Shown: piece by piece, positions 1 through 64,000 of the stretch | Layout: each line of letters starts with the position of its first letter | Position numbering within the stretch: position 1 is the stretch's first letter | Assembly (NCBI GenBank): GCA_036227345.1 | Contig: CP109468.1 | Span: 3,658,001-3,722,000 of the forward strand | Length of the DNA stretch: 64,000 nt | Origin: Streptomyces sp. NBC_01463 | GTDB lineage: Bacteria; Actinomycetota; Actinomycetes; Streptomycetales; Streptomycetaceae | Direction: 5' to 3' | Notes under the pieces: model-generated | Database searches by the model: none | Told to the model about the DNA's origin: nothing | The model's input: only the letters and a program-made list of their open reading frames with translations | Made by a program: the position numbers and the translations under genes

Positions 1-63
1 GGGACTTGAACCCCCAACCGCTGGTTTTGGAGACCAGTGCTCTACCAATTGAGCTACGACCCT
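1..63 (-). tRNA. tRNA-Trp (CCA), 3' end cut by window edge
   Basis: Read on the minus strand, the sequence has a D-arm, an anticodon stem-loop with CCA in the loop, and a T-arm ending at base 1. The 3' acceptor strand lies outside the window. The 5' end is placed at 63 from the standard 7-nt acceptor plus U8-A9 spacing. In actinobacteria this tRNA usually sits just before secE and nusG, which would then be to the left. Confidence 0.93.
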
Positions 64-309
64 TTGTGGTTTCCACCAACCTACCGCATGTTCCCGGATG
101 CTCCGGGTGCAGGAACGGTGCGGCTGGTGAAGGCCAACGACAGGTGAGTGTACGTGCTCAGAGGCCCGGCGTCGAACAGATAGCTCCCGACCGTTCCTGC
201 CCGATGCTGTCCGGTGGCGTTCCGATTGGCTGTCCGCATGCTGTCCGAGTGCTGTCCGGTCCATGAAACCCCTGTGCCGACGGGGAATACGGTCTGGGAG
301 CATGGGGGC

Positions 310-1536
310 ATGAGCGCTGCTACTTCTCCCTCCGAGCGCCGGGTCTCCGCCCGCATCGGTGCCATCTCCGAGTCCGCCACCCTCGCCGTCGACGCCAAGG
401 CCAAGGCCCTCAAGGCCGCCGGCCGTCCGGTGATCGGCTTCGGTGCCGGCGAGCCCGACTTCCCGACGCCCGGCTACATCGTCGACGCCGCGGTCGAGGC
501 CTGCCGCAACCCGAAGTACCACCGCTACACCCCCGCGGGCGGGCTCCCCGAGCTCAAGGCCGCCATCGCAGAGAAGACGCTGCGCGACTCCGGCTACCAG
601 GTCGACGCCTCCCAGATCCTGGTGACCAACGGCGGCAAGCAGGCCATCTACGAAGCCTTCGCCGCGATCCTCGACCCGGGCGACGAGGTCATCGTCCCGG
701 CGCCGTACTGGACCACCTACCCCGAGTCGATCCGCCTGGCCGGCGGTGTCCCGGTGGAGGTCGTCGCCGACGAGACCACCGGGTACCGGGTCTCCGTGGA
801 GCAGCTGGAGGCGGCCCGTACCGAGCGCACGAAGGTCGTCCTGTTCGTCTCCCCGTCGAACCCGACCGGTGCGGTCTACAGCGGGGCGGACGCCGAGGCG
901 ATCGGCAAGTGGGCCGTCGAGCACGGCCTGTGGGTGCTGACCGACGAGATCTACGAGCACCTGGTCTACGGCGACGCGAAGTTCACCTCGCTGCCGGCGA
1001 TCGTGCCCGAGCTGCGCGACAAGTGCATCGTGGTCAACGGGGTCGCCAAGACGTACGCGATGACCGGCTGGCGCGTGGGGTGGATCGTCGGCCCCAAGGA
1101 CGTCGTGAAGGCCGCGACCAACCTGCAGTCGCACGCGACGTCCAACGTCTCCAACGTGGCGCAGATCGCCGCGCTGGCCGCCGTCTCCGGGAACCTGGAC
1201 GCGGTCGCCGAGATGCGCACCGCCTTCGACCGGCGCCGGCAGACCATCGTGCGGATGCTCAACGAGATCGACGGCGTGCTCTGCCCCGAGCCCGAGGGCG
1301 CGTTCTACGCGTACCCCTCGGTGAAGGAGCTGCTCGGCAAGGAGATCCGCGGCAAGCGTCCGGCCACCTCGGTCGAGCTGGCGGCGCTGATCCTGGACGA
1401 GGCCGAGGTCGCGGTCGTACCGGGCGAGGCCTTCGGTACGCCGGGCTACCTGCGCCTTTCCTACGCGCTGGGTGACGAGGACCTCGTCGAGGGCGTTTCG
1501 CGGCTCCAGAAGCTGCTGGGCGAGGCCAAGGCCTGA
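310..1536 (+). CDS. PLP-dependent class I aminotransferase (aspartate aminotransferase type)
   Basis: This 408-residue fold-type I aminotransferase transfers an amino group between an amino acid, probably aspartate, and a 2-oxo acid in the cytosol. The PLP-binding lysine is K247 in the segment [15 protein letters not shown]. The upstream [10 protein letters not shown] and [11 protein letters not shown] segments match the cofactor-binding Asn and Asp-x-x-Tyr positions. The ATG at 310 is preferred because the protein from there has the normal family N-terminus; the open frame extends 32 codons further up without a recognisable domain. The gene is followed at once by a strong terminator, so it is probably monocistronic. 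Its place beside tRNA-Trp/secE fits the conserved Streptomyces layout. Exact substrate specificity cannot be read from sequence. Confidence 0.93.
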
Positions 1537-1555
1537 CGCCTCCCGCATGCGGTCA

Positions 1556-1590
1556 GCGACCCCCGGCTCCGGCCGGGGGTCGCTTTCTTG
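1556..1590 (+). terminator. Rho-independent terminator after the aminotransferase
   Basis: Arms GCGACCCCCGG and CCGGGGGTCGC around a short loop, followed by TTTCTT. It begins 20 bases after the stop codon. Confidence 0.85.
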
Positions 1591-1668
1591 TTCGCTCCTT
1601 CGTTCGATGGGCAACTCGATGGGGAATCCGGCTACCGCGACACCCCGTCCGTGCGGCAAGATCTTTGA

Positions 1669-2691
1669 ATGGAGCGTGATGTACGGCTGTTGCCCAAGGC
1701 CCACCTGCACCTGCATTTCACCGGGTCGATGCGGCCCACGACGCTGCTCGAACTCGCCGACAAGTACGGCGTGCGGCTGCCGGAGGCGCTGACCGGCGGC
1801 GAGCCTCCCCAACTGCGCGCGACGGACGAGCGCGGCTGGTTCCGCTTCCAGCGGCTCTACGACATCGCCCGGTCCTGTCTGCGGTCGCCCGAGGACATCC
1901 AGCGGCTGGTGCGCGAGGCCGCCCAGGAGGACGTGGCGGACGGCTCGGGCTGGCTGGAGATCCAGGTCGACCCCACCTCGTACGCCCCCCTGCTCGGCGG
2001 GCTGATCCCGGCGATCGAGATCATCCTGGACGCGGTGGACAGCGCCTCGCGCGAGACCGGGCTGCCGATCCGGGTGGTGATCGCGGCCAACCGGATGAAG
2101 CATCCGCTGGACGCCCGGACCCTGGCGCGGCTCGCCGTGCGGTACGCGGACCGGGGCGTCGTCGGGTTCGGACTCTCCAACGACGAGCGGCGCGGCATGG
2201 CCCGCGACTTCGACCGGGCCTTCGCCATCGCCCGTGAGGGCGGCCTGCTGGCGGCTCCGCACGGCGGCGAGCTGTCGGGGCCCTCCAGCGTCCGCGACTG
2301 CCTGGACGACCTCGAGGCGTCGCGGGTCGGGCACGGCGTGCGGGCCGCCGAGGACCCGCGGCTGCTGCGCAGGCTGGCGGAGCGCGGGGTGACCTGCGAG
2401 GTGTGCCCGGCGTCGAACGTGGCGCTCGGCGTCTACGAGAAGCCGTCCGACGTACCCCTGCGCACTCTGTTCGATGCCGGGGTTCCGATGGCGCTCGGCG
2501 CGGACGACCCGCTGCTCTTCGGCTCCCGGCTGGCCGCCCAGTACGACCTGGTGCGCCGCCATCACGCCTTCACCGACGAGGAGCTGGCGGAGCTGGCGCG
2601 CCAGTCGGTACGGGGTTCGGCGGCGCCGGACGCCGTGCGGGCGGAGCTCCTGGCAGGTGTGGACGACTGGCTGGCCAAGCCGGCGAGCTGA
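1669..2691 (+). CDS. add: Adenosine deaminase family protein
   Basis: This 340-residue member of the adenosine/AMP deaminase family would hydrolyse adenosine to inosine in purine salvage. The N-terminal HLHLH motif (H12, H14, H16) supplies zinc ligands. HGGEL, GHGV and the late GADDPLLFG segment match the remaining His, Glu and Asp-Asp catalytic positions of the TIM barrel. Length is normal. It is transcribed alone, about 80 bases after the upstream terminator, and meets a convergent TetR gene 15 bases past its stop with no clear hairpin. Some family members act on other 6-aminopurines, so the substrate is inferred. Confidence 0.88.
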   Translation: MERDVRLLPKAHLHLHFTGSMRPTTLLELADKYGVRLPEALTGGEPPQLRATDERGWFRFQRLYDIARSCLRSPEDIQRLVREAAQEDVADGSGWLEIQVDPTSYAPLLGGLIPAIEIILDAVDSASRETGLPIRVVIAANRMKHPLDARTLARLAVRYADRGVVGFGLSNDERRGMARDFDRAFAIAREGGLLAAPHGGELSGPSSVRDCLDDLEASRVGHGVRAAEDPRLLRRLAERGVTCEVCPASNVALGVYEKPSDVPLRTLFDAGVPMALGADDPLLFGSRLAAQYDLVRRHHAFTDEELAELARQSVRGSAAPDAVRAELLAGVDDWLAKPAS

Positions 2692-2706
2692 CGTTCCCGG
2701 TGCGGC

Positions 2707-3312
2707 CTACCCCGTGAGGCCGCCCAGCAGCATCCGGGCGATCGAGGCGGCGAAGGCGTCGAGCGGCTGCGGCGGTCCGCCGGTCTCCGTGGCGTCGTAG
2801 GCGAAGGCCCGCTGGGCGCAGGCCCCCATCAGCAGGGAGGCGGCCGCGTAGGTGTCCGCGTCGGCCCGTACCCGGCCCGCCGACTGTTCGGCGCGCAGAT
2901 ACGCGTCGACGCCGCGGATGGGGATGTGGGGGCCGGTTCCCAGTTCGCGCATGGCCTCGTTGTGGCGCTCCTTGAGCCTCGGCTCGGCGTACAGGGACGC
3001 GGCGATCGGGAAGCTCTGCTCGTAGAAGAGGGCGGCCTCGCGGGCGATCTCGGTGAGATTGCGCTCCAGCGACCGCTCCCCCTCCCCCGGGTCGGCGATC
3101 AGCCGCTTCAGGACGCCGTCGACCTTGGGCAGGCGTTCCTTCAGCACCACCACGAACAGCTCCTCCTTGCTCGGGAAGTGCTTGTAGAGCGCCGCCTCCG
3201 AGCAGCCGGCGGCCCGGGCGATCTCCTTGGTGGTGGCCCGGGCCAGGCCGATGGTGAGCATCAGCTGGTGGGCGGCGTCGATGATGCGGGCGCGGGCCGG
3301 CCTCTGCTCCAT
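2707..3312 (-). CDS. TetR/AcrR family repressor
   Basis: This 201-residue protein has an N-terminal TetR helix-turn-helix at about residues 12-55 (ATTKEIARAAGCSEAALYKHFPSK) and a variable ligand-binding C-terminal half. The ATG at 3312 is preferred over the GTG two codons upstream because a GGAG lies 5 bases before it; from the GTG it would be adjacent. It is divergent from an NAD(P)-binding oxidoreductase, and two inverted repeats fill the shared promoter gap. It therefore probably represses both itself and that neighbour. The ligand is unknown. Confidence 0.88.
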   Translation of the reverse strand: MEQRPARARIIDAAHQLMLTIGLARATTKEIARAAGCSEAALYKHFPSKEELFVVVLKERLPKVDGVLKRLIADPGEGERSLERNLTEIAREAALFYEQSFPIAASLYAEPRLKERHNEAMRELGTGPHIPIRGVDAYLRAEQSAGRVRADADTYAAASLLMGACAQRAFAYDATETGGPPQPLDAFAASIARMLLGGLTG

Positions 3313-3340
3313 GTGCACTCCAACGAAGCTTGACGAGTGG

Positions 3341-3380
3341 GTGAGTACACGCTCACTCTAGAGGTGAGTGAATACTTACC
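3341..3380. promoter_or_regulatory. Two candidate TetR operators in a divergent promoter
   Basis: The first is GTGAG-6-CTCAC at 3341-3356. The second is GGTGAGT-4-ACTTACC at 3363-3380, with one mismatch in the arms. The half-sites share GTGAGT, and the two sites lie between the divergent start codons of the TetR gene and the oxidoreductase. Binding is inferred from symmetry and position. Confidence 0.6.
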
Positions 3381-3399
3381 CACCCTAGGAGGGTGTGCC

Positions 3400-4035
3400 A
3401 TGAAGCTCACAGTGTTCGGCGCGACAGGCGGCATCGGGCAGGAGATCGTCCGCCAGGCGGTGGCGGCGGGGCACGAGGTGACGGCGGTGGTCCGCGATCC
3501 CGCGCGGCTGCCGGTGCCGCTCTCCGGCCTCACCGTCCACACGGCGGCCCGCATCGACGATCCGGAGGCGCTGCGCGAGGCGGTCGCGGGCCGCGACGCG
3601 GTGCTGTCAGGACTGGGCGCCAAGGGCCGTAAGGCGGACGGGATCGCAGAGAGGCTGACCCGCAGCGTGCTGACGGCCATGGAGGCGGAGGGGACCCGGC
3701 GGCTGCTCGTGGTGAGCGCGGCGCCGGTCGCCCCGAAGCCCGCGGACGATCCCCTGATCGACCGGCTGATGCTCTCGGCGATCGGCGCGATCCTGAAGGA
3801 GGTCTACGCGGACCTCACCGCCATGGAGGCCGCGCTGGCCGCCTCCGCGACCGACTGGACGTCCGTACGGCCGCCGAAGCTCACCAACGGACCGCTGACC
3901 GGCACCTACCGCACGGTCATCGGCAGCAATCCGCGCAGCGGCCGGTCCATTTCGCGCGCCGACGTGGCGCACGCGATGCTGGCGCTGACCGACGACCCGG
4001 GGGCGGTGAAGCAGGGCGTGGGCGTGGCGTACTGA
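3400..4035 (+). CDS. NAD(P)H-binding, NmrA/SDR-like oxidoreductase
   Basis: This 211-residue Rossmann protein has the dinucleotide-binding loop TVFGATGGIGQ near its N-terminus, as in atypical short-chain dehydrogenases of the NAD(P)H-binding domain family. The ATG at 3400 has an AGGAGGG ribosome site 7 bases upstream; an earlier in-frame start would run through the operators. It is divergent from and probably repressed by the adjacent TetR protein. Such TetR/SDR pairs often respond to electrophiles or quinones, but the substrate here is not evident. Confidence 0.82.
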   Translation: MKLTVFGATGGIGQEIVRQAVAAGHEVTAVVRDPARLPVPLSGLTVHTAARIDDPEALREAVAGRDAVLSGLGAKGRKADGIAERLTRSVLTAMEAEGTRRLLVVSAAPVAPKPADDPLIDRLMLSAIGAILKEVYADLTAMEAALAASATDWTSVRPPKLTNGPLTGTYRTVIGSNPRSGRSISRADVAHAMLALTDDPGAVKQGVGVAY

Positions 4036-4048
4036 GGACGGGACGGGG

Positions 4049-5104
4049 CTACAGGCTCACGCCGACGGTCACCGGTTCGTTGACGAGCGTGACGCCGAAG
4101 ACCTCGTGGACGCCGGCGACGACCTCGCGCGCCAGGGCCAGCAGGTCCTCGGTGCTCGCGGCGCCGCGGTTGGTGAGGGCGAGCGTGTGCTTGGTGGAGA
4201 TGCGGGCCGGGCCGGTGCCGTATCCCCTGGTGAAGCCGGCCCGGTCGATGAGCCAGGCCGCGGAGGTCTTGGTGCGCCCCTCGCCCGCGGGGAAGGCGGG
4301 GGGCGTCACCTCCGGTCCGAGCCGGTCCGCCACCCGGGCGAGGAACGCGTCGAACTCTTCCCGGTCCAGGATCGGGTTGGTGAAGAACGAGCCGGCCGAC
4401 CAGGTGTCGTGGTCCTCGGGGTCGAGCACCATGCCCTTGCCTGCCCGGAGCCGGAGCACGGTTTCACGCGCCGCAGCGGCGGGAACGCGTTCACCTTCCG
4501 CGACACCCATGGCGCGGGCCGTCTCGGGGTACTTGAGGGGCGCGGACAGACCGCCCGCCTCTTCCAGCCCGAAGCGGACACGCAGCACCACGAAACGGTC
4601 GGGTTCGGCCTTGAAGCGGCTGTGCCGGTAAGCGAAGGCGCACTCGGAGTTCGGGATCGTGACCGTCTCCCGGGAGTGCCGGTCGTAGGCGACGACCTCC
4701 GTGATGGTGGACGACACCTCCTGCCCGTACGCCCCGACGTTCTGGATCGGTGTCGCACCGGCGGAGCCGGGGATGCCTGCCAGGCATTCGAGGCCGGCGA
4801 GACCGGCCTCCACGCTGCGGGTGACGGCGTCCGTCCAGATCTCTCCGGCGGCCAGCTCCAGCATCCCGCCGTCGAGCACGAAGCCCTTGGTCGCGATGCG
4901 CAGGGCGGTGCCGTCGAAGCCCTTGTCACCGATGACCAGGTTGCTGCCGCCGCCGATGACCAGGAGCGGGGTGCCGCTGTCGTCGGCCTCGCTCACGGCC
5001 TCGACCACTTCGGCGTCGGTCGTCGCGGTGATCAGGCGGGTGGCGGGTCCGCCGAGCCGGAAGGTGGTCAGGGGGGCGAGGGGCGCGTCGTGGAGTTCCT
5101 GCAC
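4049..5104 (-). CDS. murB: UDP-N-acetylenolpyruvoylglucosamine reductase MurB
   Basis: This 351-residue flavoenzyme reduces UDP-GlcNAc-enolpyruvate to UDP-MurNAc in cytosolic peptidoglycan precursor synthesis. It has an N-terminal FAD_binding_4 domain (TTFRLGGPA, then VIGGGSNLVIGDKG). The C-terminal MurB domain carries the catalytic serine region SAGSFFTNPIL and KTSAAWLIDRAGF near the end. Length fits a type I MurB. The GTG start is at the domain boundary expected for the family, and no strong Shine-Dalgarno is visible. It follows a strong terminator that separates it from the exporter gene upstream. Confidence 0.95.
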   Translation of the reverse strand: MQELHDAPLAPLTTFRLGGPATRLITATTDAEVVEAVSEADDSGTPLLVIGGGSNLVIGDKGFDGTALRIATKGFVLDGGMLELAAGEIWTDAVTRSVEAGLAGLECLAGIPGSAGATPIQNVGAYGQEVSSTITEVVAYDRHSRETVTIPNSECAFAYRHSRFKAEPDRFVVLRVRFGLEEAGGLSAPLKYPETARAMGVAEGERVPAAAARETVLRLRAGKGMVLDPEDHDTWSAGSFFTNPILDREEFDAFLARVADRLGPEVTPPAFPAGEGRTKTSAAWLIDRAGFTRGYGTGPARISTKHTLALTNRGAASTEDLLALAREVVAGVHEVFGVTLVNEPVTVGVSL

Positions 5105-5115
5105 GGGTCAAGAGT

Positions 5116-5156
5116 ACGGTCCGCGGCCCCGCCTCCAGGGCGGGGCCGCGGACCGT
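5116..5156 (-). terminator. Strong hairpin terminator between exporter and murB
   Basis: A perfect 18-bp stem (5116-5133 with 5139-5156) closes a 5-base loop. It sits 17 bases past the exporter stop and 12 bases before the murB start, without a clear T-tract. It should insulate murB from exporter transcription. Confidence 0.7.
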
Positions 5157-5173
5157 GGCGGCGTGACACGTCC

Positions 5174-6604
5174 TCAGACGGCCACCGGCACCCGCGCCTC
5201 GGTCAGGTCCGGCTCCTGCGCCGGGGTGGTGCGGCGGCGCGGGATCAGCAGGGCGACCAGCGCGGCGAGCGCCACCGCTCCGGCCCCGATCCAGACCGCG
5301 GGGACGGTCCCGTCCGTGAAGGACTGCGGCGATCCGTAGCCACCCTGGGCGGAGAAGACCGTGGCGAGGACGGCGACCCCGAGGGCGCCGCCGACCTCGC
5401 GCAGCGCGTTGTTGGCACCGGAGGCGATGCCCTGTTCCGAGGGGCGGACGCTGGACATCACCAGGCTGGCGGCGGGTGCGAAGTACAGGGCCATGCCGAC
5501 GCCGCCCACCATCAGTCCGGGCAGCTGCGAGGCGTAGGAGGCGTCGGGGGCGAGGACCATGGCGAACAGGGCGAGTCCGACGGCCTGGAGGGCGAGCCCG
5601 GTCACGACCACCGGCCGGCCGCCGAACCGGTCGGCGAGTATCCCGGCGATCGGCGCCACCAGCATCGGCATTCCGGTCCAGGGCAGCATCCGCAGCCCGG
5701 CCTCGGTGGGCGAGTAGCCCAGGACGCCCTGGAGGTACTGGCTGAGCAGGAAGATCGAACCGAACATGCCGAGGAACATCAGCAGGCTGGCCATGTTGAT
5801 CCCGAAGAACGCCCGGTCCTTGAACAGGCGCATGGGCAGCATCGGGTTCTTCGCGCGGAAGCCGTGGCGGACGAATCCGGCCAGGAGCGCGGCACCGGCG
5901 ATCAGGGCGGTCAGCACGGTGGGGCTGGTCCAGCCGTCGGCGTTGGCGTTCACCAGGCCGTAGACGATGCCGAAGAGTCCGCCGCTGACCAGGAGGGTGC
6001 CGGGGATGTCGAGCCGGGACTCGGGGGCGTACGACTCGGCCAGCCGCAGCCGGGCGAGCGGCAGCAGGGCCAGGCCGATCGGGACGTTCAGCCAGAAGAT
6101 CCACTGCCAGGAGATGTGTTCGGTGAGGCTCCCGCCGACCAGCGGCCCGCTGGCCACGGCGAGGCCGGTGACGGCTCCGTAGATGCCCAGCGCGGCGCCG
6201 CGGCGGGCGGGCGGCACGGCGGCCGTGAGGAGGGTCAGGGTCAGCGGCATCATGATCGCCGCGCCCACGCCCTGGACGGCGCGGAAGGCGATGAGTTCGT
6301 TGATCCCCGGCGAGAGTGCGGCCGCGGCCGATGCCCCGGTGAAGACGGCGAGTCCGGCGATGAAGAGGCGGCGCCGGCCGAACCGGTCACCCAGGGCGGC
6401 GCCGAACATCAGCAGGACGGCGAAGGTGAGCGTGTACGCGTTCACCGTCCATTCGAGCTCCTCCAGCTCGCCGCCGAGGCTCTCCCGGATGGACGGCAGC
6501 GCGGTGGTGACGACGAGGTTGTCGAGGGCGGCCATGAAGCTGGCCACGCTGGTGATGACAAGGGCCCAGACCGCTCCCGAGCGGCCTTTCGTGTGCTGGT
6601 CCAC
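5174..6604 (-). CDS. MFS drug:H+ antiporter, DHA2 family (14 TM)
   Basis: This 476-residue integral membrane protein belongs to the 14-helix DHA2 branch of the major facilitator superfamily. Family signatures are LDNLVVTTALPSI in helix 1 and the motif A loop GAALGDRFGRRR between helices 2 and 3. It is expected to export a hydrophobic drug or metabolite using the proton gradient. The GTG start has GGGGGAG 4 bases upstream. A palindrome 15 bases before the start matches sequences before the adjacent TetR gene, so repression by that protein is likely. The substrate is unknown. Confidence 0.9.
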   Translation of the reverse strand: MDQHTKGRSGAVWALVITSVASFMAALDNLVVTTALPSIRESLGGELEELEWTVNAYTLTFAVLLMFGAALGDRFGRRRLFIAGLAVFTGASAAAALSPGINELIAFRAVQGVGAAIMMPLTLTLLTAAVPPARRGAALGIYGAVTGLAVASGPLVGGSLTEHISWQWIFWLNVPIGLALLPLARLRLAESYAPESRLDIPGTLLVSGGLFGIVYGLVNANADGWTSPTVLTALIAGAALLAGFVRHGFRAKNPMLPMRLFKDRAFFGINMASLLMFLGMFGSIFLLSQYLQGVLGYSPTEAGLRMLPWTGMPMLVAPIAGILADRFGGRPVVVTGLALQAVGLALFAMVLAPDASYASQLPGLMVGGVGMALYFAPAASLVMSSVRPSEQGIASGANNALREVGGALGVAVLATVFSAQGGYGSPQSFTDGTVPAVWIGAGAVALAALVALLIPRRRTTPAQEPDLTEARVPVAV

Positions 6605-6618
6605 TGCTCCCCCTGAGG

Positions 6619-6638
6619 GTTAGTTATTGATTACTAAC
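6619..6638. promoter_or_regulatory. Candidate TetR operator before the exporter
   Basis: GTTAGT-8-ACTAAC is a perfect 6-bp inverted repeat in an AT-rich patch 15 bases upstream of the exporter start. It shares the AGTTATTG and ACTAAC elements with the site before the TetR gene. Confidence 0.6.
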
Positions 6639-6679
6639 TTTTCTGGGCAGAAAACCGGGCCGAACCCGGGTGGCACTGT

Positions 6680-7237
6680 TCAGCCGGCCGGCTTGGCCGA
6701 GTCGTAGAACCTCGACCAGATCCGGTGATCCGCCGGATAGCCGAGCGAGGTCAGGGTGTTGACGAGCATTCCGTACGCGAGAAACGTGGTCGCCTCGTTG
6801 GGATCGCCGCCGAGCGTGAGGGCGAGGTCGTCGAACATCTGCAGCCAGCCGGCCCGCAGCGACTCACCGAACTCGTGGTCCCCGGCGGCCTCCGCCGCCG
6901 CGACGGCGGCGTACATCTGCATCTGCATCAGCAGCCGGTCCGGGTCGTGGATGATCAGGCGCTGGTAGGCCCTCGCCATCGCGTGCAGCGCCTCCTCGCC
7001 CTCCAGCCCCTCGGAGGCGTCCGAGAAGACCTTGCGGGTATCCAGCAGGCACCGCTCGGCGGCGGCCAGGAACATGGCCTGCTTGTTGGCGAAGAGCCGG
7101 AAGAGATACGGCTGCGAGACGCCCACCCGCCGGGCGATCGCCTCGGTGGACGTCGCGTTGTACCCGCCCCGGGCGAACTCGGTGATCGCTGCACGGATGA
7201 CGCTCTCGCGTCGCTCGTCTGCACTCATCCTTGCCAT
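6680..7237 (-). CDS. TetR/AcrR family repressor of the adjacent exporter
   Basis: This 185-residue protein has an N-terminal TetR helix-turn-helix (TSTEAIARRVGVSQPYLFRLF). The ATG at 7237 is chosen. An in-frame TTG at 7258 adds 7 codons but would lie inside the operator, so a start after the operator is more sensible. The gene is directly upstream of the exporter in the same orientation, with 75 bases between them. Related palindromes precede both genes, which suggests autoregulation plus control of efflux. Confidence 0.87.
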   Translation of the reverse strand: MARMSADERRESVIRAAITEFARGGYNATSTEAIARRVGVSQPYLFRLFANKQAMFLAAAERCLLDTRKVFSDASEGLEGEEALHAMARAYQRLIIHDPDRLLMQMQMYAAVAAAEAAGDHEFGESLRAGWLQMFDDLALTLGGDPNEATTFLAYGMLVNTLTSLGYPADHRIWSRFYDSAKPAG

Positions 7238-7241
7238 GGGG

Positions 7242-7271
7242 ACTAAGTTATTGCTCAATCACTAACTTAGT
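7242..7271. promoter_or_regulatory. Candidate autoregulatory operator of the TetR gene
   Basis: Perfect 9-bp arms ACTAAGTTA (7242-7250) and TAACTTAGT (7263-7271) are separated by 12 bases. The site overlaps the region just before the TetR ATG and resembles the site before the exporter. Confidence 0.65.
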
Positions 7272-7298
7272 CAAGCGGGATGCCGGCATTGCTCATGA

Positions 7299-7332
7299 GT
7301 AAGGGGCACGGCCCATGGACCATGCCCCTTAC
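7299..7332 (-). terminator. Hairpin after the dehydratase operon
   Basis: Arms GTAAGGGGCA (7299-7308) and TGCCCCTTAC (7323-7332) pair perfectly, 36 bases past the stop of the second dehydratase gene. There is no long T-tract. Confidence 0.6.
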
Positions 7333-7367
7333 CTCCACCGTTCAGCGCCTCTCGGCGCCCGACGGTG

Positions 7368-7796
7368 TCAGCCGAGCTGTACGACGGCGCGGGACATGCC
7401 CAGCACCTTCCTGCCCTCGCTCATCGCCGTCAGGTCGACCCGCACCCGCCGGTCGTCGAGCAGGGCACCCACCTTGCCGCTGACCTCGATCAGCGCGCCC
7501 TTGTCGTCGTTGGGGACGACGACCGGCTTGGTGAACCGCACGCCGTACTCGACGACCGAACCCGGATCGCCGGCCCAGTCCGTGACCACCCGGATCGCCT
7601 CGGCCATGGTGAACATGCCGTGGGCGATCACGTCGTCCAGTCCGACCTCGCGGGCGAACTTCTCGTTCCAGTGGATCGGGTTGAAGTCGCCCGAGGCGCC
7701 CGCGTACCGCACCAGCGTCGCGCGGGTGACCGGGAAGGACTGCGCCGGCAGCTCCGTACCGACCTCGACCGAGTCGTAACTCACCTTCGCCGTCAT
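7368..7796 (-). CDS. MaoC-type (R)-hydratase/dehydratase, HadB-like subunit
   Basis: This 142-residue single hot-dog domain protein contains a hydratase-2 motif, YAGASGDFNPIHWNEKFA, with the catalytic Asp and His. The ATG at 7796 overlaps the stop of the preceding dehydratase gene by one base (TGATG), so the two are translationally coupled. In mycobacteria the equivalent HadA/HadB pair next to rpmG forms the (3R)-hydroxyacyl-ACP dehydratase of FAS-II. Here the same architecture suggests a heterodimeric dehydratase for 3-hydroxyacyl thioesters. Assignment to a particular pathway is inference. Confidence 0.85.
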   Translation of the reverse strand: MTAKVSYDSVEVGTELPAQSFPVTRATLVRYAGASGDFNPIHWNEKFAREVGLDDVIAHGMFTMAEAIRVVTDWAGDPGSVVEYGVRFTKPVVVPNDDKGALIEVSGKVGALLDDRRVRVDLTAMSEGRKVLGMSRAVVQLG

Positions 7797-8248
7797 CACG
7801 CCTCCTCGGCGGCGCGCGCCACCAGCTTCGTCCACGCCGTCACGACGAGGTCACCGGACTCGTCGTGAACCTCGCCACGCACGTCCAGGATGTCGTTGCC
7901 CGCCATGGACTTGACTGCCTCGATCGTCGAGACGACCGTCAGCCGGTCCCCCGCCCGCACCGGACGCACGTAGACGAACTTCTGGTCACCGTGCACCACC
8001 CGGCTGTAGTCCAGGCCCAGCTGAGGGTCCTCGACGACCTGCGCGGCGGCCTTGAAGGTGATCGAGAACACGAACGTCGGCGGTGCGATCACATCGCTGT
8101 GACCGAGCGCCACGGCCGCCCCGGGGTCGACGTAGGCGGGGTTGGTGTCGCCCACCGCCTCGGCGAACTCTCGGATCTTCTCCCGGCCGACCTCGTACGG
8201 CGCGGTGGGCGGATAGGTCCGCCCCACGAAGGACTGGTCGAGCGCCAT
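7796..8248 (-). CDS. MaoC-like N-terminal dehydratase, HadA-like subunit
   Basis: This 150-residue MaoC_dehydrat_N hot-dog protein starts MALDQSFVGRTYPP and has the conserved AVGDTNPAYVD stretch. HadA/HadC-type subunits of this kind lack the full hydratase motif and pair with a HadB-type catalytic subunit, which here is the overlapping next gene. The start has an AGGAGG 11 bases upstream. It follows rpmG with a hairpin between them. Order rpmG-hadA-hadB is conserved in actinobacteria. Confidence 0.83.
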   Translation of the reverse strand: MALDQSFVGRTYPPTAPYEVGREKIREFAEAVGDTNPAYVDPGAAVALGHSDVIAPPTFVFSITFKAAAQVVEDPQLGLDYSRVVHGDQKFVYVRPVRAGDRLTVVSTIEAVKSMAGNDILDVRGEVHDESGDLVVTAWTKLVARAAEEA

Positions 8249-8312
8249 GAGCTCGCAACCTCCTGATGGAAAGACGAAGGGGCCACAGTACGACTACGGC
8301 CCCGTACAAACG

Positions 8313-8347
8313 ACACGAGGCCGCCCCCAATGGGGACGGCCTCGTGT
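8313..8347 (-). terminator. Hairpin downstream of rpmG
   Basis: Perfect 11-bp arms ACACGAGGCCG and CGGCCTCGTGT, with additional GC pairing toward the loop, lie 12 bases after the rpmG stop. There is no T-tract, so it may attenuate rather than end readthrough into the dehydratase genes. Confidence 0.55.
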
Positions 8348-8358
8348 ACGAGCCTGAT

Positions 8359-8523
8359 TCAGCGCGTTTCGCGGTGCGCAGTGTGCGAGTTGCAGCGCGG
8401 GCAATGCTTCTTCATCTCAAGACGGTCCGGGTTGTTACGCCGGTTCTTCTTGGTGATGTAGTTCCGCTCCTTGCACTCCACGCAGGCCAGCGTGATCTTC
8501 GGGCGGACGTCGGTGGCAGCCAC
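8359..8523 (-). CDS. rpmG: 50S ribosomal protein L33
   Basis: This 54-residue protein starts [14 protein letters not shown]. It has the CVEC ... CPRC pairs that bind zinc, so this is a zinc-containing (C+) L33. The GTG start at 8523 is supported by an AAGGAGC site and by family length; the longer frame upstream would run through a terminator and tRNA-Met. L33 is a small large-subunit protein near the E site. Streptomyces usually also encode a zinc-free L33 controlled by Zur elsewhere. Confidence 0.96.
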
Positions 8524-8561
8524 GTGAGTGCTCCTTGGACGGACGGTGGACGGATGAACGC

Positions 8562-8608
8562 AAAAAAAAGAGTAGCCGATCGGAGGACCGACCCCACAAT
8601 CGGCTACT
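8562..8608 (-). terminator. Rho-independent terminator after tRNA-Met
   Basis: On the minus strand, arms AGTAGCCGAT and ATCGGCTACT pair and are followed by CTC and eight T residues. It ends the tRNA-Thr/tRNA-Met transcript 6 bases after tRNA-Met and just before rpmG. It is the clearest intrinsic terminator in the window. Confidence 0.92.
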
Positions 8609-8613
8609 GTTAG

Positions 8614-8686
8614 TAGCGGTGACCGGACTTGAACCGGTGACACAGCGATTATGAGCCGCTTGCTCTACCGACTGAGCTACACCGCT
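8614..8686 (-). tRNA. tRNA-Met (CAT)
   Basis: This 73-nt cloverleaf has acceptor AGCGGTG with CACCGCT, anticodon loop CTCATAA and T-loop TTCAAGT. It looks like an elongator tRNA. It is probably co-transcribed with tRNA-Thr and ends at a strong terminator. Confidence 0.93.
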
Positions 8687-8731
8687 TTGATGACGAGGCC
8701 CCCCGCCGAAGCGGGGTTTCCCGATCACCAG

Positions 8732-8804
8732 AGCCCCAATGCGGAATCGAACCGCAGACCTTCTCCTTACCATGGAGACGCTCTACCGACTGAGCTATTG
8801 GGGC
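8732..8804 (-). tRNA. tRNA-Thr (GGT)
   Basis: This 73-nt cloverleaf has acceptor GCCCCAA with TTGGGGC, anticodon stem TCTCC/GGAGA and GGT in the loop. It lies 45 bases upstream of tRNA-Met on the same strand. Confidence 0.93.
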
Positions 8805-9136
8805 GAGCGATGAAGACATTACACGGTTGGTCGCCGATCGCCCAAATCCGTTTCGAAGCCCCATCCCGAGCCCTTGATCGGGACCGCTCCACACCGCTGG
8901 CCGACGCCGTTCCGAGCCCTTGATCAGCGGGGTTTCCGGCCCGTGATCAGCACGGTTCACGCCTCCTGATCAGCCACTCCCGCACCGCCGGCCCCGCACG
9001 TACGGCGGAGCCCCACGCGCACCACGGAACCGCGCCGGTACGACTATTCCGCTCCTCCTCGAACCGGACAGGGCTCCCGCCTAGGCTCGACTCACTCTGC
9101 GTGATCTTGCCCCCCTTTCCCTTCCCAGGAGCCGCG
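8805..9136. other. Intergenic gap, tRNA-Thr to amidohydrolase-like gene
   Basis: The gap holds two copies of GAGCCCTTGATC and two further TGATCAG words but no open frame with a ribosome site. Promoters for the divergent tRNA and CDS are expected here, but I cannot place them confidently. Confidence 0.5.
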
Positions 9137-10414
9137 ATGCCCGACAGTCAGCCGCGGCCCCCGGACGACCACGCGCCGGACGCCACCGTCAGCCCGGAGA
9201 GCACCGCGCTGACGCTCTGCGGCGCCCGTCTCACCGACGGCCGCATCGTGGACGTACGGCTCGGCGGCAGCCGGATCGAGGCCGTCGGCACCGCGGGCAG
9301 CCTCCTCGCGCCCGGCGCCCGGGTGGACCTGCGGGGCCATCTGCTGCTCCCCGCCCCCGCCGAACCGCACGCCCACAGCGACACCGCCCTCACCGCCGAG
9401 GGCACCGGACCCGACGCTCCCGGACCGGCCTCGCAGCGCCCCGAGGACATCCAGCGACGCGCCACCGAGGCCGCGTTGCTGCAACTCGGCCACGGCGCGA
9501 CCGCACTGCGCTCGCACGTGCGGATCGGCGACATACAGGGCCTCACCGCACTCGAAGCCGTCCTCCAGGCCCGCCGCTCGCTGCGCGGGCTCGCCGATCT
9601 GACCGCGGTCGCCGTCCCCCGGCTGCTCACCGGCGTCGCAGGGGCCGGCAATCTGGCGATGCTCCGCGACGCGCTCAAGATGGGGGCCGGAGCGGTCGGC
9701 GGCTCCCCCGACCTGGACCCGGACCCGACGGGGTACACGGAGGCCGTCCTGGAGGTCGCCGCCGAGCACGGCTGCCCCGTCGACCTGCACACGGACAGTG
9801 ACGATCCGGCCCGGCTGGCCCGGTTCGCCGCGATGGCGGGCGGGATGCGCCAGGGGGTCTCCATCGGCCCCTGCGCCGGCCTCTCCCGGCTCCCCCGGGA
9901 GGCCGCCTCCCGCGCGGCCGACCAGCTCGCCGCGGCCGGCGTGAGCGTGATCTGCCTGCCGCAGGGCGGCTGCTGCGGGACCGAGCGCCGGGGCACCGCC
10001 CCCGTGCGGCTGCTGCGCGCCGCCGGTGTGCGGGTCGCGGCGGGCAGCGGGGCGCTGCGCGACCTCGCCAACCCGGTGGGACGCGGCGATCCGCTGGAGG
10101 CCGCCTTCCTGCTGGCCTCGCAGAGCGGGCTGCGGGCCGAGCACGCGTACGAGGCCGTCTCCACGGAGGCCAGGCGTGCGATGGGGCTGCCCGAGGTGCG
10201 GGTCGAGGCGGGCTTCCCCGCCGAGCTGATCGCCGTACGCGGCGAGCAGCTGGCCGGGGTGCTGTCGCTGTCCTACAGCCGCATCGTGGTGCACCGCGGC
10301 CGGGTGGTCGCCCGGACCAGCGCGGTACGCGAGTACTGCGACTCGGAGACGGACGGCTCGTTCGGGCTGCCGCGCCAGGGGCGGCCGGATTCCGCGGCCG
10401 GCGGCGGGCCTTGA
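9137..10414 (+). CDS. Amidohydrolase-fold protein, cytosine-deaminase-like, probably inactive
   Basis: This 425-residue protein has the composite beta-sandwich/TIM-barrel pattern of cytosine-deaminase-like amidohydrolases. The first metal motif HAH (H78, H80) and the barrel histidine H218 (DLHTD) are present. The segment where a later histidine (GHA) is normally found reads GPCAGLS. The essential GSDN-type aspartate is replaced in GSGALRD (G305). Two metal or catalytic positions therefore look lost. The ATG at 9137 has an AGGAG upstream. It could be a pseudoenzyme or a divergent hydrolase. It stands alone, followed by an NAD(P)-binding gene on the same strand. Confidence 0.72.
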   Translation: MPDSQPRPPDDHAPDATVSPESTALTLCGARLTDGRIVDVRLGGSRIEAVGTAGSLLAPGARVDLRGHLLLPAPAEPHAHSDTALTAEGTGPDAPGPASQRPEDIQRRATEAALLQLGHGATALRSHVRIGDIQGLTALEAVLQARRSLRGLADLTAVAVPRLLTGVAGAGNLAMLRDALKMGAGAVGGSPDLDPDPTGYTEAVLEVAAEHGCPVDLHTDSDDPARLARFAAMAGGMRQGVSIGPCAGLSRLPREAASRAADQLAAAGVSVICLPQGGCCGTERRGTAPVRLLRAAGVRVAAGSGALRDLANPVGRGDPLEAAFLLASQSGLRAEHAYEAVSTEARRAMGLPEVRVEAGFPAELIAVRGEQLAGVLSLSYSRIVVHRGRVVARTSAVREYCDSETDGSFGLPRQGRPDSAAGGGP

Positions 10415-10448
10415 GCGCCGCGGCGCCGCGCGGCGTACCGTCGACAGC

Positions 10449-11105
10449 ATGCGCATTGTCATCGCAGGTGGACATGGTCAGATCGCGCTGCGGCTCGAGC
10501 GGCTGCTCGCTGCGCGCGGGGATGAGGCGGTGGGCGTCATCCGTAATCCGCAACAGAGCGAGGACCTCCGGGCGGTAGGTGCCGAACCCGTGGTCCTGGA
10601 CCTCGAGTCGGCCACCGTGGAGGAGGCCGCCGAGGTGCTGCGCGGCGCCGACGCGGCGGTCTTCGCGGCCGGCGCGGGTCCCGACAGCGGCACGGGCCGC
10701 AAGGACACCGTGGACCGCGGGGCCGCGGTGCTCTTCGCGGACGCGGCGGAGCGGGCGGGGGTGCGGCGTTATCTCGTGGTCTCGTCCATGGGCGCCGACC
10801 CGGACCACGCCGGCGACGAGGTGTTCGACGTCTATCTGCGGGCCAAGGGCGCGGCGGACGCGTACGTGCGCTCCCGTACGGCCCTGGACTGGACGATCCT
10901 GCGTCCCGGGATGCTGACGAACGACGCGGGCACCGGCGAGGTGCTGCTCGCCGCGTCGACCGGGCGCGGCCCGGTGCCGCGCGACGACGTCGCGGCGACG
11001 CTCCTGGAGCTCCTGGACACACCGGCGACGGCGGGCCTGACGCTGGAACTGATCTCGGGCAATGTGCCGGTGTCGGTCGGCGTGAAGGACGTCGCGGGCA
11101 ACTGA
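10449..11105 (+). CDS. NAD(P)-binding atypical SDR (SDR_a5-like)
   Basis: This 218-residue Rossmann protein begins MRIVIAGGHGQIALRLERLL, with a GxxGxxA nucleotide loop. YLVVSSMGAD and DWTILRPGML are typical of the atypical SDR subgroup related to YhfK/NmrA. It lacks a clear Tyr-x-x-x-Lys pair in the classical place (VYLRAKGAAD may serve). No good Shine-Dalgarno is visible, so it could be leaderless. Substrate unknown. Confidence 0.82.
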   Translation: MRIVIAGGHGQIALRLERLLAARGDEAVGVIRNPQQSEDLRAVGAEPVVLDLESATVEEAAEVLRGADAAVFAAGAGPDSGTGRKDTVDRGAAVLFADAAERAGVRRYLVVSSMGADPDHAGDEVFDVYLRAKGAADAYVRSRTALDWTILRPGMLTNDAGTGEVLLAASTGRGPVPRDDVAATLLELLDTPATAGLTLELISGNVPVSVGVKDVAGN

Positions 11106-11135
11106 CGCCCGCTGCCGCCGCACCGCCCGCCGCGG

Positions 11136-11585
11136 TCAGTCCCCCGTGGCGGGCCGGACGGTGATCCCGTGCCGCTCCAGCAGGGCGGCGGTGACGCCGT
11201 CGCCCACGCGCAGTTGGCCGGCGAACGTACCGTCATGGACGGCGCCGCGCCCGCAGGAAGGACTGCGGGCCATCAGCAACGCCTCGGTGCAGCCGGCCGC
11301 GCGCGCCGCCTCCAGCGCCCTGTGGGCGCCGTCCACGAACGCGTCGGTCACATCGCGTCCGGTGTCGTCGACGACCCGGGCCCTGCCGTCCAGGACGTCG
11401 TGCCCGTCGCCGCCGGTGATCTCGGCGGGCCGGCGGGGCGTGGGCAGCCCGGCGGCGACCTCGGGGCAGAAGGCGACGGCCCGCCGCCCGGAGAGGACCG
11501 CGGCCGTCTCCGCCGAGGCCCTGCCCCGCCCGTCGAAGCGGCAGGGCACACCCCGCAGACACGCGCTGACCAGTACGGATTCCAT
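11136..11585 (-). CDS. DUF523 family protein
   Basis: This 149-residue protein begins MESVLVSACLRGVPCRFDGRG and contains ARSPSCGRGAVHDGTF, the cysteine-containing signatures of DUF523 (COG1683). Family function is not established; conserved cysteines suggest a metal or redox role. The ATG at 11585 is favoured by a GGGGAGG upstream, over an ATG 7 codons earlier. It is the last chromosomal gene before the integrated element. Confidence 0.85.
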   Translation of the reverse strand: MESVLVSACLRGVPCRFDGRGRASAETAAVLSGRRAVAFCPEVAAGLPTPRRPAEITGGDGHDVLDGRARVVDDTGRDVTDAFVDGAHRALEAARAAGCTEALLMARSPSCGRGAVHDGTFAGQLRVGDGVTAALLERHGITVRPATGD

Positions 11586-11645
11586 GGACGCCTCCCCTTC
11601 GGTCACGGCACTCGCATCTCGCCGGCCACTCCAGGCACAACAGAG

Positions 11646-11674
11646 AAGGCCCCCGTCCGAAGGACGGGGGCCTT
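11646..11674 (-). terminator. Original tRNA-Tyr terminator, now 15 kb from its gene
   Basis: Perfect 13-bp arms AAGGCCCCCGTCC and GGACGGGGGCCTT surround a 3-base loop, followed on the minus strand by CTCTG. It lies just beyond the 3' end of the tRNA remnant, as a native tRNA-Tyr terminator would before insertion. Confidence 0.75.
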
Positions 11675-11679
11675 GCTAT

Positions 11680-11732
11680 GTGGCGGCGCCAGGGTTCGAA
11701 CCTGGGTAGGCTGAGCCGGCAGATTTACAGTC
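11680..11732. repeat. Left attachment site, truncated tRNA-Tyr 3' half
   Basis: These 53 bases are identical to 26837-26889. They cover the T-arm, variable arm and 3' side of the anticodon arm of tRNA-Tyr on the minus strand. Beyond 11732 the sequence no longer matches a tRNA, so this copy is a remnant and not a gene. Confidence 0.93.
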
Positions 11733-11968
11733 CGCGCCGTACAGGTCCCCTGAACTGGCCCTACTTGCCTCGGAAGTTCGCCTGCCCCACGGGAGGCCCA
11801 CACGCACCCTTCTGAGCGCGGTGGGGCTTCAACGGCAACCCCTCTCGGCAGACCGGCCTTTCGGCGGGAATGGCATTTGCAGCAAGGCGCCACCGCGTGG
11901 TTCCCTTAACGCCGCGCCGTATCCCAGCACGTGAAAAATCCCCTAAGACGGCGCCGAAGGACAGAGCC

Positions 11969-12781
11969 ATGCCTAAGGCGAAGTATGACTTCGATCTCCC
12001 CAAGCATGAAGTGAAGTACGGGGTTCCGGTTTTGACCGGCGAACTCAAGATCGACCCAGAAGCGCAGCGGACTCTCAATGAGAAGCGTGCTCGGAGCATC
12101 GCGAACAAGATGGTCAGCGAGGCTCTCGGCTCAGTGATCATTTCGCAGCGGTCCAACGGGGATCTGTACATCGTCGACGGACAGCATCGGGTGCGTGCAT
12201 GCCAGCTGGCCGGCATCGAAACCATGATGGCGGAGATCCATTACGGCCTGACGCAGGCCCAGGAAGCAATCCTCTTCCTCATCAAGAACCGGGAATCCCA
12301 CAAGCCTCGCCCCATCGACGAGTACCACGTGGGCCTCACCGGTGGTGTCCCTCTCTTCGTCGACACGAACGCGGTCCTCGACAAGCACGGGCTGACCCTC
12401 GGGTCGACGTCCACCAACGGCGTAGGCGCCGTATCCGGAGCGCTCCAGATCGTTGACCGCTTCGGCGCCGAGATCTTCGACCGCACGCTCACGGTCGCCG
12501 AGACAGCTTGGGGGCGCTCTCAGGACACCTGGGACGGCATGCTCCTCGGTGGTATCGGTATGTGCCTCGGTCGTTGGGGCGGCGTCATCGACGACAAGGA
12601 ACTCGCCAAGAAGATGCTGGCCATGGGAACGGCCATGAAGTGGCGCTCCGAGATTCTCAGCCAGTCATCCCGTGGCGGGTTCAACAACAGCGGTACCGGC
12701 TCTCGCGTGACCACGGCCTACCGCCTCGTTGTCGTCGCATGGAACAAGGGCCGCAAGGCCGAGAACCGCATCGACGCCTAG
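11969..12781 (+). CDS. ParB-like nuclease-fold protein (DGQHR motif)
   Basis: This 270-residue protein has the ParB/Srx-fold signature IVDGQHRVRACQLAGI at about residues 70-85, preceded by the usual 'position in list of sites' strand (SVIISQRSNGDLY). No helix-turn-helix like that of true ParB is apparent. It is the first gene inside the left att site, with more A/T at third positions than the chromosome. The ATG at 11969 gives a natural N-terminus; the upstream extension is Arg-rich and unlikely. Roles in such elements include partition, DNA modification guidance or nuclease activity; none can be chosen here. Confidence 0.72.
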   Translation: MPKAKYDFDLPKHEVKYGVPVLTGELKIDPEAQRTLNEKRARSIANKMVSEALGSVIISQRSNGDLYIVDGQHRVRACQLAGIETMMAEIHYGLTQAQEAILFLIKNRESHKPRPIDEYHVGLTGGVPLFVDTNAVLDKHGLTLGSTSTNGVGAVSGALQIVDRFGAEIFDRTLTVAETAWGRSQDTWDGMLLGGIGMCLGRWGGVIDDKELAKKMLAMGTAMKWRSEILSQSSRGGFNNSGTGSRVTTAYRLVVVAWNKGRKAENRIDA

Positions 12782-12797
12782 TTCGACGATGAGCCGG

Positions 12798-12822
12798 CGC
12801 CTTCCGCATACGCAGGAAGGCG
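12798..12822 (+). terminator. Hairpin after the ParB-like gene
   Basis: Arms CGCCTTCC and GGAAGGCG enclose a 9-base loop, starting 16 bases past the stop codon. A second inverted repeat, GACGCTGTTC / GAACAGCGTC, lies at 12848-12886. Neither has a T-tract. Confidence 0.55.
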
Positions 12823-13030
12823 ATAGTCCACCGGCGTGACCGGAGCAGACGCTGTTCTGCGTCGACGCACTCCGTCGAACAGCGTCATGCGGGTTCACGG
12901 GCTACCCCCGTCATCGACATAGCTACCGATGCACCCGTTTTCGCATACGTCGTACTGGCTCGCGCCATGCGCGGACCCGCGGTCAATGTTGCTCTCGTCC
13001 TGCCGGCCCAGAGAAAAGGGTCAGCAAACC

Positions 13031-13360
13031 GTGTTCCCTCAGCTTCTCGATGGTGTGCCTACGGAGGCCATCATCCCCGTTGCAGCAGTTCTCGTGATGC
13101 TCGCCGTGGCGCGGGTGGTCAAGAACCTCCCCAAGGACGCAATCAGCAAGTTCTTCGAGCACCGCACGACTAAGTACCAGATCATCGCCGGCGACTCGAA
13201 GGGCCGCATGGCGACGATGCAAATGCAGCGCTTCGTGTTCTTGGGGTTCGTCTTCGTGTGCATCGTTGTTATCGCCCTTGTCTTCATCAACTCGACGAAG
13301 AACGAGGCTCAGGCTCCGGCACCCGAACCGGCTCCGACGGCCACCAGCGTCGGGCGCTAG
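13031..13360 (+). CDS. Small two-TM membrane protein of the element
   Basis: This roughly 109-residue protein has a hydrophobic segment near residues 12-28 (AIIPVAAVLVMLAVARVV) and a second near 68-90 (FVFLGFVFVCIVVIALVFI). A basic stretch lies between them, and the tail is Pro/Ala-rich. The GTG at 13031 is preferred because AAAAGGG precedes it; in-frame ATGs at 12986 and 12929 give longer N-termini with no recognisable feature. I do not recognise the family. It follows the ParB-like gene and ends at a long palindromic terminator. Confidence 0.6.
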   Translation: MFPQLLDGVPTEAIIPVAAVLVMLAVARVVKNLPKDAISKFFEHRTTKYQIIAGDSKGRMATMQMQRFVFLGFVFVCIVVIALVFINSTKNEAQAPAPEPAPTATSVGR

Positions 13361-13373
13361 TTGCCCGGGCCTT

Positions 13374-13413
13374 CATCCGACCGCCTCAGGTGATCACCTG
13401 AGGCGGTCGGATG
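13374..13413. terminator. 40-bp perfect palindrome, bidirectional terminator
   Basis: Every base from 13374 to 13413 pairs symmetrically around the TGATCA centre. It lies between the convergent membrane-protein and GNAT genes and can end transcription from both sides. Confidence 0.8.
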
Positions 13414-13439
13414 CTGGGCGCTTCGACAGCCTCTCTGCG

Positions 13440-14003
13440 TCACGGTCTACCGACAGCCAAGAGCCGCTCCGGCAACACCAAATGTGCCGCCGACCTCTGC
13501 GCCAACCAGCCGGACCTCCGGTGTGAAGGCGCCTCCGTCCGCACGTGCTTAAACCCTAGATTCTCGTAGTACGCATGGAGCCCTGGGTTTGTCCGCCAGG
13601 TGTCGATACGCACCCACTCTCGCCCTTCAAGCGTCGCCACACGAGAGGCCCAATCCACGATGCGAGCTCCGAGCTGTCGACCCGACGCAGCTCTGGCAAC
13701 GATCAACTTGTATAGGTAGAAGGCGGATTCGGGCTGATCCTCGTCGTTCCAGAAGTCGCGGTCGATGGGGCCGCGGCTCACGGTAGCCAGCGGTGAGCCC
13801 GCGTCGTCGACGACGATCCACGCACGGCCGTCATCAATCGTGGCGTGCCACTTGTCGATCGCCCTGGCGCCAGCTTCCCGATCGTTCCACTGGTCCGTGC
13901 CCTTCGAGTGCAGCCATTGCTCAGCCTCTGTCCTCAGCGCCATGAGCGCTGGCACGTCGCCCCCCGCAGCGGGGCGGAGGTACTCAGTCGGCATCGACTT
14001 CAT
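13440..14003 (-). CDS. GNAT family N-acetyltransferase
   Basis: This 187-residue GNAT protein has the acetyl-CoA motif A at IVARAASGRQLGARIVDWA (Q/R-x-x-G-x-A type) and motif B at NPGLHAYYENLGF. It would transfer an acetyl group to a small amine. It overlaps the end of the upstream GntR gene by 20 bases, so the pair is an operon. This looks like element cargo; a tie to antibiotic or antimetabolite resistance is possible but not shown. Confidence 0.83.
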   Translation of the reverse strand: MKSMPTEYLRPAAGGDVPALMALRTEAEQWLHSKGTDQWNDREAGARAIDKWHATIDDGRAWIVVDDAGSPLATVSRGPIDRDFWNDEDQPESAFYLYKLIVARAASGRQLGARIVDWASRVATLEGREWVRIDTWRTNPGLHAYYENLGFKHVRTEAPSHRRSGWLAQRSAAHLVLPERLLAVGRP

Positions 14004-14754
14004 AGAGGATCTTGTGCCTGTCTCCTGGAAGGATCGTCACCATGCAGCGGAGAGGCTTCCCCTCTCCGTCGTAGCCAGTCCTGGTGTGCTCTGCAACCGG
14101 TGTAGCTGCTGGCAGGGCGAGCAATTGGGCCTCATGGAGAGTCGGCATGCGTACCGCGATCTCATCCCGGTATTTCGCCTGAACCAGGCCGACGGAGGCC
14201 AGAACGCCACCGGGAGCTGACACGTCGCGGGGCTCCATCAAGGATGTCCCTGCCACAAGCTCCTGCGGGAAGTAGGAGTCTGCGAGCGCGTAAGGCCGGT
14301 TGTCGACGTATCGGACTCGCTTCCGCGCCACGGCCAGACCGTCAGCGGGGAGGGCTAGTGCTTCGCGGACGTGCTTGGGGGGTTCGACGATCGAAACGCT
14401 GATCTCCTGCCGAGGCGTTTTCCCTTCGTCAGCAACGGCGCTGGCCCACTGGTCGCCGGCAGTCTGGCCGTCGACGGCGGTTGAGTGCCGCTTGCGGCTT
14501 TCCAGGGTCGTCCAGTTCCACACAACGGGCGGGAAGTCCTCGCGGACGTACTTCCCCTGCCCCTGCCCCGTCACGACCAGCCCCTCGTCCACGAGTACGC
14601 GGACGCCGGCGCGGATGGTTTCGCGGCTGTAGCCGTACTGAGCCATCAGCTTGGACTCGCTGGGCAGCGCCTCGCCACCACCGAGAAGACCGGATTCAAT
14701 CTGCCCTCGCAGGTCAGAGGCAATTTCTTGAGCCTTCGTTAGGCCGCGTCTCAC
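13984..14754 (-). CDS. GntR family regulator with UTRA domain
   Basis: This 256-residue protein has an N-terminal GntR winged helix (LPSESKLMAQYGYSRETIRAGVRVLVDEG). Its C-terminal UTRA/HutC ligand domain ends in GKPLRCMVTILPGDRHKILYEV. The GTG at 14754 is preferred because TGGAGG lies just upstream; the longer frame would run into the operator-like repeats. KorSA of pSAM2 is a GntR protein that keeps the element silent, so this is the likely master repressor of the AICE. It is divergent from the transfer region. Confidence 0.87.
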   Translation of the reverse strand: MRRGLTKAQEIASDLRGQIESGLLGGGEALPSESKLMAQYGYSRETIRAGVRVLVDEGLVVTGQGQGKYVREDFPPVVWNWTTLESRKRHSTAVDGQTAGDQWASAVADEGKTPRQEISVSIVEPPKHVREALALPADGLAVARKRVRYVDNRPYALADSYFPQELVAGTSLMEPRDVSAPGGVLASVGLVQAKYRDEIAVRMPTLHEAQLLALPAATPVAEHTRTGYDGEGKPLRCMVTILPGDRHKILYEVDAD

Positions 14755-14780
14755 GCATCCTCCAGTGTCCGGCACTCCAA

Positions 14781-14873
14781 CTCCTCCGTACAAGTTAGAC
14801 CAGGGGGCTTGACTCTCCAAGAGCGAGTGGGCATTCTCATGTCACGGCACTCCTCCAGACAAGTTGTACAGGG
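14781..14873. promoter_or_regulatory. Divergent control region with direct-repeat operators and a promoter
   Basis: Two similar 24-25-bp blocks at 14781-14805 and 14850-14873 share CTCCTCC, then ACAAGTT and AC-AGGG. Between them, TTGACT (14809-14814), a 17-base spacer and CATTCT (14832-14837) form a plausible rightward promoter. The repeats thus bracket the promoter, which suits repression by the adjacent GntR protein. Binding is inferred. Confidence 0.55.
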
Positions 14874-14912
14874 TGTCACGTACATGGCTTTGCTAGGCCG
14901 ACTGAAAGTGCT

Positions 14913-14968
14913 CGGTGAGTACCCGTGAAGACGGGAGCCCCCTGGTCAGGGGGTTTCCAGGCTCACCG
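14913..14968 (+). ncRNA. Predicted three-way-junction RNA/DNA structure
   Basis: A closing stem CGGTGAG/CTCACCG (14913-14919 with 14962-14968) encloses two hairpins. One is CCCGT-GAAG-ACGGG (14922-14935). The other is CCCCCT-GGTC-AGGGGG followed by TTT (14938-14956). It lies about 70 bases downstream of the candidate promoter. No named RNA family is recognised. Confidence 0.4.
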
Positions 14969-15268
14969 GAGCGGTTGTCTGTTGAGAACTGAACAGCGTG
15001 CCAAGTACGAACGTCAGGGTGGAATTCCCTGTCCCCGCGGCGGTCCGGGTGATGTCGTCGGCGGCCCTTTCTTGCGTGCTGGCCCTGGAGAACACCCACG
15101 GGTGCCACCCGGTATGCGCCGCTCTGCTGGCGTCAGAGCAGTGACGATGACGCGCCCGATTTCCCGGCTCGGGACCTGCGCACCGTGGCAACGGTGTGCA
15201 GGTGAAGCCGTGCCCCAACTCGTGTGGGAGGTCGACATGGATCGACGACATAGACGGGCGCCGCCTTG

Positions 15269-15415
15269 ATGGACCGGCCGGCGGCGCCCGCACCATTTCC
15301 GGTCCGCTCCTTGCCCGTCCGGCTGCGCGCACTGCGCGAGTGCTGGACGGACGGTCGCCCTGATGGTCGTAGGCCGGGTTCGACTCCCGGCCGGGGCGCT
15401 GCCGCTCGCTTCTGA
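15269..15415 (+). CDS. Possible small Arg/Pro-rich ORF coupled to a 10-codon leader
   Basis: An ATG at 15237 with a GGGAGG ribosome site opens a 10-codon reading frame encoding MDRRHRRAPP. Its TGA overlaps (TGATG) the ATG at 15269 of a 48-codon frame rich in Arg, Pro and Gly. The second start sits at a strong stem (15256-15289), so translation of the leader could control it. High GC makes chance frames common, so existence as a gene is uncertain. Confidence 0.25.
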   Translation: MDRPAAPAPFPVRSLPVRLRALRECWTDGRPDGRRPGSTPGRGAAARF

Positions 15416-15440
15416 GCGGCCCTCCATCACAGACGGCGCG

Positions 15441-15468
15441 CGGCCCCGGGTCTAGCCACCCGGGGCCG
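15441..15468 (+). terminator. Perfect hairpin upstream of the transfer-region genes
   Basis: Arms CGGCCCCGGGT and ACCCGGGGCCG surround a 6-base loop, 38 bases before the next start codon. No T-tract is present. It may end the leader transcript or attenuate it. Confidence 0.5.
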
Positions 15469-15505
15469 CTGTTCGGGCCGTCCCATCTACAGGAGAAAAC
15501 GACCC

Positions 15506-15814
15506 ATGAAGAGCATCGTTGCTGGTCGCGAGGCCGTTACCGCGACTGAGTTCATCGAACTGGCGCTGGGTATCGACCTGGAGCTGTTCACCGGCACCGC
15601 CACTGAGTCCCCGATGGATCGGGCGGCACGGCTGGACGTCGCCCACGAAGTTCTCGCGGAGCTCCGCGAGAGTGACCCCGAGACCGCCGCGTACGCCGCG
15701 TCGCTGCTGCGGACGCTGCCGCTGAAGCAGCCGCGCCCGTCGGGTCGGCGCCCGCGCCGCACGGTCCGTCGCTCGATGACCGGCTGCACCGCCCGGACGG
15801 CGGTGGCGGCATGA
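15506..15814 (+). CDS. Small AICE protein of unknown function
   Basis: This 102-residue protein has an acidic, helical N-terminal two-thirds (TEFIELALGIDLELFTG) and a basic Arg-rich C-terminus. The ATG has AGGAGAAAA upstream, the best ribosome site in this part of the element. It heads a tightly packed rightward operon; its last bases overlap the next start (ATGA). I do not recognise a domain. Confidence 0.7.
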   Translation: MKSIVAGREAVTATEFIELALGIDLELFTGTATESPMDRAARLDVAHEVLAELRESDPETAAYAASLLRTLPLKQPRPSGRRPRRTVRRSMTGCTARTAVAA

Positions 15815-16023
15815 GCGCCCCGGACATTGGTCTAGCTGCGTGGTGGGTGCGCTACGGCGGTGCGCTGCTGGTCGCATCGTGCGTGCTGTCGTGGCTACTG
15901 CCCTTGCCGTCTTGGGGCCGGGGCCTGTGGAACGTGCTCGTGTTCCTCGCCTGCCTCCACCTCCTGGCCTTGACCCGCGCACACCGCGCCCGCGGTGGGG
16001 ACGGGGGACGCGATGAGGCGTAA
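15811..16023 (+). CDS. Small membrane protein, likely spread (Spd) type
   Basis: This 70-residue protein has two hydrophobic segments at about residues 13-32 (VRYGGALLVASCVLSWLLPL) and 37-54 (GLWNVLVFLACLHLLALT) and a charged C-terminus. It overlaps both neighbours by a few bases. Small membrane proteins clustered near the transfer pump are typical of mycelial spread functions in AICEs and Streptomyces plasmids; assignment is by context only. Confidence 0.65.
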   Translation: MSAPDIGLAAWWVRYGGALLVASCVLSWLLPLPSWGRGLWNVLVFLACLHLLALTRAHRARGGDGGRDEA

Positions 16024-16870
16024 GCCGGGTACGGCCGAACAGATCGCCGCACTACAGGGTCTGCAAGCGGGCCTGACGAAGGTACTGGTCGCGGTCGCCG
16101 TGGTGGCGCTGGCGTTCACCGCGACGAACGTGACGCTGTTCGCGATCAACCACCACATCAGCCCGTGGATCGCCTGGCTGCTCGACCCGATGGTCGCGGT
16201 CGCGCTCGGAGCCGTCCTGATCGTGGACGGCCGGTTGTCCGAGCATGGGGTGCAGCCGTCCGGCTGGGCCACCGGGCTGCGCTGGTTCGCCGGGTTGGGC
16301 ACCTGGACGATGAACTGCTGGGCCTCACTGTGGCCGGCCGGTTCGCCGTTCGGAGTGCCACGGCAGGTGGACCCGGCCGGGCTTGTCCTCCACTCGATTC
16401 CACCCGTCCTATTGATCGTTCTCGCCGAGGCGATCACGTACTACAGGCGCGCGATCCTTGATCGAATCGCCGCTCTGCGCGATCAGGTGGACGCGGTGGT
16501 GGAACGGGTGGAAGCCCTGCCGATCCACCCAGCATCCACCCAGCCGTCCACCAGGCCCGCACTCACCCCCGCGGCGGCCCCGGCCGCTCCGGCAGTGGAG
16601 GCGTTGCCGCTGGTCATCTGTGGTGCACGGCAGGTGTATCCCCTGCCTGTCCCCCCGACGTCCACCCTGGACGCCGACGGGCAGCAGAACGGCCACCGAC
16701 TGAGCACTGAAGAGGCCGCGGAAGTCATCGAGCGGTGCCACGCGGACGGGGACACGATCGCTGAGGCCGCGGTGAAATCCACCCGGTCCACCTCCTACGT
16801 CCACAAGGTCTACGGGCGCCTCGCCAACCCGCCGCAGGACGGCCCCGGGCTGTCATTGGTGGGGGGCTGA
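16013..16870 (+). CDS. DUF2637-like membrane protein with C-terminal helix-turn-helix (SpdB-like)
   Basis: This 285-residue protein has about four membrane segments in its first 155 residues (GLTKVLVAVAVVALAFTATN, WIAWLLDPMVAVALGAVLIV, GLGTWTMNCWASLW, SIPPVLLIVLAEAITYY). This pattern resembles DUF2637 proteins of Streptomyces elements. A Pro/Ala linker follows, then a C-terminal segment (STEEAAEVIERCHADGDTIAEAA) that looks like a DNA-binding helix-turn-helix. The ATG at 16013 overlaps the previous stop. SpdB2-type proteins are thought to help DNA cross septa with the TraB pump; this role is inferred. Confidence 0.68.
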   Translation: MRRKPGTAEQIAALQGLQAGLTKVLVAVAVVALAFTATNVTLFAINHHISPWIAWLLDPMVAVALGAVLIVDGRLSEHGVQPSGWATGLRWFAGLGTWTMNCWASLWPAGSPFGVPRQVDPAGLVLHSIPPVLLIVLAEAITYYRRAILDRIAALRDQVDAVVERVEALPIHPASTQPSTRPALTPAAAPAAPAVEALPLVICGARQVYPLPVPPTSTLDADGQQNGHRLSTEEAAEVIERCHADGDTIAEAAVKSTRSTSYVHKVYGRLANPPQDGPGLSLVGG

Positions 16871-16875
16871 AACCG

Positions 16876-17214
16876 ATGGCCACTGTCCCCGTCTACCGGT
16901 GGCACCTGGCCCCGGACGGCTACGCGACGTTCCGGCAACTCCGCACCTGCGGACTGCGGCCCGGCGGTCAGGACGTCGCCGCCGTGCTGGAGCGCCCGCG
17001 CAAGCGCCGGGGCCCGCTCGTCGCCTACCTCTACCGCATCGACCTGGCGAAGCCGGTCCGGCCGATGACGCCGGCCAAGCGGGCGGCCCTCGCCAAGGCG
17101 AACGCTGCCCGCCGGGTCTGTCCGGCCTGCCGGCGGGACGCCGGGTATCGCATCCCGTCCTCGCTCGGCATGTGCGTGACCTGCGCGTACCCCGAAGAAC
17201 AGTGCGTCGCCTGA
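16876..17214 (+). CDS. Small zinc-binding protein (RRQRL-motif type)
   Basis: This 112-residue protein has a FRQLRTCGLRPGGQD motif near residues 20-34 and two Cys pairs in the C-terminal third (VCPACRRDAGY and MCVTCAYPEEQC) that could bind zinc. Similar small proteins recur beside the transfer pump in AICEs. Start lies 5 bases after the previous stop. Function unknown; nucleic acid binding is a reasonable guess. Confidence 0.65.
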   Translation: MATVPVYRWHLAPDGYATFRQLRTCGLRPGGQDVAAVLERPRKRRGPLVAYLYRIDLAKPVRPMTPAKRAALAKANAARRVCPACRRDAGYRIPSSLGMCVTCAYPEEQCVA

Positions 17215-17287
17215 AAGTTCGCAGGGCCCGGCCCTCTCCACCACAGATCCGGCCGGGCCCCTGACTCCGTGAAGGAGTGCACTCAGC

Positions 17288-18862
17288 ATGACCGACACCA
17301 CCATCACCCCGGTAGTGGCCCCCGAGGCCGCACCGGACAACACCCCGCCCCCGGCACCCGAGCAGAAGCCCGCCCCGGCCGCCGAGGTGGAGCACACCCC
17401 GGGCGGCTGGCCGGTCGTCCCGCTCGCGGTGACCGGCACCAACGCCACCACCTCCCTGCTCGCCGCGGCTGCGCTGGTCGGCGGACCGGCCGCCCTGGCC
17501 GTCGCCGCTACCGGCGCTGTCGTCCTGGGCACCGCCACCGCCGCCCGCAAGCACCGGGGCAAGAAGCGGAAGCCCCGCAAGGCCGCCGCCTCCACGCAGC
17601 GTTCCGCGAGCAGTACGGGATCCACCGGCCGATCGTCCCTCCACGGCGGGACGGGTCGGGTGCCGGGCCAGACCCGTAACGGGAACGCCGGCACCAGTAA
17701 GACCGCACGTCACCGCGGGGGCAAGTCCGGCCGTGCCCACGGTGGTTCCTTGCTCGGCAACGGCAAGTCGGGGCTGTCGAAGAGCAGCGCGGCCCGCATC
17801 AGTAAGACTCCGGCCCGGCAGACCACGGCCGGTGCCGGGGGCGGGGCGCGGGGCCGTGCGGGGCAGGTCAAGGCGTTGCGCGACGCGGCCCGCACCTCGC
17901 CCCCGTCCCGTGCCGGCCGCCGGTCGGAGACGGCCGGGGCGCGGCGGTCGCTGGCGGATGCCCGCCGGGACGTGAAGAGCGCGGCCCGGTCGGCGTCCCA
18001 GGCGCGTAAGGGGCCGATCGGCCGGTCCGTGAGCAAGGCCGCCGGCCGGGTCAGCGCAGCCAAGAGCGCGGCCATAGACCGCAACCGGGCGGCCCGGGAC
18101 CGGCGGGCAGCCGACACGGTCGCCGCCGGCCGGGACACGGTCCGCAAGGCACCGGCCCGCAGGAAGGCCCGCAAGGCCCTGCGCCGGTCCGCGGCCCGGT
18201 TCCAGGGACGCCGACTCTTCGCCGCCCTGCTCGCCGGGGCGCTCGGACTGGTCGGCATGCTCTCCACCCCGCTCGGCCGGAAACTCGGCTGGGCCTGGCT
18301 CCAGTACCCCGGACGTCGCCTGTACGCCCGGATGACCCGCACCGCCCAGGAGCAGCGCAACGGCAGGGACGACGCCATAGGCGCCGCCCTGCAGGACGAG
18401 GAAGCCGCCATCGACACCGAGGCGGCCGAGAACGCCGATCAGGTCGGCGACACGGCGGAGCGGCCCACCGGGCTGACGCCGGCAGCACCCACCACCACCG
18501 CGAGTGAGGGAGAGAACGTGTCTGGATTCCGGTTCGAGGAGTACGCCGCGGAGATGGAGTCCGCGGCCGGACAGTACGACCCCGAGAACGCCATGGAGAT
18601 CCTCGCCATGGTCGAAGGGCTCCCCGCCGCGCTGACCTGCGTGGCGAACGTGATGAAGACCCTGGCCGAGCGGGCCGATTCGGAGTTCCCGCTGGAGAAG
18701 GACGTCGCGGACGGCTTCAACGACATCTTCGGCGCCGTGATGTCCGCGGTCGCGGTCGCTGAGGACATGGGGCCGCTGTTCCGCCAGTCGCACGAGCAGG
18801 ACATCGCACGCCACGAGGACCCGCGCAACGGGTCCGAGGCCGAGAAGGGCTGGAACGTCTGA
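17288..18862 (+). CDS. Large membrane-anchored transfer-region protein with basic core
   Basis: This 524-residue protein has four visible parts. The first is a Pro/Ala-rich N-terminus, then a hydrophobic segment at about residues 45-85. A long Lys/Arg/Ser/Ala-rich region of histone-H1-like composition runs to about 315. A second hydrophobic segment (LFAALLAGALGLVGML) and an acidic helical C-terminal domain (from FRFEEYAAEM on) complete it. Its stop is 2 bases before the pump start, so the two are likely co-translated and may act together. The basic core could coat or hold DNA at the membrane. I know of no assigned function. Confidence 0.7.
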   Translation: MTDTTITPVVAPEAAPDNTPPPAPEQKPAPAAEVEHTPGGWPVVPLAVTGTNATTSLLAAAALVGGPAALAVAATGAVVLGTATAARKHRGKKRKPRKAAASTQRSASSTGSTGRSSLHGGTGRVPGQTRNGNAGTSKTARHRGGKSGRAHGGSLLGNGKSGLSKSSAARISKTPARQTTAGAGGGARGRAGQVKALRDAARTSPPSRAGRRSETAGARRSLADARRDVKSAARSASQARKGPIGRSVSKAAGRVSAAKSAAIDRNRAARDRRAADTVAAGRDTVRKAPARRKARKALRRSAARFQGRRLFAALLAGALGLVGMLSTPLGRKLGWAWLQYPGRRLYARMTRTAQEQRNGRDDAIGAALQDEEAAIDTEAAENADQVGDTAERPTGLTPAAPTTTASEGENVSGFRFEEYAAEMESAAGQYDPENAMEILAMVEGLPAALTCVANVMKTLAERADSEFPLEKDVADGFNDIFGAVMSAVAVAEDMGPLFRQSHEQDIARHEDPRNGSEAEKGWNV

Positions 18863-18864
18863 TC

Positions 18865-20928
18865 ATGACCACCAACACCGCCTCTACGGGGCCGGTGTGG
18901 GACTGGGCTGCCGGTCACGGACCCGTGACCGGCGCCCTTTCCGCCACTACCGGAGCCCTTGCAGTAGCCACCACCGGAGCAGCTACCGGGATGCCCCCGG
19001 GTTGGGCCCTGACCGTCGGCGCGGCCGGCGCGATCGGCCACACCATCAGCTCCCTGCGCGACCGACTGTCCGCCCGCACCATCGCGATGCGCTCCGCATC
19101 GTGGCTGGTCGGTGCCGGATGGACGACGTGGGCCATGACCACCGGGCCTCTGACCTGGGCCGCACTCGGTTCCCTGGCCACGATCGGTGTCGGGATCGGC
19201 GCCACCGCCCGCTCCACCCTCCTGCACGAGGAAGCCCGCGAGCTGGAGGCCATCGCCGCCGATGAGCGCCAGGTCTCCCGGGAGCTCTCCGCGGAGCGTC
19301 GGGCGATCGCCGCGGAGTGGGTGGACCGGGTCCAGCGGGTCTGCAACCTCACCCTGCGGATCGTCGCGGTGGAGATCTGGCCCACCGGCACCGGCTTCAC
19401 GATCGACGCCGAACTCCCCGCCGGCGGAACCACCTACGACCGGATCGCGCAGCACTCCGCCGCCCTGTCTGCCGATGCGAGGCTGCCCCACGGATGCACG
19501 GCGGTGGCCTCGCAGGGCATCCACCAGGGCCGGGTGCTCATCGACGTGACCACGGTCAACGTGCTCTCCGAGGAACGCACCTACCCGACCGACTACAGCC
19601 CGCTGTCGATCTACACCGGGATCCCGTGGGGGTATCGCACCAACGCCGAAGAGATCTGCGTGTTCCTGCGCGAGCAGTGCGCTCTGGTCGTCGGCCCCAC
19701 CGGGTCCGGCAAGACCAACATGGTCCACGTCATCCTCGCCGGGTTCGCCCGCACCACCGACGTCCTGACGTGGGTGATCGACCTGAATGCCGGATCGGCC
19801 GGACTGTCCTGGGTCCGCCCCGCACTGGACGCCAACGGGGCCCCCGTGGAAGGGGTGCGGCCCGGCATTGACTGGCTCGCCTCCACCTACGAGGAAGCCG
19901 TCCTGATGCTCGATGCGGCCCTGGCGATCGGGCTGCGCCGGAAGGTCGCCTATCAGGACCTGATGGCCCAGCAGAACACCGACCAACTCCCCATCAGCGC
20001 GAAGATCCCGCAGATCATGCTGGTCATCGATGAGGGTGCGGAGATCCTGACCAGCACCGACCGGTCCATGAAGACTCTCGCGAAGAAGATCCTCGAAGTG
20101 ATCCGCATGCTGCGCGCCATGGGCATCCGCACCGTGCTCACGGCGTTGGGTGCGACCGGGGCCGTCCTCGGGAACCTGATGATCCGCCGGGAGGCCAAGG
20201 CACGGGTCGTCCTTACTGGCGGTGAGGTGGAGGGCATGGACCTGAGCAAGGTGTTCCCCGGCAGCCGCGGACTGCGGGTGGACCAGGCCCCGTTCAAGGG
20301 CGCCGGGTTCATGGGCACCCCGGAGTCTGCGGCGGCGCTGTTCAAGAACTGGCGGATTCTGCCCAACCAGATCCGCGACATCGTCCACGCCACCACCGAC
20401 ATGCACCCCACCCTGGACGACGTCTCCACCAAGGCCGCGGGCACCGCCTACAGCTCACGCTGGGATGCCGGGCGCACCGCGTGGATGCGGGACACCGCCA
20501 ACGCCCCGGCCGAGGAGGCCGGCCAGTCCGCGGCGGGCGGGCTGAACCTGTCCGCGCTCCGCAGCGAACCGGCCGGACCGGTGACGGAGGAGGACGCGGC
20601 GGTCCGGGCGTTCATGGAGCAGATCGATGCTCAGTTCGCGACCGCGCCGGAACCGGCGAGCATGCCGGAACCGCCGGCCCCGGCGGGGCTGAATCTGTCC
20701 GCGCTCCGTGACAGCGACGACGAGAACGGACCCGCGTGGGTGGCCGATGCGGTCGCCGCGATCAAGGCCGCGGGCCCGGCCGGCATGAAGCCGTCCGCCG
20801 TCGCGGACACCGTGGGCAAGGACCGCAAGACGGTCCGCTCCGTTCTCAAGGCAGCGGCCGAACGCGGTGAGTTGATCTACCGCGAGAACGGGCCGCGCTC
20901 CGTCTACGTCCACCCCGACGACGCCTGA
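18865..20928 (+). CDS. FtsK/SpoIIIE-type DNA translocase (TraB/TraSA-like transfer pump)
   Basis: This 687-residue protein has membrane segments in the first 110 residues. Its motor domain carries Walker A GPTGSGKT (277-284) and Walker B MLVIDEG (D389, E390). At the C-terminus is a winged-helix domain (DAVAAIKAAG...TVRSVLKAAAERGELIY), like FtsK gamma. Streptomyces TraB proteins move double-stranded plasmid DNA between hyphae and read 8-bp repeats through this winged helix. Two copies of GLNLSALR flank a linker before that domain. An 8-bp repeat cluster lies just downstream and may be its target. Confidence 0.92.
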   Translation: MTTNTASTGPVWDWAAGHGPVTGALSATTGALAVATTGAATGMPPGWALTVGAAGAIGHTISSLRDRLSARTIAMRSASWLVGAGWTTWAMTTGPLTWAALGSLATIGVGIGATARSTLLHEEARELEAIAADERQVSRELSAERRAIAAEWVDRVQRVCNLTLRIVAVEIWPTGTGFTIDAELPAGGTTYDRIAQHSAALSADARLPHGCTAVASQGIHQGRVLIDVTTVNVLSEERTYPTDYSPLSIYTGIPWGYRTNAEEICVFLREQCALVVGPTGSGKTNMVHVILAGFARTTDVLTWVIDLNAGSAGLSWVRPALDANGAPVEGVRPGIDWLASTYEEAVLMLDAALAIGLRRKVAYQDLMAQQNTDQLPISAKIPQIMLVIDEGAEILTSTDRSMKTLAKKILEVIRMLRAMGIRTVLTALGATGAVLGNLMIRREAKARVVLTGGEVEGMDLSKVFPGSRGLRVDQAPFKGAGFMGTPESAAALFKNWRILPNQIRDIVHATTDMHPTLDDVSTKAAGTAYSSRWDAGRTAWMRDTANAPAEEAGQSAAGGLNLSALRSEPAGPVTEEDAAVRAFMEQIDAQFATAPEPASMPEPPAPAGLNLSALRDSDDENGPAWVADAVAAIKAAGPAGMKPSAVADTVGKDRKTVRSVLKAAAERGELIYRENGPRSVYVHPDDA

Positions 20929-20949
20929 CAGCCCACACACAGCGCTACC

Positions 20950-21056
20950 GGGTAGTGGGTACTGGGATCCACCCCACTACCCAGTAGGCGCCTCAAAAGC
21001 CCGCACAGGGCCGTTAGTCAGGCACTTTCTACTGGGTGCCCCACTACCCACTACCC
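20950..21056. repeat. Cluster of 8-bp CACTACCC repeats, candidate clt transfer locus
   Basis: GGGTAGTG occurs at 20950-20957 and its complement CACTACCC at 20975-20982, 21042-21049 and 21049-21056. An outer inverted pair ACCCAGTAG (20979-20987) and CTACTGGGT (21029-21037) overlaps them. The cluster starts 22 bases after the pump gene and occupies most of the 222-base gap before the next ORF. No coding sequence is seen in it. Confidence 0.65.
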
Positions 21057-21150
21057 GCTAGCCCTCACCGCGCCAAACACACACCGTCACCAACGGGCCC
21101 CGTCGGAGCACCCTTCGGCGGGGTCCGTCCGTACCCGGAAGGAGCACGTC

Positions 21151-21459
21151 ATGAACGACCGCGAACCGCCGGGCACCACCATCCGGCACATCCCCGCCGA
21201 CGACTGGAACCGCGCCCAGACCACCGGCCAGCCCGTCGTCATCGTCATCCACGACACCAACCGCCACGGCATCGAGTGGCGGCGCTGCCTGGTCCCGTTC
21301 GCCGTGGCCGGCGCCATCGTGCTCGGCGGCTGGGGACTGGTCGCCGTGCTGTGCGCCCTGCTCGATGCCGCCGCCCACACCATCACCGTCATCGCGGGCG
21401 CCGCCGGACCGATCGGGATCGGCGGAGGCCTCACCCTCAAGCTCGCCCGCAAGCACTAG
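21151..21459 (+). CDS. Small membrane protein of the element
   Basis: This 102-residue protein has a polar N-terminus and two hydrophobic segments near residues 49-72 (CLVPFAVAGAIVLGGWGLVAVL) and 75-97 (AAAHTITVIAGAAGPIGIGG). It ends in a KLARKH basic tail. GGAAGGAG precedes the ATG. It lies between the candidate transfer locus and the TGT-like gene. Family not recognised; a spread-type role fits the context. Confidence 0.68.
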   Translation: MNDREPPGTTIRHIPADDWNRAQTTGQPVVIVIHDTNRHGIEWRRCLVPFAVAGAIVLGGWGLVAVLCALLDAAAHTITVIAGAAGPIGIGGGLTLKLARKH

Positions 21460-21544
21460 CTACGCGAGGGCGGCCCCTCTCACGCCAATGACCGGGGCCG
21501 CCCTCATCCATCAGCCCACTACAGACCTTCTGGAGGCCTCCAGC

Positions 21545-22393
21545 ATGACTCAACCTGTCCCCATCCGGGAGCTCCCGCCCCCGGGTGGCATGAGGTTCTA
21601 CCTCACCACCCACAAACGTCACTGGGTGAAGCTCACCGATAAGCCGCTGTTCCTGAAGTCCGAGCACTTCGCGGTGGCCCGGACTCTCCCGGAAGCCCTT
21701 GGCCCGTACGCGGTGGACTCCGGCGGGTTCTCGGAACTCCAGCGTCACGGCCGCTGGACCCGCACCCCTCGCCAATACGCGCAGGATCTGCGACGTATCT
21801 GGGAGTACGTCGGCCCCTACGAATGGGCCGCCGGACAGGACTGGATGTGCGAAGACCTCATCATCCACGGCGGCCAGGCCGGACCCCTGCACTTCGTCGG
21901 CACCCACCTCAGCGTCGCCGAACACCAGCGCCGCACGGTGGAGAACTTCCTCGAACTACGCTCCCTTGCCCCCGATCTGCGGGTCATCCCCACACTCCAG
22001 GGCCGCACAATCCCCGAGTACGAACACTGCCGGGAGCTCTACGAACGCGCCGGCGTCAACCTGCGCGCTGAGCCCACCGTGGGACTCGGGTCGGTGTGCC
22101 GGTTGCAGTCGACCAACGAGGGCGCGGCCATCGTGACGGCCATGGCCTCCCATGGCTTACGCCTGCACGGCTTCGGCTTCAAGACCCTCGGCCTCGCCAA
22201 GGTAGGACACCTCCTGGCCTCCGCGGACTCCGCCGCATGGAGCTATCACGCCCGTAGGCGCCCGCCCCTGCCTGGCCACACACACAAGAACTGCGCGAAC
22301 TGCTTCGACTACGCAATGCGCTGGCGCACCCGCGTCCTCGGCGCCCTCCCCACCTGGCACCAACCCACCTTCGACGGGAGGGAAGCTGCATGA
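21545..22393 (+). CDS. TGT/DpdA-like base-exchange enzyme (TIM barrel)
   Basis: This 282-residue protein resembles the tRNA-guanine transglycosylase superfamily. DSGGF (starting D58) matches the TGT signature DSGGFQ. QDWMCED could provide the second acidic site. TLQGRTIPEYEHC and VGLGSVCR resemble the 'QGG' and 'GLxxGE' segments, and LHGFGFKTLGL matches the barrel end of DpdA-like proteins. HTHKNCANC (H245, H247, C250, C253) could bind zinc, as in TGTs. DpdA proteins insert 7-deazaguanine bases into DNA. No preQ0 pathway genes are nearby. The ATG has CTGGAGG upstream; the stop overlaps the next start (ATGA). Confidence 0.72.
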   Translation: MTQPVPIRELPPPGGMRFYLTTHKRHWVKLTDKPLFLKSEHFAVARTLPEALGPYAVDSGGFSELQRHGRWTRTPRQYAQDLRRIWEYVGPYEWAAGQDWMCEDLIIHGGQAGPLHFVGTHLSVAEHQRRTVENFLELRSLAPDLRVIPTLQGRTIPEYEHCRELYERAGVNLRAEPTVGLGSVCRLQSTNEGAAIVTAMASHGLRLHGFGFKTLGLAKVGHLLASADSAAWSYHARRRPPLPGHTHKNCANCFDYAMRWRTRVLGALPTWHQPTFDGREAA

Positions 22394-23292
22394 GCACCCA
22401 CCTCCTGAACGCCGCCCTGAACGCGGCCGAACGCGGCTGGCACGTCTTCCCGCTCCGTCCCGGCGACAAGCGCCCCGCCCTCCACGGCGAGACCGCATGC
22501 CCCCGCACCGGCCCCTGCACCACCGGCCACCTGAAGTGGGAGCAGCGCGCCACCACCGATCCCGACCGCATCCGCGCCGCCTGGTCCACCGGAGCGTGGA
22601 ACGTAGGGATCGCGACTGGCCCGTCCGGGCTGGTCGTCGTCGACCTCGACATGCCCAAGCCCAACAGCGAAGCGGGCACGCCTGACGGCGCGGACAACCT
22701 TTCGGCGCTCTGCGAGCGCGCCGGGCACCCGGTGCCCCGCACCCGCACGATCCGGACCGCGAGCGGCGGTACGCACCTGTACTTCACCGCCCCCGCAGCC
22801 GCCCGCCTCCATAACACCGCCGGAACCCTGGCACCCCTGGTCGACACCCGGGCATGGGGCGGGTACGTCGTCGCCAGCGGCAGTGCGGTCGGCGGCCGCC
22901 GCTACAGGATCGAGGGGCCCGCCCTCATTAACCCCCTGCCCGCGTGGCTCCTGCAGGGTCTCGTGCCCCCGCACCCCAAAGCCGCGGCCGTAGTCCCCGG
23001 GCCTGCCCCGGTGCCGCTGCGGTCCCACCGGTACGCGGAAACCGCCCTCCAACGCGAGCGCGACACCGTCCGGGCCGCGGGAGAGGGCAGGCGCAACACC
23101 ACCCTCCTCGCGTCCGTACGGGCCGTGGGCCGGTTCGTGGCGTGGGGAGACCTTCCCCGCCACGTCGTCGAAGCGGCTTTTCAGGCAGAGGGCGAGACCG
23201 CGGGGCTGCCTCCGGCCGAGTGCCGCGCCACCATCACCAGCGCCCTGGACTGGTCCATCCGCAGCTGCCGGCCCCGACCGGAGGCAGCATGA
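22390..23292 (+). CDS. Primase-polymerase (bifunctional DNA primase/polymerase domain)
   Basis: This 300-residue protein has an archaeal-type prim-pol domain. Evidence is the N-terminal LNAALNAAERGWHVFPLRPGD entry strand, catalytic acids D85 and D87 in VVVDLDMPK, and GGTHLYF with the conserved His. It should prime and extend DNA at the element's origin. AICEs of one class use a prim-pol plus a DUF3631 helicase as replication initiator, and the helicase is two genes downstream. Starts overlap (ATGA) on both sides, so the four-gene run is one translational unit. Confidence 0.88.
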   Translation: MSTHLLNAALNAAERGWHVFPLRPGDKRPALHGETACPRTGPCTTGHLKWEQRATTDPDRIRAAWSTGAWNVGIATGPSGLVVVDLDMPKPNSEAGTPDGADNLSALCERAGHPVPRTRTIRTASGGTHLYFTAPAAARLHNTAGTLAPLVDTRAWGGYVVASGSAVGGRRYRIEGPALINPLPAWLLQGLVPPHPKAAAVVPGPAPVPLRSHRYAETALQRERDTVRAAGEGRRNTTLLASVRAVGRFVAWGDLPRHVVEAAFQAEGETAGLPPAECRATITSALDWSIRSCRPRPEAA

Positions 23293-23630
23293 CCACCCGC
23301 GCCAATCCCCACCTGAAAAGCCTCCCCACCCCGCCCCGGCATCGCCGAACCAGCCCTGACCAGATGAGCGATGGGGCGCCAAAGGTCGTCGCCGAAGGCG
23401 TCCCCGTTGCTGTTCGCCCTGACCAGCAGACAGGAGACGGCCGCTACCCCATCGCCTGGCTCACGATCAGCGCGCCCCGCGGCGCGACCCCGAGCGCAAC
23501 CAGCGTCTGTGAGTGCGGCCGCAACCTCTTCGCCGCCGGCCACCGCAAGGCCCTGGCCCTGATCGCCGACCACGCCGACCACAAAGCCCGCTGCCCGCTC
23601 CGTGCCGACCAGGAAGGCGCTGCCGCATGA
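23289..23630 (+). CDS. Small protein with possible zinc finger, replication operon
   Basis: This 113-residue protein has a disordered N-terminal half and a C-terminal CECGRNLFAAGHRKALALIADHADHKARC segment (C-x-C, H, H-x2-H, C), which could coordinate zinc. It is overlapped at both ends by the prim-pol and helicase genes, implying a stoichiometric role in replication. No family assigned. Confidence 0.68.
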   Translation: MTTRANPHLKSLPTPPRHRRTSPDQMSDGAPKVVAEGVPVAVRPDQQTGDGRYPIAWLTISAPRGATPSATSVCECGRNLFAAGHRKALALIADHADHKARCPLRADQEGAAA

Positions 23631-24889
23631 ACGCCACACAGACCACCCCGCCCGTCGACGGGGCCGCCCTCCTCGACGAAGTGGAGGCCTTCCACCGCCG
23701 CTTCAACGTCTTCCCCACCGAACACGCCTACGTCGCTGTAGCCCTGTGGGATGCACACGCGCACCTGATGGACGCACTCGACGGCACCGCCCGCATCGCC
23801 TTCCTCAGCCCCGAACCGGGCTCCGGGAAGTCACGGGCCCTGGAGATCATCGAAACCCTCACCCCCCGCGCGGCGACCACCGTCAATGCCTCCGCGAACG
23901 CTCTGTTCCGGCTCGTCTCCGCGGACGAGGGAACACCCACCCTCCTCTTCGACGAGATCGACACCGTGTTCGGCCCCAAGGCGGGCGGGAACGAGGAAGT
24001 CCGCGGCTTCCTCAACTCCGGCTACCGGCGCGGCGCCAAGTCCCTGCGCTGCGTCGGGGACGGATCCGAACAGAAGGCAGCCTTCTTCCCCTCGTTCTGC
24101 GCGGTCGCCATGGCCGGTCTCGGGTCTCTGCCCGACACGATCCTGACCAGGTCGGTCATCATCCGCATGCGGAAGAAGGCCCCCAACGAGAAGTGCGAGC
24201 CCTACCGGCGCCGCGTCCACGAGAAGCAGGGCCACGTCCTCCGGGATCGGCTCGCGGAGTGGACCGCCACGCTGCACGACCAGGTAGCCGATGCATGGCC
24301 CGAGATGCCCGAGGGCGTCACGGACCGACCGGCGGACGTGTGGGAACCATTGCTCGCGGTCGCGGACGCTGCTGGCGGGCACTGGCCGGCCCGGGCCCGC
24401 CTGGCGTGCATCGAGCTCATCAAGTCCGCGGCCAGCAACGACGAAGCTTCCCTCGGCGTGCGGCTGTTGACCGACCTGCGGGACAAGGTGTTCTGCGGCG
24501 TCGACAAGATGCCCACCGCAGCCATCCTCGAAGTCCTCCTCTCCCTCGACGACGCACCGTGGGACGACCTGAGCGAGGACGGACAGGCCATCAAGCCGCT
24601 GACCGCCCGAAGGCTGTCCAAGCTTCTGAGCCAGTACGTGCGGCCCGACAACACCCCGATCAAGCCCAAGGGCATCCGGGTCGGCAGCACCACCCCCAAG
24701 GGCTACTACGCCGAAGATCTCACCGACGCGTGGAACCGCTACTGCCGCCCCAACCCCCAGGAATCCGCAACATCCGCAACATCCGCAACACCGCAGGTCA
24801 GCGAGGGTGAATCTGTGGCGGAAGCCCTTCCCGGGACCCGCCACATGTTTACGGAATCCGACACACGCACCCTCCGCAGCGTGGTCTGA
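23627..24889 (+). CDS. DUF3631 replicative helicase/ATPase
   Basis: This 420-residue P-loop ATPase has Walker A PEPGSGKS at about residues 66-73, Walker B LLFDEID about 40 residues on, and a C-terminal DUF3631 region (PTAAILEVLLSL, ARRLSKLL, KGYYAEDL). It is the expected helicase partner of the upstream prim-pol. The final 35 residues contain the Ser/Ala/Thr run encoded by three tandem 9-bp repeats that recur outside the gene. The ATG at 23627 overlaps the preceding stop. Confidence 0.85.
   Translation: MNATQTTPPVDGAALLDEVEAFHRRFNVFPTEHAYVAVALWDAHAHLMDALDGTARIAFLSPEPGSGKSRALEIIETLTPRAATTVNASANALFRLVSADEGTPTLLFDEIDTVFGPKAGGNEEVRGFLNSGYRRGAKSLRCVGDGSEQKAAFFPSFCAVAMAGLGSLPDTILTRSVIIRMRKKAPNEKCEPYRRRVHEKQGHVLRDRLAEWTATLHDQVADAWPEMPEGVTDRPADVWEPLLAVADAAGGHWPARARLACIELIKSAASNDEASLGVRLLTDLRDKVFCGVDKMPTAAILEVLLSLDDAPWDDLSEDGQAIKPLTARRLSKLLSQYVRPDNTPIKPKGIRVGSTTPKGYYAEDLTDAWNRYCRPNPQESATSATSATPQVSEGESVAEALPGTRHMFTESDTRTLRSVV
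24763..24789 (+). repeat. Three tandem 9-bp repeats (ATCCGCAAC) in the helicase gene 3' end
   Basis: ATCCGCAAC occurs at 24763 and 24772, and a third, partly degenerate copy at 24781. The same word recurs directly and inverted at 24936-25012. This looks like an iteron array that is partly coding. Confidence 0.75.
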
Positions 24890-24900
24890 CACCACCGACC

Positions 24901-24938
24901 GATAGGTGCCGCCGCGCCCGCGTGCGGCGGCACCTATC
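24901..24938. other. Perfect 15-bp hairpin after the helicase gene
   Basis: Arms 24901-24915 and 24924-24938 pair without mismatch around an 8-base loop, 11 bases after the helicase stop. It could be the operon terminator, although there is no T-tract. It could also be an origin hairpin, because its right arm runs directly into an ATCCGCAAC repeat. Confidence 0.65.
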
Positions 24939-25012
24939 CGCAACAGAAACGGCATCCGCCACAGATTCAGGCCGCTGACCAGCAATGTTGCGGCGTGGCG
25001 GATGTTGCGGAT
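24936..25012. repeat. Inverted iteron array between helicase gene and xis
   Basis: Forward words ATCCGCAAC (24936-24944) and ATCCGCCAC (24954-24962) face reverse words GTTGCGG (24987-24993), GTGGCGGAT (24995-25003) and GTTGCGGAT (25004-25012). With the three coding copies this makes about eight related sites within 250 bases. Candidate replication origin, or excisionase binding sites before xis. Confidence 0.65.
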
Positions 25013-25057
25013 CCCCCAGAGCGAAGACGAGAGACCACCTCGAAGAGGAGTCACACC

Positions 25058-25249
25058 GTGGCCCGCCCCAAGATGCTCAAACTCTCCGAAGTCCTCAAAG
25101 AGATCGACATGAGCCGCGCCGCCTTCTACCGGATGCGCGCCCGTGGGCAGGCACCCCGCCTGCAGAAGCTGCCGAACGGCCATCTTCGGGTGAGTCGTGC
25201 CGACTTGGACGCGTGGTGGGAGCGCTGCGGACAGCGCGCTGTCGCCTGA
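25058..25249 (+). CDS. xis: Excisionase, MerR-type helix-turn-helix
   Basis: This 63-residue winged-helix protein has the AICE Xis pattern LKLSEVLKEIDMSRAAFYRMRARG...LPNGHLRVSRADLDAWW. It bends DNA at the att sites and steers the integrase toward excision. The GTG start has AGAGGAG 7 bases upstream; no other start gives a complete domain. It lies between the iteron array and int, as in pSAM2-type elements. Confidence 0.88.
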   Translation: MARPKMLKLSEVLKEIDMSRAAFYRMRARGQAPRLQKLPNGHLRVSRADLDAWWERCGQRAVA

Positions 25250-25268
25250 CCTGTCCGACACACAACAT

Positions 25269-25300
25269 GGGGCCCGCCGTTCTGGCGGGCCCCTCTCTCT
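25269..25300 (+). terminator. Intrinsic terminator between xis and int
   Basis: Arms GGGGCCCGCC (25269-25278) and GGCGGGCCCC (25284-25293) form a perfect stem with a 5-base loop, followed by TCTCTCTTT. It lies 19 bases after the xis stop and ends 10 bases before the int start, overlapping the int leader. Confidence 0.82.
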
Positions 25301-25310
25301 TTGGAGCACC

Positions 25311-26675
25311 ATGCCCACGTACGACGTACGGATCTGGTCCGTCCGGCAGCGCAAAGACCGCGGCCAGTCCTCGGCGGAACTTCGCTGGAAGACCGGCCAG
25401 ACTCCACACTCACAGACGTTCCGGACCAAAACCCTGGCCGATGGGCGCCGCGCGGAATTGCTGCGAGCGGTGCATAGCGGTGAGCCCTTCGATGAGGTCA
25501 CCGGTGTGCCGGTCAAGGAGCTGCGGGAGCGCAACGAGGTGAGCTGGTATCAGCACGCTCGCGACTACATCAAGATGAAGTGGACGCACTCCCCCGGCTC
25601 CACCCGGCGGACTCTCGCCGAGGCCATGGCAACTATCGCCCCCGCTCTAGTCACGGACACCAAGGGAATGGCCGATCCTGGGAGCGTGCGCGTCGCGCTG
25701 TACAGCTGGGCGTTCAACATGACCCGGCGCGCCGAGGAGCCGCCTGCGGACGTCGCCAAGGTGCTGGCCTGGTTCGAGCGGAAGTCACTGCCCGCGTCGG
25801 CCCTGGCTGACCGGATGCACGTACGGGCAGCTCTGGACGCACTGACCAAGAAGCTGGATGGCACCACCGCCGCAGCGTCCACCATTCGCCGGAAGCGAGC
25901 CATCTTCCACAACGCTCTGGGCTACGCGGTTGACGCTGGCCACCTGTCGCAGAACCCTCTCCCCCAGGTTCAGTGGAAGGCTCCAGAGCAGGTAGAAGAC
26001 GAGTTGGACCCTGCCACCGTGCCTGACCCGCGGCAGGCTCTCTCCCTGCTGGATGCCGTACGGATGCAGAGCGCCAGAGGCCGCCGGCTGGTCGGCTTCT
26101 TCGGGTGCATGTACTACGCGGCAGCGCGCCCCGCCGAAGTGATCGGGTTGCGCATCCAGGACTGCGACCTGCCCCGTCGCGGATGGGGCGTGCTGCTGTT
26201 GCGGGAGACTCGCCCCCGGTCCGGATCGGCGTGGACCGACAGTGGAGAGGCGCACGATCAGCGTGGGCTCAAGCACCGCCCGCGGAAAGCCGTCCGCACG
26301 GTCCCGATCCCGCCTGACCTGGTCGCCCTGCTCCGGTGGCATGTCACCGCCTACGGAACAGCCGACGATGGCCGCCTCTTCCGCACCCAGCGTGGCGGTC
26401 TCATCCAGGACACGGGATACGGAGAGGTGTGGGCGGAAGCCCGCTCGCGTGCCCTCACGCCGCTCCAGCGCGCTTCCCAGCTTGCGAAGCGTCCGTATGA
26501 CTTGCGTCACGCGGCTGTCTCAACCTGGCTCAGTTCAGGGGTGGAGCCACAGGTGGTTGCGCAACGTGCCGGCCACAGTGTGGCCGTTCTCTTCCGCGTC
26601 TACGCCAAATGCCTGGAGGGGGCCGCAGCGACGGCTAACGCTCGGATCGAAGCAACGCTGAGGGGAGGGAGGTAG
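25311..26675 (+). CDS. int: Tyrosine recombinase integrase
   Basis: This 454-residue site-specific recombinase has an N-terminal arm-binding region, a SAM-like core domain (about 90-230) and a C-terminal catalytic domain. Catalytic candidates are R273 (AARPAEVIGLR), R399 in PYDLRHAAVS, H422 in AGHS and nucleophile Y431 in VYAKCLEG. The usual first His of box II is Tyr, which is frequent in actinobacterial integrases. The ATG at 25311 follows TTTGGAGC. It reads toward the intact tRNA-Tyr, and its stop is 162 bases from the att core. Confidence 0.95.
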   Translation: MPTYDVRIWSVRQRKDRGQSSAELRWKTGQTPHSQTFRTKTLADGRRAELLRAVHSGEPFDEVTGVPVKELRERNEVSWYQHARDYIKMKWTHSPGSTRRTLAEAMATIAPALVTDTKGMADPGSVRVALYSWAFNMTRRAEEPPADVAKVLAWFERKSLPASALADRMHVRAALDALTKKLDGTTAAASTIRRKRAIFHNALGYAVDAGHLSQNPLPQVQWKAPEQVEDELDPATVPDPRQALSLLDAVRMQSARGRRLVGFFGCMYYAAARPAEVIGLRIQDCDLPRRGWGVLLLRETRPRSGSAWTDSGEAHDQRGLKHRPRKAVRTVPIPPDLVALLRWHVTAYGTADDGRLFRTQRGGLIQDTGYGEVWAEARSRALTPLQRASQLAKRPYDLRHAAVSTWLSSGVEPQVVAQRAGHSVAVLFRVYAKCLEGAAATANARIEATLRGGR

Positions 26676-26677
26676 GC

Positions 26678-26709
26678 ACCCCACGCTGCCCCACGCCCGC
26701 CCCACGCAA
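26678..26709. repeat. Three CCCCACGC repeats after int
   Basis: CCCCACGC occurs three times within 32 bases immediately after the int stop, about 130 bases from the att core. Spacing and position suit integrase arm-type binding sites; this is inference. Confidence 0.5.
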
Positions 26710-26788
26710 GCTGGTCAGCACGCGAAACAGGGTGAGACACACCGGCATATAGCGCCCATTTGCGGCTAGCCAAGACCTGGCACGCGGA

Positions 26789-26835
26789 AAGGGCCCGCGA
26801 TCAGCGTTTCCGCTGTTCACGGGCCCTTCTTTTCC
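26789..26835. terminator. Hairpin between int and tRNA-Tyr, possibly bidirectional
   Basis: AAGGGCCCG (26789-26797) and CGGGCCCTT (26820-26828) pair around an inner CAGCG/CGCTG stem, and CTTTTCC follows on the plus strand. On the minus strand the stem is 10 bases past the tRNA 3' end, so it can also serve tRNA-Tyr in place of the displaced native terminator. Confidence 0.72.
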
Positions 26836-26836
26836 A

Positions 26837-26919
<83 letters not shown>

Positions 26920-27135
26920 AAGGGATGCTGCCGTGAGACCCCGCCTTGCGGCGGCGCTCTGTGGCAACGACGTAAACGATACCTGATGCCCGGGGGTGCT
27001 ACGCCACTGGATTGACCAGCGGCCGGGGCGGGCGCGGGTGGCTAGGCTTTGGTGGGCGGCGTGGTGCCTGCGGGCTCTGCCGCCGCCCCTGTGAGCACTT
27101 CCATTCCAGCACCCCGATACAAGGAGCCACACGTC

Positions 27136-27624
27136 ATGGCCGACTCCAGTTTCGACATCGTCTCGAAGGTCGAGCGGCAGGAGGTCGACAACGCCCTCAA
27201 CCAGGCCGCGAAGGAGATCTCCCAGCGTTACGACTTCAAGGGCACCGGTGCCTCGATCTCCTGGTCCGGCGAGAAGATCCTGATGGAGGCGAACGGCGAG
27301 GAGAGGGTCAAGGCGATCCTCGACATCTTCCAGTCCAAGCTGATCAAGCGCGGCATCTCGCTGAAGTCGCTGGACGCGGGCGAGCCCCAGCTGTCCGGCA
27401 AGGAGTACAAGCTCTTCGCCACGATCGAGGAGGGCATCTCCCAGGAGAACGCCAAGAAGGTCGCGAAGATCATTCGCGACGAGGGCCCCAAGGGCGTCAA
27501 GGCCCAGGTCCAGGGTGACGAGCTGCGGGTCAGCTCGAAGAGCCGGGACGACCTGCAGGCCGTACAGGCGCTGGTGAAGGGGCAGGACTTCGACTTCGAC
27601 GTCCAGTTCGCGAACTACCGGTAG
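27136..27624 (+). CDS. yajQ: YajQ family nucleotide-binding protein
   Basis: This 162-residue UPF0234 protein contains [19 protein letters not shown] and [15 protein letters not shown], the family's first repeat, and a second ferredoxin-like domain ending [11 protein letters not shown]. YajQ homologues bind nucleotides; the Xanthomonas member binds cyclic di-GMP and modulates a transcription factor. The ATG at 27136 has AAGGAG upstream; the longer frame adds a Pro/Ala stretch outside the domain. It stands alone next to the integrated element. Confidence 0.95.
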
Positions 27625-27775
27625 GACGCGGCGGTCCGGGCGCGGGGGCGGAACGTGTCGCTCCGCGCCCGGACTGCATGTCCGAATACCGCCGGTCGCG
27701 GCGGTACGGGCGACGCAGACTGGTCCGTGACGGCCGGCGCTCCGGCCGGCTTCCGGACGAGGAGAGGGACGAGCC

Positions 27776-28294
27776 ATGACCATGTACGCGACGGTCGACA
27801 GCCCACTGGGTGAGCTGCTGCTGGTCGGCGAGGAGGCCGCGGGACCTGCGGGTTCCGCCGCGGGGGTCGCGCTGGTCTCGCTCTCCCTGCCCGGCCAGAA
27901 GGGCGCCGCGGTCGTCGAGGACGGGTGGGAGCACGCCCCCGCGGCCTTCGAGGGGGTCGCCACGCAGTTGCGGGAGTACTTCGGGGGGCGGCGGACCCGC
28001 TTCGACCTCGTGTACGCCGACGGCCGGGGCACGGACTTCCAGCGCCGCGTCTGGGCCGCGCTCGACGCCGTCCCGTACGGGGAGACGGTGTCGTACGGGC
28101 AGATCGCCGAGCGGGTCGGTTCGGCCGGCGCGGGCGTACGGGCCGTGGGCACCGCGATCGGGCGCAATCCGCTGCTCGTCGTGCGGCCGTGCCACCGGGT
28201 GATCGGCGCCGACGGGGCGCTGCGGGGTTACGCCGGCGGTCTGGAGCACAAGGAGCGGCTTCTCGGGCTCGAGGGCGCCCTGGCGGCGGGCTGA
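27776..28294 (+). CDS. ogt: Methylated-DNA--protein-cysteine methyltransferase
   Basis: This 172-residue suicide repair protein removes O6-alkyl groups from guanine. The acceptor is C139 in RPCHRVIG. FQRRVWAALDAVPYGETVSYGQIA provides the helix-turn-helix that binds DNA. The residues after the active site (GALRGYAGGLEHKERLL) match the family's base-flipping region. GGAGAGGGACGAGCC precedes the ATG. Its stop overlaps the alkB start (TGATG), forming an alkylation-repair operon. Confidence 0.95.
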   Translation: MTMYATVDSPLGELLLVGEEAAGPAGSAAGVALVSLSLPGQKGAAVVEDGWEHAPAAFEGVATQLREYFGGRRTRFDLVYADGRGTDFQRRVWAALDAVPYGETVSYGQIAERVGSAGAGVRAVGTAIGRNPLLVVRPCHRVIGADGALRGYAGGLEHKERLLGLEGALAAG

Positions 28295-28962
28295 TGAGCG
28301 GTCTCTTCCCGAGGCCGCGGGCCGTGGTCGCGCCGGGTGCCGTACACGTACCCGAGTGGCTGTCGGAGGGGCAGCAGCGGGAGTTGGTGGAGGCGTGCCG
28401 CGAATGGGCGCGCGGGCCCGTTCCGCTGCGGCGCACGGCGCTGCCGGGCGGCGGGGTGATGTCGGTGCGGACCGTGTGCCTGGGGTGGCACTGGCAGCCG
28501 TACCGCTACACGCGCACGGCGGACGACGTGAACGGTGCGCCGGTCGCGCCGTTCCCCCCGTGGCTCGCGGAGCTGGGGCGGGCGGCGGTGGCCGAGGCCT
28601 ACGGGCCGGGGCGTCCGGCGGAGACGTACGCCCCGGACGCGGCGCTGATCAACTTCTACGACGACGCCGCACGGATGGGCATGCACCAGGACAAGGAGGA
28701 ACGGTCCGGTGCCCCGGTGGTTTCGCTCAGCATCGGCGACACCTGCGTCTTCCGTTTCGGCAACACGGAGAACCGGGGACAGCCCTACACGGACGTGGAG
28801 CTGGCCTCCGGGGATCTCTTCGTGTTCGGCGGGCCGTCGCGGTACGCGTTCCACGGAGTGCCGCGGATCCGTCCCGGAACGGCGGATCCCGGGACGGGGA
28901 TGAGCGGCGGCCGGCTCAATATGACACTGCGTGAGACGGGACTGGGCGGCCCCGGGGGCTAG
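28294..28962 (+). CDS. alkB: AlkB-type Fe(II)/2-oxoglutarate dioxygenase
   Basis: This 222-residue dioxygenase demethylates 1-methyladenine and 3-methylcytosine in DNA. NFYDDAARMGMHQDKEE carries the 2-oxoglutarate-contacting Asn and Tyr and the iron ligands His and Asp. The second His is in FHGVPRI, and RLNMTLRET holds the two arginines that grip 2-oxoglutarate. The start overlaps the ogt stop. Pairing of direct-reversal enzymes for O6- and N-alkyl damage suggests joint induction, but no Ada-type regulator or box is seen here. Confidence 0.94.
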   Translation: MSGLFPRPRAVVAPGAVHVPEWLSEGQQRELVEACREWARGPVPLRRTALPGGGVMSVRTVCLGWHWQPYRYTRTADDVNGAPVAPFPPWLAELGRAAVAEAYGPGRPAETYAPDAALINFYDDAARMGMHQDKEERSGAPVVSLSIGDTCVFRFGNTENRGQPYTDVELASGDLFVFGGPSRYAFHGVPRIRPGTADPGTGMSGGRLNMTLRETGLGGPGG

Positions 28963-29000
28963 TGCCTGAACCGAACCAGGGCCCAGGGGTACCGGACGTC

Positions 29001-29279
29001 TCAGCGGCGTTCGCGGGAGTTCCCGAACAGCAGCCGGTAGCCGATCAGCAGGACCAGTGAGCCGCCGATGGCCGACACCCAGGTCGCCGGGTCGAAGAAG
29101 TCCTCGTTGTCGATCGTGCGGTCCAGGAAGCGCGTCGCTATCCAGCCACCGAGGAAGGCGCCGACGACCCCGATGAGGGTGGTCCCCACGAGGCCGCCGG
29201 GGTCGCGGCCCGGCAGCAGGATCTTGGCGATGACACCGGCGACAAGTCCGAGAATGATCCAGCCAACTATGGTCGTCAT
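29001..29279 (-). CDS. GlsB/YeaQ/YmgE family membrane protein
   Basis: This 92-residue protein has three predicted membrane helices (TIVGWIILGLVAGVIAKIL, LVGTTLIGVVGAFLGGWIA, VSAIGGSLVLLIGYRLLF) and the family's PGRDPGG turn. The ATG at 29279 is the family start; an ATG 7 codons earlier is possible. 'Transglycosylase-associated' is a historical name; members are usually linked with stress. It is monocistronic. Confidence 0.88.
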   Translation of the reverse strand: MTTIVGWIILGLVAGVIAKILLPGRDPGGLVGTTLIGVVGAFLGGWIATRFLDRTIDNEDFFDPATWVSAIGGSLVLLIGYRLLFGNSRERR

Positions 29280-29426
29280 GCGTGCGAACCTACCCGTCAC
29301 TCGGTCTTGGAATCCAAGACGTTCGCGCCGGTCGGGCGGTTGCGGGCACAGGCTGTGAACTGCCTGTGCCCCGCCTGTCGTACGAGTGGGCCGCCGGGTG
29401 CGGGTGGGATGCCCGGGACGGGTGCG

Positions 29427-29819
29427 CTACCAGCCGGCGAACTCGTCGTCCGTGCTGACGATCTCCTTACCGAAGGGCATCAGCGAGACCGGGATCAGCT
29501 TGAAGTTGGCGATGCCCAGGGGGATGCCGATGATCGTGATGCACAGGACGATGCCCGTGGTGATGTGACCGAGCGCCAGCCACCAGCCGGCGAGGACCAG
29601 CCAGAGGACGTTGCCCACGCAGGAGGGCGCGCCCGCGTCCCGGCGATCGACGACTCGGTGGCCGAAGGGCCACAGGGCGTAGAGGCCGATGCGGAAGGCC
29701 GCCAGGCCGAACGGGATGCCGATGATCGTGATGCACAGCAGGAGTCCCGCGAGCAGGTAGCCGAGGAACATCCAGAAGCCGCACAGGACCAGCCAAATGA
29801 CGTTCAGAATTGTCTTCAC
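29427..29819 (-). CDS. yccF: YccF domain membrane protein
   Basis: This 130-residue inner-membrane protein is built of two YccF repeats ([20 protein letters not shown] and [20 protein letters not shown]). Each is followed by the near-identical hydrophobic block [12 protein letters not shown] or [12 protein letters not shown]. Function unknown. Its start overlaps the htpX stop by 4 bases, implying co-translation with the protease and perhaps a shared envelope-stress role. Confidence 0.9.
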
Positions 29820-30679
29820 GGTCGGTGACCTGCCATCTGCTCGAGTCGGGCGATGCGCTCCGCCATCGGCGGGTGGGTCGAGAACATCTTGGACATGCCG
29901 TGTCCGGGGCGGAACGGATTCGCGATCATCATGTGGCTCGCGGTCTCGATCCGGGGCTCGGGGGGCAGTGGAAGCTGTTTGGTGCCGGCGTCCAGCTTCC
30001 GCAGCGCGGCGGCCAGGGCCAGCGGGTCGCCGGTCAGCTGTGCGCCCGAGGCGTCCGCCTCGTACTCACGGGACCGGCTCACGGCCAATTGGATCACGGA
30101 TGCGGCGAGCGGTCCCAGGATCATGATGAGCAGCATGCCGAGGATGCCGGGGCCCTCGTCGTCGTTGGAGCGTCCGATCGGGATCAGCCAGGCGAAGTTG
30201 ACCAGGAACATGACGACGGAGGCGAGCGCTCCGGCGACGGACGAGATCAGGATGTCGCGGTTGTAGACATGGCTGAGCTCGTGGCCGAGGACGCCGCGCA
30301 GTTCCCGTTCGTCCAGGAGCTGGAGGATGCCCTCGGTGCAGCAGACCGCGGCGTTGCGCGGGTTGCGGCCGGTCGCGAAGGCGTTGGGCGCCTGGGTCGG
30401 GGAGATGTAGAGGCGCGGCATGGGCTGGCGGGCCGTGGTGGAGAGCTCTCGGACCATGCGGTAGAGCTGGGGCGCCTCGAACTCGCTCACCGGCCGGGCG
30501 CGCATGGCCCGCAGGGCGAGCTTGTCGCTGTTCCAGTACGCGTAGGCGTTGGTGCCGAGGGCTACGAGGAGCGCGACGATCAGGCCCGTACGTCCGAAGA
30601 AGCTGCCGATGACGATGATGAGTGCGGACAGGCCGCCCAGGAGGACGGCGGTTCTCAGCCCGTTGTGCCGGCGGTGCAC
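29816..30679 (-). CDS. htpX: HtpX-type membrane zinc metalloprotease (M48)
   Basis: This 287-residue protease has two N-terminal membrane helices, the zinc motif HELSH with the downstream third ligand in SREYEAD, and two further helices between them. It degrades misfolded membrane proteins. It begins with GTG and is translationally coupled to yccF. A small inverted repeat lies about 47 bases upstream of the start. Confidence 0.93.
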
Positions 30680-30725
30680 GGTACGCCCTCCAAGTGGTGC
30701 AGCAGGGGAACCCTTGCTCGGTGGT

Positions 30726-30745
30726 GCTCCACTCTCCAGTGGAGC
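30726..30745. promoter_or_regulatory. Inverted repeat upstream of htpX
   Basis: GCTCCACT-CTCC-AGTGGAGC is a perfect 8-bp palindrome with a 4-base spacer, 47 bases before the htpX start. It may be an operator or a leader hairpin. Confidence 0.45.
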
Positions 30746-30873
30746 CTCCCGTACTGGTCAACGCCAGGCGAGGAGAGCTAGTTCCCTTGTGCTTACTGCC
30801 GCGGGGCCGGGCCGCTCCGGGTGTTCACGGCGGAGCGGGCCGTAGGCCGTACGGGTGGAGGGGTGCCGCGGGG

Positions 30874-31338
30874 TCAGCGCTGGACGGGGAGTTTGGCGAG
30901 TGCCAGCGCCTCGGGGTCGGGCTCGACGTCGCTGGTGCAGTGGGCGCAGCGGGAGGCGACGGCCGGGATCGGGGTGTAGCAGCGGGGGCAGTCGCGCAGG
31001 GCGGCCTTGATGTCGACCTCCTCCTGGTCCTTCTTGGCCGTGAAGCGGTCCTGGACCTTGGCCATGGGCATGACGACACAGAAGTAGAGGACCGCGGCGG
31101 TGATGAGGAAGGCGATCGCGGCGCTGATGAAGAGGCCGTAGGGGAAGGTCACCCCGTCGAACTTGAAGTGCGCCTTGCTGAAGTCGCCCGTCCCGCGGGT
31201 GATGATCCCGATCAGCGGCACGATGAACGCGTTGCTGAACCCGGTGACGACCGCGGTGAACGCGGCTCCGACGGCGAGGCCGATCGCCATGGAGATGACG
31301 TTTCCGCGGAGGATGAAGTCCTTGAACCCATTCAGCAC
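30874..31338 (-). CDS. mscL: Large-conductance mechanosensitive channel with C-terminal Cys motif
   Basis: This 154-residue MscL starts VLNGFKDFILRGNVISMAIGLAVGAAFTAVV, with the pore helix TM1. TM2 follows at ISAAIAFLITAAVLYFCVVMPM. The channel opens under membrane tension to release solutes. Unusually, the cytoplasmic tail carries DCPRCYTPIPAVASRCAHC, two C-x2-C pairs resembling a zinc ribbon. GTG at 31338 is chosen for the family N-terminus and a GAGGAG upstream. It is monocistronic. Confidence 0.92.
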   Translation of the reverse strand: MLNGFKDFILRGNVISMAIGLAVGAAFTAVVTGFSNAFIVPLIGIITRGTGDFSKAHFKFDGVTFPYGLFISAAIAFLITAAVLYFCVVMPMAKVQDRFTAKKDQEEVDIKAALRDCPRCYTPIPAVASRCAHCTSDVEPDPEALALAKLPVQR

Positions 31339-31448
31339 TGCCCTTGGCTCCTCTGTGGTGATGTGAAGGTGATACGCGCGGTGCGCGGGCACGACCCTGC
31401 CCTGTGCGGCCCGCCGGGGGCAAACCGATCTTGCGGGTGACGCGGGGG

Positions 31449-32981
31449 TCAGAAGAGGTTGACGCCGGCGAATCTGAGGACGGTCTGGGGGGCGCCCGAC
31501 AGGGCGATGCCGGCGACGGCGGTGAGGACGATCGCGGCGGTGAGCGGGGCCGGGGTGCGGCGCCGGGTGCCGGCCTGCGGCTGCTCCGTACCGTTCTCTG
31601 CGGGGCTGCGGAACAGGGCCGCGGTCCACTGGAGGTAGTAGTAGAGCGCGATCACGACGTTCACGGCCATGACGACGGCGAGCCAGCCGAGTCCGGCGTC
31701 GACGGCCGAGGAGAAGACCGTGACCTTCGCGAAGAGTCCGATGATGCCCGGCGGGAGTCCGGCCAGGCAGAGCAGGAAGAAGCCCATCGCGAGGGCGGCG
31801 AGCGGGCGCCGGGCGTACAGGCCGCGGTAGTCGGCGATGCGGTTGCCCGGGTGGGTACGGGCGACGAGGGCGGCCACCGCGAAGGCGCCGAGGTTCACGA
31901 CGGCGTACATCAGGGCGTACGCGACGGTGGACCCGATCTGGCGGTCGCCGGCGTACGCGGCGGCGGCGATCGGCACCAGGAGGTAGCCGGCCTGGGCGAC
32001 GGAGGACCAGGCGAGCAGGCGTACGGCGCTGCGGGCGCGGGTGGCGCTCTGGCGCAGTGCGGCGACGTTGCCGACGGTCATGGTGAGTGCGGCGAGGACG
32101 GCGAGGGCGGGGCCCCAGACGTCCGCGTACGAGGGGAAGGCGACGACGGTGACGAGGATGAGGCCGGAGAAGCCGACCGCCTTGCCGACGACCGAGAGAT
32201 AGGCGGCGATCGGCAGGGGGGCGCCGACGTAGGTGTCGGGGACCCAGAAGTGGAAGGGTGCGGCGGCCGTCTTGAAGGCGAAGCCGACGAGGGTGAGGGC
32301 GACGCCCGCCTCGGCGAGGGTGGAGAGCTGTCCGGGTACGTCGTCGAGGCGGGCGGCGATCTCCGTGAGGTGGAGGGTGCCGGTCGCCGCGTACACGAAG
32401 CTGACGCCCAGGAGCATGACGGCGGTCGCGACGACGGAGGACAGGAAGAACTTCAGCGCGGCCTCGGAGGAGCGCCGGTCGCCGCGCTTGATGCCGACGA
32501 GGGCGAACGCGGGCAGCGAGGCGACTTCGAGGGCGACGACGAGGGTGGCGAGGTCTCGGGACGCGGGCAGCAGGGCGGCACCGGCGGCGGAGGACAGCAG
32601 CAGGAACCAGAACTCGCCGGCCGGGAGCTTGCGGGTGTCGCCGATGGAGAGCAGCGCGGTGAGCAGGGCGCCGCCGAGCACGAGTGCCTGGATGACCAGG
32701 GTGAAGTGGTCGGCGGTGTAGCTGCAGGCGCGGCTGCCGGTGGTGAGGCAGAAGGTGGAGCGGTCGCCGTCGTGCAGGGGGATCAGGAGGGCGAGGGCGG
32801 CTACGAGGCCGGCGACGGCCCCGTAGCCGAGGAGCGGCTTGCGGGCCGCGGGGACGAAGAGATCGGCGACCAGCACGACGAGGGCGACGGCCGCGACGGT
32901 GACCGGGGGCGCGATCGCGAGCCAGTCGACGGACTGGACGAGGCTTGCTGCGCCGGGGGCGCTTTCGGCTGCCACGATCAC
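31449..32981 (-). CDS. nuoN: NADH-quinone oxidoreductase subunit N
   Basis: This 510-residue antiporter-like proton-pumping subunit has about 14 membrane helices. FKTAAAPFHFWVPDTYVGAP is the Mrp-type signature with the functional lysine. The start is GTG at 32981, overlapping the nuoM stop (GTGA) and preceded by GGAGG. A longer open frame runs upstream in the same phase across nuoM but is not the gene. It is the last gene of the leftward nuo cluster; no clear terminator follows. Confidence 0.93.
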   Translation of the reverse strand: MIVAAESAPGAASLVQSVDWLAIAPPVTVAAVALVVLVADLFVPAARKPLLGYGAVAGLVAALALLIPLHDGDRSTFCLTTGSRACSYTADHFTLVIQALVLGGALLTALLSIGDTRKLPAGEFWFLLLSSAAGAALLPASRDLATLVVALEVASLPAFALVGIKRGDRRSSEAALKFFLSSVVATAVMLLGVSFVYAATGTLHLTEIAARLDDVPGQLSTLAEAGVALTLVGFAFKTAAAPFHFWVPDTYVGAPLPIAAYLSVVGKAVGFSGLILVTVVAFPSYADVWGPALAVLAALTMTVGNVAALRQSATRARSAVRLLAWSSVAQAGYLLVPIAAAAYAGDRQIGSTVAYALMYAVVNLGAFAVAALVARTHPGNRIADYRGLYARRPLAALAMGFFLLCLAGLPPGIIGLFAKVTVFSSAVDAGLGWLAVVMAVNVVIALYYYLQWTAALFRSPAENGTEQPQAGTRRRTPAPLTAAIVLTAVAGIALSGAPQTVLRFAGVNLF

Positions 32982-34552
32982 GACTTGCCTCCTGCGAGGA
33001 GCTTCTGCACGGCCGGGTCGGTGAGGCCGAGGAGGACGGCCGGCCACAGTCCGGCGAGGACGGTGAGGGCCGCGAGGGGGGTCCAGGCGGCGAATTCGTA
33101 GTTCTGGACGTCGGCGATCGGATGCGGTTCCTCGCGCCTGGCGCCCATGCAGACGCGGCGGACCACGACGAGGAGGTACGCGGCGGTGAGCAGCGTGCCG
33201 AACGCGGCGACGGACATGAAGGTGAGGAAGGCGGGGCGGCTGAGTCCGTCGGCGGGGTCGAAGGCGCCGAACAGGGCGAGCATCTCGCCCCAGAAGCCGG
33301 CCAGGCCCGGCAGTCCGAGGGAGGCGACCGCGGCGAACGCGAGGAGGCCGCCGAGGCGGGGGGCCCGGCCGTAGAGGGCGGCGCCGGTGGCTCCGGCGAG
33401 GGTGTCGAGGTCGGCGGTGCCGTACCGGTCCTTGACCGCGCCGACCAGGAAGAACAGCAGGCCGGTGATGAGTCCGTGGGCGATGTTGGCGAAGAGCGCG
33501 CCGTTGACGCCGGTGGGGGTCATGCTCGCGATGCCGAGGAGGACGAAGCCCATGTGGCCGACGGAGGAGTACGCGATCAGCCGCTTGAGGTCGCCCTTGG
33601 CGCCGGGCCGGGCCAGCGCCAGGCAGGCGAGCGATCCGTAGATGATGCCGGCGACCGCGAACGCCGCGAGGTAGGGCGCGAAGGTGTGCATGCCGTCGGG
33701 TGCGACGGGGAGCAGGATCCGGACGAATCCGTACGTGCCCATCTTCAGCAGGACGCCCGCGAGGAGGACGGAGCCGACCGTCGGGGCGGCGGTGTGGGCG
33801 TCGGGGAGCCAGCTGTGCAGCGGCCACATCGGGGTCTTGACCGCGAGCCCGATGCCGATCGCGAGAACGGCGACGACCTGCACGGACGAGGTGAGGCCAC
33901 GGCCGTTGTCAGTGGCGAGTGCCACCATGTCGAAGGTGCCGCTCTTCAGTCCGATGAGGAGCAGGCCCAGCAGCATGACGACCGAGCCGAGCAGTGTGTA
34001 GAGGATGAACTTCCAGGCGGCTGCCTGCTTCTGCGCACCGCCCCAGCGGGCGATGAGGAAGTACATCGGGATGAGCACCATCTCGAACGCCAGGAAGAAC
34101 AGCAGCAGATCGAGGACGGCGAAGGTCGCGAGGGTGCCGGACTCCAGCAGCAGGATGAGGGCGACGAAGGCCTTCGGGGAAGGGCCTTCGGGCATTTTGA
34201 AGTAGCTGTAGAGCGCGCAGAGGAAGGTCAGCAGCGCGGTCAGTACGAGAAGGGGGAGCGAGATGCCGTCGATGCCGAGGTGGATGCGGACGTCGAGCGC
34301 CGGGATCCAGCTGATGTCGGTGGTGGCCTGCATCTTCGACGGGTGGTCGTGGTCGAAGCCCAGGGCCAGCACGATCGCGGCGATGAGGATCACGCCGCTG
34401 ACGGTCACGCCGTGGCGGAGCACGGCCTGGTCCGGGCTCCTGCCCTTCAGCCCGGGCGGGGCCGGGAGCAGGGCGGCGACGGCGCCGACGAGCGGGCCCA
34501 CGACGACGAACGCCAGAAGGAACTGCATCACGGATGCGCTGATATCGATCAC
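32978..34552 (-). CDS. nuoM: NADH-quinone oxidoreductase subunit M
   Basis: This 524-residue antiporter-like subunit has about 14 helices. FVALILLLESGTLATFAVLDLLLFF supplies the conserved Glu of helix 5. KTPMWPLHSWLPDAHTAAPTVGSVLLAG is the signature with the key Lys. It starts with GTG 3 bases after the nuoL stop and overlaps nuoN. It is one of three proton-channel modules in the membrane arm. Confidence 0.95.
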   Translation of the reverse strand: MIDISASVMQFLLAFVVVGPLVGAVAALLPAPPGLKGRSPDQAVLRHGVTVSGVILIAAIVLALGFDHDHPSKMQATTDISWIPALDVRIHLGIDGISLPLLVLTALLTFLCALYSYFKMPEGPSPKAFVALILLLESGTLATFAVLDLLLFFLAFEMVLIPMYFLIARWGGAQKQAAAWKFILYTLLGSVVMLLGLLLIGLKSGTFDMVALATDNGRGLTSSVQVVAVLAIGIGLAVKTPMWPLHSWLPDAHTAAPTVGSVLLAGVLLKMGTYGFVRILLPVAPDGMHTFAPYLAAFAVAGIIYGSLACLALARPGAKGDLKRLIAYSSVGHMGFVLLGIASMTPTGVNGALFANIAHGLITGLLFFLVGAVKDRYGTADLDTLAGATGAALYGRAPRLGGLLAFAAVASLGLPGLAGFWGEMLALFGAFDPADGLSRPAFLTFMSVAAFGTLLTAAYLLVVVRRVCMGARREEPHPIADVQNYEFAAWTPLAALTVLAGLWPAVLLGLTDPAVQKLLAGGKS

Positions 34553-34555
34553 GGC

Positions 34556-36556
34556 TCACGACCCGGCGTTGACGTTGGCGAAGACGACGGCGGCGACCGC
34601 CAGGACCAGCGAACCGGCGAGCAGTGCGCTGAGGTAGGTCTGCACGTTGCCGGTCTGCGCCCGGCGGACGGCGGTGCCGAGCCAGCGTGTGGCGGTGGCG
34701 GAGCCGCGTACGTAGGTGTCGACGACCTCGCGGTCCAGGAAGCGGACGAGGCTCGCCGCGGCCTGGACGGGGCGGACGAACAGGGCCGCGTACAGGGCGT
34801 CCAGGTGGAATCCGGTGGCCGCGTGGCGGTGGAGCGGGCCGAGCAGCAGCCGGCCGGGGTCGGCCGGGTCGGGGGCGTCACCGGCGGTTCCGTAGGCGGC
34901 GGTGTGGCTCTCCATGGCCTCGACCTCGATGAGGGCGGGTTCCTCGTCGGGGTGGGCGACGACCGAACCCATGGGGGTGCGGGGGGCGAGTGCCGTGGTG
35001 TGGCGCCAGGCCCCGTAGGTGACGAGGCCGCCGACGAGACCGACGCCGGTGGACAGCACGGCGGTGGTGAGCGACGGGGTGAGGCTGTGGCCGTCGAACC
35101 AGTCGGTGATCACGCCGACGGTCAGTCCGAAGGCCATGGTGGGGACGGCCAGTACCCACAGGACCGAGGTCATGGCGACGGGCTGCCTGCCGTGGTCGGG
35201 TGCTTCGGCGCCGCGGCCGCGGAAGGCCAGGAGCCAGAGGCGGGTGGCGTACGCGGCGGTGAGCACGGCGGCCAGGAGGCCGGCGACGAGGACGGTCCAG
35301 CCGGCGGCGGCCGGGGCGACGTGCCGGTCACCGAGGGCGGTGTGCTCGGCGGCGACGAGAACGGCTTCCTTGGAGAAGAAGCCGGCGAACGGCGGGATGG
35401 CGGCCAGTGCGAGGAGGGCGACCGTCATCGTCCAGTAGGCGTCGGGGATGCGCTTGGCCAGGCCGCCCATGCGGGACATGGCGGCCAGTGAGTTGGTGCC
35501 GGCGGCGTGGATGACGACGCCCGCGGCGAGGAAGAGGACGGCTTTGAACGCACCGTGCGAGATGAGGTGGAAGACGGCGGCCCCGCGGTCGCCGACGGCC
35601 AGGGCACCCGACATGTAGCCGAGCTGGCCGATCGTCGAGTAGGCGAGGACGCGCTTGATGTCGTCCTGCGCGAGGGCGGCGAGTCCGGAGCCGATCATCG
35701 TGACGGCGGCCATCACCGCGAGGACGACGAGGGCGGCGCCCGATTCGGCGAAGACGGGGAGGAGCCGGGCCACGAAGTAGATACCGGCGGCGACCATCGT
35801 CGCCGCGTGGATCAGTGCGGAGACGGGGGTGGGACCGGCCATCGCGTCGGGCAGCCAGGTGTGCAGGGGGAACTGCGCGGACTTGCCCGCGACACCGGCG
35901 AGGAGGAGCAGCGCGATCAGGGTGGGGTGATCGAGGCCGCCGTGGGCGACCGAGCCCAGGATGCCGGTGATGCGGAAGGTGCCGGTGTCGGCGGCGAGGG
36001 CGAACAGGCCGATGAGGAAGGGCACGTCGCCGAGCTTGGTGACAAGGAACGCCTTGAGGGAGGCGGCGCGGGCCTCCGGCGTCTCCCAGTAGTGGCCGAC
36101 CAGGAAGTACGAGCAGATGCCCATGATCTCCCAGCCGACCAGGAGCACCATCAGGTCGCCGGAGTAGACGACGAGCAGCATCGCGGAGGTGAAGAGGGAG
36201 ACGAGGGCCGCGTACGAGGGGTAGCGGAGGTCGTCGCGCAGGTACGCGGTCGAGTAGATCTGCACGCAGCTCGCGACGAGGCCGACCAGCACGGCGACGA
36301 GGACGGCGAAGCCGTCGAGGTGCAGCGCGAGGTCGATCGGGACCGAGCCGGTGGGCGTGAGCTGGGTCGCGGCGTCGATGGCCCGGCCGCCGCCCTGGCG
36401 TGCGGCGACGACGACGGCGATCACGAGGGAGGCGAGGGACGGCAGCACGGCGAGCGGCCGCACGAAGCCCGGCGCGGACCGGCCGAGGAGGAGACCGGCC
36501 ACGGCGCCCAGGAACGGGAGGAGGGGGACGAGGACGGCAAGGGTCGTGGTGGTCAC
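34556..36556 (-). CDS. nuoL: NADH-quinone oxidoreductase subunit L
   Basis: This 666-residue distal antiporter-like subunit has [34 protein letters not shown] as its signature and the long C-terminal part that forms the lateral helix (HL). Length is normal. It overlaps nuoK by 4 bases (ATGA), consistent with a single polycistronic message. Confidence 0.95.
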
Positions 36557-36963
36557 GCGGTGGCCTCTGCCTTCTTTGCCTTCCCTGCCGGAGCAGTGGC
36601 CTGGTCTTCGGGGGCGTCGGCGTCGTCCGGATCGTCCGGGAGTTCCTCGGCGTCGTCGGTCTCGGCGGTGTCGCGGAGGTGGTCGACGTCGGAGCTGCCG
36701 CGGTTGCGGTAGACGGCGAGGACGATCGCCAGGCCGATGCCGATCTCCGCCGCCGCGATGGCGATGGTGAACAGGGTGAGGGCCTGGCCGGAGTGCAGGG
36801 TGTCGCGGAGCCAGACGTCGAAGGCGACCAGGTTGAGGTTGACCGCGTTGAGCATGAGCTCGACGGACATCAGGACGAGGATCGCGTTGCGGCGTGCGAG
36901 TGCTCCGTACAGCCCGGTGCAGAAGAGGAGGGCGGCGAGCACGGCGGGATAGGCGAGGTGCAT
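36553..36963 (-). CDS. nuoK: NADH-quinone oxidoreductase subunit K with acidic tail
   Basis: This 136-residue protein has three membrane helices and the two buried glutamates ([12 protein letters not shown] and [13 protein letters not shown]) needed for coupling. Typical NuoK is about 100 residues. Here about 36 extra residues form an acidic Asp/Glu tail ([23 protein letters not shown]) ending in Lys/Ala. It begins at ATG 36963, overlapping the nuoJ stop. Confidence 0.93.
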
Positions 36964-37679
36964 CAGCTGCTCCTGTCCTCTCGGCTCGGGGTGCCGTCGG
37001 TTGCGGTGCCGTCGGTTGCGGCGCCGCGGGTCGTGGTGCCTTGGGGTGCGGCGCCGCGGGTCGTGGTGCTTCGGGGTGTGGTGCTGCTTCGGCCGGGGGT
37101 TGCGGCGGGTTTCGTTTCGCGGTCCTTGCGGGACAGGACGATCGCGCCGACGAGAGCGGCGAGCAGCAGGACGGAGAGGGCTTCGAACGGCAGCACCCAG
37201 TGCCGGAAGAGGAAGGAGCCGGTGGCCTCGGTGGAGCCCTGGGCCGGCCCGTCCAGCGTGATCCACGTGGTGCGGAAGGCGTCCACGACGACCCAGACGA
37301 GGGTGCCGGCCGCGGCGACGGCCACCCCGAGGGCGGCCCAGCGGTTCTCCGAATCGGCGTCCGGGGAGCGGCCGATGGGGGCCCGGGTCAGCATCAGCCC
37401 GAACAGGAGGAGGACGACGACGGAACCGACGTAGATCAGCACCTGCACCCAGGCGATGAACTCCGCGGTCAGCAGGAGGTACTCGACGGCGAGGCCGCCG
37501 AGCGCCACGATCAGCCAGAGGGCGGCGTGCACCAGCTGCCGGGTCGTGACGGTCACGAGGGCCGCGCCGAGGGTGGCGACGCCGACGAGGACGAAGGCGA
37601 TCTCCACACCGGTCGGGGAGAGGAAGCCGGGGTGGCTCCCGGCGGCGGCGAGGACGGAGGCGGCTCCGGTGGCGGTCAT
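36963..37679 (-). CDS. nuoJ: NADH-quinone oxidoreductase subunit J with repeat tail
   Basis: This 238-residue protein has five membrane helices. [22 protein letters not shown] is the conserved helix 3 with the pi-bulge. After the last helix, about 45 residues form a Thr/Gly/Arg-rich tail with imperfect repeats (TTTRGAA, ATDGT). It starts at ATG 37679, overlapping the nuoI stop (TGATG). Confidence 0.93.
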
Positions 37680-38251
37680 CACTCCGGTCCCCCCTGGTCG
37701 GCTGCCTGCTCCGCCGCTTCCTGTTCGCGCTGGGCGCGGAGCTTGTCCGCCGTCTTGCGGGCGGCGGCGATCTCCTTGGGCTCCTCGGCACCGGGGTCGA
37801 GGGCCGGCGGCTCCGGGACCGTCCACATCCAGTCGCGCAGCTTGTCGCGCTCATGGGTGAGTTCCAGGATGTCCGTCTCCGCGTACTCGAACTCCGGCGA
37901 CCAGAAGAGCGCGTCGAACGGGCACACCTCGATGCAGATGCCGCAGTACATGCAGAGGGAGAAGTCGATCGCGAAGCGGTCCAGCACGTTGCGGCTGCGC
38001 TCGCGGCCGCCCGGGGCCGCGGCGGGCATCGTCTCCTTGTGGGAGTCGATGTAGATGCACCAGTCGGGGCATTCGCGGGCGCAGAGCATGCAGACCGTGC
38101 AGTTCTCCTCGAACAGCGCGATGACGCCGCGGGAGCGGGGCGGGAGTTCGGGCTGCGTGTCCGGGTACTGCGCGGTGACGGTCTTCTTCGTCATCGTCCG
38201 CAGGGTGACGGCGAGGCCCTTGGCCAGGCCTGAGCCGGGGATCGGGGGCAT
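37679..38251 (-). CDS. nuoI: NADH-quinone oxidoreductase subunit I (2x[4Fe-4S])
   Basis: This 190-residue peripheral-arm ferredoxin-like subunit binds two cubane clusters through [15 protein letters not shown] and [14 protein letters not shown]. It normally carries electrons toward cluster N2 in NuoB. The last 45 residues are a charged Ala/Glu/Lys tail. The start overlaps the nuoH stop by one base (TAATG). In an enzyme without NuoEFG, this subunit is the likely ferredoxin docking point (inference). Confidence 0.94.
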
Positions 38252-39219
38252 TAGCTGATCGCCACCTTCACGATGCCGGTGAGCGCGATCTGCGCGAGGG
38301 CGAGGGGGATGAGCGTGGTCCAGGCGAGCTTCTGGAGCTGGTCCTCGCGCAGTCGCGGGTAGCTCACGCGCAGCCAGATGACGACGAAGGCGAGGATGCC
38401 GGTCTTCAGGAGCGTCCAGACCCAGCCGAGGCCGTCGGCGCCCAGCGGGCCGTGCCAGCCGCCGAGGAAGAGGACGGTCGTCAGTCCGCAGAGCACGACG
38501 ATGCCCGCGTACTCGGCGAGCAGGAAGAGGGCGAAGCGCAGGCCGGTGTACTCGGTGTACGCGCCGAAGATGATCTCCGAGTCCGCGACCGGCATGTCGA
38601 AGGGCGGGCGCTGGAGTTCGGCGAGTCCGGCCACGAAGAAGACCAGGGCGCCGACGATCTGCCAGGGCAGCCACCACCACTCGAACGCGTCGAGGATGCC
38701 GGGGAGGGACACGGTGCCGGCCGCCATCGCCACCGAGGCGGCGGCGAGGAGCATCGGCAGCTCGTACGCGAGCAGTTGCGCGGCGGTGCGGAGGCCGCCG
38801 AGCAGCGAGAACTTGTTCGCCGACGCCCAGCCCGCCATGAGCGAGCCGAGCACGCCGACGCCCATCACCGCGAGCACGAAGAAGATGCCCGCGTCGACGA
38901 CCTGGCCGACCGCGCCCTCGCCTGGGCCGATCGGGATGGCGACGAGCACGAGGAGGTACGGGAGCAGCGCGACGGCGGGCGCGATCTGGAAGACCCGGCG
39001 GTCGGCCTCGGCCGGGACGATGTCTTCCTTCTGCGCGAACTTCACGCCGTCCGCGACGAGCTGGGCCCAGCCGTGGAAGCCGCCGGCGTACATGGGGCCG
39101 AGGCGGCCCTGCATGTGCGCCATCACCTTGTGTTCGGCCTGGCCCACGATGAGGGGGACGACCATGAACACGGCGAAAACGATGATGAGGCGGAGGGCGA
39201 CGTCCAGTACGTCGTTCAC
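38251..39219 (-). CDS. nuoH: NADH-quinone oxidoreductase subunit H
   Basis: This 322-residue membrane subunit has eight helices and forms the heel that joins the arms and part of the quinone chamber. [21 protein letters not shown] and [37 protein letters not shown] are its signatures. It overlaps nuoC by 4 bases. There is no room for nuoD between nuoC and nuoH. Confidence 0.95.
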
Positions 39220-40907
39220 TCGCGATCGCCTCCGGTCGGGGGCTTGGGGGGCGGGGTGGTCTCGGGGGGTGTGGGGGGTTTGGGGGGTGTGGGGGGCTGC
39301 TCGGTGGAGGGTTGCTCGGTGTTGGGCTGCTCGGGGGTGGCGTCGGGGGTGTCGCTGCGCGGGGCTTGTCCCCTACCCGCCCCTTCCCGAACCGGGGGCT
39401 CCGCCCCCGGACCCCCGCTCCTCAAACGCCGGAGGGGCTGGGAGGAACCAGAGGCATCGGGGGAATCCGAGGAATCGGGAGCACCGTGGGACTCGGGGGA
39501 ACCGGATGCACCGGGAGCACCGTGGGGTTCGGAGTCACCCGGGTCACCGGAGTCGCCGGAGTCACCCGGGTCACTGGAGCCGCCAGAGTCGTCGGAGTCG
39601 CCCGAAGCACCGAGAGCCTCAGAGGCATCGGAAGCACCCTGGGTCTCAGAGGAACCGGAGTCACCGCGGGAAGGAGCACCGGGGACACCAGAGGTGTCGG
39701 AGTCGCCAGAAGCACCCGGCTCACCGGATTCGCCCGGCGCAACCGCCCCGCCGGCCTCTCGTGTCCCACCCGCCGGCTCGTCGAATGCAGGCCGGGCATC
39801 GTGCCACGGCGCCTCCGGGGTACGGGACTCCGACGAGGTCCGGGGCTTCGACGGCGTCCGGGAATCCGACGACGTACGAGGCTTCGAAGGGGTGCTGGGC
39901 TCTGCCGTGGGACTCGACCCTGCCGCGGGGCTCGGCTCCGGCGTGGGGCTCGGCTCTGCCTTGGGGCTCGGTTCCGACGTGGGACTCGGCTCCGGTGGGG
40001 CCGCCTCCGCAGCGTCCCTCGGTGCCTCGCCCGGCTGCACCGGCGGGACCGGCGGCACCGGCGGCACCGCAGGCGCCGCGGGCTGCTGGCTCGCCGAGCC
40101 CTGGGACACGGAGCGGCTCCGACGCGCTGGAGCGGGAGCGGCAGCGGGTGTCGTCTGCTCGGTCGGTGTCGTCGTGGGCTGCTGGCCCGCCGAGCCGTCG
40201 CTCGCGCTGCGGGTGCGGCGGGCCGGGCGGGCCGCGCGCGCCGGGGCAGGTGGGAGCTGGCCCTTCAGCGGGCCCCATTCGTTCGGGTCGGGCACGCCGG
40301 GCGGCAGCATCGTGCGGCGCTTCGGGCCGCCGTGCTCCGACTCGCCCGGCTCCTTGGCGCCGGGCCAGGCCTTCGCCACGCGCGCCGCGAGGACGAAGTC
40401 CTTGCGCAGCGGGTGGCCCTCGAAGCCCTCGGGCAGCAGCAGCGGAACCAGGTGCGGGTGGCCGTCGAAGCCGATGCCGAACATCTCGTGGGTCTCGCGC
40501 TCGTGCCAGGCGGCGCCCGCGTACACGTCGATCGCGGTGGGCAGCACGGCCGCCTCGTGCGGGACGGTCGTACGGAGCAGCAGGCGGCGGACCCGTCCGC
40601 CCGCGGCCGGCAGTGCGGCGACATGGGCGCAGACACGGAAGCCGGTGCCCGGTTCGTCCACCGCGCTCAGCCAGTCGAAGTACGTGCAGCCGAGCCGGTC
40701 GCGCGCCGTTTCGAGCGCGGCGATCCAGGACGCGGGCGGCACGTCGACGGTCAGCAGTTCGTACGCCTGCTCCGCCGTCGCGTCCTCGCCGAAGATCTCG
40801 GTGACGGCGTCCGGCAGCCGGTCGTATCCCCCGGCGCTCCCGGCGCTACCGGCCCTCTCAGCGCTCTCAGCGCTCTCGGCGCTCTCGGCGCTCCCGTCGG
40901 TGGTCAC
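39216..40907 (-). CDS. nuoC: NuoC domain fused to a very long disordered tail
   Basis: This 563-residue protein has an N-terminal 30-kDa NuoC domain at about residues 28-200 with signature [18 protein letters not shown]. The remaining roughly 360 residues are low-complexity Pro/Ser/Glu/Gly, with many short repeats ([19 protein letters not shown]). No NuoD sequence is present. The N-terminus has a short SAE repeat. GTG at 40907 overlaps the nuoB stop. Part of the tail (39369-39440) is encoded by a dispersed Streptomyces repeat. Ordinary NuoC is about 200 residues, so the tail is exceptional. Confidence 0.85.
39369..39440. repeat. Dispersed Streptomyces repeat inside nuoC tail
   Basis: The block contains CCGGGGGC-TCC-GCCCCCGG (39392-39410) followed by CCCCGCTCCTCAAACGCCGG. 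From memory this unit is found in many copies between genes in Streptomyces genomes. Here it is translated in frame as part of the NuoC tail. Confidence 0.6.
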
Positions 40908-41620
40908 TTCGGCTCCTCCTTCGAGGAGTCAGGGGTCGAGGAGTCGGGAGTCGCGGAGTCAGCGGCCGAGGAGCCGGGCGCGGGCGGGGCCGCTACCAGG
41001 CCGCTGCGCAGGGCGGCCGTGGAGGGGCGGCTGCCGCCCGTCGCGTAACGCTCACCCAGCGACTCGCGCGCGATCTTCTCCTGGAGCTTGAGAATGCCCT
41101 GGAGCAGGGCCTCCGGCCGGGGCGGGCAGCCCGGTACGTAGACATCGACCGGAATGATCTGGTCGACGCCCTTCGTCACGGAGTACGAATCCCAGTACGG
41201 GCCGCCGCAGTTGGAGCAGGCGCCGAAGGAGATGACGTACTTGGGCTCGGGCATCTGCTCGTACAGCCGCTTCACCGCGGGCGCCATCTTGTCCGTCACC
41301 GTGCCGGAGACGATCATGAGGTCGGCCTGGCGGGGGCCCGGGGCGAAGGGGATCACGCCGAGCCGGATGAAGTCGTGACGCGCCATGGAGGCGGCGATGA
41401 ACTCGATGGCACAGCAGGCGAGTCCGAAGTTGAAGACCCAGAGGCTGTAGCGGCGGCCCCAGTTGAGGACCACCTTCATCGGCTCGGGCGCGAGCCTGGA
41501 CAGCACGCCCAGGCGCTTCGGCTCGGGGAGGAACGTGGGGACGGGCTCGGGCGCGGAGGCCTCGGCGGATTCCGCCTCCGCTCCCGGCCGACCGGCGGAC
41601 GACGGGCTCGTCACGTCCAT
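40904..41620 (-). CDS. nuoB: NADH-quinone oxidoreductase subunit B (N2 cluster)
   Basis: This 238-residue subunit binds cluster N2 through the tandem cysteines in [10 protein letters not shown] plus GACSNCGG and [11 protein letters not shown]. The N-terminal 35 residues and the C-terminal 45 residues are low-complexity extensions beyond the usual 160-180. The ATG at 41620 lies inside the last codons of nuoA (10-base overlap). N2 normally hands electrons to quinone at the NuoB/NuoD interface, yet nuoD is absent here. Confidence 0.95.
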
Positions 41621-42036
41621 TCGAGGACGCCCTTCTTCCATGCGTAGAGCAGTCCCACGGCCAGGAAACCGAGGAAGATGAACATTTCCACGAGCGTCGT
41701 CGCCCCGTATCCGGGCGCGGCGAAGACGGTCGCCCACGGGAACAGGAAGATCGAGTCGACGGCGAAGATCACATACAGGAAGGCGTACACGTAGTAGCGG
41801 ACCTGGGTGTGTGCCCAGCCCTCTCCCACGGGGTCCACGCCGCATTCGTACGTGAGGAGTTTCTCCGGCGTCGGCACCACGGGACGCAGCAGCCGGCCGG
41901 CTCCGAAGGCGACGGCGACGAACAGCACGCCGACCACGGCGAGCAGTCCGACCACTGAGTAGCTGTGGAAGTAGTCCGACGCGAGAACGGCCGGTCCCGG
42001 CAGCTCCGCTCCCGGCAGGTCCGCCACGTCCGTCAC
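41611..42036 (-). CDS. nuoA: NADH-quinone oxidoreductase subunit A
   Basis: This 141-residue membrane subunit has three helices and the conserved loop [33 protein letters not shown], which contacts the quinone chamber. It is the first gene of the leftward cluster, starting with GTG after a GAGGG. A candidate promoter lies about 50 bases upstream, in the gap shared with a divergent sensor kinase. Confidence 0.94.
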
Positions 42037-42085
42037 GTCCGCCCCCTCGCTCCCTCAAACCTGTTCGACGATCTGTACGCACGGG

Positions 42086-42114
42086 AGTCTAGGCCCTGTA
42101 AAGGAACGGTAAGC
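42086..42114 (-). promoter_or_regulatory. Candidate promoter of the nuo cluster
   Basis: On the minus strand, GCTTAC (42114-42109), a 17-base spacer and TAGACT (42091-42086) resemble a housekeeping -35/-10 pair, about 50 bases before nuoA. Only the -10 fits well. Confidence 0.4.
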
Positions 42115-42206
42115 AGTTGCGTCGGGCAACTGGTGGGGTTATCCCCACTTCGCCCCCACCCATGAGCCCCATGGCGTCCGGGAGCCCGGCCCGGCAGGCT
42201 GGACAC

Positions 42207-43415
42207 ATGACCATGAGCCCCCAGGTGCCCGATCACGACGGGCCGCCTCCTGTCCGCTTCGCCTTCGACCGGTGGACGTGGAAGGAGATCGCGCATCTTC
42301 TCGCCAATCTTCCGATGGCCATCGCCGGTTTCGTCTACACCGTGCTGATGGTCTCCATCGGCGTGGGGCTGGCGATCACGGTGATCGGACTGCCCCTGCT
42401 CGCGCTGGGGCTCCAGGGCTCCCGGCTGCTGGGACGTGCCGAACGGGGCCGGGCGCGGGGGCTGCTCGGGCTGCGGATCGACGAGCCGAGCCCGCTGGCC
42501 CGGGTCCGCCGGGAGGAGGGGTTCTTCGCCTGGCTGTGGTCGAGCCTGAAGGACCCGGTGGGCTGGCGCGCGGCGCTGTACTCGTTCATGCGGCTTCCGT
42601 GGGGCGTGGTCACGTTCGCGGTGACGCTCGTGAGTCTCTTCGTCCTGTGGCCGGTACTCCCCTATACGGCGCGGTTCATGGCCAACGCCGACCGCGGCAT
42701 GGTGCGCGGGCTGCTCTCGCCCTCCGACGAGCTGGAACGCCGCATCGCCGAACTGGAGTCGGACCGGGGCGTCGTCGTCGACACCGCCGCCGCCGACCTG
42801 CGGCGCATCGAGCGCGATCTGCACGACGGCGCGCAGGCGCGGCTCGTCGCCCTCGCGATGGGGCTCGGTCTCGCCAAGGAGAAGCTGACCGACGACCCCG
42901 AGGCCGCGGCCCGCATGGTCGACGAGGCCCACGGCGAGGTCAAGGTCGCCCTCCAGGAACTGCGCGACCTGGCCCGCGGCATCCACCCCGCCGTCCTCAC
43001 CGACCGCGGACTCGACGCCGCACTCTCCGCCATCTCCTCGCGCTGCACGGTCCCCGTCACAGTGGGGGTGGATCTGCCCGGCCGGCCCGCACAGGCCATC
43101 GAGGGCATCGCCTACTTCACCGTCTCCGAACTGCTGCAGAACATCAGCAAGCACAGCGGGGCGCGTACGGCGTCCGTCGATGTGTGGCGGTCTGCGGACC
43201 GGCTGCTGATCCAGGTCTCCGACGACGGGCGGGGCGGGGCCTCGATGGACGGCGGTACGGGGATGGCGGGGCTCGCCGAGCGGCTGGACGCCGTCGACGG
43301 GCTGTTCGTCCTCGACTCCCCGGTCGGGGGCCCTACGACCGTCACCGCCGAGCTGCCCTGGCGCGACCGGGAGGACGAGAAGGACGCGGCCGCCGGCCGC
43401 ACGGCCAGGGCCTGA
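42207..43415 (+). CDS. Sensor histidine kinase (sensor domain + HisKA_3), copy 1
   Basis: This 402-residue kinase has four membrane segments in a Sensor-family N-terminal half (IAGFVYTVLMVSIGVGLAITVIGLPLLALGL and WGVVTFAVTLVSLFVLWPVLPY). The dimerisation/phosphoacceptor helix is RRIERDLHDGAQARLVAL, with the reactive His in DLHDG. The HATPase domain has LLQNISKHS and SDDGRGGA. It autophosphorylates and should pass phosphate to a LuxR-type regulator, probably the one downstream. It is divergent from nuoA. A neighbouring paralogue shares long identical DNA blocks. Confidence 0.9.
   Translation: MTMSPQVPDHDGPPPVRFAFDRWTWKEIAHLLANLPMAIAGFVYTVLMVSIGVGLAITVIGLPLLALGLQGSRLLGRAERGRARGLLGLRIDEPSPLARVRREEGFFAWLWSSLKDPVGWRAALYSFMRLPWGVVTFAVTLVSLFVLWPVLPYTARFMANADRGMVRGLLSPSDELERRIAELESDRGVVVDTAAADLRRIERDLHDGAQARLVALAMGLGLAKEKLTDDPEAAARMVDEAHGEVKVALQELRDLARGIHPAVLTDRGLDAALSAISSRCTVPVTVGVDLPGRPAQAIEGIAYFTVSELLQNISKHSGARTASVDVWRSADRLLIQVSDDGRGGASMDGGTGMAGLAERLDAVDGLFVLDSPVGGPTTVTAELPWRDREDEKDAAAGRTARA
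42753..43030 (+). repeat. DNA block shared between the two sensor kinase genes (copy 1)
   Basis: This stretch, covering the HisKA_3 region, matches 44444-44721 with only a few differences in the middle. Both flanks are identical: about 86 bases on the left and 149 bases (42882-43030) on the right. The surrounding gene parts differ strongly, including at third codon positions. Confidence 0.85.
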
Positions 43416-43559
43416 ACCGCGCCCGGCCACGCGCGGCGCCCAGGGGTAGGGAAAACCCCCGGTCGAAGAGGGAGACCGTCCTCATGGTGCGGGATCCGTC
43501 GGCACAGCACCCTTGAATCAGGCGCACGACCGCACGTCACCGCGCGAAGTTCGTGCAGA

Positions 43560-43642
43560 GCAACAGAAACAACTGAGCAGCACGGCAACAGCGCAACAGA
43601 GCAACAGAGCAAGTCAGCAGCACAGCAGCACAGCAAGTCAGC
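43560..43642 (+). repeat. CAACAG/CAGCA low-complexity leader
   Basis: An A- and C-rich run of short repeats (CAACAGAG, CAGCACAG, AAGTCAGC) lies in the 290-base gap before the second kinase. It is far less GC-rich than its surroundings and lacks strong pairing. It may be an unstructured 5' leader. Nothing else is seen in the gap apart from a short GC-rich stretch after the first kinase. Confidence 0.6.
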
Positions 43643-43708
43643 GGGCGCTCGGAAGCAGACCCAGAGAAGCAGCGGATACGACGGATGCAGCAGAAACGGA
43701 CGGAACCC

Positions 43709-45061
43709 ATGGCCACGGCATACGGACCGGACACACGGGACCATCAGCGGTCGGGCTCCGGATACGGGGAGCAGCCGGCGCGACACCGCGTCCCGGCCGT
43801 GCTGCGGGCCCCCTTCGAGGGCAGGACCTGGCGCGAGTTCGGCTATCTGATGCTCAGTCTGCCGATCAGCGTCGTGCTGTTCAGCTTCGCGATCACCATG
43901 ACCGCCGTGGGTGCCGGACTGCTCGTCACCTTCCTGGGGATCCCCGTCCTGGCCGCCGGGCTGGCCATGTGCCGCGGCTTCGGCGCGATGGAGCGGGCCA
44001 GGGCGCGCGGTCTGCTGAAGCTGGACGTGGCCGATCCGGCGCCGGTGCGGGGCCGGACCGGCGGTCTGATGTCCTGGGTCGGCGCGGTCCTGAAGAGCGG
44101 GGTGTCCTGGCGGCACCTGCTCTACGCGCTGCTGCACTTCCCGTGGGCGGTCTTCGCCTTCTGCGTCTCGCTGACCCTGTGGTCGTACGGCTGGGCGGCC
44201 CTCACGTACCCCTTGTACTCCTGGGTCTTCCCGGCCTACGTGGGTATCGACGGGGTGCAGCTGTACGGCGACGCCAATCACCAGGTCTATCTGGACTCGT
44301 CCGTCGAACTCACGCTGACCAGCGCCTTCGGTCTGGTCCTCGTCGTCGTCACGCCGTGGATCATCCGCGGTCTGGCCTCGGTGGACCGGCTGATGGTGAC
44401 CGGGCTGCTGGGCCCGTCGCGGCTGGCCTCGCGCGTCTCGGAGCTGGAGTCGGACCGGGGCGTCGTCGTCGACACCGCCGCCGCCGACCTGCGGCGCATC
44501 GAGCGCGATCTGCACGACGGCGCGCAGGCCCGGCTCGTCGCCCTCGCCATGGATCTGGGGCTGGCGAAGGACAAGCTGACCGACGACCCCGAGGCCGCGG
44601 CCCGCATGGTCGACGAGGCCCACGGCGAGGTCAAGGTCGCCCTCCAGGAACTGCGCGACCTGGCCCGCGGCATCCACCCCGCCGTCCTCACCGACCGCGG
44701 ACTCGACGCCGCACTCTCCGCTGTGGCCTCCCGCTGCACGGTGCCCGTCACGGTCGAGGTCGATCTGCCCGGCCGGCCGGCGCAGGCCATCGAGGGCATC
44801 GCGTACTTCACCGTCTCCGAGCTGCTGCAGAACGTCAGCAAGCACGCCCGCGCCACCCGCGCCACGGTCGACGTCTGGCGGTCGGCGGACCGGCTGATGC
44901 TCCAGGTCGCCGACAACGGACGCGGCGGGGCCGGCCAGGCGTCGGGCAGCGGTCTGGCCGGGCTGACCGAGCGGCTGGACGCCGTGGACGGGATCCTGGT
45001 CGTCGACTCCCCCGTGGGCGGCCCGACGAAGATCACGGCCGAGCTCCCGTGGCGCGGCTGA
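43709..45061 (+). CDS. Sensor histidine kinase (sensor domain + HisKA_3), copy 2
   Basis: This 450-residue paralogue of the preceding kinase has the same order: four-helix Sensor domain (YLMLSLPISVVLFSFAITMTAVGAGLLVTFLGIPVLAAGLAM, then WAVFAFCVSLTLWSY), HisKA_3 with DLHDGAQARL, and HATPase with LLQNVSKHA and DNGRGGA. Copy 2 has an extra extracellular-type loop with a GDANHQVYLD segment, suggesting a different signal. The ATG at 43709 follows GGACGG; an ATG 8 codons earlier is possible. A response regulator follows. Confidence 0.9.
   Translation: MATAYGPDTRDHQRSGSGYGEQPARHRVPAVLRAPFEGRTWREFGYLMLSLPISVVLFSFAITMTAVGAGLLVTFLGIPVLAAGLAMCRGFGAMERARARGLLKLDVADPAPVRGRTGGLMSWVGAVLKSGVSWRHLLYALLHFPWAVFAFCVSLTLWSYGWAALTYPLYSWVFPAYVGIDGVQLYGDANHQVYLDSSVELTLTSAFGLVLVVVTPWIIRGLASVDRLMVTGLLGPSRLASRVSELESDRGVVVDTAAADLRRIERDLHDGAQARLVALAMDLGLAKDKLTDDPEAAARMVDEAHGEVKVALQELRDLARGIHPAVLTDRGLDAALSAVASRCTVPVTVEVDLPGRPAQAIEGIAYFTVSELLQNVSKHARATRATVDVWRSADRLMLQVADNGRGGAGQASGSGLAGLTERLDAVDGILVVDSPVGGPTKITAELPWRG
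44444..44721 (+). repeat. DNA block shared between the two sensor kinase genes (copy 2)
   Basis: Partner of 42753-43030, offset by 1691 bases and in the same orientation. Confidence 0.85.
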
Positions 45062-45241
45062 TCGCCCTCCCGTACCCGGACGCCGGACGGACCCGTACAG
45101 CGGGCCGCCCGGCGTCCGGCGTTCCGCGCCGGGCCGGTCGCGTGACGACTCAACCCTGCGAACGTGCGCGACGTCCCTGCCGATACTGGGATGCTGGACG
45201 GCATACGGGTGGGAACAGCGAGCAGTGGGGGATTCAGCGTC

Positions 45242-45916
45242 GTGGTGGAGGACAGAGTGCGCGTGGTCATCGCCGAGGATTCGGTACTGCTCCGGGAGGG
45301 ACTCACCCGGCTGCTGACGGATCTCGGGCATGACGTCGTGGCGGGGGTCGGTGACGCGGAGGCCCTGATCAAGACGGTGGGTGACCTCGCCGGGCAGGAC
45401 GCGCTGCCCGATGTGGTGGTCGCCGATGTGCGGATGCCGCCGACCCACACCGACGAGGGGGTGCGGGCCGCGGTGCGGTTGCGCAAGGAGTACCCGGGGA
45501 TCGGGGTGCTGGTCCTTTCGCAGTACGTCGAGGAGCAGTACGCCACCGAGCTGCTGGCCGGGTCCAGCCGGGGCGTCGGCTATCTGCTGAAGGACCGGGT
45601 CGCCGAGGTCCGTGAGTTCGTCGACGCGGTGGTCCGGGTGGCGCAGGGCGGCACGGCGCTGGATCCGGAGGTGGTGGCGCAGCTGCTGGGCCGGAGCCGT
45701 AAGCAGGACGTGCTGGCAGGGCTGACGCCGCGTGAGCGCGAGGTGCTCGGTCTGATGGCGGAGGGGCGGACGAACTCGGCGGTGGCGCGGCAGCTCGTGG
45801 TGAGCGACGGCGCGGTGGAGAAGCACGTCAGCAACATCTTCCTGAAGCTGGGGCTCTCCCCCAGCGACGGCGACCACCGGCGCGTCCTGGCCGTCCTGAC
45901 CTATCTGAACTCCTGA
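45242..45916 (+). CDS. NarL/LuxR family response regulator
   Basis: This 224-residue regulator has a receiver domain (acidic pair in VVIAEDS, phosphoacceptor Asp in [10 protein letters not shown], Lys in GYLLKDR). A C-terminal LuxR helix-turn-helix follows ([43 protein letters not shown]). GTG at 45242 is preferred after GGGGGATT; an upstream ATG at 45191 gives an unlikely extension. It lies directly after two kinases of the cognate type and probably serves one or both. Confidence 0.9.
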
Positions 45917-45934
45917 CGCCGCGCGTGATGACGC

Positions 45935-45969
45935 CCGCTATTATCTGACGGGTAGTCAGGTAATAGCGG
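45935..45969. promoter_or_regulatory. Long AT-rich inverted repeat before the kor genes
   Basis: CCGCTATTATCTGAC (45935-45949) and GTCAGGTAATAGCGG (45955-45969) pair in 14 of 15 positions around GGGTA. It begins 19 bases after the response regulator stop and 281 bases before korA. The TGAC-n-GTCA core is typical of TetR-class operators, but it could also be a terminator. The rest of the 300-base gap up to korA shows no ORF or further repeat. Confidence 0.6.
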
Positions 45970-46215
45970 TGCCGGGGACCGGGAACGGCCCGAAGAGGCG
46001 GAACGGGAGATTCCCTCCCGGGTGTCTCCAGCGAAGATCCGCCGATGGGCCGGGCGGCTGGTGAATCATGACGGAACAGCGCCGAAAAGCGTCTCAAAAC
46101 GCCGTCCAATATGCGATCGGCCACAGGAAGGCGACCCTTACAGACGTAGGGTGGGGCTCGGGACCGCCGGCGGGCCGGATGGTTCCGAGTTGCCGCGCCG
46201 AGGGAGGTCCAGTAA

Positions 46216-48160
46216 GTGACCAGCCAGGTCAGTAGCCCAGCCGATCAGGCCGATGAGGCCAGTGAGGCGCTCGTAGGGGGACAGCGTGCCCCCCAGTCCG
46301 CAGCAGGCACCGGCGAGAAAGAGATCCGTCGTCTGGATCGGGTGATCATCCGTTTCGCGGGTGACTCCGGGGACGGTATGCAGCTCACGGGTGACCGTTT
46401 CACTTCGGAGACCGCGTCCTTCGGGAACGATCTCTCCACGCTGCCGAACTTCCCCGCCGAGATCCGAGCGCCCGCAGGAACCCTGCCGGGCGTCTCCTCC
46501 TTCCAGCTCCACTTCGCCGACCACGACATCCTCACCCCCGGCGACGCCCCCAACGTCCTGGTCGCCATGAACCCCGCCGCACTACGGGCCAACATCGCCG
46601 ACGTACCACGCGGCGCCGAAATCATCGTCAACACCGACGAGTTCACCAAACGCCCCATGGCAAAAGTCGGCTACGACACCAGCCCGCTGGAAGACGGGTC
46701 CCTGGAGGCCTACAACGTCCACCCGGTGCCACTGACCACCCTCACGATCGAGGCACTGAAGGAGTTCGGGCTCTCCCGCAAGGAAGCCGAACGCTCGAAG
46801 AACATGTTCGCGCTCGGACTCCTCTCCTGGATGTACCACCGCCCCACCGAAGGCACCGAGACGTTCCTGCGCGCCAAGTTCGCCAAGAAGCCACAGATCG
46901 CCGAAGCCAACGTCACCGCGTTCCGCGCCGGCTGGAACTTCGGCGAGACGACCGAGGACTTCGCCGTCTCCTACGAGGTCGCACCCGCCACCCAGGCCTT
47001 CCCCACCGGCACGTACCGCAATATCTCGGGGAACCTCGCCCTGTCCTACGGCCTGATCGCCGCCGGCCGACAGGCCGACCTGCCCGTCTACCTGGGGTCC
47101 TACCCGATCACTCCGGCGTCCGACATCCTGCACGAACTCAGCAAGCACAAGAACTTCGGCATCCGCACCTTCCAGGCCGAGGACGAGATCGCCGGCATCG
47201 GCGCCGCACTCGGTGCGGCCTTCGGCGGAGCGCTCGGAGTCACCACCACCTCCGGGCCCGGGGTCGCCCTCAAGTCCGAGACCATCGGCCTCGCCGTCTC
47301 TCTCGAACTGCCGCTCCTCATCATTGATATCCAGCGGGGCGGGCCTTCCACGGGGCTGCCGACCAAGACCGAGCAGGCCGACCTCCTCCAGGCCATGTAC
47401 GGGCGCAACGGCGAGGCACCGGTGCCCATCGTCGCGCCGAAGACCCCGGCCGACTGCTTCGACGCGGCACTCGACGCCGCCCGGATCGCCCTGACCTACC
47501 GCACCCCGGTCTTCCTCCTGTCCGACGGCTACCTCGCCAACGGATCCGAGCCCTGGCGCATCCCGGAGACCGACAGCCTCCCCGACCTGCGCGTCCAGTT
47601 CGCCGGCGGACCCAACCACGAACTGGCCGACGGCACCGAGGTGTTCTGGCCCTACAAGCGCGACCCACAAACCCTCGCCCGCCCCTGGGCCGTCCCCGGC
47701 ACCCCCGGCCTCGAACACCGCATCGGCGGCATCGAGAAACAAGACGGCACAGGCAACATCTCCTACGACCCCGCCAACCACGACTTCATGGTCCGCACCC
47801 GACAGGCCAAGGTGGACGGCATCGAGGTCCCGGACCTGGAAGTCGACGACCCGGCGGAGGCGAAGACGCTGGTGCTGGGGTGGGGATCGACGTATGGCCC
47901 CATCACCGCTGCCGTGCGGCGGCTCCGGGCCGCGGGACGGCCGATCGCGCAGGCTCATCTGCGGCATCTCAACCCGTTCCCGCGGAATCTCGGCGAGGTG
48001 CTGAAGCGTTACGACAAGGTGGTCGTCCCGGAGATGAACCTCGGGCAGCTGGCCATGCTTATCCGGGCCAAGTACCTGGTGGACGCACACAGTTACAACC
48101 AGGTCAACGGCATGCCGTTCAAGGCCGAGCAGCTTGCGACGGCCCTCGAGGAGGCCATTG

Positions 48161-48168
<8 letters not shown>
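46216..48168 (+). CDS. korA: 2-oxoacid:ferredoxin oxidoreductase, alpha (gamma-alpha fused) subunit
   Basis: This 650-residue subunit begins with the gamma-type domain (VIIRFAGDSGDGMQLTGDRF) and continues with the pyrimidine-binding domain (YLGSYPITPASDILHELSKHKNFGIRTFQAEDEIAGIGAALGAAFGG). This fused order is typical of 2-oxoglutarate:ferredoxin oxidoreductase KorA. With KorB it oxidises a 2-oxoacid with CoA and reduces ferredoxin. GTG at 46216 follows GGGAGG. It overlaps korB by 8 bases. Substrate (2-oxoglutarate or pyruvate) is not fixed by sequence. Confidence 0.92.
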
Positions 48169-49219
<1,051 letters not shown>

Positions 49220-49239
49220 CACCGGCCCGTCGCGCCTCG

Positions 49240-49285
49240 ATGCGTCGGCCGTGCCCGTCACGGGCACGGCCGACGCATCTTCGTT
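49240..49285 (+). terminator. Terminator after korAB
   Basis: Near-perfect 19-bp arms (49240-49258 with 49260-49278) form a long hairpin, followed by CTTCGTTTT. It starts 20 bases after the korB stop. Confidence 0.85.
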
Positions 49286-49304
49286 TTCGCGTGGCGGCGC
49301 GTGC

Positions 49305-49691
49305 CTACGCGTCCTGCTTCTGCCCGTCGTACGCCGTGCGCGCCGCGTCCACCGCGTCCAGGCTCCGCTCCGACCAGCGCGCCAGCGCCCACACCTGCTC
49401 GGCGGCCTCCCGGCCGAGCGCGGTGAGGCTGTAGTCGACCCGCGGCGGGATCACCGGCTTGGCGTCCCGGTCCACGAAGCCGTCGCGCTCCAGCGTCCGG
49501 AGTGTCTGCGCCAGCATCTTCTCGCTGACCCCGCCGACCTCGCGGCGCAGCTCGCTGAAGCGGTACGAGCGCTCCAGCAGGGCGGCCAGTACGAGGACAC
49601 CCCAGCGGCTGGTGACGTGTTCCAGCACCAGCCGGGACGGGCACATGGGCTCCCGCACATCGGGCCGTCGCTCCAGGTTCCTTACGCTCAT
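49305..49691 (-). CDS. HxlR family winged-helix regulator
   Basis: This 128-residue HxlR protein has CPSRLVLEHVTSRWGVLVLAALLERSYRFSELRREVGGVSEKMLAQTLRTLERDGFVDR, including the N-terminal redox-type Cys. It is divergent from a quinone-oxidoreductase-like SDR, mirroring the ytfH/ytfG pair of E. coli. It likely senses electrophiles or quinones and controls that gene through the inverted repeat just before its own start. Confidence 0.9.
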   Translation of the reverse strand: MSVRNLERRPDVREPMCPSRLVLEHVTSRWGVLVLAALLERSYRFSELRREVGGVSEKMLAQTLRTLERDGFVDRDAKPVIPPRVDYSLTALGREAAEQVWALARWSERSLDAVDAARTAYDGQKQDA

Positions 49692-49694
49692 ACC

Positions 49695-49719
49695 AGTACC
49701 TTACTTCAAAGTGGGTACT
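49695..49719. promoter_or_regulatory. Candidate HxlR operator
   Basis: AGTACCTTACTT and AAAGTGGGTACT form an inverted repeat with 10 of 12 matches around one central base, 4 bases before the HxlR start. A related half AAGGTGAGTACC follows at about 49743-49754. Confidence 0.6.
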
Positions 49720-49801
49720 TTCTTTTGGTTAGCGCCACCCTTAAGGTGAGTACCAGAACGCACGAACAGGAACATGAGCATCTAAAGAGGAGAAACACCC
49801 C

Positions 49802-50662
49802 ATGAGCATCGTCGTCACCGGAGCCACCGGAGCCCTCGGCCGCCTCGTCGTCGAGCAGCTGCTGACCACCGTCCCCGCGAGCGGCATCGCCGCCGTCGTC
49901 CGCGACAAGGAGAAGGCGGCCGCTCTCGCCGCCCGCGGCGTGGAGCTCCGGATCGCCGACTACAGCCACCCCGAGACGCTGGCCGGCGCCTTCCGGGCCG
50001 GCGACCGGGTGCTGCTCATCTCGGGCAGCGAGGTCGGCAGCCGCGTCGCGCAGCACTCCGCGGTCATCGACGCGGCCAAGGCGGCGGGCGTGGCACAGCT
50101 CGCGTACACCGGCATCCTGGGCGGCCCGGACGCGGACTTCGTGCTGGCCGACGAGCACAAGGTGACCGAGCAGCTGATCCTCGACTCCGGCCTTCCCCAC
50201 ACCTTCCTGCGCAACGGCTGGTACACGGAGAACTACACCGCGAACCTGGCGCCCGTCCTGGCGCACGGCGCCGTCGTGGGCAACGCGGGCGACGGCAGGA
50301 TCGCCTCCGCCACCCGGGCCGACTACGCGGCCGCGGCCGCCGCCGTCCTGACCGGCGAGGGCCACCTCGGCAAGGCCTACGAGCTGAGCGGCGATGTCGC
50401 CTGGTCGCTGACGGAGTACGCGGCGGTGATCGCCGAGGCGTCCGGCAAGGAGATCATCCACAACGACGTACCGGCCGCCGTGCACCAGGAGATCCTGGTC
50501 GGCGCCGGTGTGCCCGAGGGCTTCGCGGCGGTCCTCACCGATGTGGACGAGGCGATCCGGCGCGGGCTGCTGGCCCACTCCAACGGCGACCTGGCCCGGC
50601 TGATCGGCCGCCCCACGACCCCGCTGGCGGAGACCGTCGCCGCCGCGGTCGCCGCCCAGTAA
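49802..50662 (+). CDS. NAD(P)H-binding, QorB/YtfG-like quinone oxidoreductase
   Basis: This 286-residue NmrA-type SDR begins MSIVVTGATGALGRLVVEQLL. It has the RVLLISGSEVGSR and LRNGWYTENY segments of the NAD(P)H:quinone oxidoreductase 2 (YtfG) family, which reduces quinones without flavin. AGAGGAG precedes the ATG. Divergence from an HxlR gene supports a role in quinone or electrophile defence. The 200 bases after it hold GC-rich CCCCGCA repeats and no gene. Confidence 0.86.
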   Translation: MSIVVTGATGALGRLVVEQLLTTVPASGIAAVVRDKEKAAALAARGVELRIADYSHPETLAGAFRAGDRVLLISGSEVGSRVAQHSAVIDAAKAAGVAQLAYTGILGGPDADFVLADEHKVTEQLILDSGLPHTFLRNGWYTENYTANLAPVLAHGAVVGNAGDGRIASATRADYAAAAAAVLTGEGHLGKAYELSGDVAWSLTEYAAVIAEASGKEIIHNDVPAAVHQEILVGAGVPEGFAAVLTDVDEAIRRGLLAHSNGDLARLIGRPTTPLAETVAAAVAAQ

Positions 50663-50864
50663 CTCGCGCAGGCCACCCGGCAGGGCGCACCGACCGCGCA
50701 AGTCCCGCAGGCCCCGCAAGCTCCGGCGGCCCCGCAGGCGCCGCAGAACTGGATCCGGCCCGGTGTCATGACCGTCTGGCGATACGGCAATGACACCGGG
50801 CTCCGTCGGCGCTACCTTCATCTGGTCGGCGGAGCCGTCGGCGGACACCTGCCAGGAGGGGCCC

Positions 50865-51857
50865 GTGCAAGGGAAGAACGAACAGCGGGCGGGGCTCCTG
50901 TCCGGCATCGCCGCCTACGGCCTGTGGGGGGTCGTCCCTCTCTTCTGGCCGCTGCTGAAGCCGTCCGGCGCGATCGAGATCCTGGCCCACCGCATGGTCT
51001 GGTCGCTCGGCGTCGTCGCCATCGCCCTGCTGGCGCTGCGGCGCTGGTCCTGGATCGGCGAACTGGTGCGGCAGCCGCGGAAGCTGGCGCTGATCACCGT
51101 CGCCGCGGCCGTGATCACCGTCAACTGGGGCCTGTACATCTGGTCGGTGAACAACGGTCACGTCGTCGAGGCGTCGCTCGGATACTTCATCAACCCGCTG
51201 GTCACCATCGCCATGGGGGTCCTCCTCCTCGGCGAACGGCTGCGCCCGGTGCAGTGGGTGGCGGTCGGCACCGGCGTGGCGGCCGTGCTGGTGCTGGCGA
51301 TCGGGTACGGGCAGCCGCCGTGGATCTCGCTGGTCCTGGCGTTCTCCTTCGCGACGTACGGCCTGGTGAAGAAGAAGGTCAACATGGGCGGCCTGGAGTC
51401 GCTCACGGCCGAGACCGCGGTGCTGTTCGTGCCCGCCCTCGGCTATCTGGTGTGGCTGGGGACGCAGGGCGATTCGACGTTCACCTCGGAGGGCGCCGGC
51501 CATGCGGCCCTGCTGGCCGGGACGGGGCTGGTGACGGCCGTTCCGCTGATCCTGTTCGGCGCGGCCGCGATCCGCGTCCCGCTCTCCACGCTCGGCCTGC
51601 TGCAGTACCTGGCGCCGGTCTTCCAGTTCATCCTGGGCATCCTGTACTTCCACGAGGCGATGCCCGCCGAGCGCTGGGCCGGATTCGGCCTGGTCTGGCT
51701 GGCCCTCACGCTGCTGACCTGGGACGCGCTGCGGACGTCGCGGCGCACCAGGGCCCAGGCGCTGGCCGCCCGGCTGGCCGCGGCCATCCCGGCCACTCCG
51801 GCCACCTCGGCCGCCCCGCCCGGGACCGGGGATCCCGCGTCTAAAATTATTACCTAG
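50865..51857 (+). CDS. rarD: EamA-family permease RarD
   Basis: This 330-residue protein has ten membrane helices in two EamA repeats. GIAAYGLWGVVPLFWPLLKPSGAIEILAHRMVWSL at the start and VNWGLYIWSVNNGHVVEASLGYFINPLVTIAMGVLLLGERL are RarD hallmarks. It probably transports a small metabolite out of the cell; RarD was named for chloramphenicol sensitivity. GTG at 50865 follows AGGAGGG; earlier starts add an unlikely N-terminus. Monocistronic. Confidence 0.92.
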   Translation: MQGKNEQRAGLLSGIAAYGLWGVVPLFWPLLKPSGAIEILAHRMVWSLGVVAIALLALRRWSWIGELVRQPRKLALITVAAAVITVNWGLYIWSVNNGHVVEASLGYFINPLVTIAMGVLLLGERLRPVQWVAVGTGVAAVLVLAIGYGQPPWISLVLAFSFATYGLVKKKVNMGGLESLTAETAVLFVPALGYLVWLGTQGDSTFTSEGAGHAALLAGTGLVTAVPLILFGAAAIRVPLSTLGLLQYLAPVFQFILGILYFHEAMPAERWAGFGLVWLALTLLTWDALRTSRRTRAQALAARLAAAIPATPATSAAPPGTGDPASKIIT

Positions 51858-51869
51858 TTGCTTTTCTTA

Positions 51870-51911
51870 CTCGGTTGCGTTTCTCTTGAGGTCCACGGAA
51901 GCGCAACCGAG
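51870..51911. promoter_or_regulatory. Inverted repeat before the flavin monooxygenase
   Basis: CTCGGTTGCG (51870-51879) and CGCAACCGAG (51902-51911) are perfect 10-bp arms with a 22-base spacer. The second arm overlaps the ribosome site of the monooxygenase. A related TAGTTGC lies just upstream at about 51855. Operator for an unlinked regulator, or a translation-blocking hairpin. Confidence 0.5.
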
Positions 51912-51919
51912 GAGTACGC

Positions 51920-53470
51920 ATGCCCACATCCCCGACCACCGTGCTGATCGTCGGCTCCGGGCCGACCGGGCTGACCCTGGCCATCGAGCTCGCCCGGCGG
52001 GCCGTCGACGTACGGATCATCGACAAGACACCCGGCTTCCCCCGCAGTTCACGGGCCAAGGGCCCCAATCCGCGCTCGCTGGAGGTCCTGGAGGACCTCG
52101 GTGTCGTCGGGGAGGTACTGGCCGCGAGTTCGGCGCCGCTGCCGATGCGGAAGTACCGGAACGGGGTGCCGATCGCCGACGCCGCCCCCTTCGCCGACGC
52201 GCGCCCGACGCCGGACGCCCCCTACGACCGGCCCCGGATGATCGCCCAGTGGCGGCTGGAGGAGATCCTGCGCGCCCGTCTCGCCGAGTACGGCGTGCGG
52301 GTCGAACTCGGCTCCGAGCTCGTCGGACTGGCCGAGGGCCGCACGTCCGTGACCGCCGCCCTCGCCGGCGGCGGGGAGATCGAGGCGCGGTACGTGGCCG
52401 GCTGCGACGGCGGGCACAGTGCGGTGCGCAAGCTGCTCGGCGTCCCGTTCGAGGGGAAGACCGACGAGACGCAGATGATGGTCTGCGGCGACGTCGAGGC
52501 GGAGGGCCCGGACCGCGGCTTCTGGCACCAGTGGTTCGACGAGGACGGGGCCGTGATGCTCTGCCCGATCCCCGGCACCCGCTCGGGCTGGTGGTTCCAG
52601 GCCGGCCCCGAGACCGACGCCTCGGGCGCCCCCGTACCCCCGTCGCTGGACAGCTTCCGGCGCCTGTTCGCCAAGCACACCCGGCTGCCGGGCAGCGGCC
52701 TGTCGGATGCCACGCTGCTCTCCACCTACCGGGTCAACGAGCGCCTGGCGGAGCGCTACCGGGTGGGGCGGGTGTTCCTGGCGGGCGACGCCGCCCATGT
52801 GCACTCCATCGCGGGCGGACTGGGGATGAACACCGGCATCCAGGACGCGTACAACCTCGGCTGGAAGCTCGCCCGGGTCGCCTCGGGCCGGGCGGATCCG
52901 GCCCTGCTCGACACCTACGAGGAGGAGCGGCTGCCCATCGCCGCCGATGCCCTGGACCTCAGCGCGGAGCGGCTGCGCGCCACGATGGAGGCGATCAGGA
53001 AGCCGGGCGGCGGGCTGGACTCGGCGGTCTCCGAGCGGACCAACGGCCTCGGCGGCGGCTACCGCTGGAGCTCCCTGGCCACCGGCGGCGGCACCGGCCG
53101 GCTGCGCGCGGGCGACCGCGCCCCGGACGCCCCCTGCCGCGACCTCGCCACCGGCACTCCCCGCCGGCTGTTCGAAGCCTTCGCCGGACCGCACTTCACC
53201 CTGCTCGGCTTCGGACCGGGCACGGCACAGGCCCTGCGGGAGGCGGCCGGGGCGCACGACGGCGAACTGCGGGCGTACGGCGTGGACGTGGGCGGTCCGC
53301 ACGGCCTGGCCGACGACGGCGGGCACGCCCGCACGGCCTACGGCATCGGCCCGGACGAGGACCTGCTGGTGCTCGTCCGCCCGGACAACCACGTGGCCCT
53401 GATCATCCCGCCCGGGGACCTCGGGGCGGTCGGCGCCTACCTGAACGGTGCGGCATTGGAGCGAGCTTGA
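51920..53470 (+). CDS. FAD-dependent aromatic monooxygenase (PHBH fold)
   Basis: This 516-residue flavoprotein hydroxylase has GSGPTGLTLAIELARR for ADP binding, the DG motif CDGGHSAVRKLLG, and the GD motif FLAGDAAHVHSIAGGLGMNTGIQDAYNLGWKL. A C-terminal thioredoxin-like domain of the PgaE/RdmE/MhpA type follows. Such enzymes use NADPH and oxygen to hydroxylate phenolic or polyketide substrates. It stands alone, so a catabolic or drug-inactivating role is as likely as biosynthesis. ATG follows GAGGAG. Confidence 0.9.
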   Translation: MPTSPTTVLIVGSGPTGLTLAIELARRAVDVRIIDKTPGFPRSSRAKGPNPRSLEVLEDLGVVGEVLAASSAPLPMRKYRNGVPIADAAPFADARPTPDAPYDRPRMIAQWRLEEILRARLAEYGVRVELGSELVGLAEGRTSVTAALAGGGEIEARYVAGCDGGHSAVRKLLGVPFEGKTDETQMMVCGDVEAEGPDRGFWHQWFDEDGAVMLCPIPGTRSGWWFQAGPETDASGAPVPPSLDSFRRLFAKHTRLPGSGLSDATLLSTYRVNERLAERYRVGRVFLAGDAAHVHSIAGGLGMNTGIQDAYNLGWKLARVASGRADPALLDTYEEERLPIAADALDLSAERLRATMEAIRKPGGGLDSAVSERTNGLGGGYRWSSLATGGGTGRLRAGDRAPDAPCRDLATGTPRRLFEAFAGPHFTLLGFGPGTAQALREAAGAHDGELRAYGVDVGGPHGLADDGGHARTAYGIGPDEDLLVLVRPDNHVALIIPPGDLGAVGAYLNGAALERA

Positions 53471-53526
53471 GCGCGTCACGGCGGGTCATCCCGCTCTAAC
53501 ACTCCGCTTATCTTTTCCTCATACTT

Positions 53527-54999
53527 ATGACCCGATCCCTGCGCACCTCCGGAACGTCCCGCACGCTCCTGCGCACCGCCACCACCACCGCCGCCCTGTC
53601 CGCCCTGACGCTCCTGGCCTGCGGATTCGCTCCCACCGCAGGCGCGGACGACACGGTGCAGACCGTCAACCCGTCGGGCCTCGGCCCGGCGGGCCCCTGG
53701 TTCCGGCTCCAGGAAACGACTCCCGACCGGGACCCGGGCCTCCACGAGGTCTCCCCGAAGCCCGACCCGGTCCATCTGAACGGCAGCCTGCACCTGGCCA
53801 TCGGTGCGGCCCAGCAGGCCCAGGCCGCCCACTACTTCAACGCGACGTGGACGCCCGTGCCCATGCGGCCGCTGCTGGACGCGGGCATCTCCTACTGGGC
53901 GTACACCTCCACCGAGGGCTCCACGACCACCACCATCGGCGCCAACCTCCAGCTCCCGGCCTCCTGCGGCGGGTTCACCACGCTGTCCTTCGAGCCCGGC
54001 GCCAACACGGACGTCAAGGGCGAGGCGCTGAAGCCGGACACCTGGCAGGAGTACCGGTTCACCGCCGACTCGGTGATGCGTACCTCGAACGCGGCGGCCG
54101 GCATCCCGGCCGGCGGCAGCGCCCCGCTGTCGGTCTTCGTCGAGAAGTGCGAAGGCGCGTACGGCGTGATCGCCAACATCGGCCGGCTCGGTGACGCGAA
54201 CGGCACGCTCAACACCTACGTCGACAACATCACCGCCCAGGGCACCACCTGGGACTTCGCGGTCACCGGCCGCGCCACGGCGGCGCTCACCGTCCCCGAG
54301 GAGATCCAGGCCGGCGACGGCCCCCGTCCGGCCGACGCCTCCTACACCGACCCGGCGGACGGACCGCAGTACCCGGGCATCGGCACGCACCTGACGCTCA
54401 AGGGGCCGGCGGGCCTCCGGACCGACCAGCTGACGGTGGTGTCCGAGGGCTCCGAGGTCCCCCTGACCCGGGAGACCGACGGGACGTTCACCGGCGAGCT
54501 GCGGACCAACCTCCGGGCGGGCGGCACGCTGGAGCCCGGCGGCAGGGCGGGCGCCGCTTTCACCCTGGCCGCCGCCGATGACGCGCCCACCGGCCCGCTC
54601 GACGTGACGGCCGAACTGACCGTCACCGTCGCCGGAGCCGACGGGCCCCGGCGCACGGGTGTGAGCGCGACGGACCACACGCGGATCACCGCTGCCGACG
54701 TGGAGCCCAGCCCGTCACCCAGCCCCACGCACCCCCACCACCCGAAGCCCACCCCGCCCGGCGGCGGCCACGGCGGCGGCCACTGGGGCGGCGACAACGG
54801 CGGCCACGGCGGCGGCGGTCACGGCAACGGGCCCATGCCCAACGGGCCGGTCGACGCGGGCGACGGCTCCACCGCCCTGACCGGCACCGGCTCGGCCGGT
54901 CCGATCGGTACGGGCCTGATGGCCGGAGCGGCCGGTCTGCTGGCGGTCGCGGCAGCCGCTCTCGGCGGCCTGCGCACGGTCCGGCGCCGGCGCGGTTGA
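53527..54999 (+). CDS. Secreted cell-surface protein with LTGTG-type sorting signal
   Basis: This 490-residue protein has a twin-basic signal peptide (about residues 1-40, ending TAGADD) and an extracellular beta-rich region of about 380 residues. A Pro/His/Gly-rich wall-spanning linker at about 405-445 (THPHHPKPTPPGGGHGGGH) follows. LTGTG (451-455), a hydrophobic helix and RTVRRRRG end it. The end has the layout of a sortase substrate with an LxxTG motif. Its stop overlaps the start of a sortase gene. Ligand or function unknown. Confidence 0.82.
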   Translation: MTRSLRTSGTSRTLLRTATTTAALSALTLLACGFAPTAGADDTVQTVNPSGLGPAGPWFRLQETTPDRDPGLHEVSPKPDPVHLNGSLHLAIGAAQQAQAAHYFNATWTPVPMRPLLDAGISYWAYTSTEGSTTTTIGANLQLPASCGGFTTLSFEPGANTDVKGEALKPDTWQEYRFTADSVMRTSNAAAGIPAGGSAPLSVFVEKCEGAYGVIANIGRLGDANGTLNTYVDNITAQGTTWDFAVTGRATAALTVPEEIQAGDGPRPADASYTDPADGPQYPGIGTHLTLKGPAGLRTDQLTVVSEGSEVPLTRETDGTFTGELRTNLRAGGTLEPGGRAGAAFTLAAADDAPTGPLDVTAELTVTVAGADGPRRTGVSATDHTRITAADVEPSPSPSPTHPHHPKPTPPGGGHGGGHWGGDNGGHGGGGHGNGPMPNGPVDAGDGSTALTGTGSAGPIGTGLMAGAAGLLAVAAAALGGLRTVRRRRG

Positions 55000-55676
55000 G
55001 CGCCCGCACCGCGCGGGAACGGCCCTCGCGGCCGTTCCCGCGCCCGATCGCGGCGGCCGGGCTGGTCCCGGCCGCCGCGGCGGCACTCGTCCTGCTCCTG
55101 GGCTCGCCCCTGACGGAGCCCCGCGGGGCCGCGCCCCGGCCCGGACCCGCGTCCACGACAGCGGCCCCCCTGCCCGCGACCCGCCCCGTCCGCGTCGACA
55201 TCGCCGCCCTCGGGGTCAGCGCCCCGCTGGTGGACCTGACCCTGGACAGCCGGGGCAAGCTCGGCGTGCCCGACCCGGCAGAGCGCAATCTCGCGGGGTG
55301 GTACCGGGACGGGGTGACGCCGGGCTCCCCCGGCACCGCCGTCGTCGTCGCCCACGTCGACACCCCCACCGGCCCCGCCGCCTTCGCCGGACTCGACACG
55401 CTGCGCCCCGGCGCGACGGTCGACGTGCGCCGGGCGGACGGGACCGTCGCGGCATTCCGCCTCTACGCCGTCGAGGAGTTCGAGAAGAGCGACTTCCCCA
55501 GCGCACGCGTCTACGGCCCGGCGAAGGACGCCGAACTCCGCCTGCTCACCTGCGGCGGCTCCTACGATCCCGAGGCCGGCGGCTACCAGTCGAACGTGGT
55601 GGCCTTTGCCCGGCTGATCGCGGTTCACCCGCCGGATCCCGGCCTTCCGGGGAAGAATGACTCCCATGACTCTTGA
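54996..55676 (+). CDS. Sortase, class F type
   Basis: This 226-residue transpeptidase has an N-terminal signal anchor (AAAGLVPAAAAALVLLLGSP) and the sortase barrel. The active site is H120 (VVVAHVDT) and C186 (LLTCGG). It starts with TTG at 54996, overlapping the surface protein stop by 4 bases (TTGA), so the two are co-translated and probably form an enzyme-substrate pair. The sequence after the cysteine reads GGYQSNVVAFAR; the identity of the third catalytic residue needs an alignment. Confidence 0.88.
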   Translation: MSARTARERPSRPFPRPIAAAGLVPAAAAALVLLLGSPLTEPRGAAPRPGPASTTAAPLPATRPVRVDIAALGVSAPLVDLTLDSRGKLGVPDPAERNLAGWYRDGVTPGSPGTAVVVAHVDTPTGPAAFAGLDTLRPGATVDVRRADGTVAAFRLYAVEEFEKSDFPSARVYGPAKDAELRLLTCGGSYDPEAGGYQSNVVAFARLIAVHPPDPGLPGKNDSHDS

Positions 55677-56115
55677 CTGGAAAGTCGTCGTCGACTCGGC
55701 CGACCCGCACGCCCAGGCCGGATTCTGGTCCGCCGCCCTCGGCTACGAGATCGAGGACAACAGCCCCCTGGTCGAACGGCTCCTGGGGCTCGGAGCCGTA
55801 CCGGAGGCCATCACGACGACCGCGCACGGGCGGCGGGCCTGGCTCGACCTGGCCGCGGTGCGGCACCCGGACGATCCGCACGAGGAGGAGAGCGGGACGG
55901 GGCTGGGCCGGCGGCTGCTGTTCCAGCGCGTCCCCGAGCCCAAGACGGTGAAGAACCGCCTCCACCTCGACCTGCACGCCGGCCCTGACCGCCGCGACGC
56001 GGAGGTGGCCAGGCTGGAGGGCCTGGGCGCGACCGTGGTCCGCAAGGTGGCGGAGCCGGGCGGGACGTGGACGGTGCTCACCGACCCCGAGGGCAACGAG
56101 TTCTGCGTGCAGTAG
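55666..56115 (+). CDS. VOC/glyoxalase superfamily protein
   Basis: This 149-residue protein has two beta-alpha-beta3 modules (LDWKVVVDSADPHAQAGFWSAALGYEI and NRLHLDLHAGP...LTDPEGNEFCVQ), typical of the glyoxalase-like domain of actinobacteria. The ATG at 55666 has GGGGAAG at good spacing; the ATG three codons earlier is too close. It overlaps the sortase end. Reaction unknown. Confidence 0.85.
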   Translation: MTLDWKVVVDSADPHAQAGFWSAALGYEIEDNSPLVERLLGLGAVPEAITTTAHGRRAWLDLAAVRHPDDPHEEESGTGLGRRLLFQRVPEPKTVKNRLHLDLHAGPDRRDAEVARLEGLGATVVRKVAEPGGTWTVLTDPEGNEFCVQ

Positions 56116-56256
56116 CCGGAAGCAGGCAGTGCGCAGCAGGCGGTAGCAGGACGGTGCGGCGCGGCGCGGTATGACCGATGGGGGCCGGACGGCCCACCCG
56201 GGACACGGACGGATGACCGGGCCGCACCCCCTGAGCAGGGGTTCGTTGATCAGCCC

Positions 56257-56451
56257 ATGAAAAGGATCATGACCGTGGTGCCCCTTGCGATGACCCTCTG
56301 CGCCGCGGCGGCGGGGACGGCCGCCGCCGACGAGTGGGACAGCCACAACGCCCCCGTCGTCGCGCTCATCAGCACCGGCCAGATCGACGACCCCTTCGAG
56401 GACGTCCTGGAACACGCGCTGAACTTCGGCGACGGACACAGCTGGGGCTGA
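56257..56451 (+). CDS. Small secreted peptide
   Basis: This 64-residue protein has a signal peptide (MKRIMTVVPLAMTLCAAAAGTAAA) and a mature part of about 40 acidic residues (DEWDSHNAPVVALISTGQIDDPFEDVLEHALNFGDG). There is no transmembrane tail and no mature cysteine. It is flanked by a VOC gene and a HAD gene and is probably transcribed alone. I do not recognise the family with certainty. Confidence 0.7.
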   Translation: MKRIMTVVPLAMTLCAAAAGTAAADEWDSHNAPVVALISTGQIDDPFEDVLEHALNFGDGHSWG

Positions 56452-56594
56452 CCCGGGCGGACATCCACCCGGGCGGACGTTTCCTCCGGACATACGGGAC
56501 ATGCGTCCGCACTGGCCCGCCCACCCGGGCAGACCGAACCGTCGCCGCAGGTCAGAGCCGTACGACCGGTTCCGGATCTCCCTACCCTTGATCC

Positions 56595-57401
56595 ATGCCC
56601 CTCCCGCCCGCATATGCCATCGTCGCCACGGACCTGGACGGCACCCTGCTGCGCCGCGACGACACCGTCAGTCCCCGCTCCCGCGCCGCGCTCGCCCTGG
56701 CCGCGGCCGCCGGGGCCCGGCACCTCGTCGTCACCGGGCGGCCGGTGCCGGGTGTGCGGGAGCTGCTCGCGGGGCTGGGCTACCGGGGGCTCGCGGTCTG
56801 CGGACAGGGGACGCAGCTGTACGACGCCGGGGCGCGGCGGATGGTCCACGCGGCCACGCTGGACCGGGAGGCGGCGGACGCCGCCATCGGGAAGATAGAG
56901 GCCCAGGTCGGCCCGGTCTTCGTGGCGGTGGACCAGGACGGGACCGAGGGCCGCACCCTGATCGGGCCCGGGTATCTGATGCCGCACCCGACCCTGCCCG
57001 CGCACCGCACACGGCACCGGGACGAGCTGTGGGCGGCCCCGATCATCAAGGTCCTCATCCGCCACCCCGGCCTCGACGACGACACCCTGGCGGCCGCGGC
57101 CCGGGCGGTCGTCGGCGATCTGGCCACCGTCACACTGTCCGGTCCCGGCACGGTCGAGCTCCAGCCGTACGGGGTCGACAAGGGCGCCGGGGTCGCGCTC
57201 GCCGCGGAACACCTGGGGCTGGACCCGGCGACGGCGATCGCCTTCGGGGACATGCCCAACGACCTTCCGATGTTCAGCAGTTGCGGGTACGGGGTGGCGA
57301 TGGCCAACGCCCATCCGCTCCTGCGGGCCGCGGCCGACGAGGTGACGCTGTCCCACGAGGACGACGGGGTCGCGGTGGTGCTCGAACGGGTCTTCCGCTG
57401 A
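56595..57401 (+). CDS. HAD superfamily hydrolase, Cof type
   Basis: This 268-residue phosphatase has motif I IVATDLDGTLLRRDD with the nucleophile Asp, motif II VVTGRP, the Lys of motif III in YGVDKGAGV and motif IV AFGDMPNDLPMF. A C2 cap sits between. It probably dephosphorylates sugar or nucleotide phosphates. ATG matches the family start. Confidence 0.92.
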   Translation: MPLPPAYAIVATDLDGTLLRRDDTVSPRSRAALALAAAAGARHLVVTGRPVPGVRELLAGLGYRGLAVCGQGTQLYDAGARRMVHAATLDREAADAAIGKIEAQVGPVFVAVDQDGTEGRTLIGPGYLMPHPTLPAHRTRHRDELWAAPIIKVLIRHPGLDDDTLAAAARAVVGDLATVTLSGPGTVELQPYGVDKGAGVALAAEHLGLDPATAIAFGDMPNDLPMFSSCGYGVAMANAHPLLRAAADEVTLSHEDDGVAVVLERVFR

Positions 57402-57452
57402 TGACAGCCACCCGTCGGACCTGACCGGGGACGTCCGCGCGGCACGCGCCCC

Positions 57453-58394
57453 TCAGGCGCCGCCGAACAGCCCGCCGAGCAGCCCGCCCAGGAGACCACC
57501 GAGCGGTCCGGGGTCCGACGCCGTGTCCCCGTCGTCCGGATCGGCTTCCTCCTGCGGGTCATCGCCGCCGGAACCACCACCGGATCCGCCACCGCTTCCG
57601 GTCGCCGGGGAGGGGTCAGGCCCGGCCGACGGCTCATGCGGTGCCGGGGCGGGCGGGGGGACGCCGGGGCTCCCTTCAGCGCTGTCCTGCGTCTGTGCCG
57701 GCCGCTCGGGCGTCGAGGGCTTCCCAGTCACTGGGGCCCCGGTGGTGAGCGCGGCAGGGGTGTCGGGGCGCTCGGCGGTCATCTCCGCAGAGGTCTCCGC
57801 GGACTCGGGCTGCGCGGTCCATCCGGTGGCCTTCGGCCACACGCCGTACGGCAGCGCCGAAGGAGCGTCCTGGGGTTCGGCGGCCGGAGCCGTACCGGTC
57901 CCGGCAGCCGTCGGGGCCGGACGCGCTTCCGCCTCACGGTCCAGGCCAATCGCACGCGGCAGTTGGAGGAAGGGCGCGCTGGAATCGACGCCGATCAGCG
58001 TGGCGATCACCGTCGTGGCGTAGCAGGAACAGACGACCGCCCCGATGACGCCCGCGCGGCGCCAGCTCCGGCTGCGCCGTCCGGTGGCATCGACGAAGAC
58101 CGGCCCCCCGGACCGCGCGGCGATTCCGGGGCGCGTTCCCGGGGACCGATCAGCGTCACCCGGGCCGGGGCTGCCGGAGCGCGGTCCGCCGTCACGCGGA
58201 GCGATGCCGCCGGGGCGCGGTCCGGGCATCCGGTCCTCGTCGCCGCCGGTACCGGGCGCCTCCGCACCGAAGGCCGCGGCCAGGTCGTCCCACGCGCCCC
58301 CGCCGGCGAGTGCGCCCACCCTCTCGCGCACCCCCGCATCGACCTTCGCGTCGGTTCTCGCGTCCTCGGCCTCGTCCACTGACTCGCCGCGCAT
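57453..58394 (-). CDS. Single-TM protein with disordered extracellular tail
   Basis: This 313-residue protein has a charged N-terminal cytoplasmic part of about 115 residues. One membrane helix (RAGVIGAVVCSCYATTVIATLIGV) is followed by a Pro/Thr/Ala-rich extracellular region, a Gly/Ser/Asp segment and a final GGLLGGLLGGLFGG tandem repeat. ATG at 58394 is preferred after GGGGTGG. No enzyme domain is seen. It could be a cell-envelope or signalling protein. The roughly 220 bases before it contain an AT-rich patch (58560-58580) that may be its promoter. Confidence 0.65.
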   Translation of the reverse strand: MRGESVDEAEDARTDAKVDAGVRERVGALAGGGAWDDLAAAFGAEAPGTGGDEDRMPGPRPGGIAPRDGGPRSGSPGPGDADRSPGTRPGIAARSGGPVFVDATGRRSRSWRRAGVIGAVVCSCYATTVIATLIGVDSSAPFLQLPRAIGLDREAEARPAPTAAGTGTAPAAEPQDAPSALPYGVWPKATGWTAQPESAETSAEMTAERPDTPAALTTGAPVTGKPSTPERPAQTQDSAEGSPGVPPPAPAPHEPSAGPDPSPATGSGGGSGGGSGGDDPQEEADPDDGDTASDPGPLGGLLGGLLGGLFGGA

Positions 58395-58618
58395 GCCCAC
58401 CCCGTGTCGCCCCCTTGTGCCGGCCCGCCCGAAACGGTGCCGGCAGAGCTGGTCGTTGCCGGGGAAGGCGCCGAGTGGCGCGCGAGAGTGACCGGCATCC
58501 GGGCCCGGCCGTTCCACCCCACTGAGGAGTTCGGTCCCAACAGCCTTACGGATTGGTGCGATTGAAATATTTTTAGGAGCGCTTCGCCGTACCGACCCGG
58601 CCGCCCGTCACGACGCCC

Positions 58619-59209
58619 TCAGCTCTGCACGGCCCCCAGCGAGCGCAGCACATGGGCGACCAGGGCCGCGACCGCCTCCGGGTCCTGCATCGGCTTGCGC
58701 AGTACATGGCGGTAGTAGACCGGCCCGTAGAGCATCTCGACCGCCAGCCGCAGATCGGCGCCCGGCGGGATCTGGCCCTGGTCCTGGGCGCTGCGCAGCC
58801 GCCCGACCGCCGCCTCGAAGCGGGGCTCGATGAGCTGGGTGCGAACCGTTTCGGCCAGCTCGTCGTCGTGGTGGACCTCGGAGAGTATGCCCGCGTACGC
58901 GGGACCGAAGGGCGGCACGGAGAGCACCCGGACCGCGCCCGTCACATGGGTGTGCAGGTCGCCTGCGATGTCACCGGTGTCGATGAACGGGGTGGCGGTG
59001 ACCAGTTTCTCCGTGAACGCCTCCAGCAGCACCGCGCTCTTCGACGGCCACCAGCGGTAGATCGTCTTCTTGCTGACACCCGCCCGGGCCGCGATGGCCT
59101 CGACGGTGACGCGGCCGTACCCCTTCTCCGTACAGAGATCGAGGGCGGCCTCCAGCGTCGCCCTGCGTGAGCTCTCGCTCCGGCGCAGTGAACTCGGCGA
59201 TGTGATCAT
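58619..59209 (-). CDS. TetR/AcrR family regulator
   Basis: This 196-residue protein has an N-terminal TetR helix-turn-helix (VTVEAIAARAGVSKKTIYRWWPSKSAVLLEAF) and a TetR_C ligand domain. ATG at 59209 is chosen; a longer frame from 59272 would add a Trp-rich stretch. It lies in line with the ABC exporter genes upstream, with a 236-base gap that shows no clear operator or gene. It may regulate that exporter. Confidence 0.85.
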   Translation of the reverse strand: MITSPSSLRRSESSRRATLEAALDLCTEKGYGRVTVEAIAARAGVSKKTIYRWWPSKSAVLLEAFTEKLVTATPFIDTGDIAGDLHTHVTGAVRVLSVPPFGPAYAGILSEVHHDDELAETVRTQLIEPRFEAAVGRLRSAQDQGQIPPGADLRLAVEMLYGPVYYRHVLRKPMQDPEAVAALVAHVLRSLGAVQS

Positions 59210-59445
59210 TCGGTGAGCATAGGGCTGTTCGAGCCAATCCTTGTTGACAGTCCGTCGCCAGAAGTCGAACAATGCTCAAGCGGAAACGGAACGTACCGTG
59301 TCGGCTCGTTCCTGCGCCTTGGTGCGCTTTCGCACCGTTCGTGCCGTTCGTGCCGCGACGAGCCGATCGGGGGACGGCTCGCCCGGCCGACGGTACGGGT
59401 GCCGGAGCCGCTCCCAGCCGGGCACTCCCCGGCTGCCGGACCGCT

Positions 59446-60339
59446 TCAGGCGGTGATGTCCTTCGCCGTGAACCGGGCCCAGGCCGCCGTGCCGAACACC
59501 GCCGCGTACAGCCCCTGGAGTCCCAGGTTCTTCAGCAGGCCGTCCCAGTAGACGGGTTCGCGCAGCAGGTCGGCGAAGGACAGCCAGTAGTGCGGGAAGA
59601 GATACGGGTGGATCCCGCTCAGCTGCGGAATGGTGTCCAGGATCTGCACCGTGATCAGCACCCCGACCGTCGCCGCCATGGCCGCGATGCCGCTGTTGGT
59701 GAGGGTCGACACGAAGAGTCCGAGCGCCGCGAAGCCGATCAGTGACGCGGCGACCGCCACCGCGACGAACACCGCCCGCAGCAGCCCCTCGCCGAAGCCG
59801 ATCCGGGTCCCGGAGATCGTCGTGACCTCCCCGACGGGGAACAGCAGCGCGCCCACGGCCAGCGCCGAGGCCGCCACGACCAGGGTCGCGATCAGGCAGA
59901 AGGCCAGCGTGGTCGCGTACTTGGCGAGCAGCAGCCGGGTCCGGCCCGCCGGTGCGACCAGCAGGTAGCGCAGCGTTCCCGCGTTGGCCTCGCCCGCGAT
60001 CGAGTCGCCCGCGACGACGCCCACGGCCATCGGGAGGAAGACGGGGAGCGTGGCGGCGAGGGCGGCGAAGACCAGGAAGAGACCGTTGTTGGTCACCTGG
60101 GAGAGGAAAGCGGGTCCGGCCCCGCCCTCGCCGGGTCCGGCCGACGAGCCGTCGGACGTCTCGATGCGCACCGCGATCCCGATCAGCACGGGGACGGCGG
60201 CCAGCACCCCGAGCAGGGCGAGGGTGCGCCAACGGCGCAGGGTGGTGGTCAGTTCGGACCACAGGATGCCGAGGGTCCACAGCGGGTTGCGGCGGACCGG
60301 AGCGGCGGCCGCGGCGGGTGCGAGTTCAGCCTGCGACAT
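59446..60339 (-). CDS. ABC-2 type transporter permease
   Basis: This 297-residue protein has six membrane helices, including TLALLGVLAAVPVLIGIAV and the long LLLAKYATTLAFCLIATLVVAASALAVGALLF. SIAGEANAGTLRYLLVAPAGRTRLL is typical of ABC-2 permeases. Its start overlaps the ATPase gene by 14 bases. It probably exports a lipid, peptide or drug together with that ATPase. Confidence 0.9.
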   Translation of the reverse strand: MSQAELAPAAAAAPVRRNPLWTLGILWSELTTTLRRWRTLALLGVLAAVPVLIGIAVRIETSDGSSAGPGEGGAGPAFLSQVTNNGLFLVFAALAATLPVFLPMAVGVVAGDSIAGEANAGTLRYLLVAPAGRTRLLLAKYATTLAFCLIATLVVAASALAVGALLFPVGEVTTISGTRIGFGEGLLRAVFVAVAVAASLIGFAALGLFVSTLTNSGIAAMAATVGVLITVQILDTIPQLSGIHPYLFPHYWLSFADLLREPVYWDGLLKNLGLQGLYAAVFGTAAWARFTAKDITA

Positions 60340-61279
60340 CGAATCCCTCTCCGGTGAGTGCGACGAACGCGTCCTCCAGCGAGGCCCGTTCGACGCCGAA
60401 GGACCGGACCCGGACGCCGTCGTGCACCAGGGCCGCGTTCAGGTCGGACAGTTCCACGGAGCCCGGCGGGGCGTCCGCGCGTACCCGGTCGCCGTCGACG
60501 GTGACGCCGCCGATCCCGTGCTCCTTGAGGACGCGGGCGGCGTCGGCCGGGTCGGGGGTGGTGACGGCGAGCCGGCCCCGGGTGCCCGCCGCGAGGTCGG
60601 CGACGGACCCCTGCGTGAGCAGCCGGCCCCGGGCCATCACCGCCGCGTGGGTGCAGATCTGCTCGATCTCGTCGAGGAGGTGGGAGGAGAGGAAGACCGT
60701 GGTGCCCTCGGCGGCCAGTTCCCGGACGAGGGCGCGGATCTCCCGCATGCCCTGCGGGTCCAGGCCGTTGGTCGGCTCGTCCAGGACGAGCAGCCGGCGG
60801 GGCCGGAGGAGGGCGGCGGCGAGGCCGAGGCGCTGCTTCATGCCCAGTGAGTACGCCCGGGCCTTCTTGCCTGCCGCGGCGGCCAGGCCGACCCGCTCCA
60901 GGGCGTCGCCGACGCGGGTGTTCCGGGTGTGCGGATCGGCGGTGGGGTCGGCCCGGTCGTAGCGCACGAGGTTGTCCCGGCCGCTCAGGAACCCGTACAG
61001 CGCCGGTCCCTCGATCAGCGCCCCGACCTGCGGCAGCACGCTGCGGGCCGCGCCGGGCATGGGGCGGCCCAGGACGCTCGCGGTACCGGATGTCGGCTCG
61101 ATCAGGCCCATCAGCATCCGGATGGTGGTGGTCTTCCCGGAGCCGTTGGGCCCGAGGAAGCCGAAGACGCTGCCGCCCGGGACGGTGAGGTCGAGCCCGT
61201 CGACGGCGAGCTGGCCGCCCCGGTACCGCTTGGTGAGCCCCTGCGTCTCGATCACGGGCACGGTGTCCGCCCCTGTCAT
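60326..61279 (-). CDS. ABC transporter ATP-binding protein
   Basis: This 317-residue ATPase has Walker A GPNGSGKTTT, signature YSLGMKQRLGLA, Walker B LLVLDEPTNGLDPQG and the switch His in SSHLLDEIEQ. The C-terminal 80 residues match the DrrA-type accessory region. It powers the overlapping ABC-2 permease. A strong hairpin 22 bases upstream separates it from the LolA-like gene, which may be part of the same unit. Confidence 0.93.
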   Translation of the reverse strand: MTGADTVPVIETQGLTKRYRGGQLAVDGLDLTVPGGSVFGFLGPNGSGKTTTIRMLMGLIEPTSGTASVLGRPMPGAARSVLPQVGALIEGPALYGFLSGRDNLVRYDRADPTADPHTRNTRVGDALERVGLAAAAGKKARAYSLGMKQRLGLAAALLRPRRLLVLDEPTNGLDPQGMREIRALVRELAAEGTTVFLSSHLLDEIEQICTHAAVMARGRLLTQGSVADLAAGTRGRLAVTTPDPADAARVLKEHGIGGVTVDGDRVRADAPPGSVELSDLNAALVHDGVRVRSFGVERASLEDAFVALTGEGFDVAG

Positions 61280-61300
61280 GGTCTGCTCCCCACGGATCGC

Positions 61301-61337
61301 GCCCGCCCCGCCGTATGGAGGCTACGGCGGGGCGGGC
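61301..61337 (-). terminator. Hairpin between LolA-like gene and ABC genes
   Basis: Perfect 15-bp arms (61301-61315 with 61323-61337) surround a 7-base loop, 45 bases past the LolA-like stop. There is no T-tract, so partial readthrough is possible. Confidence 0.6.
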
Positions 61338-61381
61338 GGACTGTGCACCGGGTGGCGCACGAGATGGTGTACGAGGTGGTG

Positions 61382-62602
61382 TCAGCCGGCCTTGTTCGCC
61401 GCGTTCACCAGCGCGTCCTTGGTGACCGCGCCGACGTACACCCGGCCGTCGTCCGTCATCAGGGCGTTGACCAGGCGGGTCTTGAAGACCGTGCCCGAGC
61501 CGAACTTCCCGGTGACCTTGTCGCCGAGGGCGTCCAGGAACTGCTGCGCCTCGGCCGGTACCTCGCCCGACTCCTTCGTCGGGAGGGCCGCGCCGCCGGG
61601 GGTCTTGATCTCGGCGATGCTGTTCCAGCCCTCGCCGATCACGTTCATCCCCTCGAAGGCGCCGAGGTCGCCCTTCGCCTTCTCGGCCTCCGCCTTCCCG
61701 TGCTCCTTCGCCTCGTCCGCCTCGGTCACCTTCGCGCCCTTGGGCGGGGTGAAGGCGAAGGAGGACGCGTCGGGCTTCTTGAAGTCGACCGAGGTGAAGC
61801 CGGCGTCGACCGCCGCCTTGCCGCCGCTGCTGGGCTGCAGGGTGAACTTGAGCGGCACGCCGTTCTCCGCGTCCACCGCGACGGTGATCGAACCGATCGT
61901 CGAGCCGCTCTGCTCCGGCTTGATGACCAGCCGGTACGCGTCGCGCCCGGCGACCTGCGCGGTGCCGCCGACCGTGACGGACGTGGTGCCGTCGGCGGCC
62001 TTCAGCGCCTGCTCGGCGAGCGCCTTCGGGGTGGTGGGCACGCCGTCGGGTGCGGCCTTCTCCTTGTCCCGGCCGGCCTCGCCCTCGGCGTGGTAGACGC
62101 TGTTCGACTTGCTGTCGTACGCCCAGACCTGGTCCCCGTTGTGGATCAGGCTGTACTCGGACGCCTGGTCGAGGATCGAGACCCGCTGCTTGTCGGGGCC
62201 GTCGGCGGCCACCCGCAGGGTGTGGGTGCCGGACGCCAGCTCCGTGAGCTTCGTCTGCGGGTCGGCGCTCGCGCCGCCCCGGTCGCCTCCGCCGTCCGGG
62301 ACGAGGGAGCCGGCCAGTCCGCCCATGGACGGGATGCCGAGGTCCGTGCTGATCTTCACCGTGCCGGAGAGCTGCTGCGTGTCCGAGGCGGCGATCTTCT
62401 CGATGAGCTCCTGGGCGGTGATCTCCGGCAGGTCCGGGTCGCCGGAACTGGCGAGCGCCGGGACGAGCCCGATCGTGGCGGCCGCCACTCCGGCCACCGC
62501 CACCGGGACGATGTAACGCACCGCCTTGCGGCGGTTCGCGACGGATCCTCGGGTCCCGTCCGCGACCGTGCCGTTGGTCTCCGCGCTGTCGTTCGGTGCC
62601 AT
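61382..62602 (-). CDS. Secreted LolA-like (DUF2092-type) lipid-carrier-fold protein
   Basis: This 406-residue protein has an N-terminal signal anchor (VRYIVPVAVAGVAAATIGLVPALASS). An extracellular domain follows with the LolA/LolB-type pattern (LSGTVKISTD, IHNGDQVWAYDSKSNSVYHAE, DAYRLVIKPEQSGSTIGSITVAVDAENGVPLKFTL). Such folds bind lipids or report on them. ATG at 62602 follows GGAGGTAGGG. ABC exporter genes come next, suggesting export or delivery of a lipid-like molecule across the envelope. Confidence 0.83.
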   Translation of the reverse strand: MAPNDSAETNGTVADGTRGSVANRRKAVRYIVPVAVAGVAAATIGLVPALASSGDPDLPEITAQELIEKIAASDTQQLSGTVKISTDLGIPSMGGLAGSLVPDGGGDRGGASADPQTKLTELASGTHTLRVAADGPDKQRVSILDQASEYSLIHNGDQVWAYDSKSNSVYHAEGEAGRDKEKAAPDGVPTTPKALAEQALKAADGTTSVTVGGTAQVAGRDAYRLVIKPEQSGSTIGSITVAVDAENGVPLKFTLQPSSGGKAAVDAGFTSVDFKKPDASSFAFTPPKGAKVTEADEAKEHGKAEAEKAKGDLGAFEGMNVIGEGWNSIAEIKTPGGAALPTKESGEVPAEAQQFLDALGDKVTGKFGSGTVFKTRLVNALMTDDGRVYVGAVTKDALVNAANKAG

Positions 62603-62676
62603 GTGTGCCCTACCTCCGTGGTCGGCGGCTTCCGTCGGGATGCACTCGTCCACTCCGTGCCGCCATTCTCACCCGT

Positions 62677-62711
62677 TTTGGTCAGGAGTGGTTGTTCTCC
62701 ATCTGACCAAA
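62677..62711. promoter_or_regulatory. Inverted repeat upstream of the LolA-like gene
   Basis: TTTGGTCAG (62677-62685) and CTGACCAAA (62703-62711) are perfect 9-bp arms with a 17-base spacer, 75 bases before the start codon. Likely an operator in the promoter region. Confidence 0.55.
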
Positions 62712-62830
62712 TCGGGCGGCTTCAGGCGTCAGCCCCCGGGAGCAACTCCGCGTACCTCTTCGGGATGACACCGCGCACCGTTTCCTCACCCGTCCCGTAG
62801 GGGTCGCGGCGGCGGTGCGTGGAGCGGCGC

Positions 62831-63841
62831 TCAGCCCGCGCGGTGCACCACGGCGTCGCACATCTCTTCCAGGGCGGCCTTGGCGTAGCAGGAGGGCAGC
62901 GGCGCGAGGGTGGCCCGCGCCTCCTCCGCGTACCGGACGGTGTCGCGTCGGGCCTGTTCGAGCGCGGGGTGGGCGCGCAGCCGGCGCAGCGCCTCGGCGA
63001 GGCGGTCCGGGTCGCCGAGGTCCCCGTCCAGCAGCTCGACGAGCTCCAGGTCGTCCGGCTTGCCGTCGGCCGCGGCCTGCGCCCTGAGGTGGAGGACGGG
63101 CAGGGTCGGGATGCCTTCGAGGAGGTCGGTGCCGGGGGTCTTGCCGGACTCGTGGGAGTCGGAGGCGATGTCGAGGACGTCGTCGGCGAGCTGGAAGGCG
63201 ACGCCGAGGCGCTCGCCGTACTGGGTGAGGGTGTCGGTCGCCGACTCGTCGGCGCCGGACATCATCGCGCCGAACCGGCAGGCCACGGCGATCAGCGAGC
63301 CGGTCTTCCCGCGCATCACGTCGAGGTAGTGCTCGACCGGGTCGCGCCCGTCGCGCGGGCCCGCGGTCTCCAGGATCTGGCCGGTGACCAGGCGCTCGAA
63401 CGCCTCCGCCTGGATGCGGACGGCCTCGGGGCCGAGGTCGGCCAGGATGTGCGACGCGCGCGCGAAGAGGAAGTCGCCGGTCAGCACGGCCACCGAGTTG
63501 CCCCAGCGGGTATTGGCGCTGTCGACCCCGCGGCGCACGTCGGCCTCGTCCATCACGTCGTCGTGGTACAGCGTCGCGAGGTGGGTCAGCTCGACGACCA
63601 CGGCGGCGGGCACCACGCCCGGGGCGTCGGCGTCACCGAACTGGGCGGCCAGCATCGCCAGCAGGGGCCGGAACCGCTTGCCGCCCGCGCGCACGAGGTG
63701 CTGCGCGGCCTCCGTGATGAAGGGCACCTCGCTCTTGGTGGCATCGAGCAGCCCCGACTCGACAGCAGCCAAACCGGCCTGGACACCGGCCTCAAGAGCC
63801 TGGTCCCGCACGCTCAGTCCGAACGGCCCGACGACGGTCAC
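62831..63841 (-). CDS. Long-chain polyprenyl diphosphate synthase
   Basis: This 336-residue trans-prenyltransferase has the first Asp-rich motif in HDDVMDEADVRRG, GDFLFARAS, the KTGSLIA lysine and the second Asp-rich motif DDVLDIASDSHESGKTPGTD. No bulky aromatic pair is obvious just before the first motif (ELTHLATLYHDD), which suits long chains. It likely makes the side chain of menaquinone, the electron acceptor of complex I. GTG at 63841 follows AGGAGA. The last 160 bases of the window show no further gene. Confidence 0.9.
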   Translation of the reverse strand: MTVVGPFGLSVRDQALEAGVQAGLAAVESGLLDATKSEVPFITEAAQHLVRAGGKRFRPLLAMLAAQFGDADAPGVVPAAVVVELTHLATLYHDDVMDEADVRRGVDSANTRWGNSVAVLTGDFLFARASHILADLGPEAVRIQAEAFERLVTGQILETAGPRDGRDPVEHYLDVMRGKTGSLIAVACRFGAMMSGADESATDTLTQYGERLGVAFQLADDVLDIASDSHESGKTPGTDLLEGIPTLPVLHLRAQAAADGKPDDLELVELLDGDLGDPDRLAEALRRLRAHPALEQARRDTVRYAEEARATLAPLPSCYAKAALEEMCDAVVHRAG

Positions 63842-64000
63842 GAGGGGATCTCCTGTCTGCTGACGATCACACGGAATGTCGATGTGTCGCTGTCATCACT
63901 CAAGTCAGCGTATCCGGTCCCCTTTGGATCACCGTGGGCGCCTTCCCGCCACCGCCGGTATGTTCGGGATCAGCTCATACGATCAGGAGTTGTCCCTTTG

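Follow-up and report, generated by a model that had tools for sequence, protein, structure and literature searches.

The window, that is, the whole 64,000-nucleotide stretch of Streptomyces DNA analysed here, carries an integrative element of 15.2 kb, which a repeat search delimited by two 59-bp repeats (97% match), one of them within a tRNA-Tyr gene. The features of the element are listed by their position in the window.

11680..11738, no strand: att copy, 97% match to 26837-26895
13984..14820, minus strand: GntR/UTRA regulator (PF07702 E 3.6e-21, PF00392 E 1.3e-14)
18865..20928, plus strand: FtsK/TraB-like gene, likely for transfer (PF01580 E 7.5e-4, 19.4 bits, below the cut-off of 24)
21151..21459, plus strand: small ORF of 102 aa, with homologues 5' of dpdA in some other loci
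21545..22393, plus strand: element-borne dpdA-like gene (PF23859), 282 aa (Pfam, PHROG, motif conservation)
22390..23292, plus strand: Prim-Pol replication gene, its start overlapping the dpdA stop in ATGA (PF09250 E 1.9e-46)
23627..24889, plus strand: DUF3631 gene, with a deduced start (PF12307 E 3.9e-59)
24995..25249, plus strand: HTH_17 gene, a likely excisionase (PF12728 E 1.6e-7)
25197..26675, plus strand: tyrosine integrase, ORF as listed, its true start not fixed, overlapping the HTH gene (PF00589 E 2.6e-6)
26837..26895, no strand: att copy inside tRNA-Tyr (repeat search)
26837..26919, minus strand: tRNA-Tyr(gta), the integration target (ARAGORN)

The dpdA-like gene begins with an ATG at 21545, preceded at a spacing of 8 bases by GGAGG, and ends with a TGA at 22391-22393 after 282 codons. 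The sole Pfam family of its product is PF23859 ('DpdA'; 235.5 bits, E 8.3e-70, above the gathering cut-off of 27 bits), and PHROG 1279, named 'queuine tRNA-ribosyltransferase', matched the protein at E 2e-70; searches of NCBIfam and PADLOC gave no match, and sequence searches of the PDB found no relative. The reading frame and motifs from which the original prediction was made are all in place, namely DSGGF at aa 58-62, TLQGRT at 150-155, VGLGS at 179-183 and the His/Cys-rich HKNCANC at 247-253, and the observation of a dpdA-like gene borne on the element is confirmed. The similarity is well beyond chance, and a set of 4113 candidates yielded 3119 proteins at E<=1e-3. D58 and D228, the predicted catalytic aspartates by analogy with TGT and archaeal TGT, are invariant in 64 family rows and in 48/48 members of the clade described below. 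The zinc site of canonical TGT has the form CxCxxC...H; the Cys/His site of the dpdA-like protein is HxxCxxC only, and in some relatives, including the L112 protein (P0121) discussed below, C250 is replaced by E.

An integrase, att repeats at a tRNA gene and a Prim-Pol replication protein (PF09250), by which an AICE is recognised, are all present in the element, and its putative transfer protein has the sub-threshold PF01580 similarity given above. As had been proposed, dpdA lies between likely transfer genes and replication genes, with the FtsK-like gene and the small ORF on one side and the Prim-Pol gene on the other. The proposed translational coupling to the Prim-Pol gene stands as far as the ATGA overlap of stop and start is concerned, from which co-translation may be deduced. 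The further claim that no pathway genes accompany the enzyme holds for the window and the element (tblastn at E<=1e-4 found no homologues of VUT, QueC, QueD, QueE or FolE/FolE2 in the window) but not for the host chromosome, which encodes a preQ0 pathway in a Dpd island. PADLOC matched none of the three element proteins given to it (those of dpdA, Prim-Pol and DUF3631), so that no Dpd island was recognised at the element itself. A DUF6551/DGQHR-type gene with sub-threshold DndB similarity adjoins the left att site (11870-12781). It was considered as a conserved DpdB-like partner and rejected, no homologue being found in other loci at E<=1e-4.

How is this protein related to other DpdAs and to TGT? 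We compared a profile of 153 family members with candidate targets and with 161 control ORFs picked by codon bias. The DpdA of phage Holeinone (species Rosebushvirus rosebush; L251) scored 42.5, a value reached by none of the 161 controls (best, 34.8), with an hhalign probability of 75%, and its active-site motifs are collinear with those of the window's protein (DSGGF/DSGAF, VGLGS/VGLGG, LHGFG/FHGWG and ADSAAW/VDSSGW). The DNA of Rosebush is reported to contain dPreQ0 (PMC6884629). Unlike the window's gene, the Rosebush-type gene encodes a protein of 346 aa without a PF23859 match and is accompanied by its own full pathway, queC/D/E and folE. The DpdA of the host's own island (G000:C1:6160160-6161530) scored 34.1, with 1/161 controls higher, and gp54 of phage Phegasus 18.5, with 31/161 controls as high or higher. 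Because PF23859 was matched by none of the Rosebush-type, host island and Phegasus DpdAs, the Pfam name counts as weak evidence. Kinship to TGT was not significant in this comparison: 18 actinobacterial TGTs (a usable protein was obtained from 18 of 30 TGT loci) and E. coli TGT scored 12.9-24.1, with 5 to 124 of the 161 controls as high, most of the alignments were confined to the region around DSGGF, and PF01702 (canonical TGT) did not match the 282-aa protein at E<=1. Thus, the assignment to a DpdA branch of the TGT superfamily has gained the backing of Pfam, PHROG and the profile match to a DpdA of the Rosebush species for its DpdA part, but its canonical TGT part did not reach significance; judged from sequence comparison, we regard DpdA kinship as supported and TGT kinship as likely.

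The host island DpdA resembles the window's protein in its motifs and is encoded in the same genome, but it has 456 aa, no PF23859 match, and dpdB, dpdC and restriction genes at its side. The same Pfam family is found in the singleton DpdAs of mycobacteriophages, such as that of Oline (PF23859, 466 bits), with which Orion is presumably to be placed in cluster B1; the identity to the window's protein is about 40-45% among the matches listed. In these phages, the gene lies among head-tail genes or beside an integrase, whereas the window's gene lies in the replication module of an integrative element. Phages of cluster B1 are described as having no other preQ0 gene (PMC9584339). M. smegmatis, the host of the mycobacteriophage singletons, is likewise described in PMC6884629 as lacking preQ0 genes, whereas the host of the window's element has the pathway. 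The same paper reports that the DNA of Orion, a singleton phage of a Mycobacterium host without preQ0 genes, contains no 7-deazaguanine, an assay that is uninformative as to what the enzyme does where preQ0 is made. It also reports traces of dADG in the DNA of another singleton, Salmonella phage 7-11 (the family of whose DpdA was not compared here), and a Q pathway in the hosts of DpdA-only phages except Clostridium and Mycobacterium.

We refer to loci as 'window-type' when their DpdA is at least 65% or 70% identical to that of the window, depending on the analysis. There were 54 such loci, of which 49 were distinct after duplicates between two genome collections were dropped; L114 duplicates L070, and L073, a partial span, was left out of the tree and of the dN/dS estimates. 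In a midpoint-rooted tree of 140 rows, built by a quick method, the 48 window-type proteins formed one Streptomyces group with an SH-aLRT support of 99, joined by a branch with a support of 81 to a neighbouring group of seven (support 97), five of which are linked to VUT. All 26 motif positions checked are invariant in the 48 complete window-type genes. The median dN/dS, a plain Nei-Gojobori estimate, was 0.26 (IQR 0.21-0.31) over the 1102 of 1128 pairs with dS of 0.05-1, four of these pairs lying above 0.5; among 199 pairs drawn from genomes that lack a queC match, the median was again 0.26 (range 0.09-0.43). In the protein search, none of the 30 window-type rows (at least 71% identity) from 24 genomes contained an internal stop; stops marked by the family search in some loci are read as matches extending beyond the end of the gene. 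The window-type dpdA is a real, conserved gene under purifying selection, and its intactness is unlike the heavy decay that PMC9513070 reports for AICE cargo. Of the 54 window-type loci, 40 contain one or more genes homologous to those for TraB, Prim-Pol, DUF3631, Xis or Int in the window, a count that does not establish an AICE setting for each; the FtsK/TraB-like gene had a homologue in 12/54.

The gene order of the window recurs in part of the group. In 19 of the 49 distinct loci, the dpdA stop and the start of the following gene share four bases, and 17 of these loci continue with one of two Prim-Pol types, the classes of next gene being assigned by short motifs in a script; Pfam confirmed one type A and two type B genes. 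By the same motifs, the next gene encodes an SSB in 7/49 loci (one confirmed, E 3e-26), and a Prim-Pol or an SSB in 31/49. The dpdA gene is optional, lying within 1 kb of about six of some 92 Prim-Pol rows listed (at least 50% identity, 199 genomes; hand count). In one locus (L067), a gene similar to DNA methyltransferases lies immediately 3' of dpdA (10861-11592; PHROG 363, E 4e-31). A gene similar to it is found in L076, 758 bases 3' of dpdA. In eight of the 49 loci (L059, L060, L061, L063, L064, L065, L073 and L115), a protein of about 150-170 aa starting with (M/V)FEIR is encoded 12-13 bases 3' of dpdA; that of L060 had no Pfam match.

The original prediction had called for a search of the host for preQ0 genes, and such genes were found. 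About 2.5 Mb from the element, at 6.14-6.17 Mb (G000:C1:6140273-6166011), the host chromosome contains a Dpd island with queC, a radical-SAM queE, queD (PTPS, E 4e-39), folE2 (E 2e-64), a VUT gene and restriction genes. All nine island proteins given to PADLOC were named, as DpdA, DpdB (twice), DpdC, DpdD, DpdE, DpdH, DpdJ and DpdK; a RecQ-like ORF was taken for dpdF, and two ORFs at the positions of dpdG and dpdI had no Pfam match. Dpd islands are known in Actinomycetota (PMC11888242). A family search of the whole host genome gave no queF match, and the TGT family was matched in 0/199 genomes of the genus. The absence of these matches in the host suggests that preQ0, rather than preQ1 or queuine, is the base likely to be on hand, and favours its insertion into DNA over tRNA. 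The same chromosome carries a second dpdA copy, 96-97% identical to the first, at 5.88 Mb (L105, G000:C1:5868000-5886000), in a locus with a different integrase (37%) and a different Prim-Pol type near a tRNA-Arg gene.

Such a supply of preQ0 is not general among genomes with the gene. In 392 genomes, window-type dpdA (at least 70% identity) was present in 24, island-type queC (at least 77%) in 24, and both in five (G000, G155, G159, G215 and G331), an association of 5/24 versus 19/368 (Fisher p 0.011) that falls to 4/23 versus 19/368 (p 0.038) when the window's own genome, G000, is removed, both values being uncorrected for relatedness. Any QueC match (E<=1e-3) was found in 49 genomes, six of which had dpdA (6/24 versus 43/368, two-sided p 0.10), so only island-type queC is, weakly, enriched with dpdA. 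The family search with PF06508 was positive in 184/199 genomes but better than E 1e-20 in only 26, and the weaker matches, in the listed part mostly partial and of 22-29 bits, were taken for other ATP pyrophosphatases. The QueC protein search (E<=1e-3) thus left 18 of the 24 dpdA genomes without a match, and nine of the 13 that were also searched for VUT had neither gene, which leaves most hosts without a known source of preQ0.

Among the best 80 of 380 viral loci, VUT lies directly 5' of the dpdA relative on the same strand in 23 (-19 to 433 bp from match end to match start), que genes are nearby in five, and 52 have neither in the stretch covered. All six actinobacterial plasmid records among 23 VUT matches have a DpdA-like gene immediately 3' of VUT, four similar to the window's DpdA and two shorter and resembling Phegasus gp54. 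These short proteins, of about 190-200 aa and of another family, are encoded directly 3' of VUT on two Streptomyces plasmids and in mycobacteriophage Phegasus (L256 4561-5130, L257 4565-5137 and L254 5656-6267). Hutinet et al. (PMC6884629) found no correlation of YhhQ with any phage group; in the loci examined here, the link between VUT and DpdA is clear. The DpdAs of VUT-DpdA pairs on plasmids and viral contigs (L051, L052, L169, L170, L172 and others) are similar to that of the window and belong to the neighbouring clade, and the PF23859 match of the VUT-linked L112 protein was confirmed. Unlike these pairs, the window's clade has no transporter gene: homologues of VUT, Que and Fol were found in 0/54 window-type loci (49 distinct; about 6-21 kb each, 64 kb for the window).

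We consider that the element may carry a DpdA-type base-exchange enzyme that inserts preQ0 into the element's own DNA and so protects double-stranded DNA on transfer, and we hold the chances for and against this reading to be about equal. What we observed, namely the family and clade, the intact motifs, the purifying selection, the gene order with its stop/start overlap and the preQ0 genes of the host, is compatible with the following course. The enzyme, probably co-translated with the replication protein, would be produced during excision, replication and transfer of the element. Guanines of the element's DNA, a plausible target, would be removed and replaced by preQ0, which in the window's host could be supplied by the chromosomal Dpd island. 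The FtsK-like pump would then send the marked double-stranded DNA into the recipient, where it might resist restriction enzymes. TraB is reported to transfer AICE DNA in double-stranded form (PMC9513070), from which one would expect these elements to encounter restriction. This explanation does not account for the source of the substrate for copies in hosts without queC. We speculate further, with considerable doubt, that the clade may be a kind of passport enzyme using the preQ0 of other cells, which is without the transporter of the neighbouring clade, either by loss or from the outset, and which marks replicating element DNA as 'self', thereby allowing entry into and persistence in hosts with Dpd islands directed against DNA that lacks 7-deazaguanine. 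The co-occurrence of this dpdA with island-type queC, given above, exceeds expectation.

The maintenance of the gene in hosts without queC or VUT would also be explained if the enzyme exchanged DNA bases for a base other than preQ0, either scavenged or made by Streptomyces. We regard this as unlikely. In its favour, 18 of 24 genomes lack a queC match, and the gene is under the same constraint in pairs from such genomes. Against it, mobile elements switch hosts, so that selection may act in those that make preQ0, and the relatives are linked to supply of the preQ0 type, by VUT in 23 and que genes in five of the best 80 viral loci and by VUT in 5/7 members of the neighbouring clade (joining support 81). 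A little less probable, in our view, is that the fold has been kept while the protein, perhaps a DNA factor that binds guanine, serves replication or excision and leaves no lasting modification. The Prim-Pol or SSB gene that follows in 31/49 loci by motif, the optional presence of dpdA beside Prim-Pol genes and the unmodified DNA of Orion (PMC6884629) would suit such a factor, but none of the 48 proteins departs from the two putative catalytic aspartates or from any motif residue checked.

The original prediction had also allowed that the enzyme might alter a tRNA, and the element does sit in tRNA-Tyr(GUA), a queuosine tRNA, while PHROG and some NCBI names read queuine tRNA-ribosyltransferase. 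That it is a tRNA-guanine transglycosylase acting on GUN-anticodon tRNA nevertheless seems to us very improbable, and the suggestion found no support: TGT matches are absent from all 199 genomes of the genus and queF from the host, and the DpdA with the best match belongs to a phage species that has the base in its DNA. The hint from the insertion site was rejected, because other window-type loci lie near tRNA-Arg, tRNA-Ser or a Glu/Asp/Phe group of tRNAs as well as tRNA-Tyr. The tRNA scan covered 18 loci, 17 of the 54 window-type loci and L106, with no tRNA seen at L121, L124 and L106; the role of a tRNA as att site was tested in the window only.

A 2019 survey of phages left open whether singleton DpdAs have changed function (PMC6884629). 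The present strain has a chromosomal preQ0 pathway alongside a PF23859 DpdA that stands alone on an integrative element, plus a second copy, which makes this question testable within a single strain. If active, the protein would give elements that transfer double-stranded DNA a means of marking themselves, encoded within their replication module. The enzyme family is known; we found no description of such an enzyme in this setting, the replication module of an AICE, in the literature searched.

In another genome (G069), two PF23859 genes with identical scores and opposite orientation lie near both ends of a 9.62-Mb contig (G069:C1:20562-21296 and 9598425-9599159), a pattern such as terminal inverted repeats would give.
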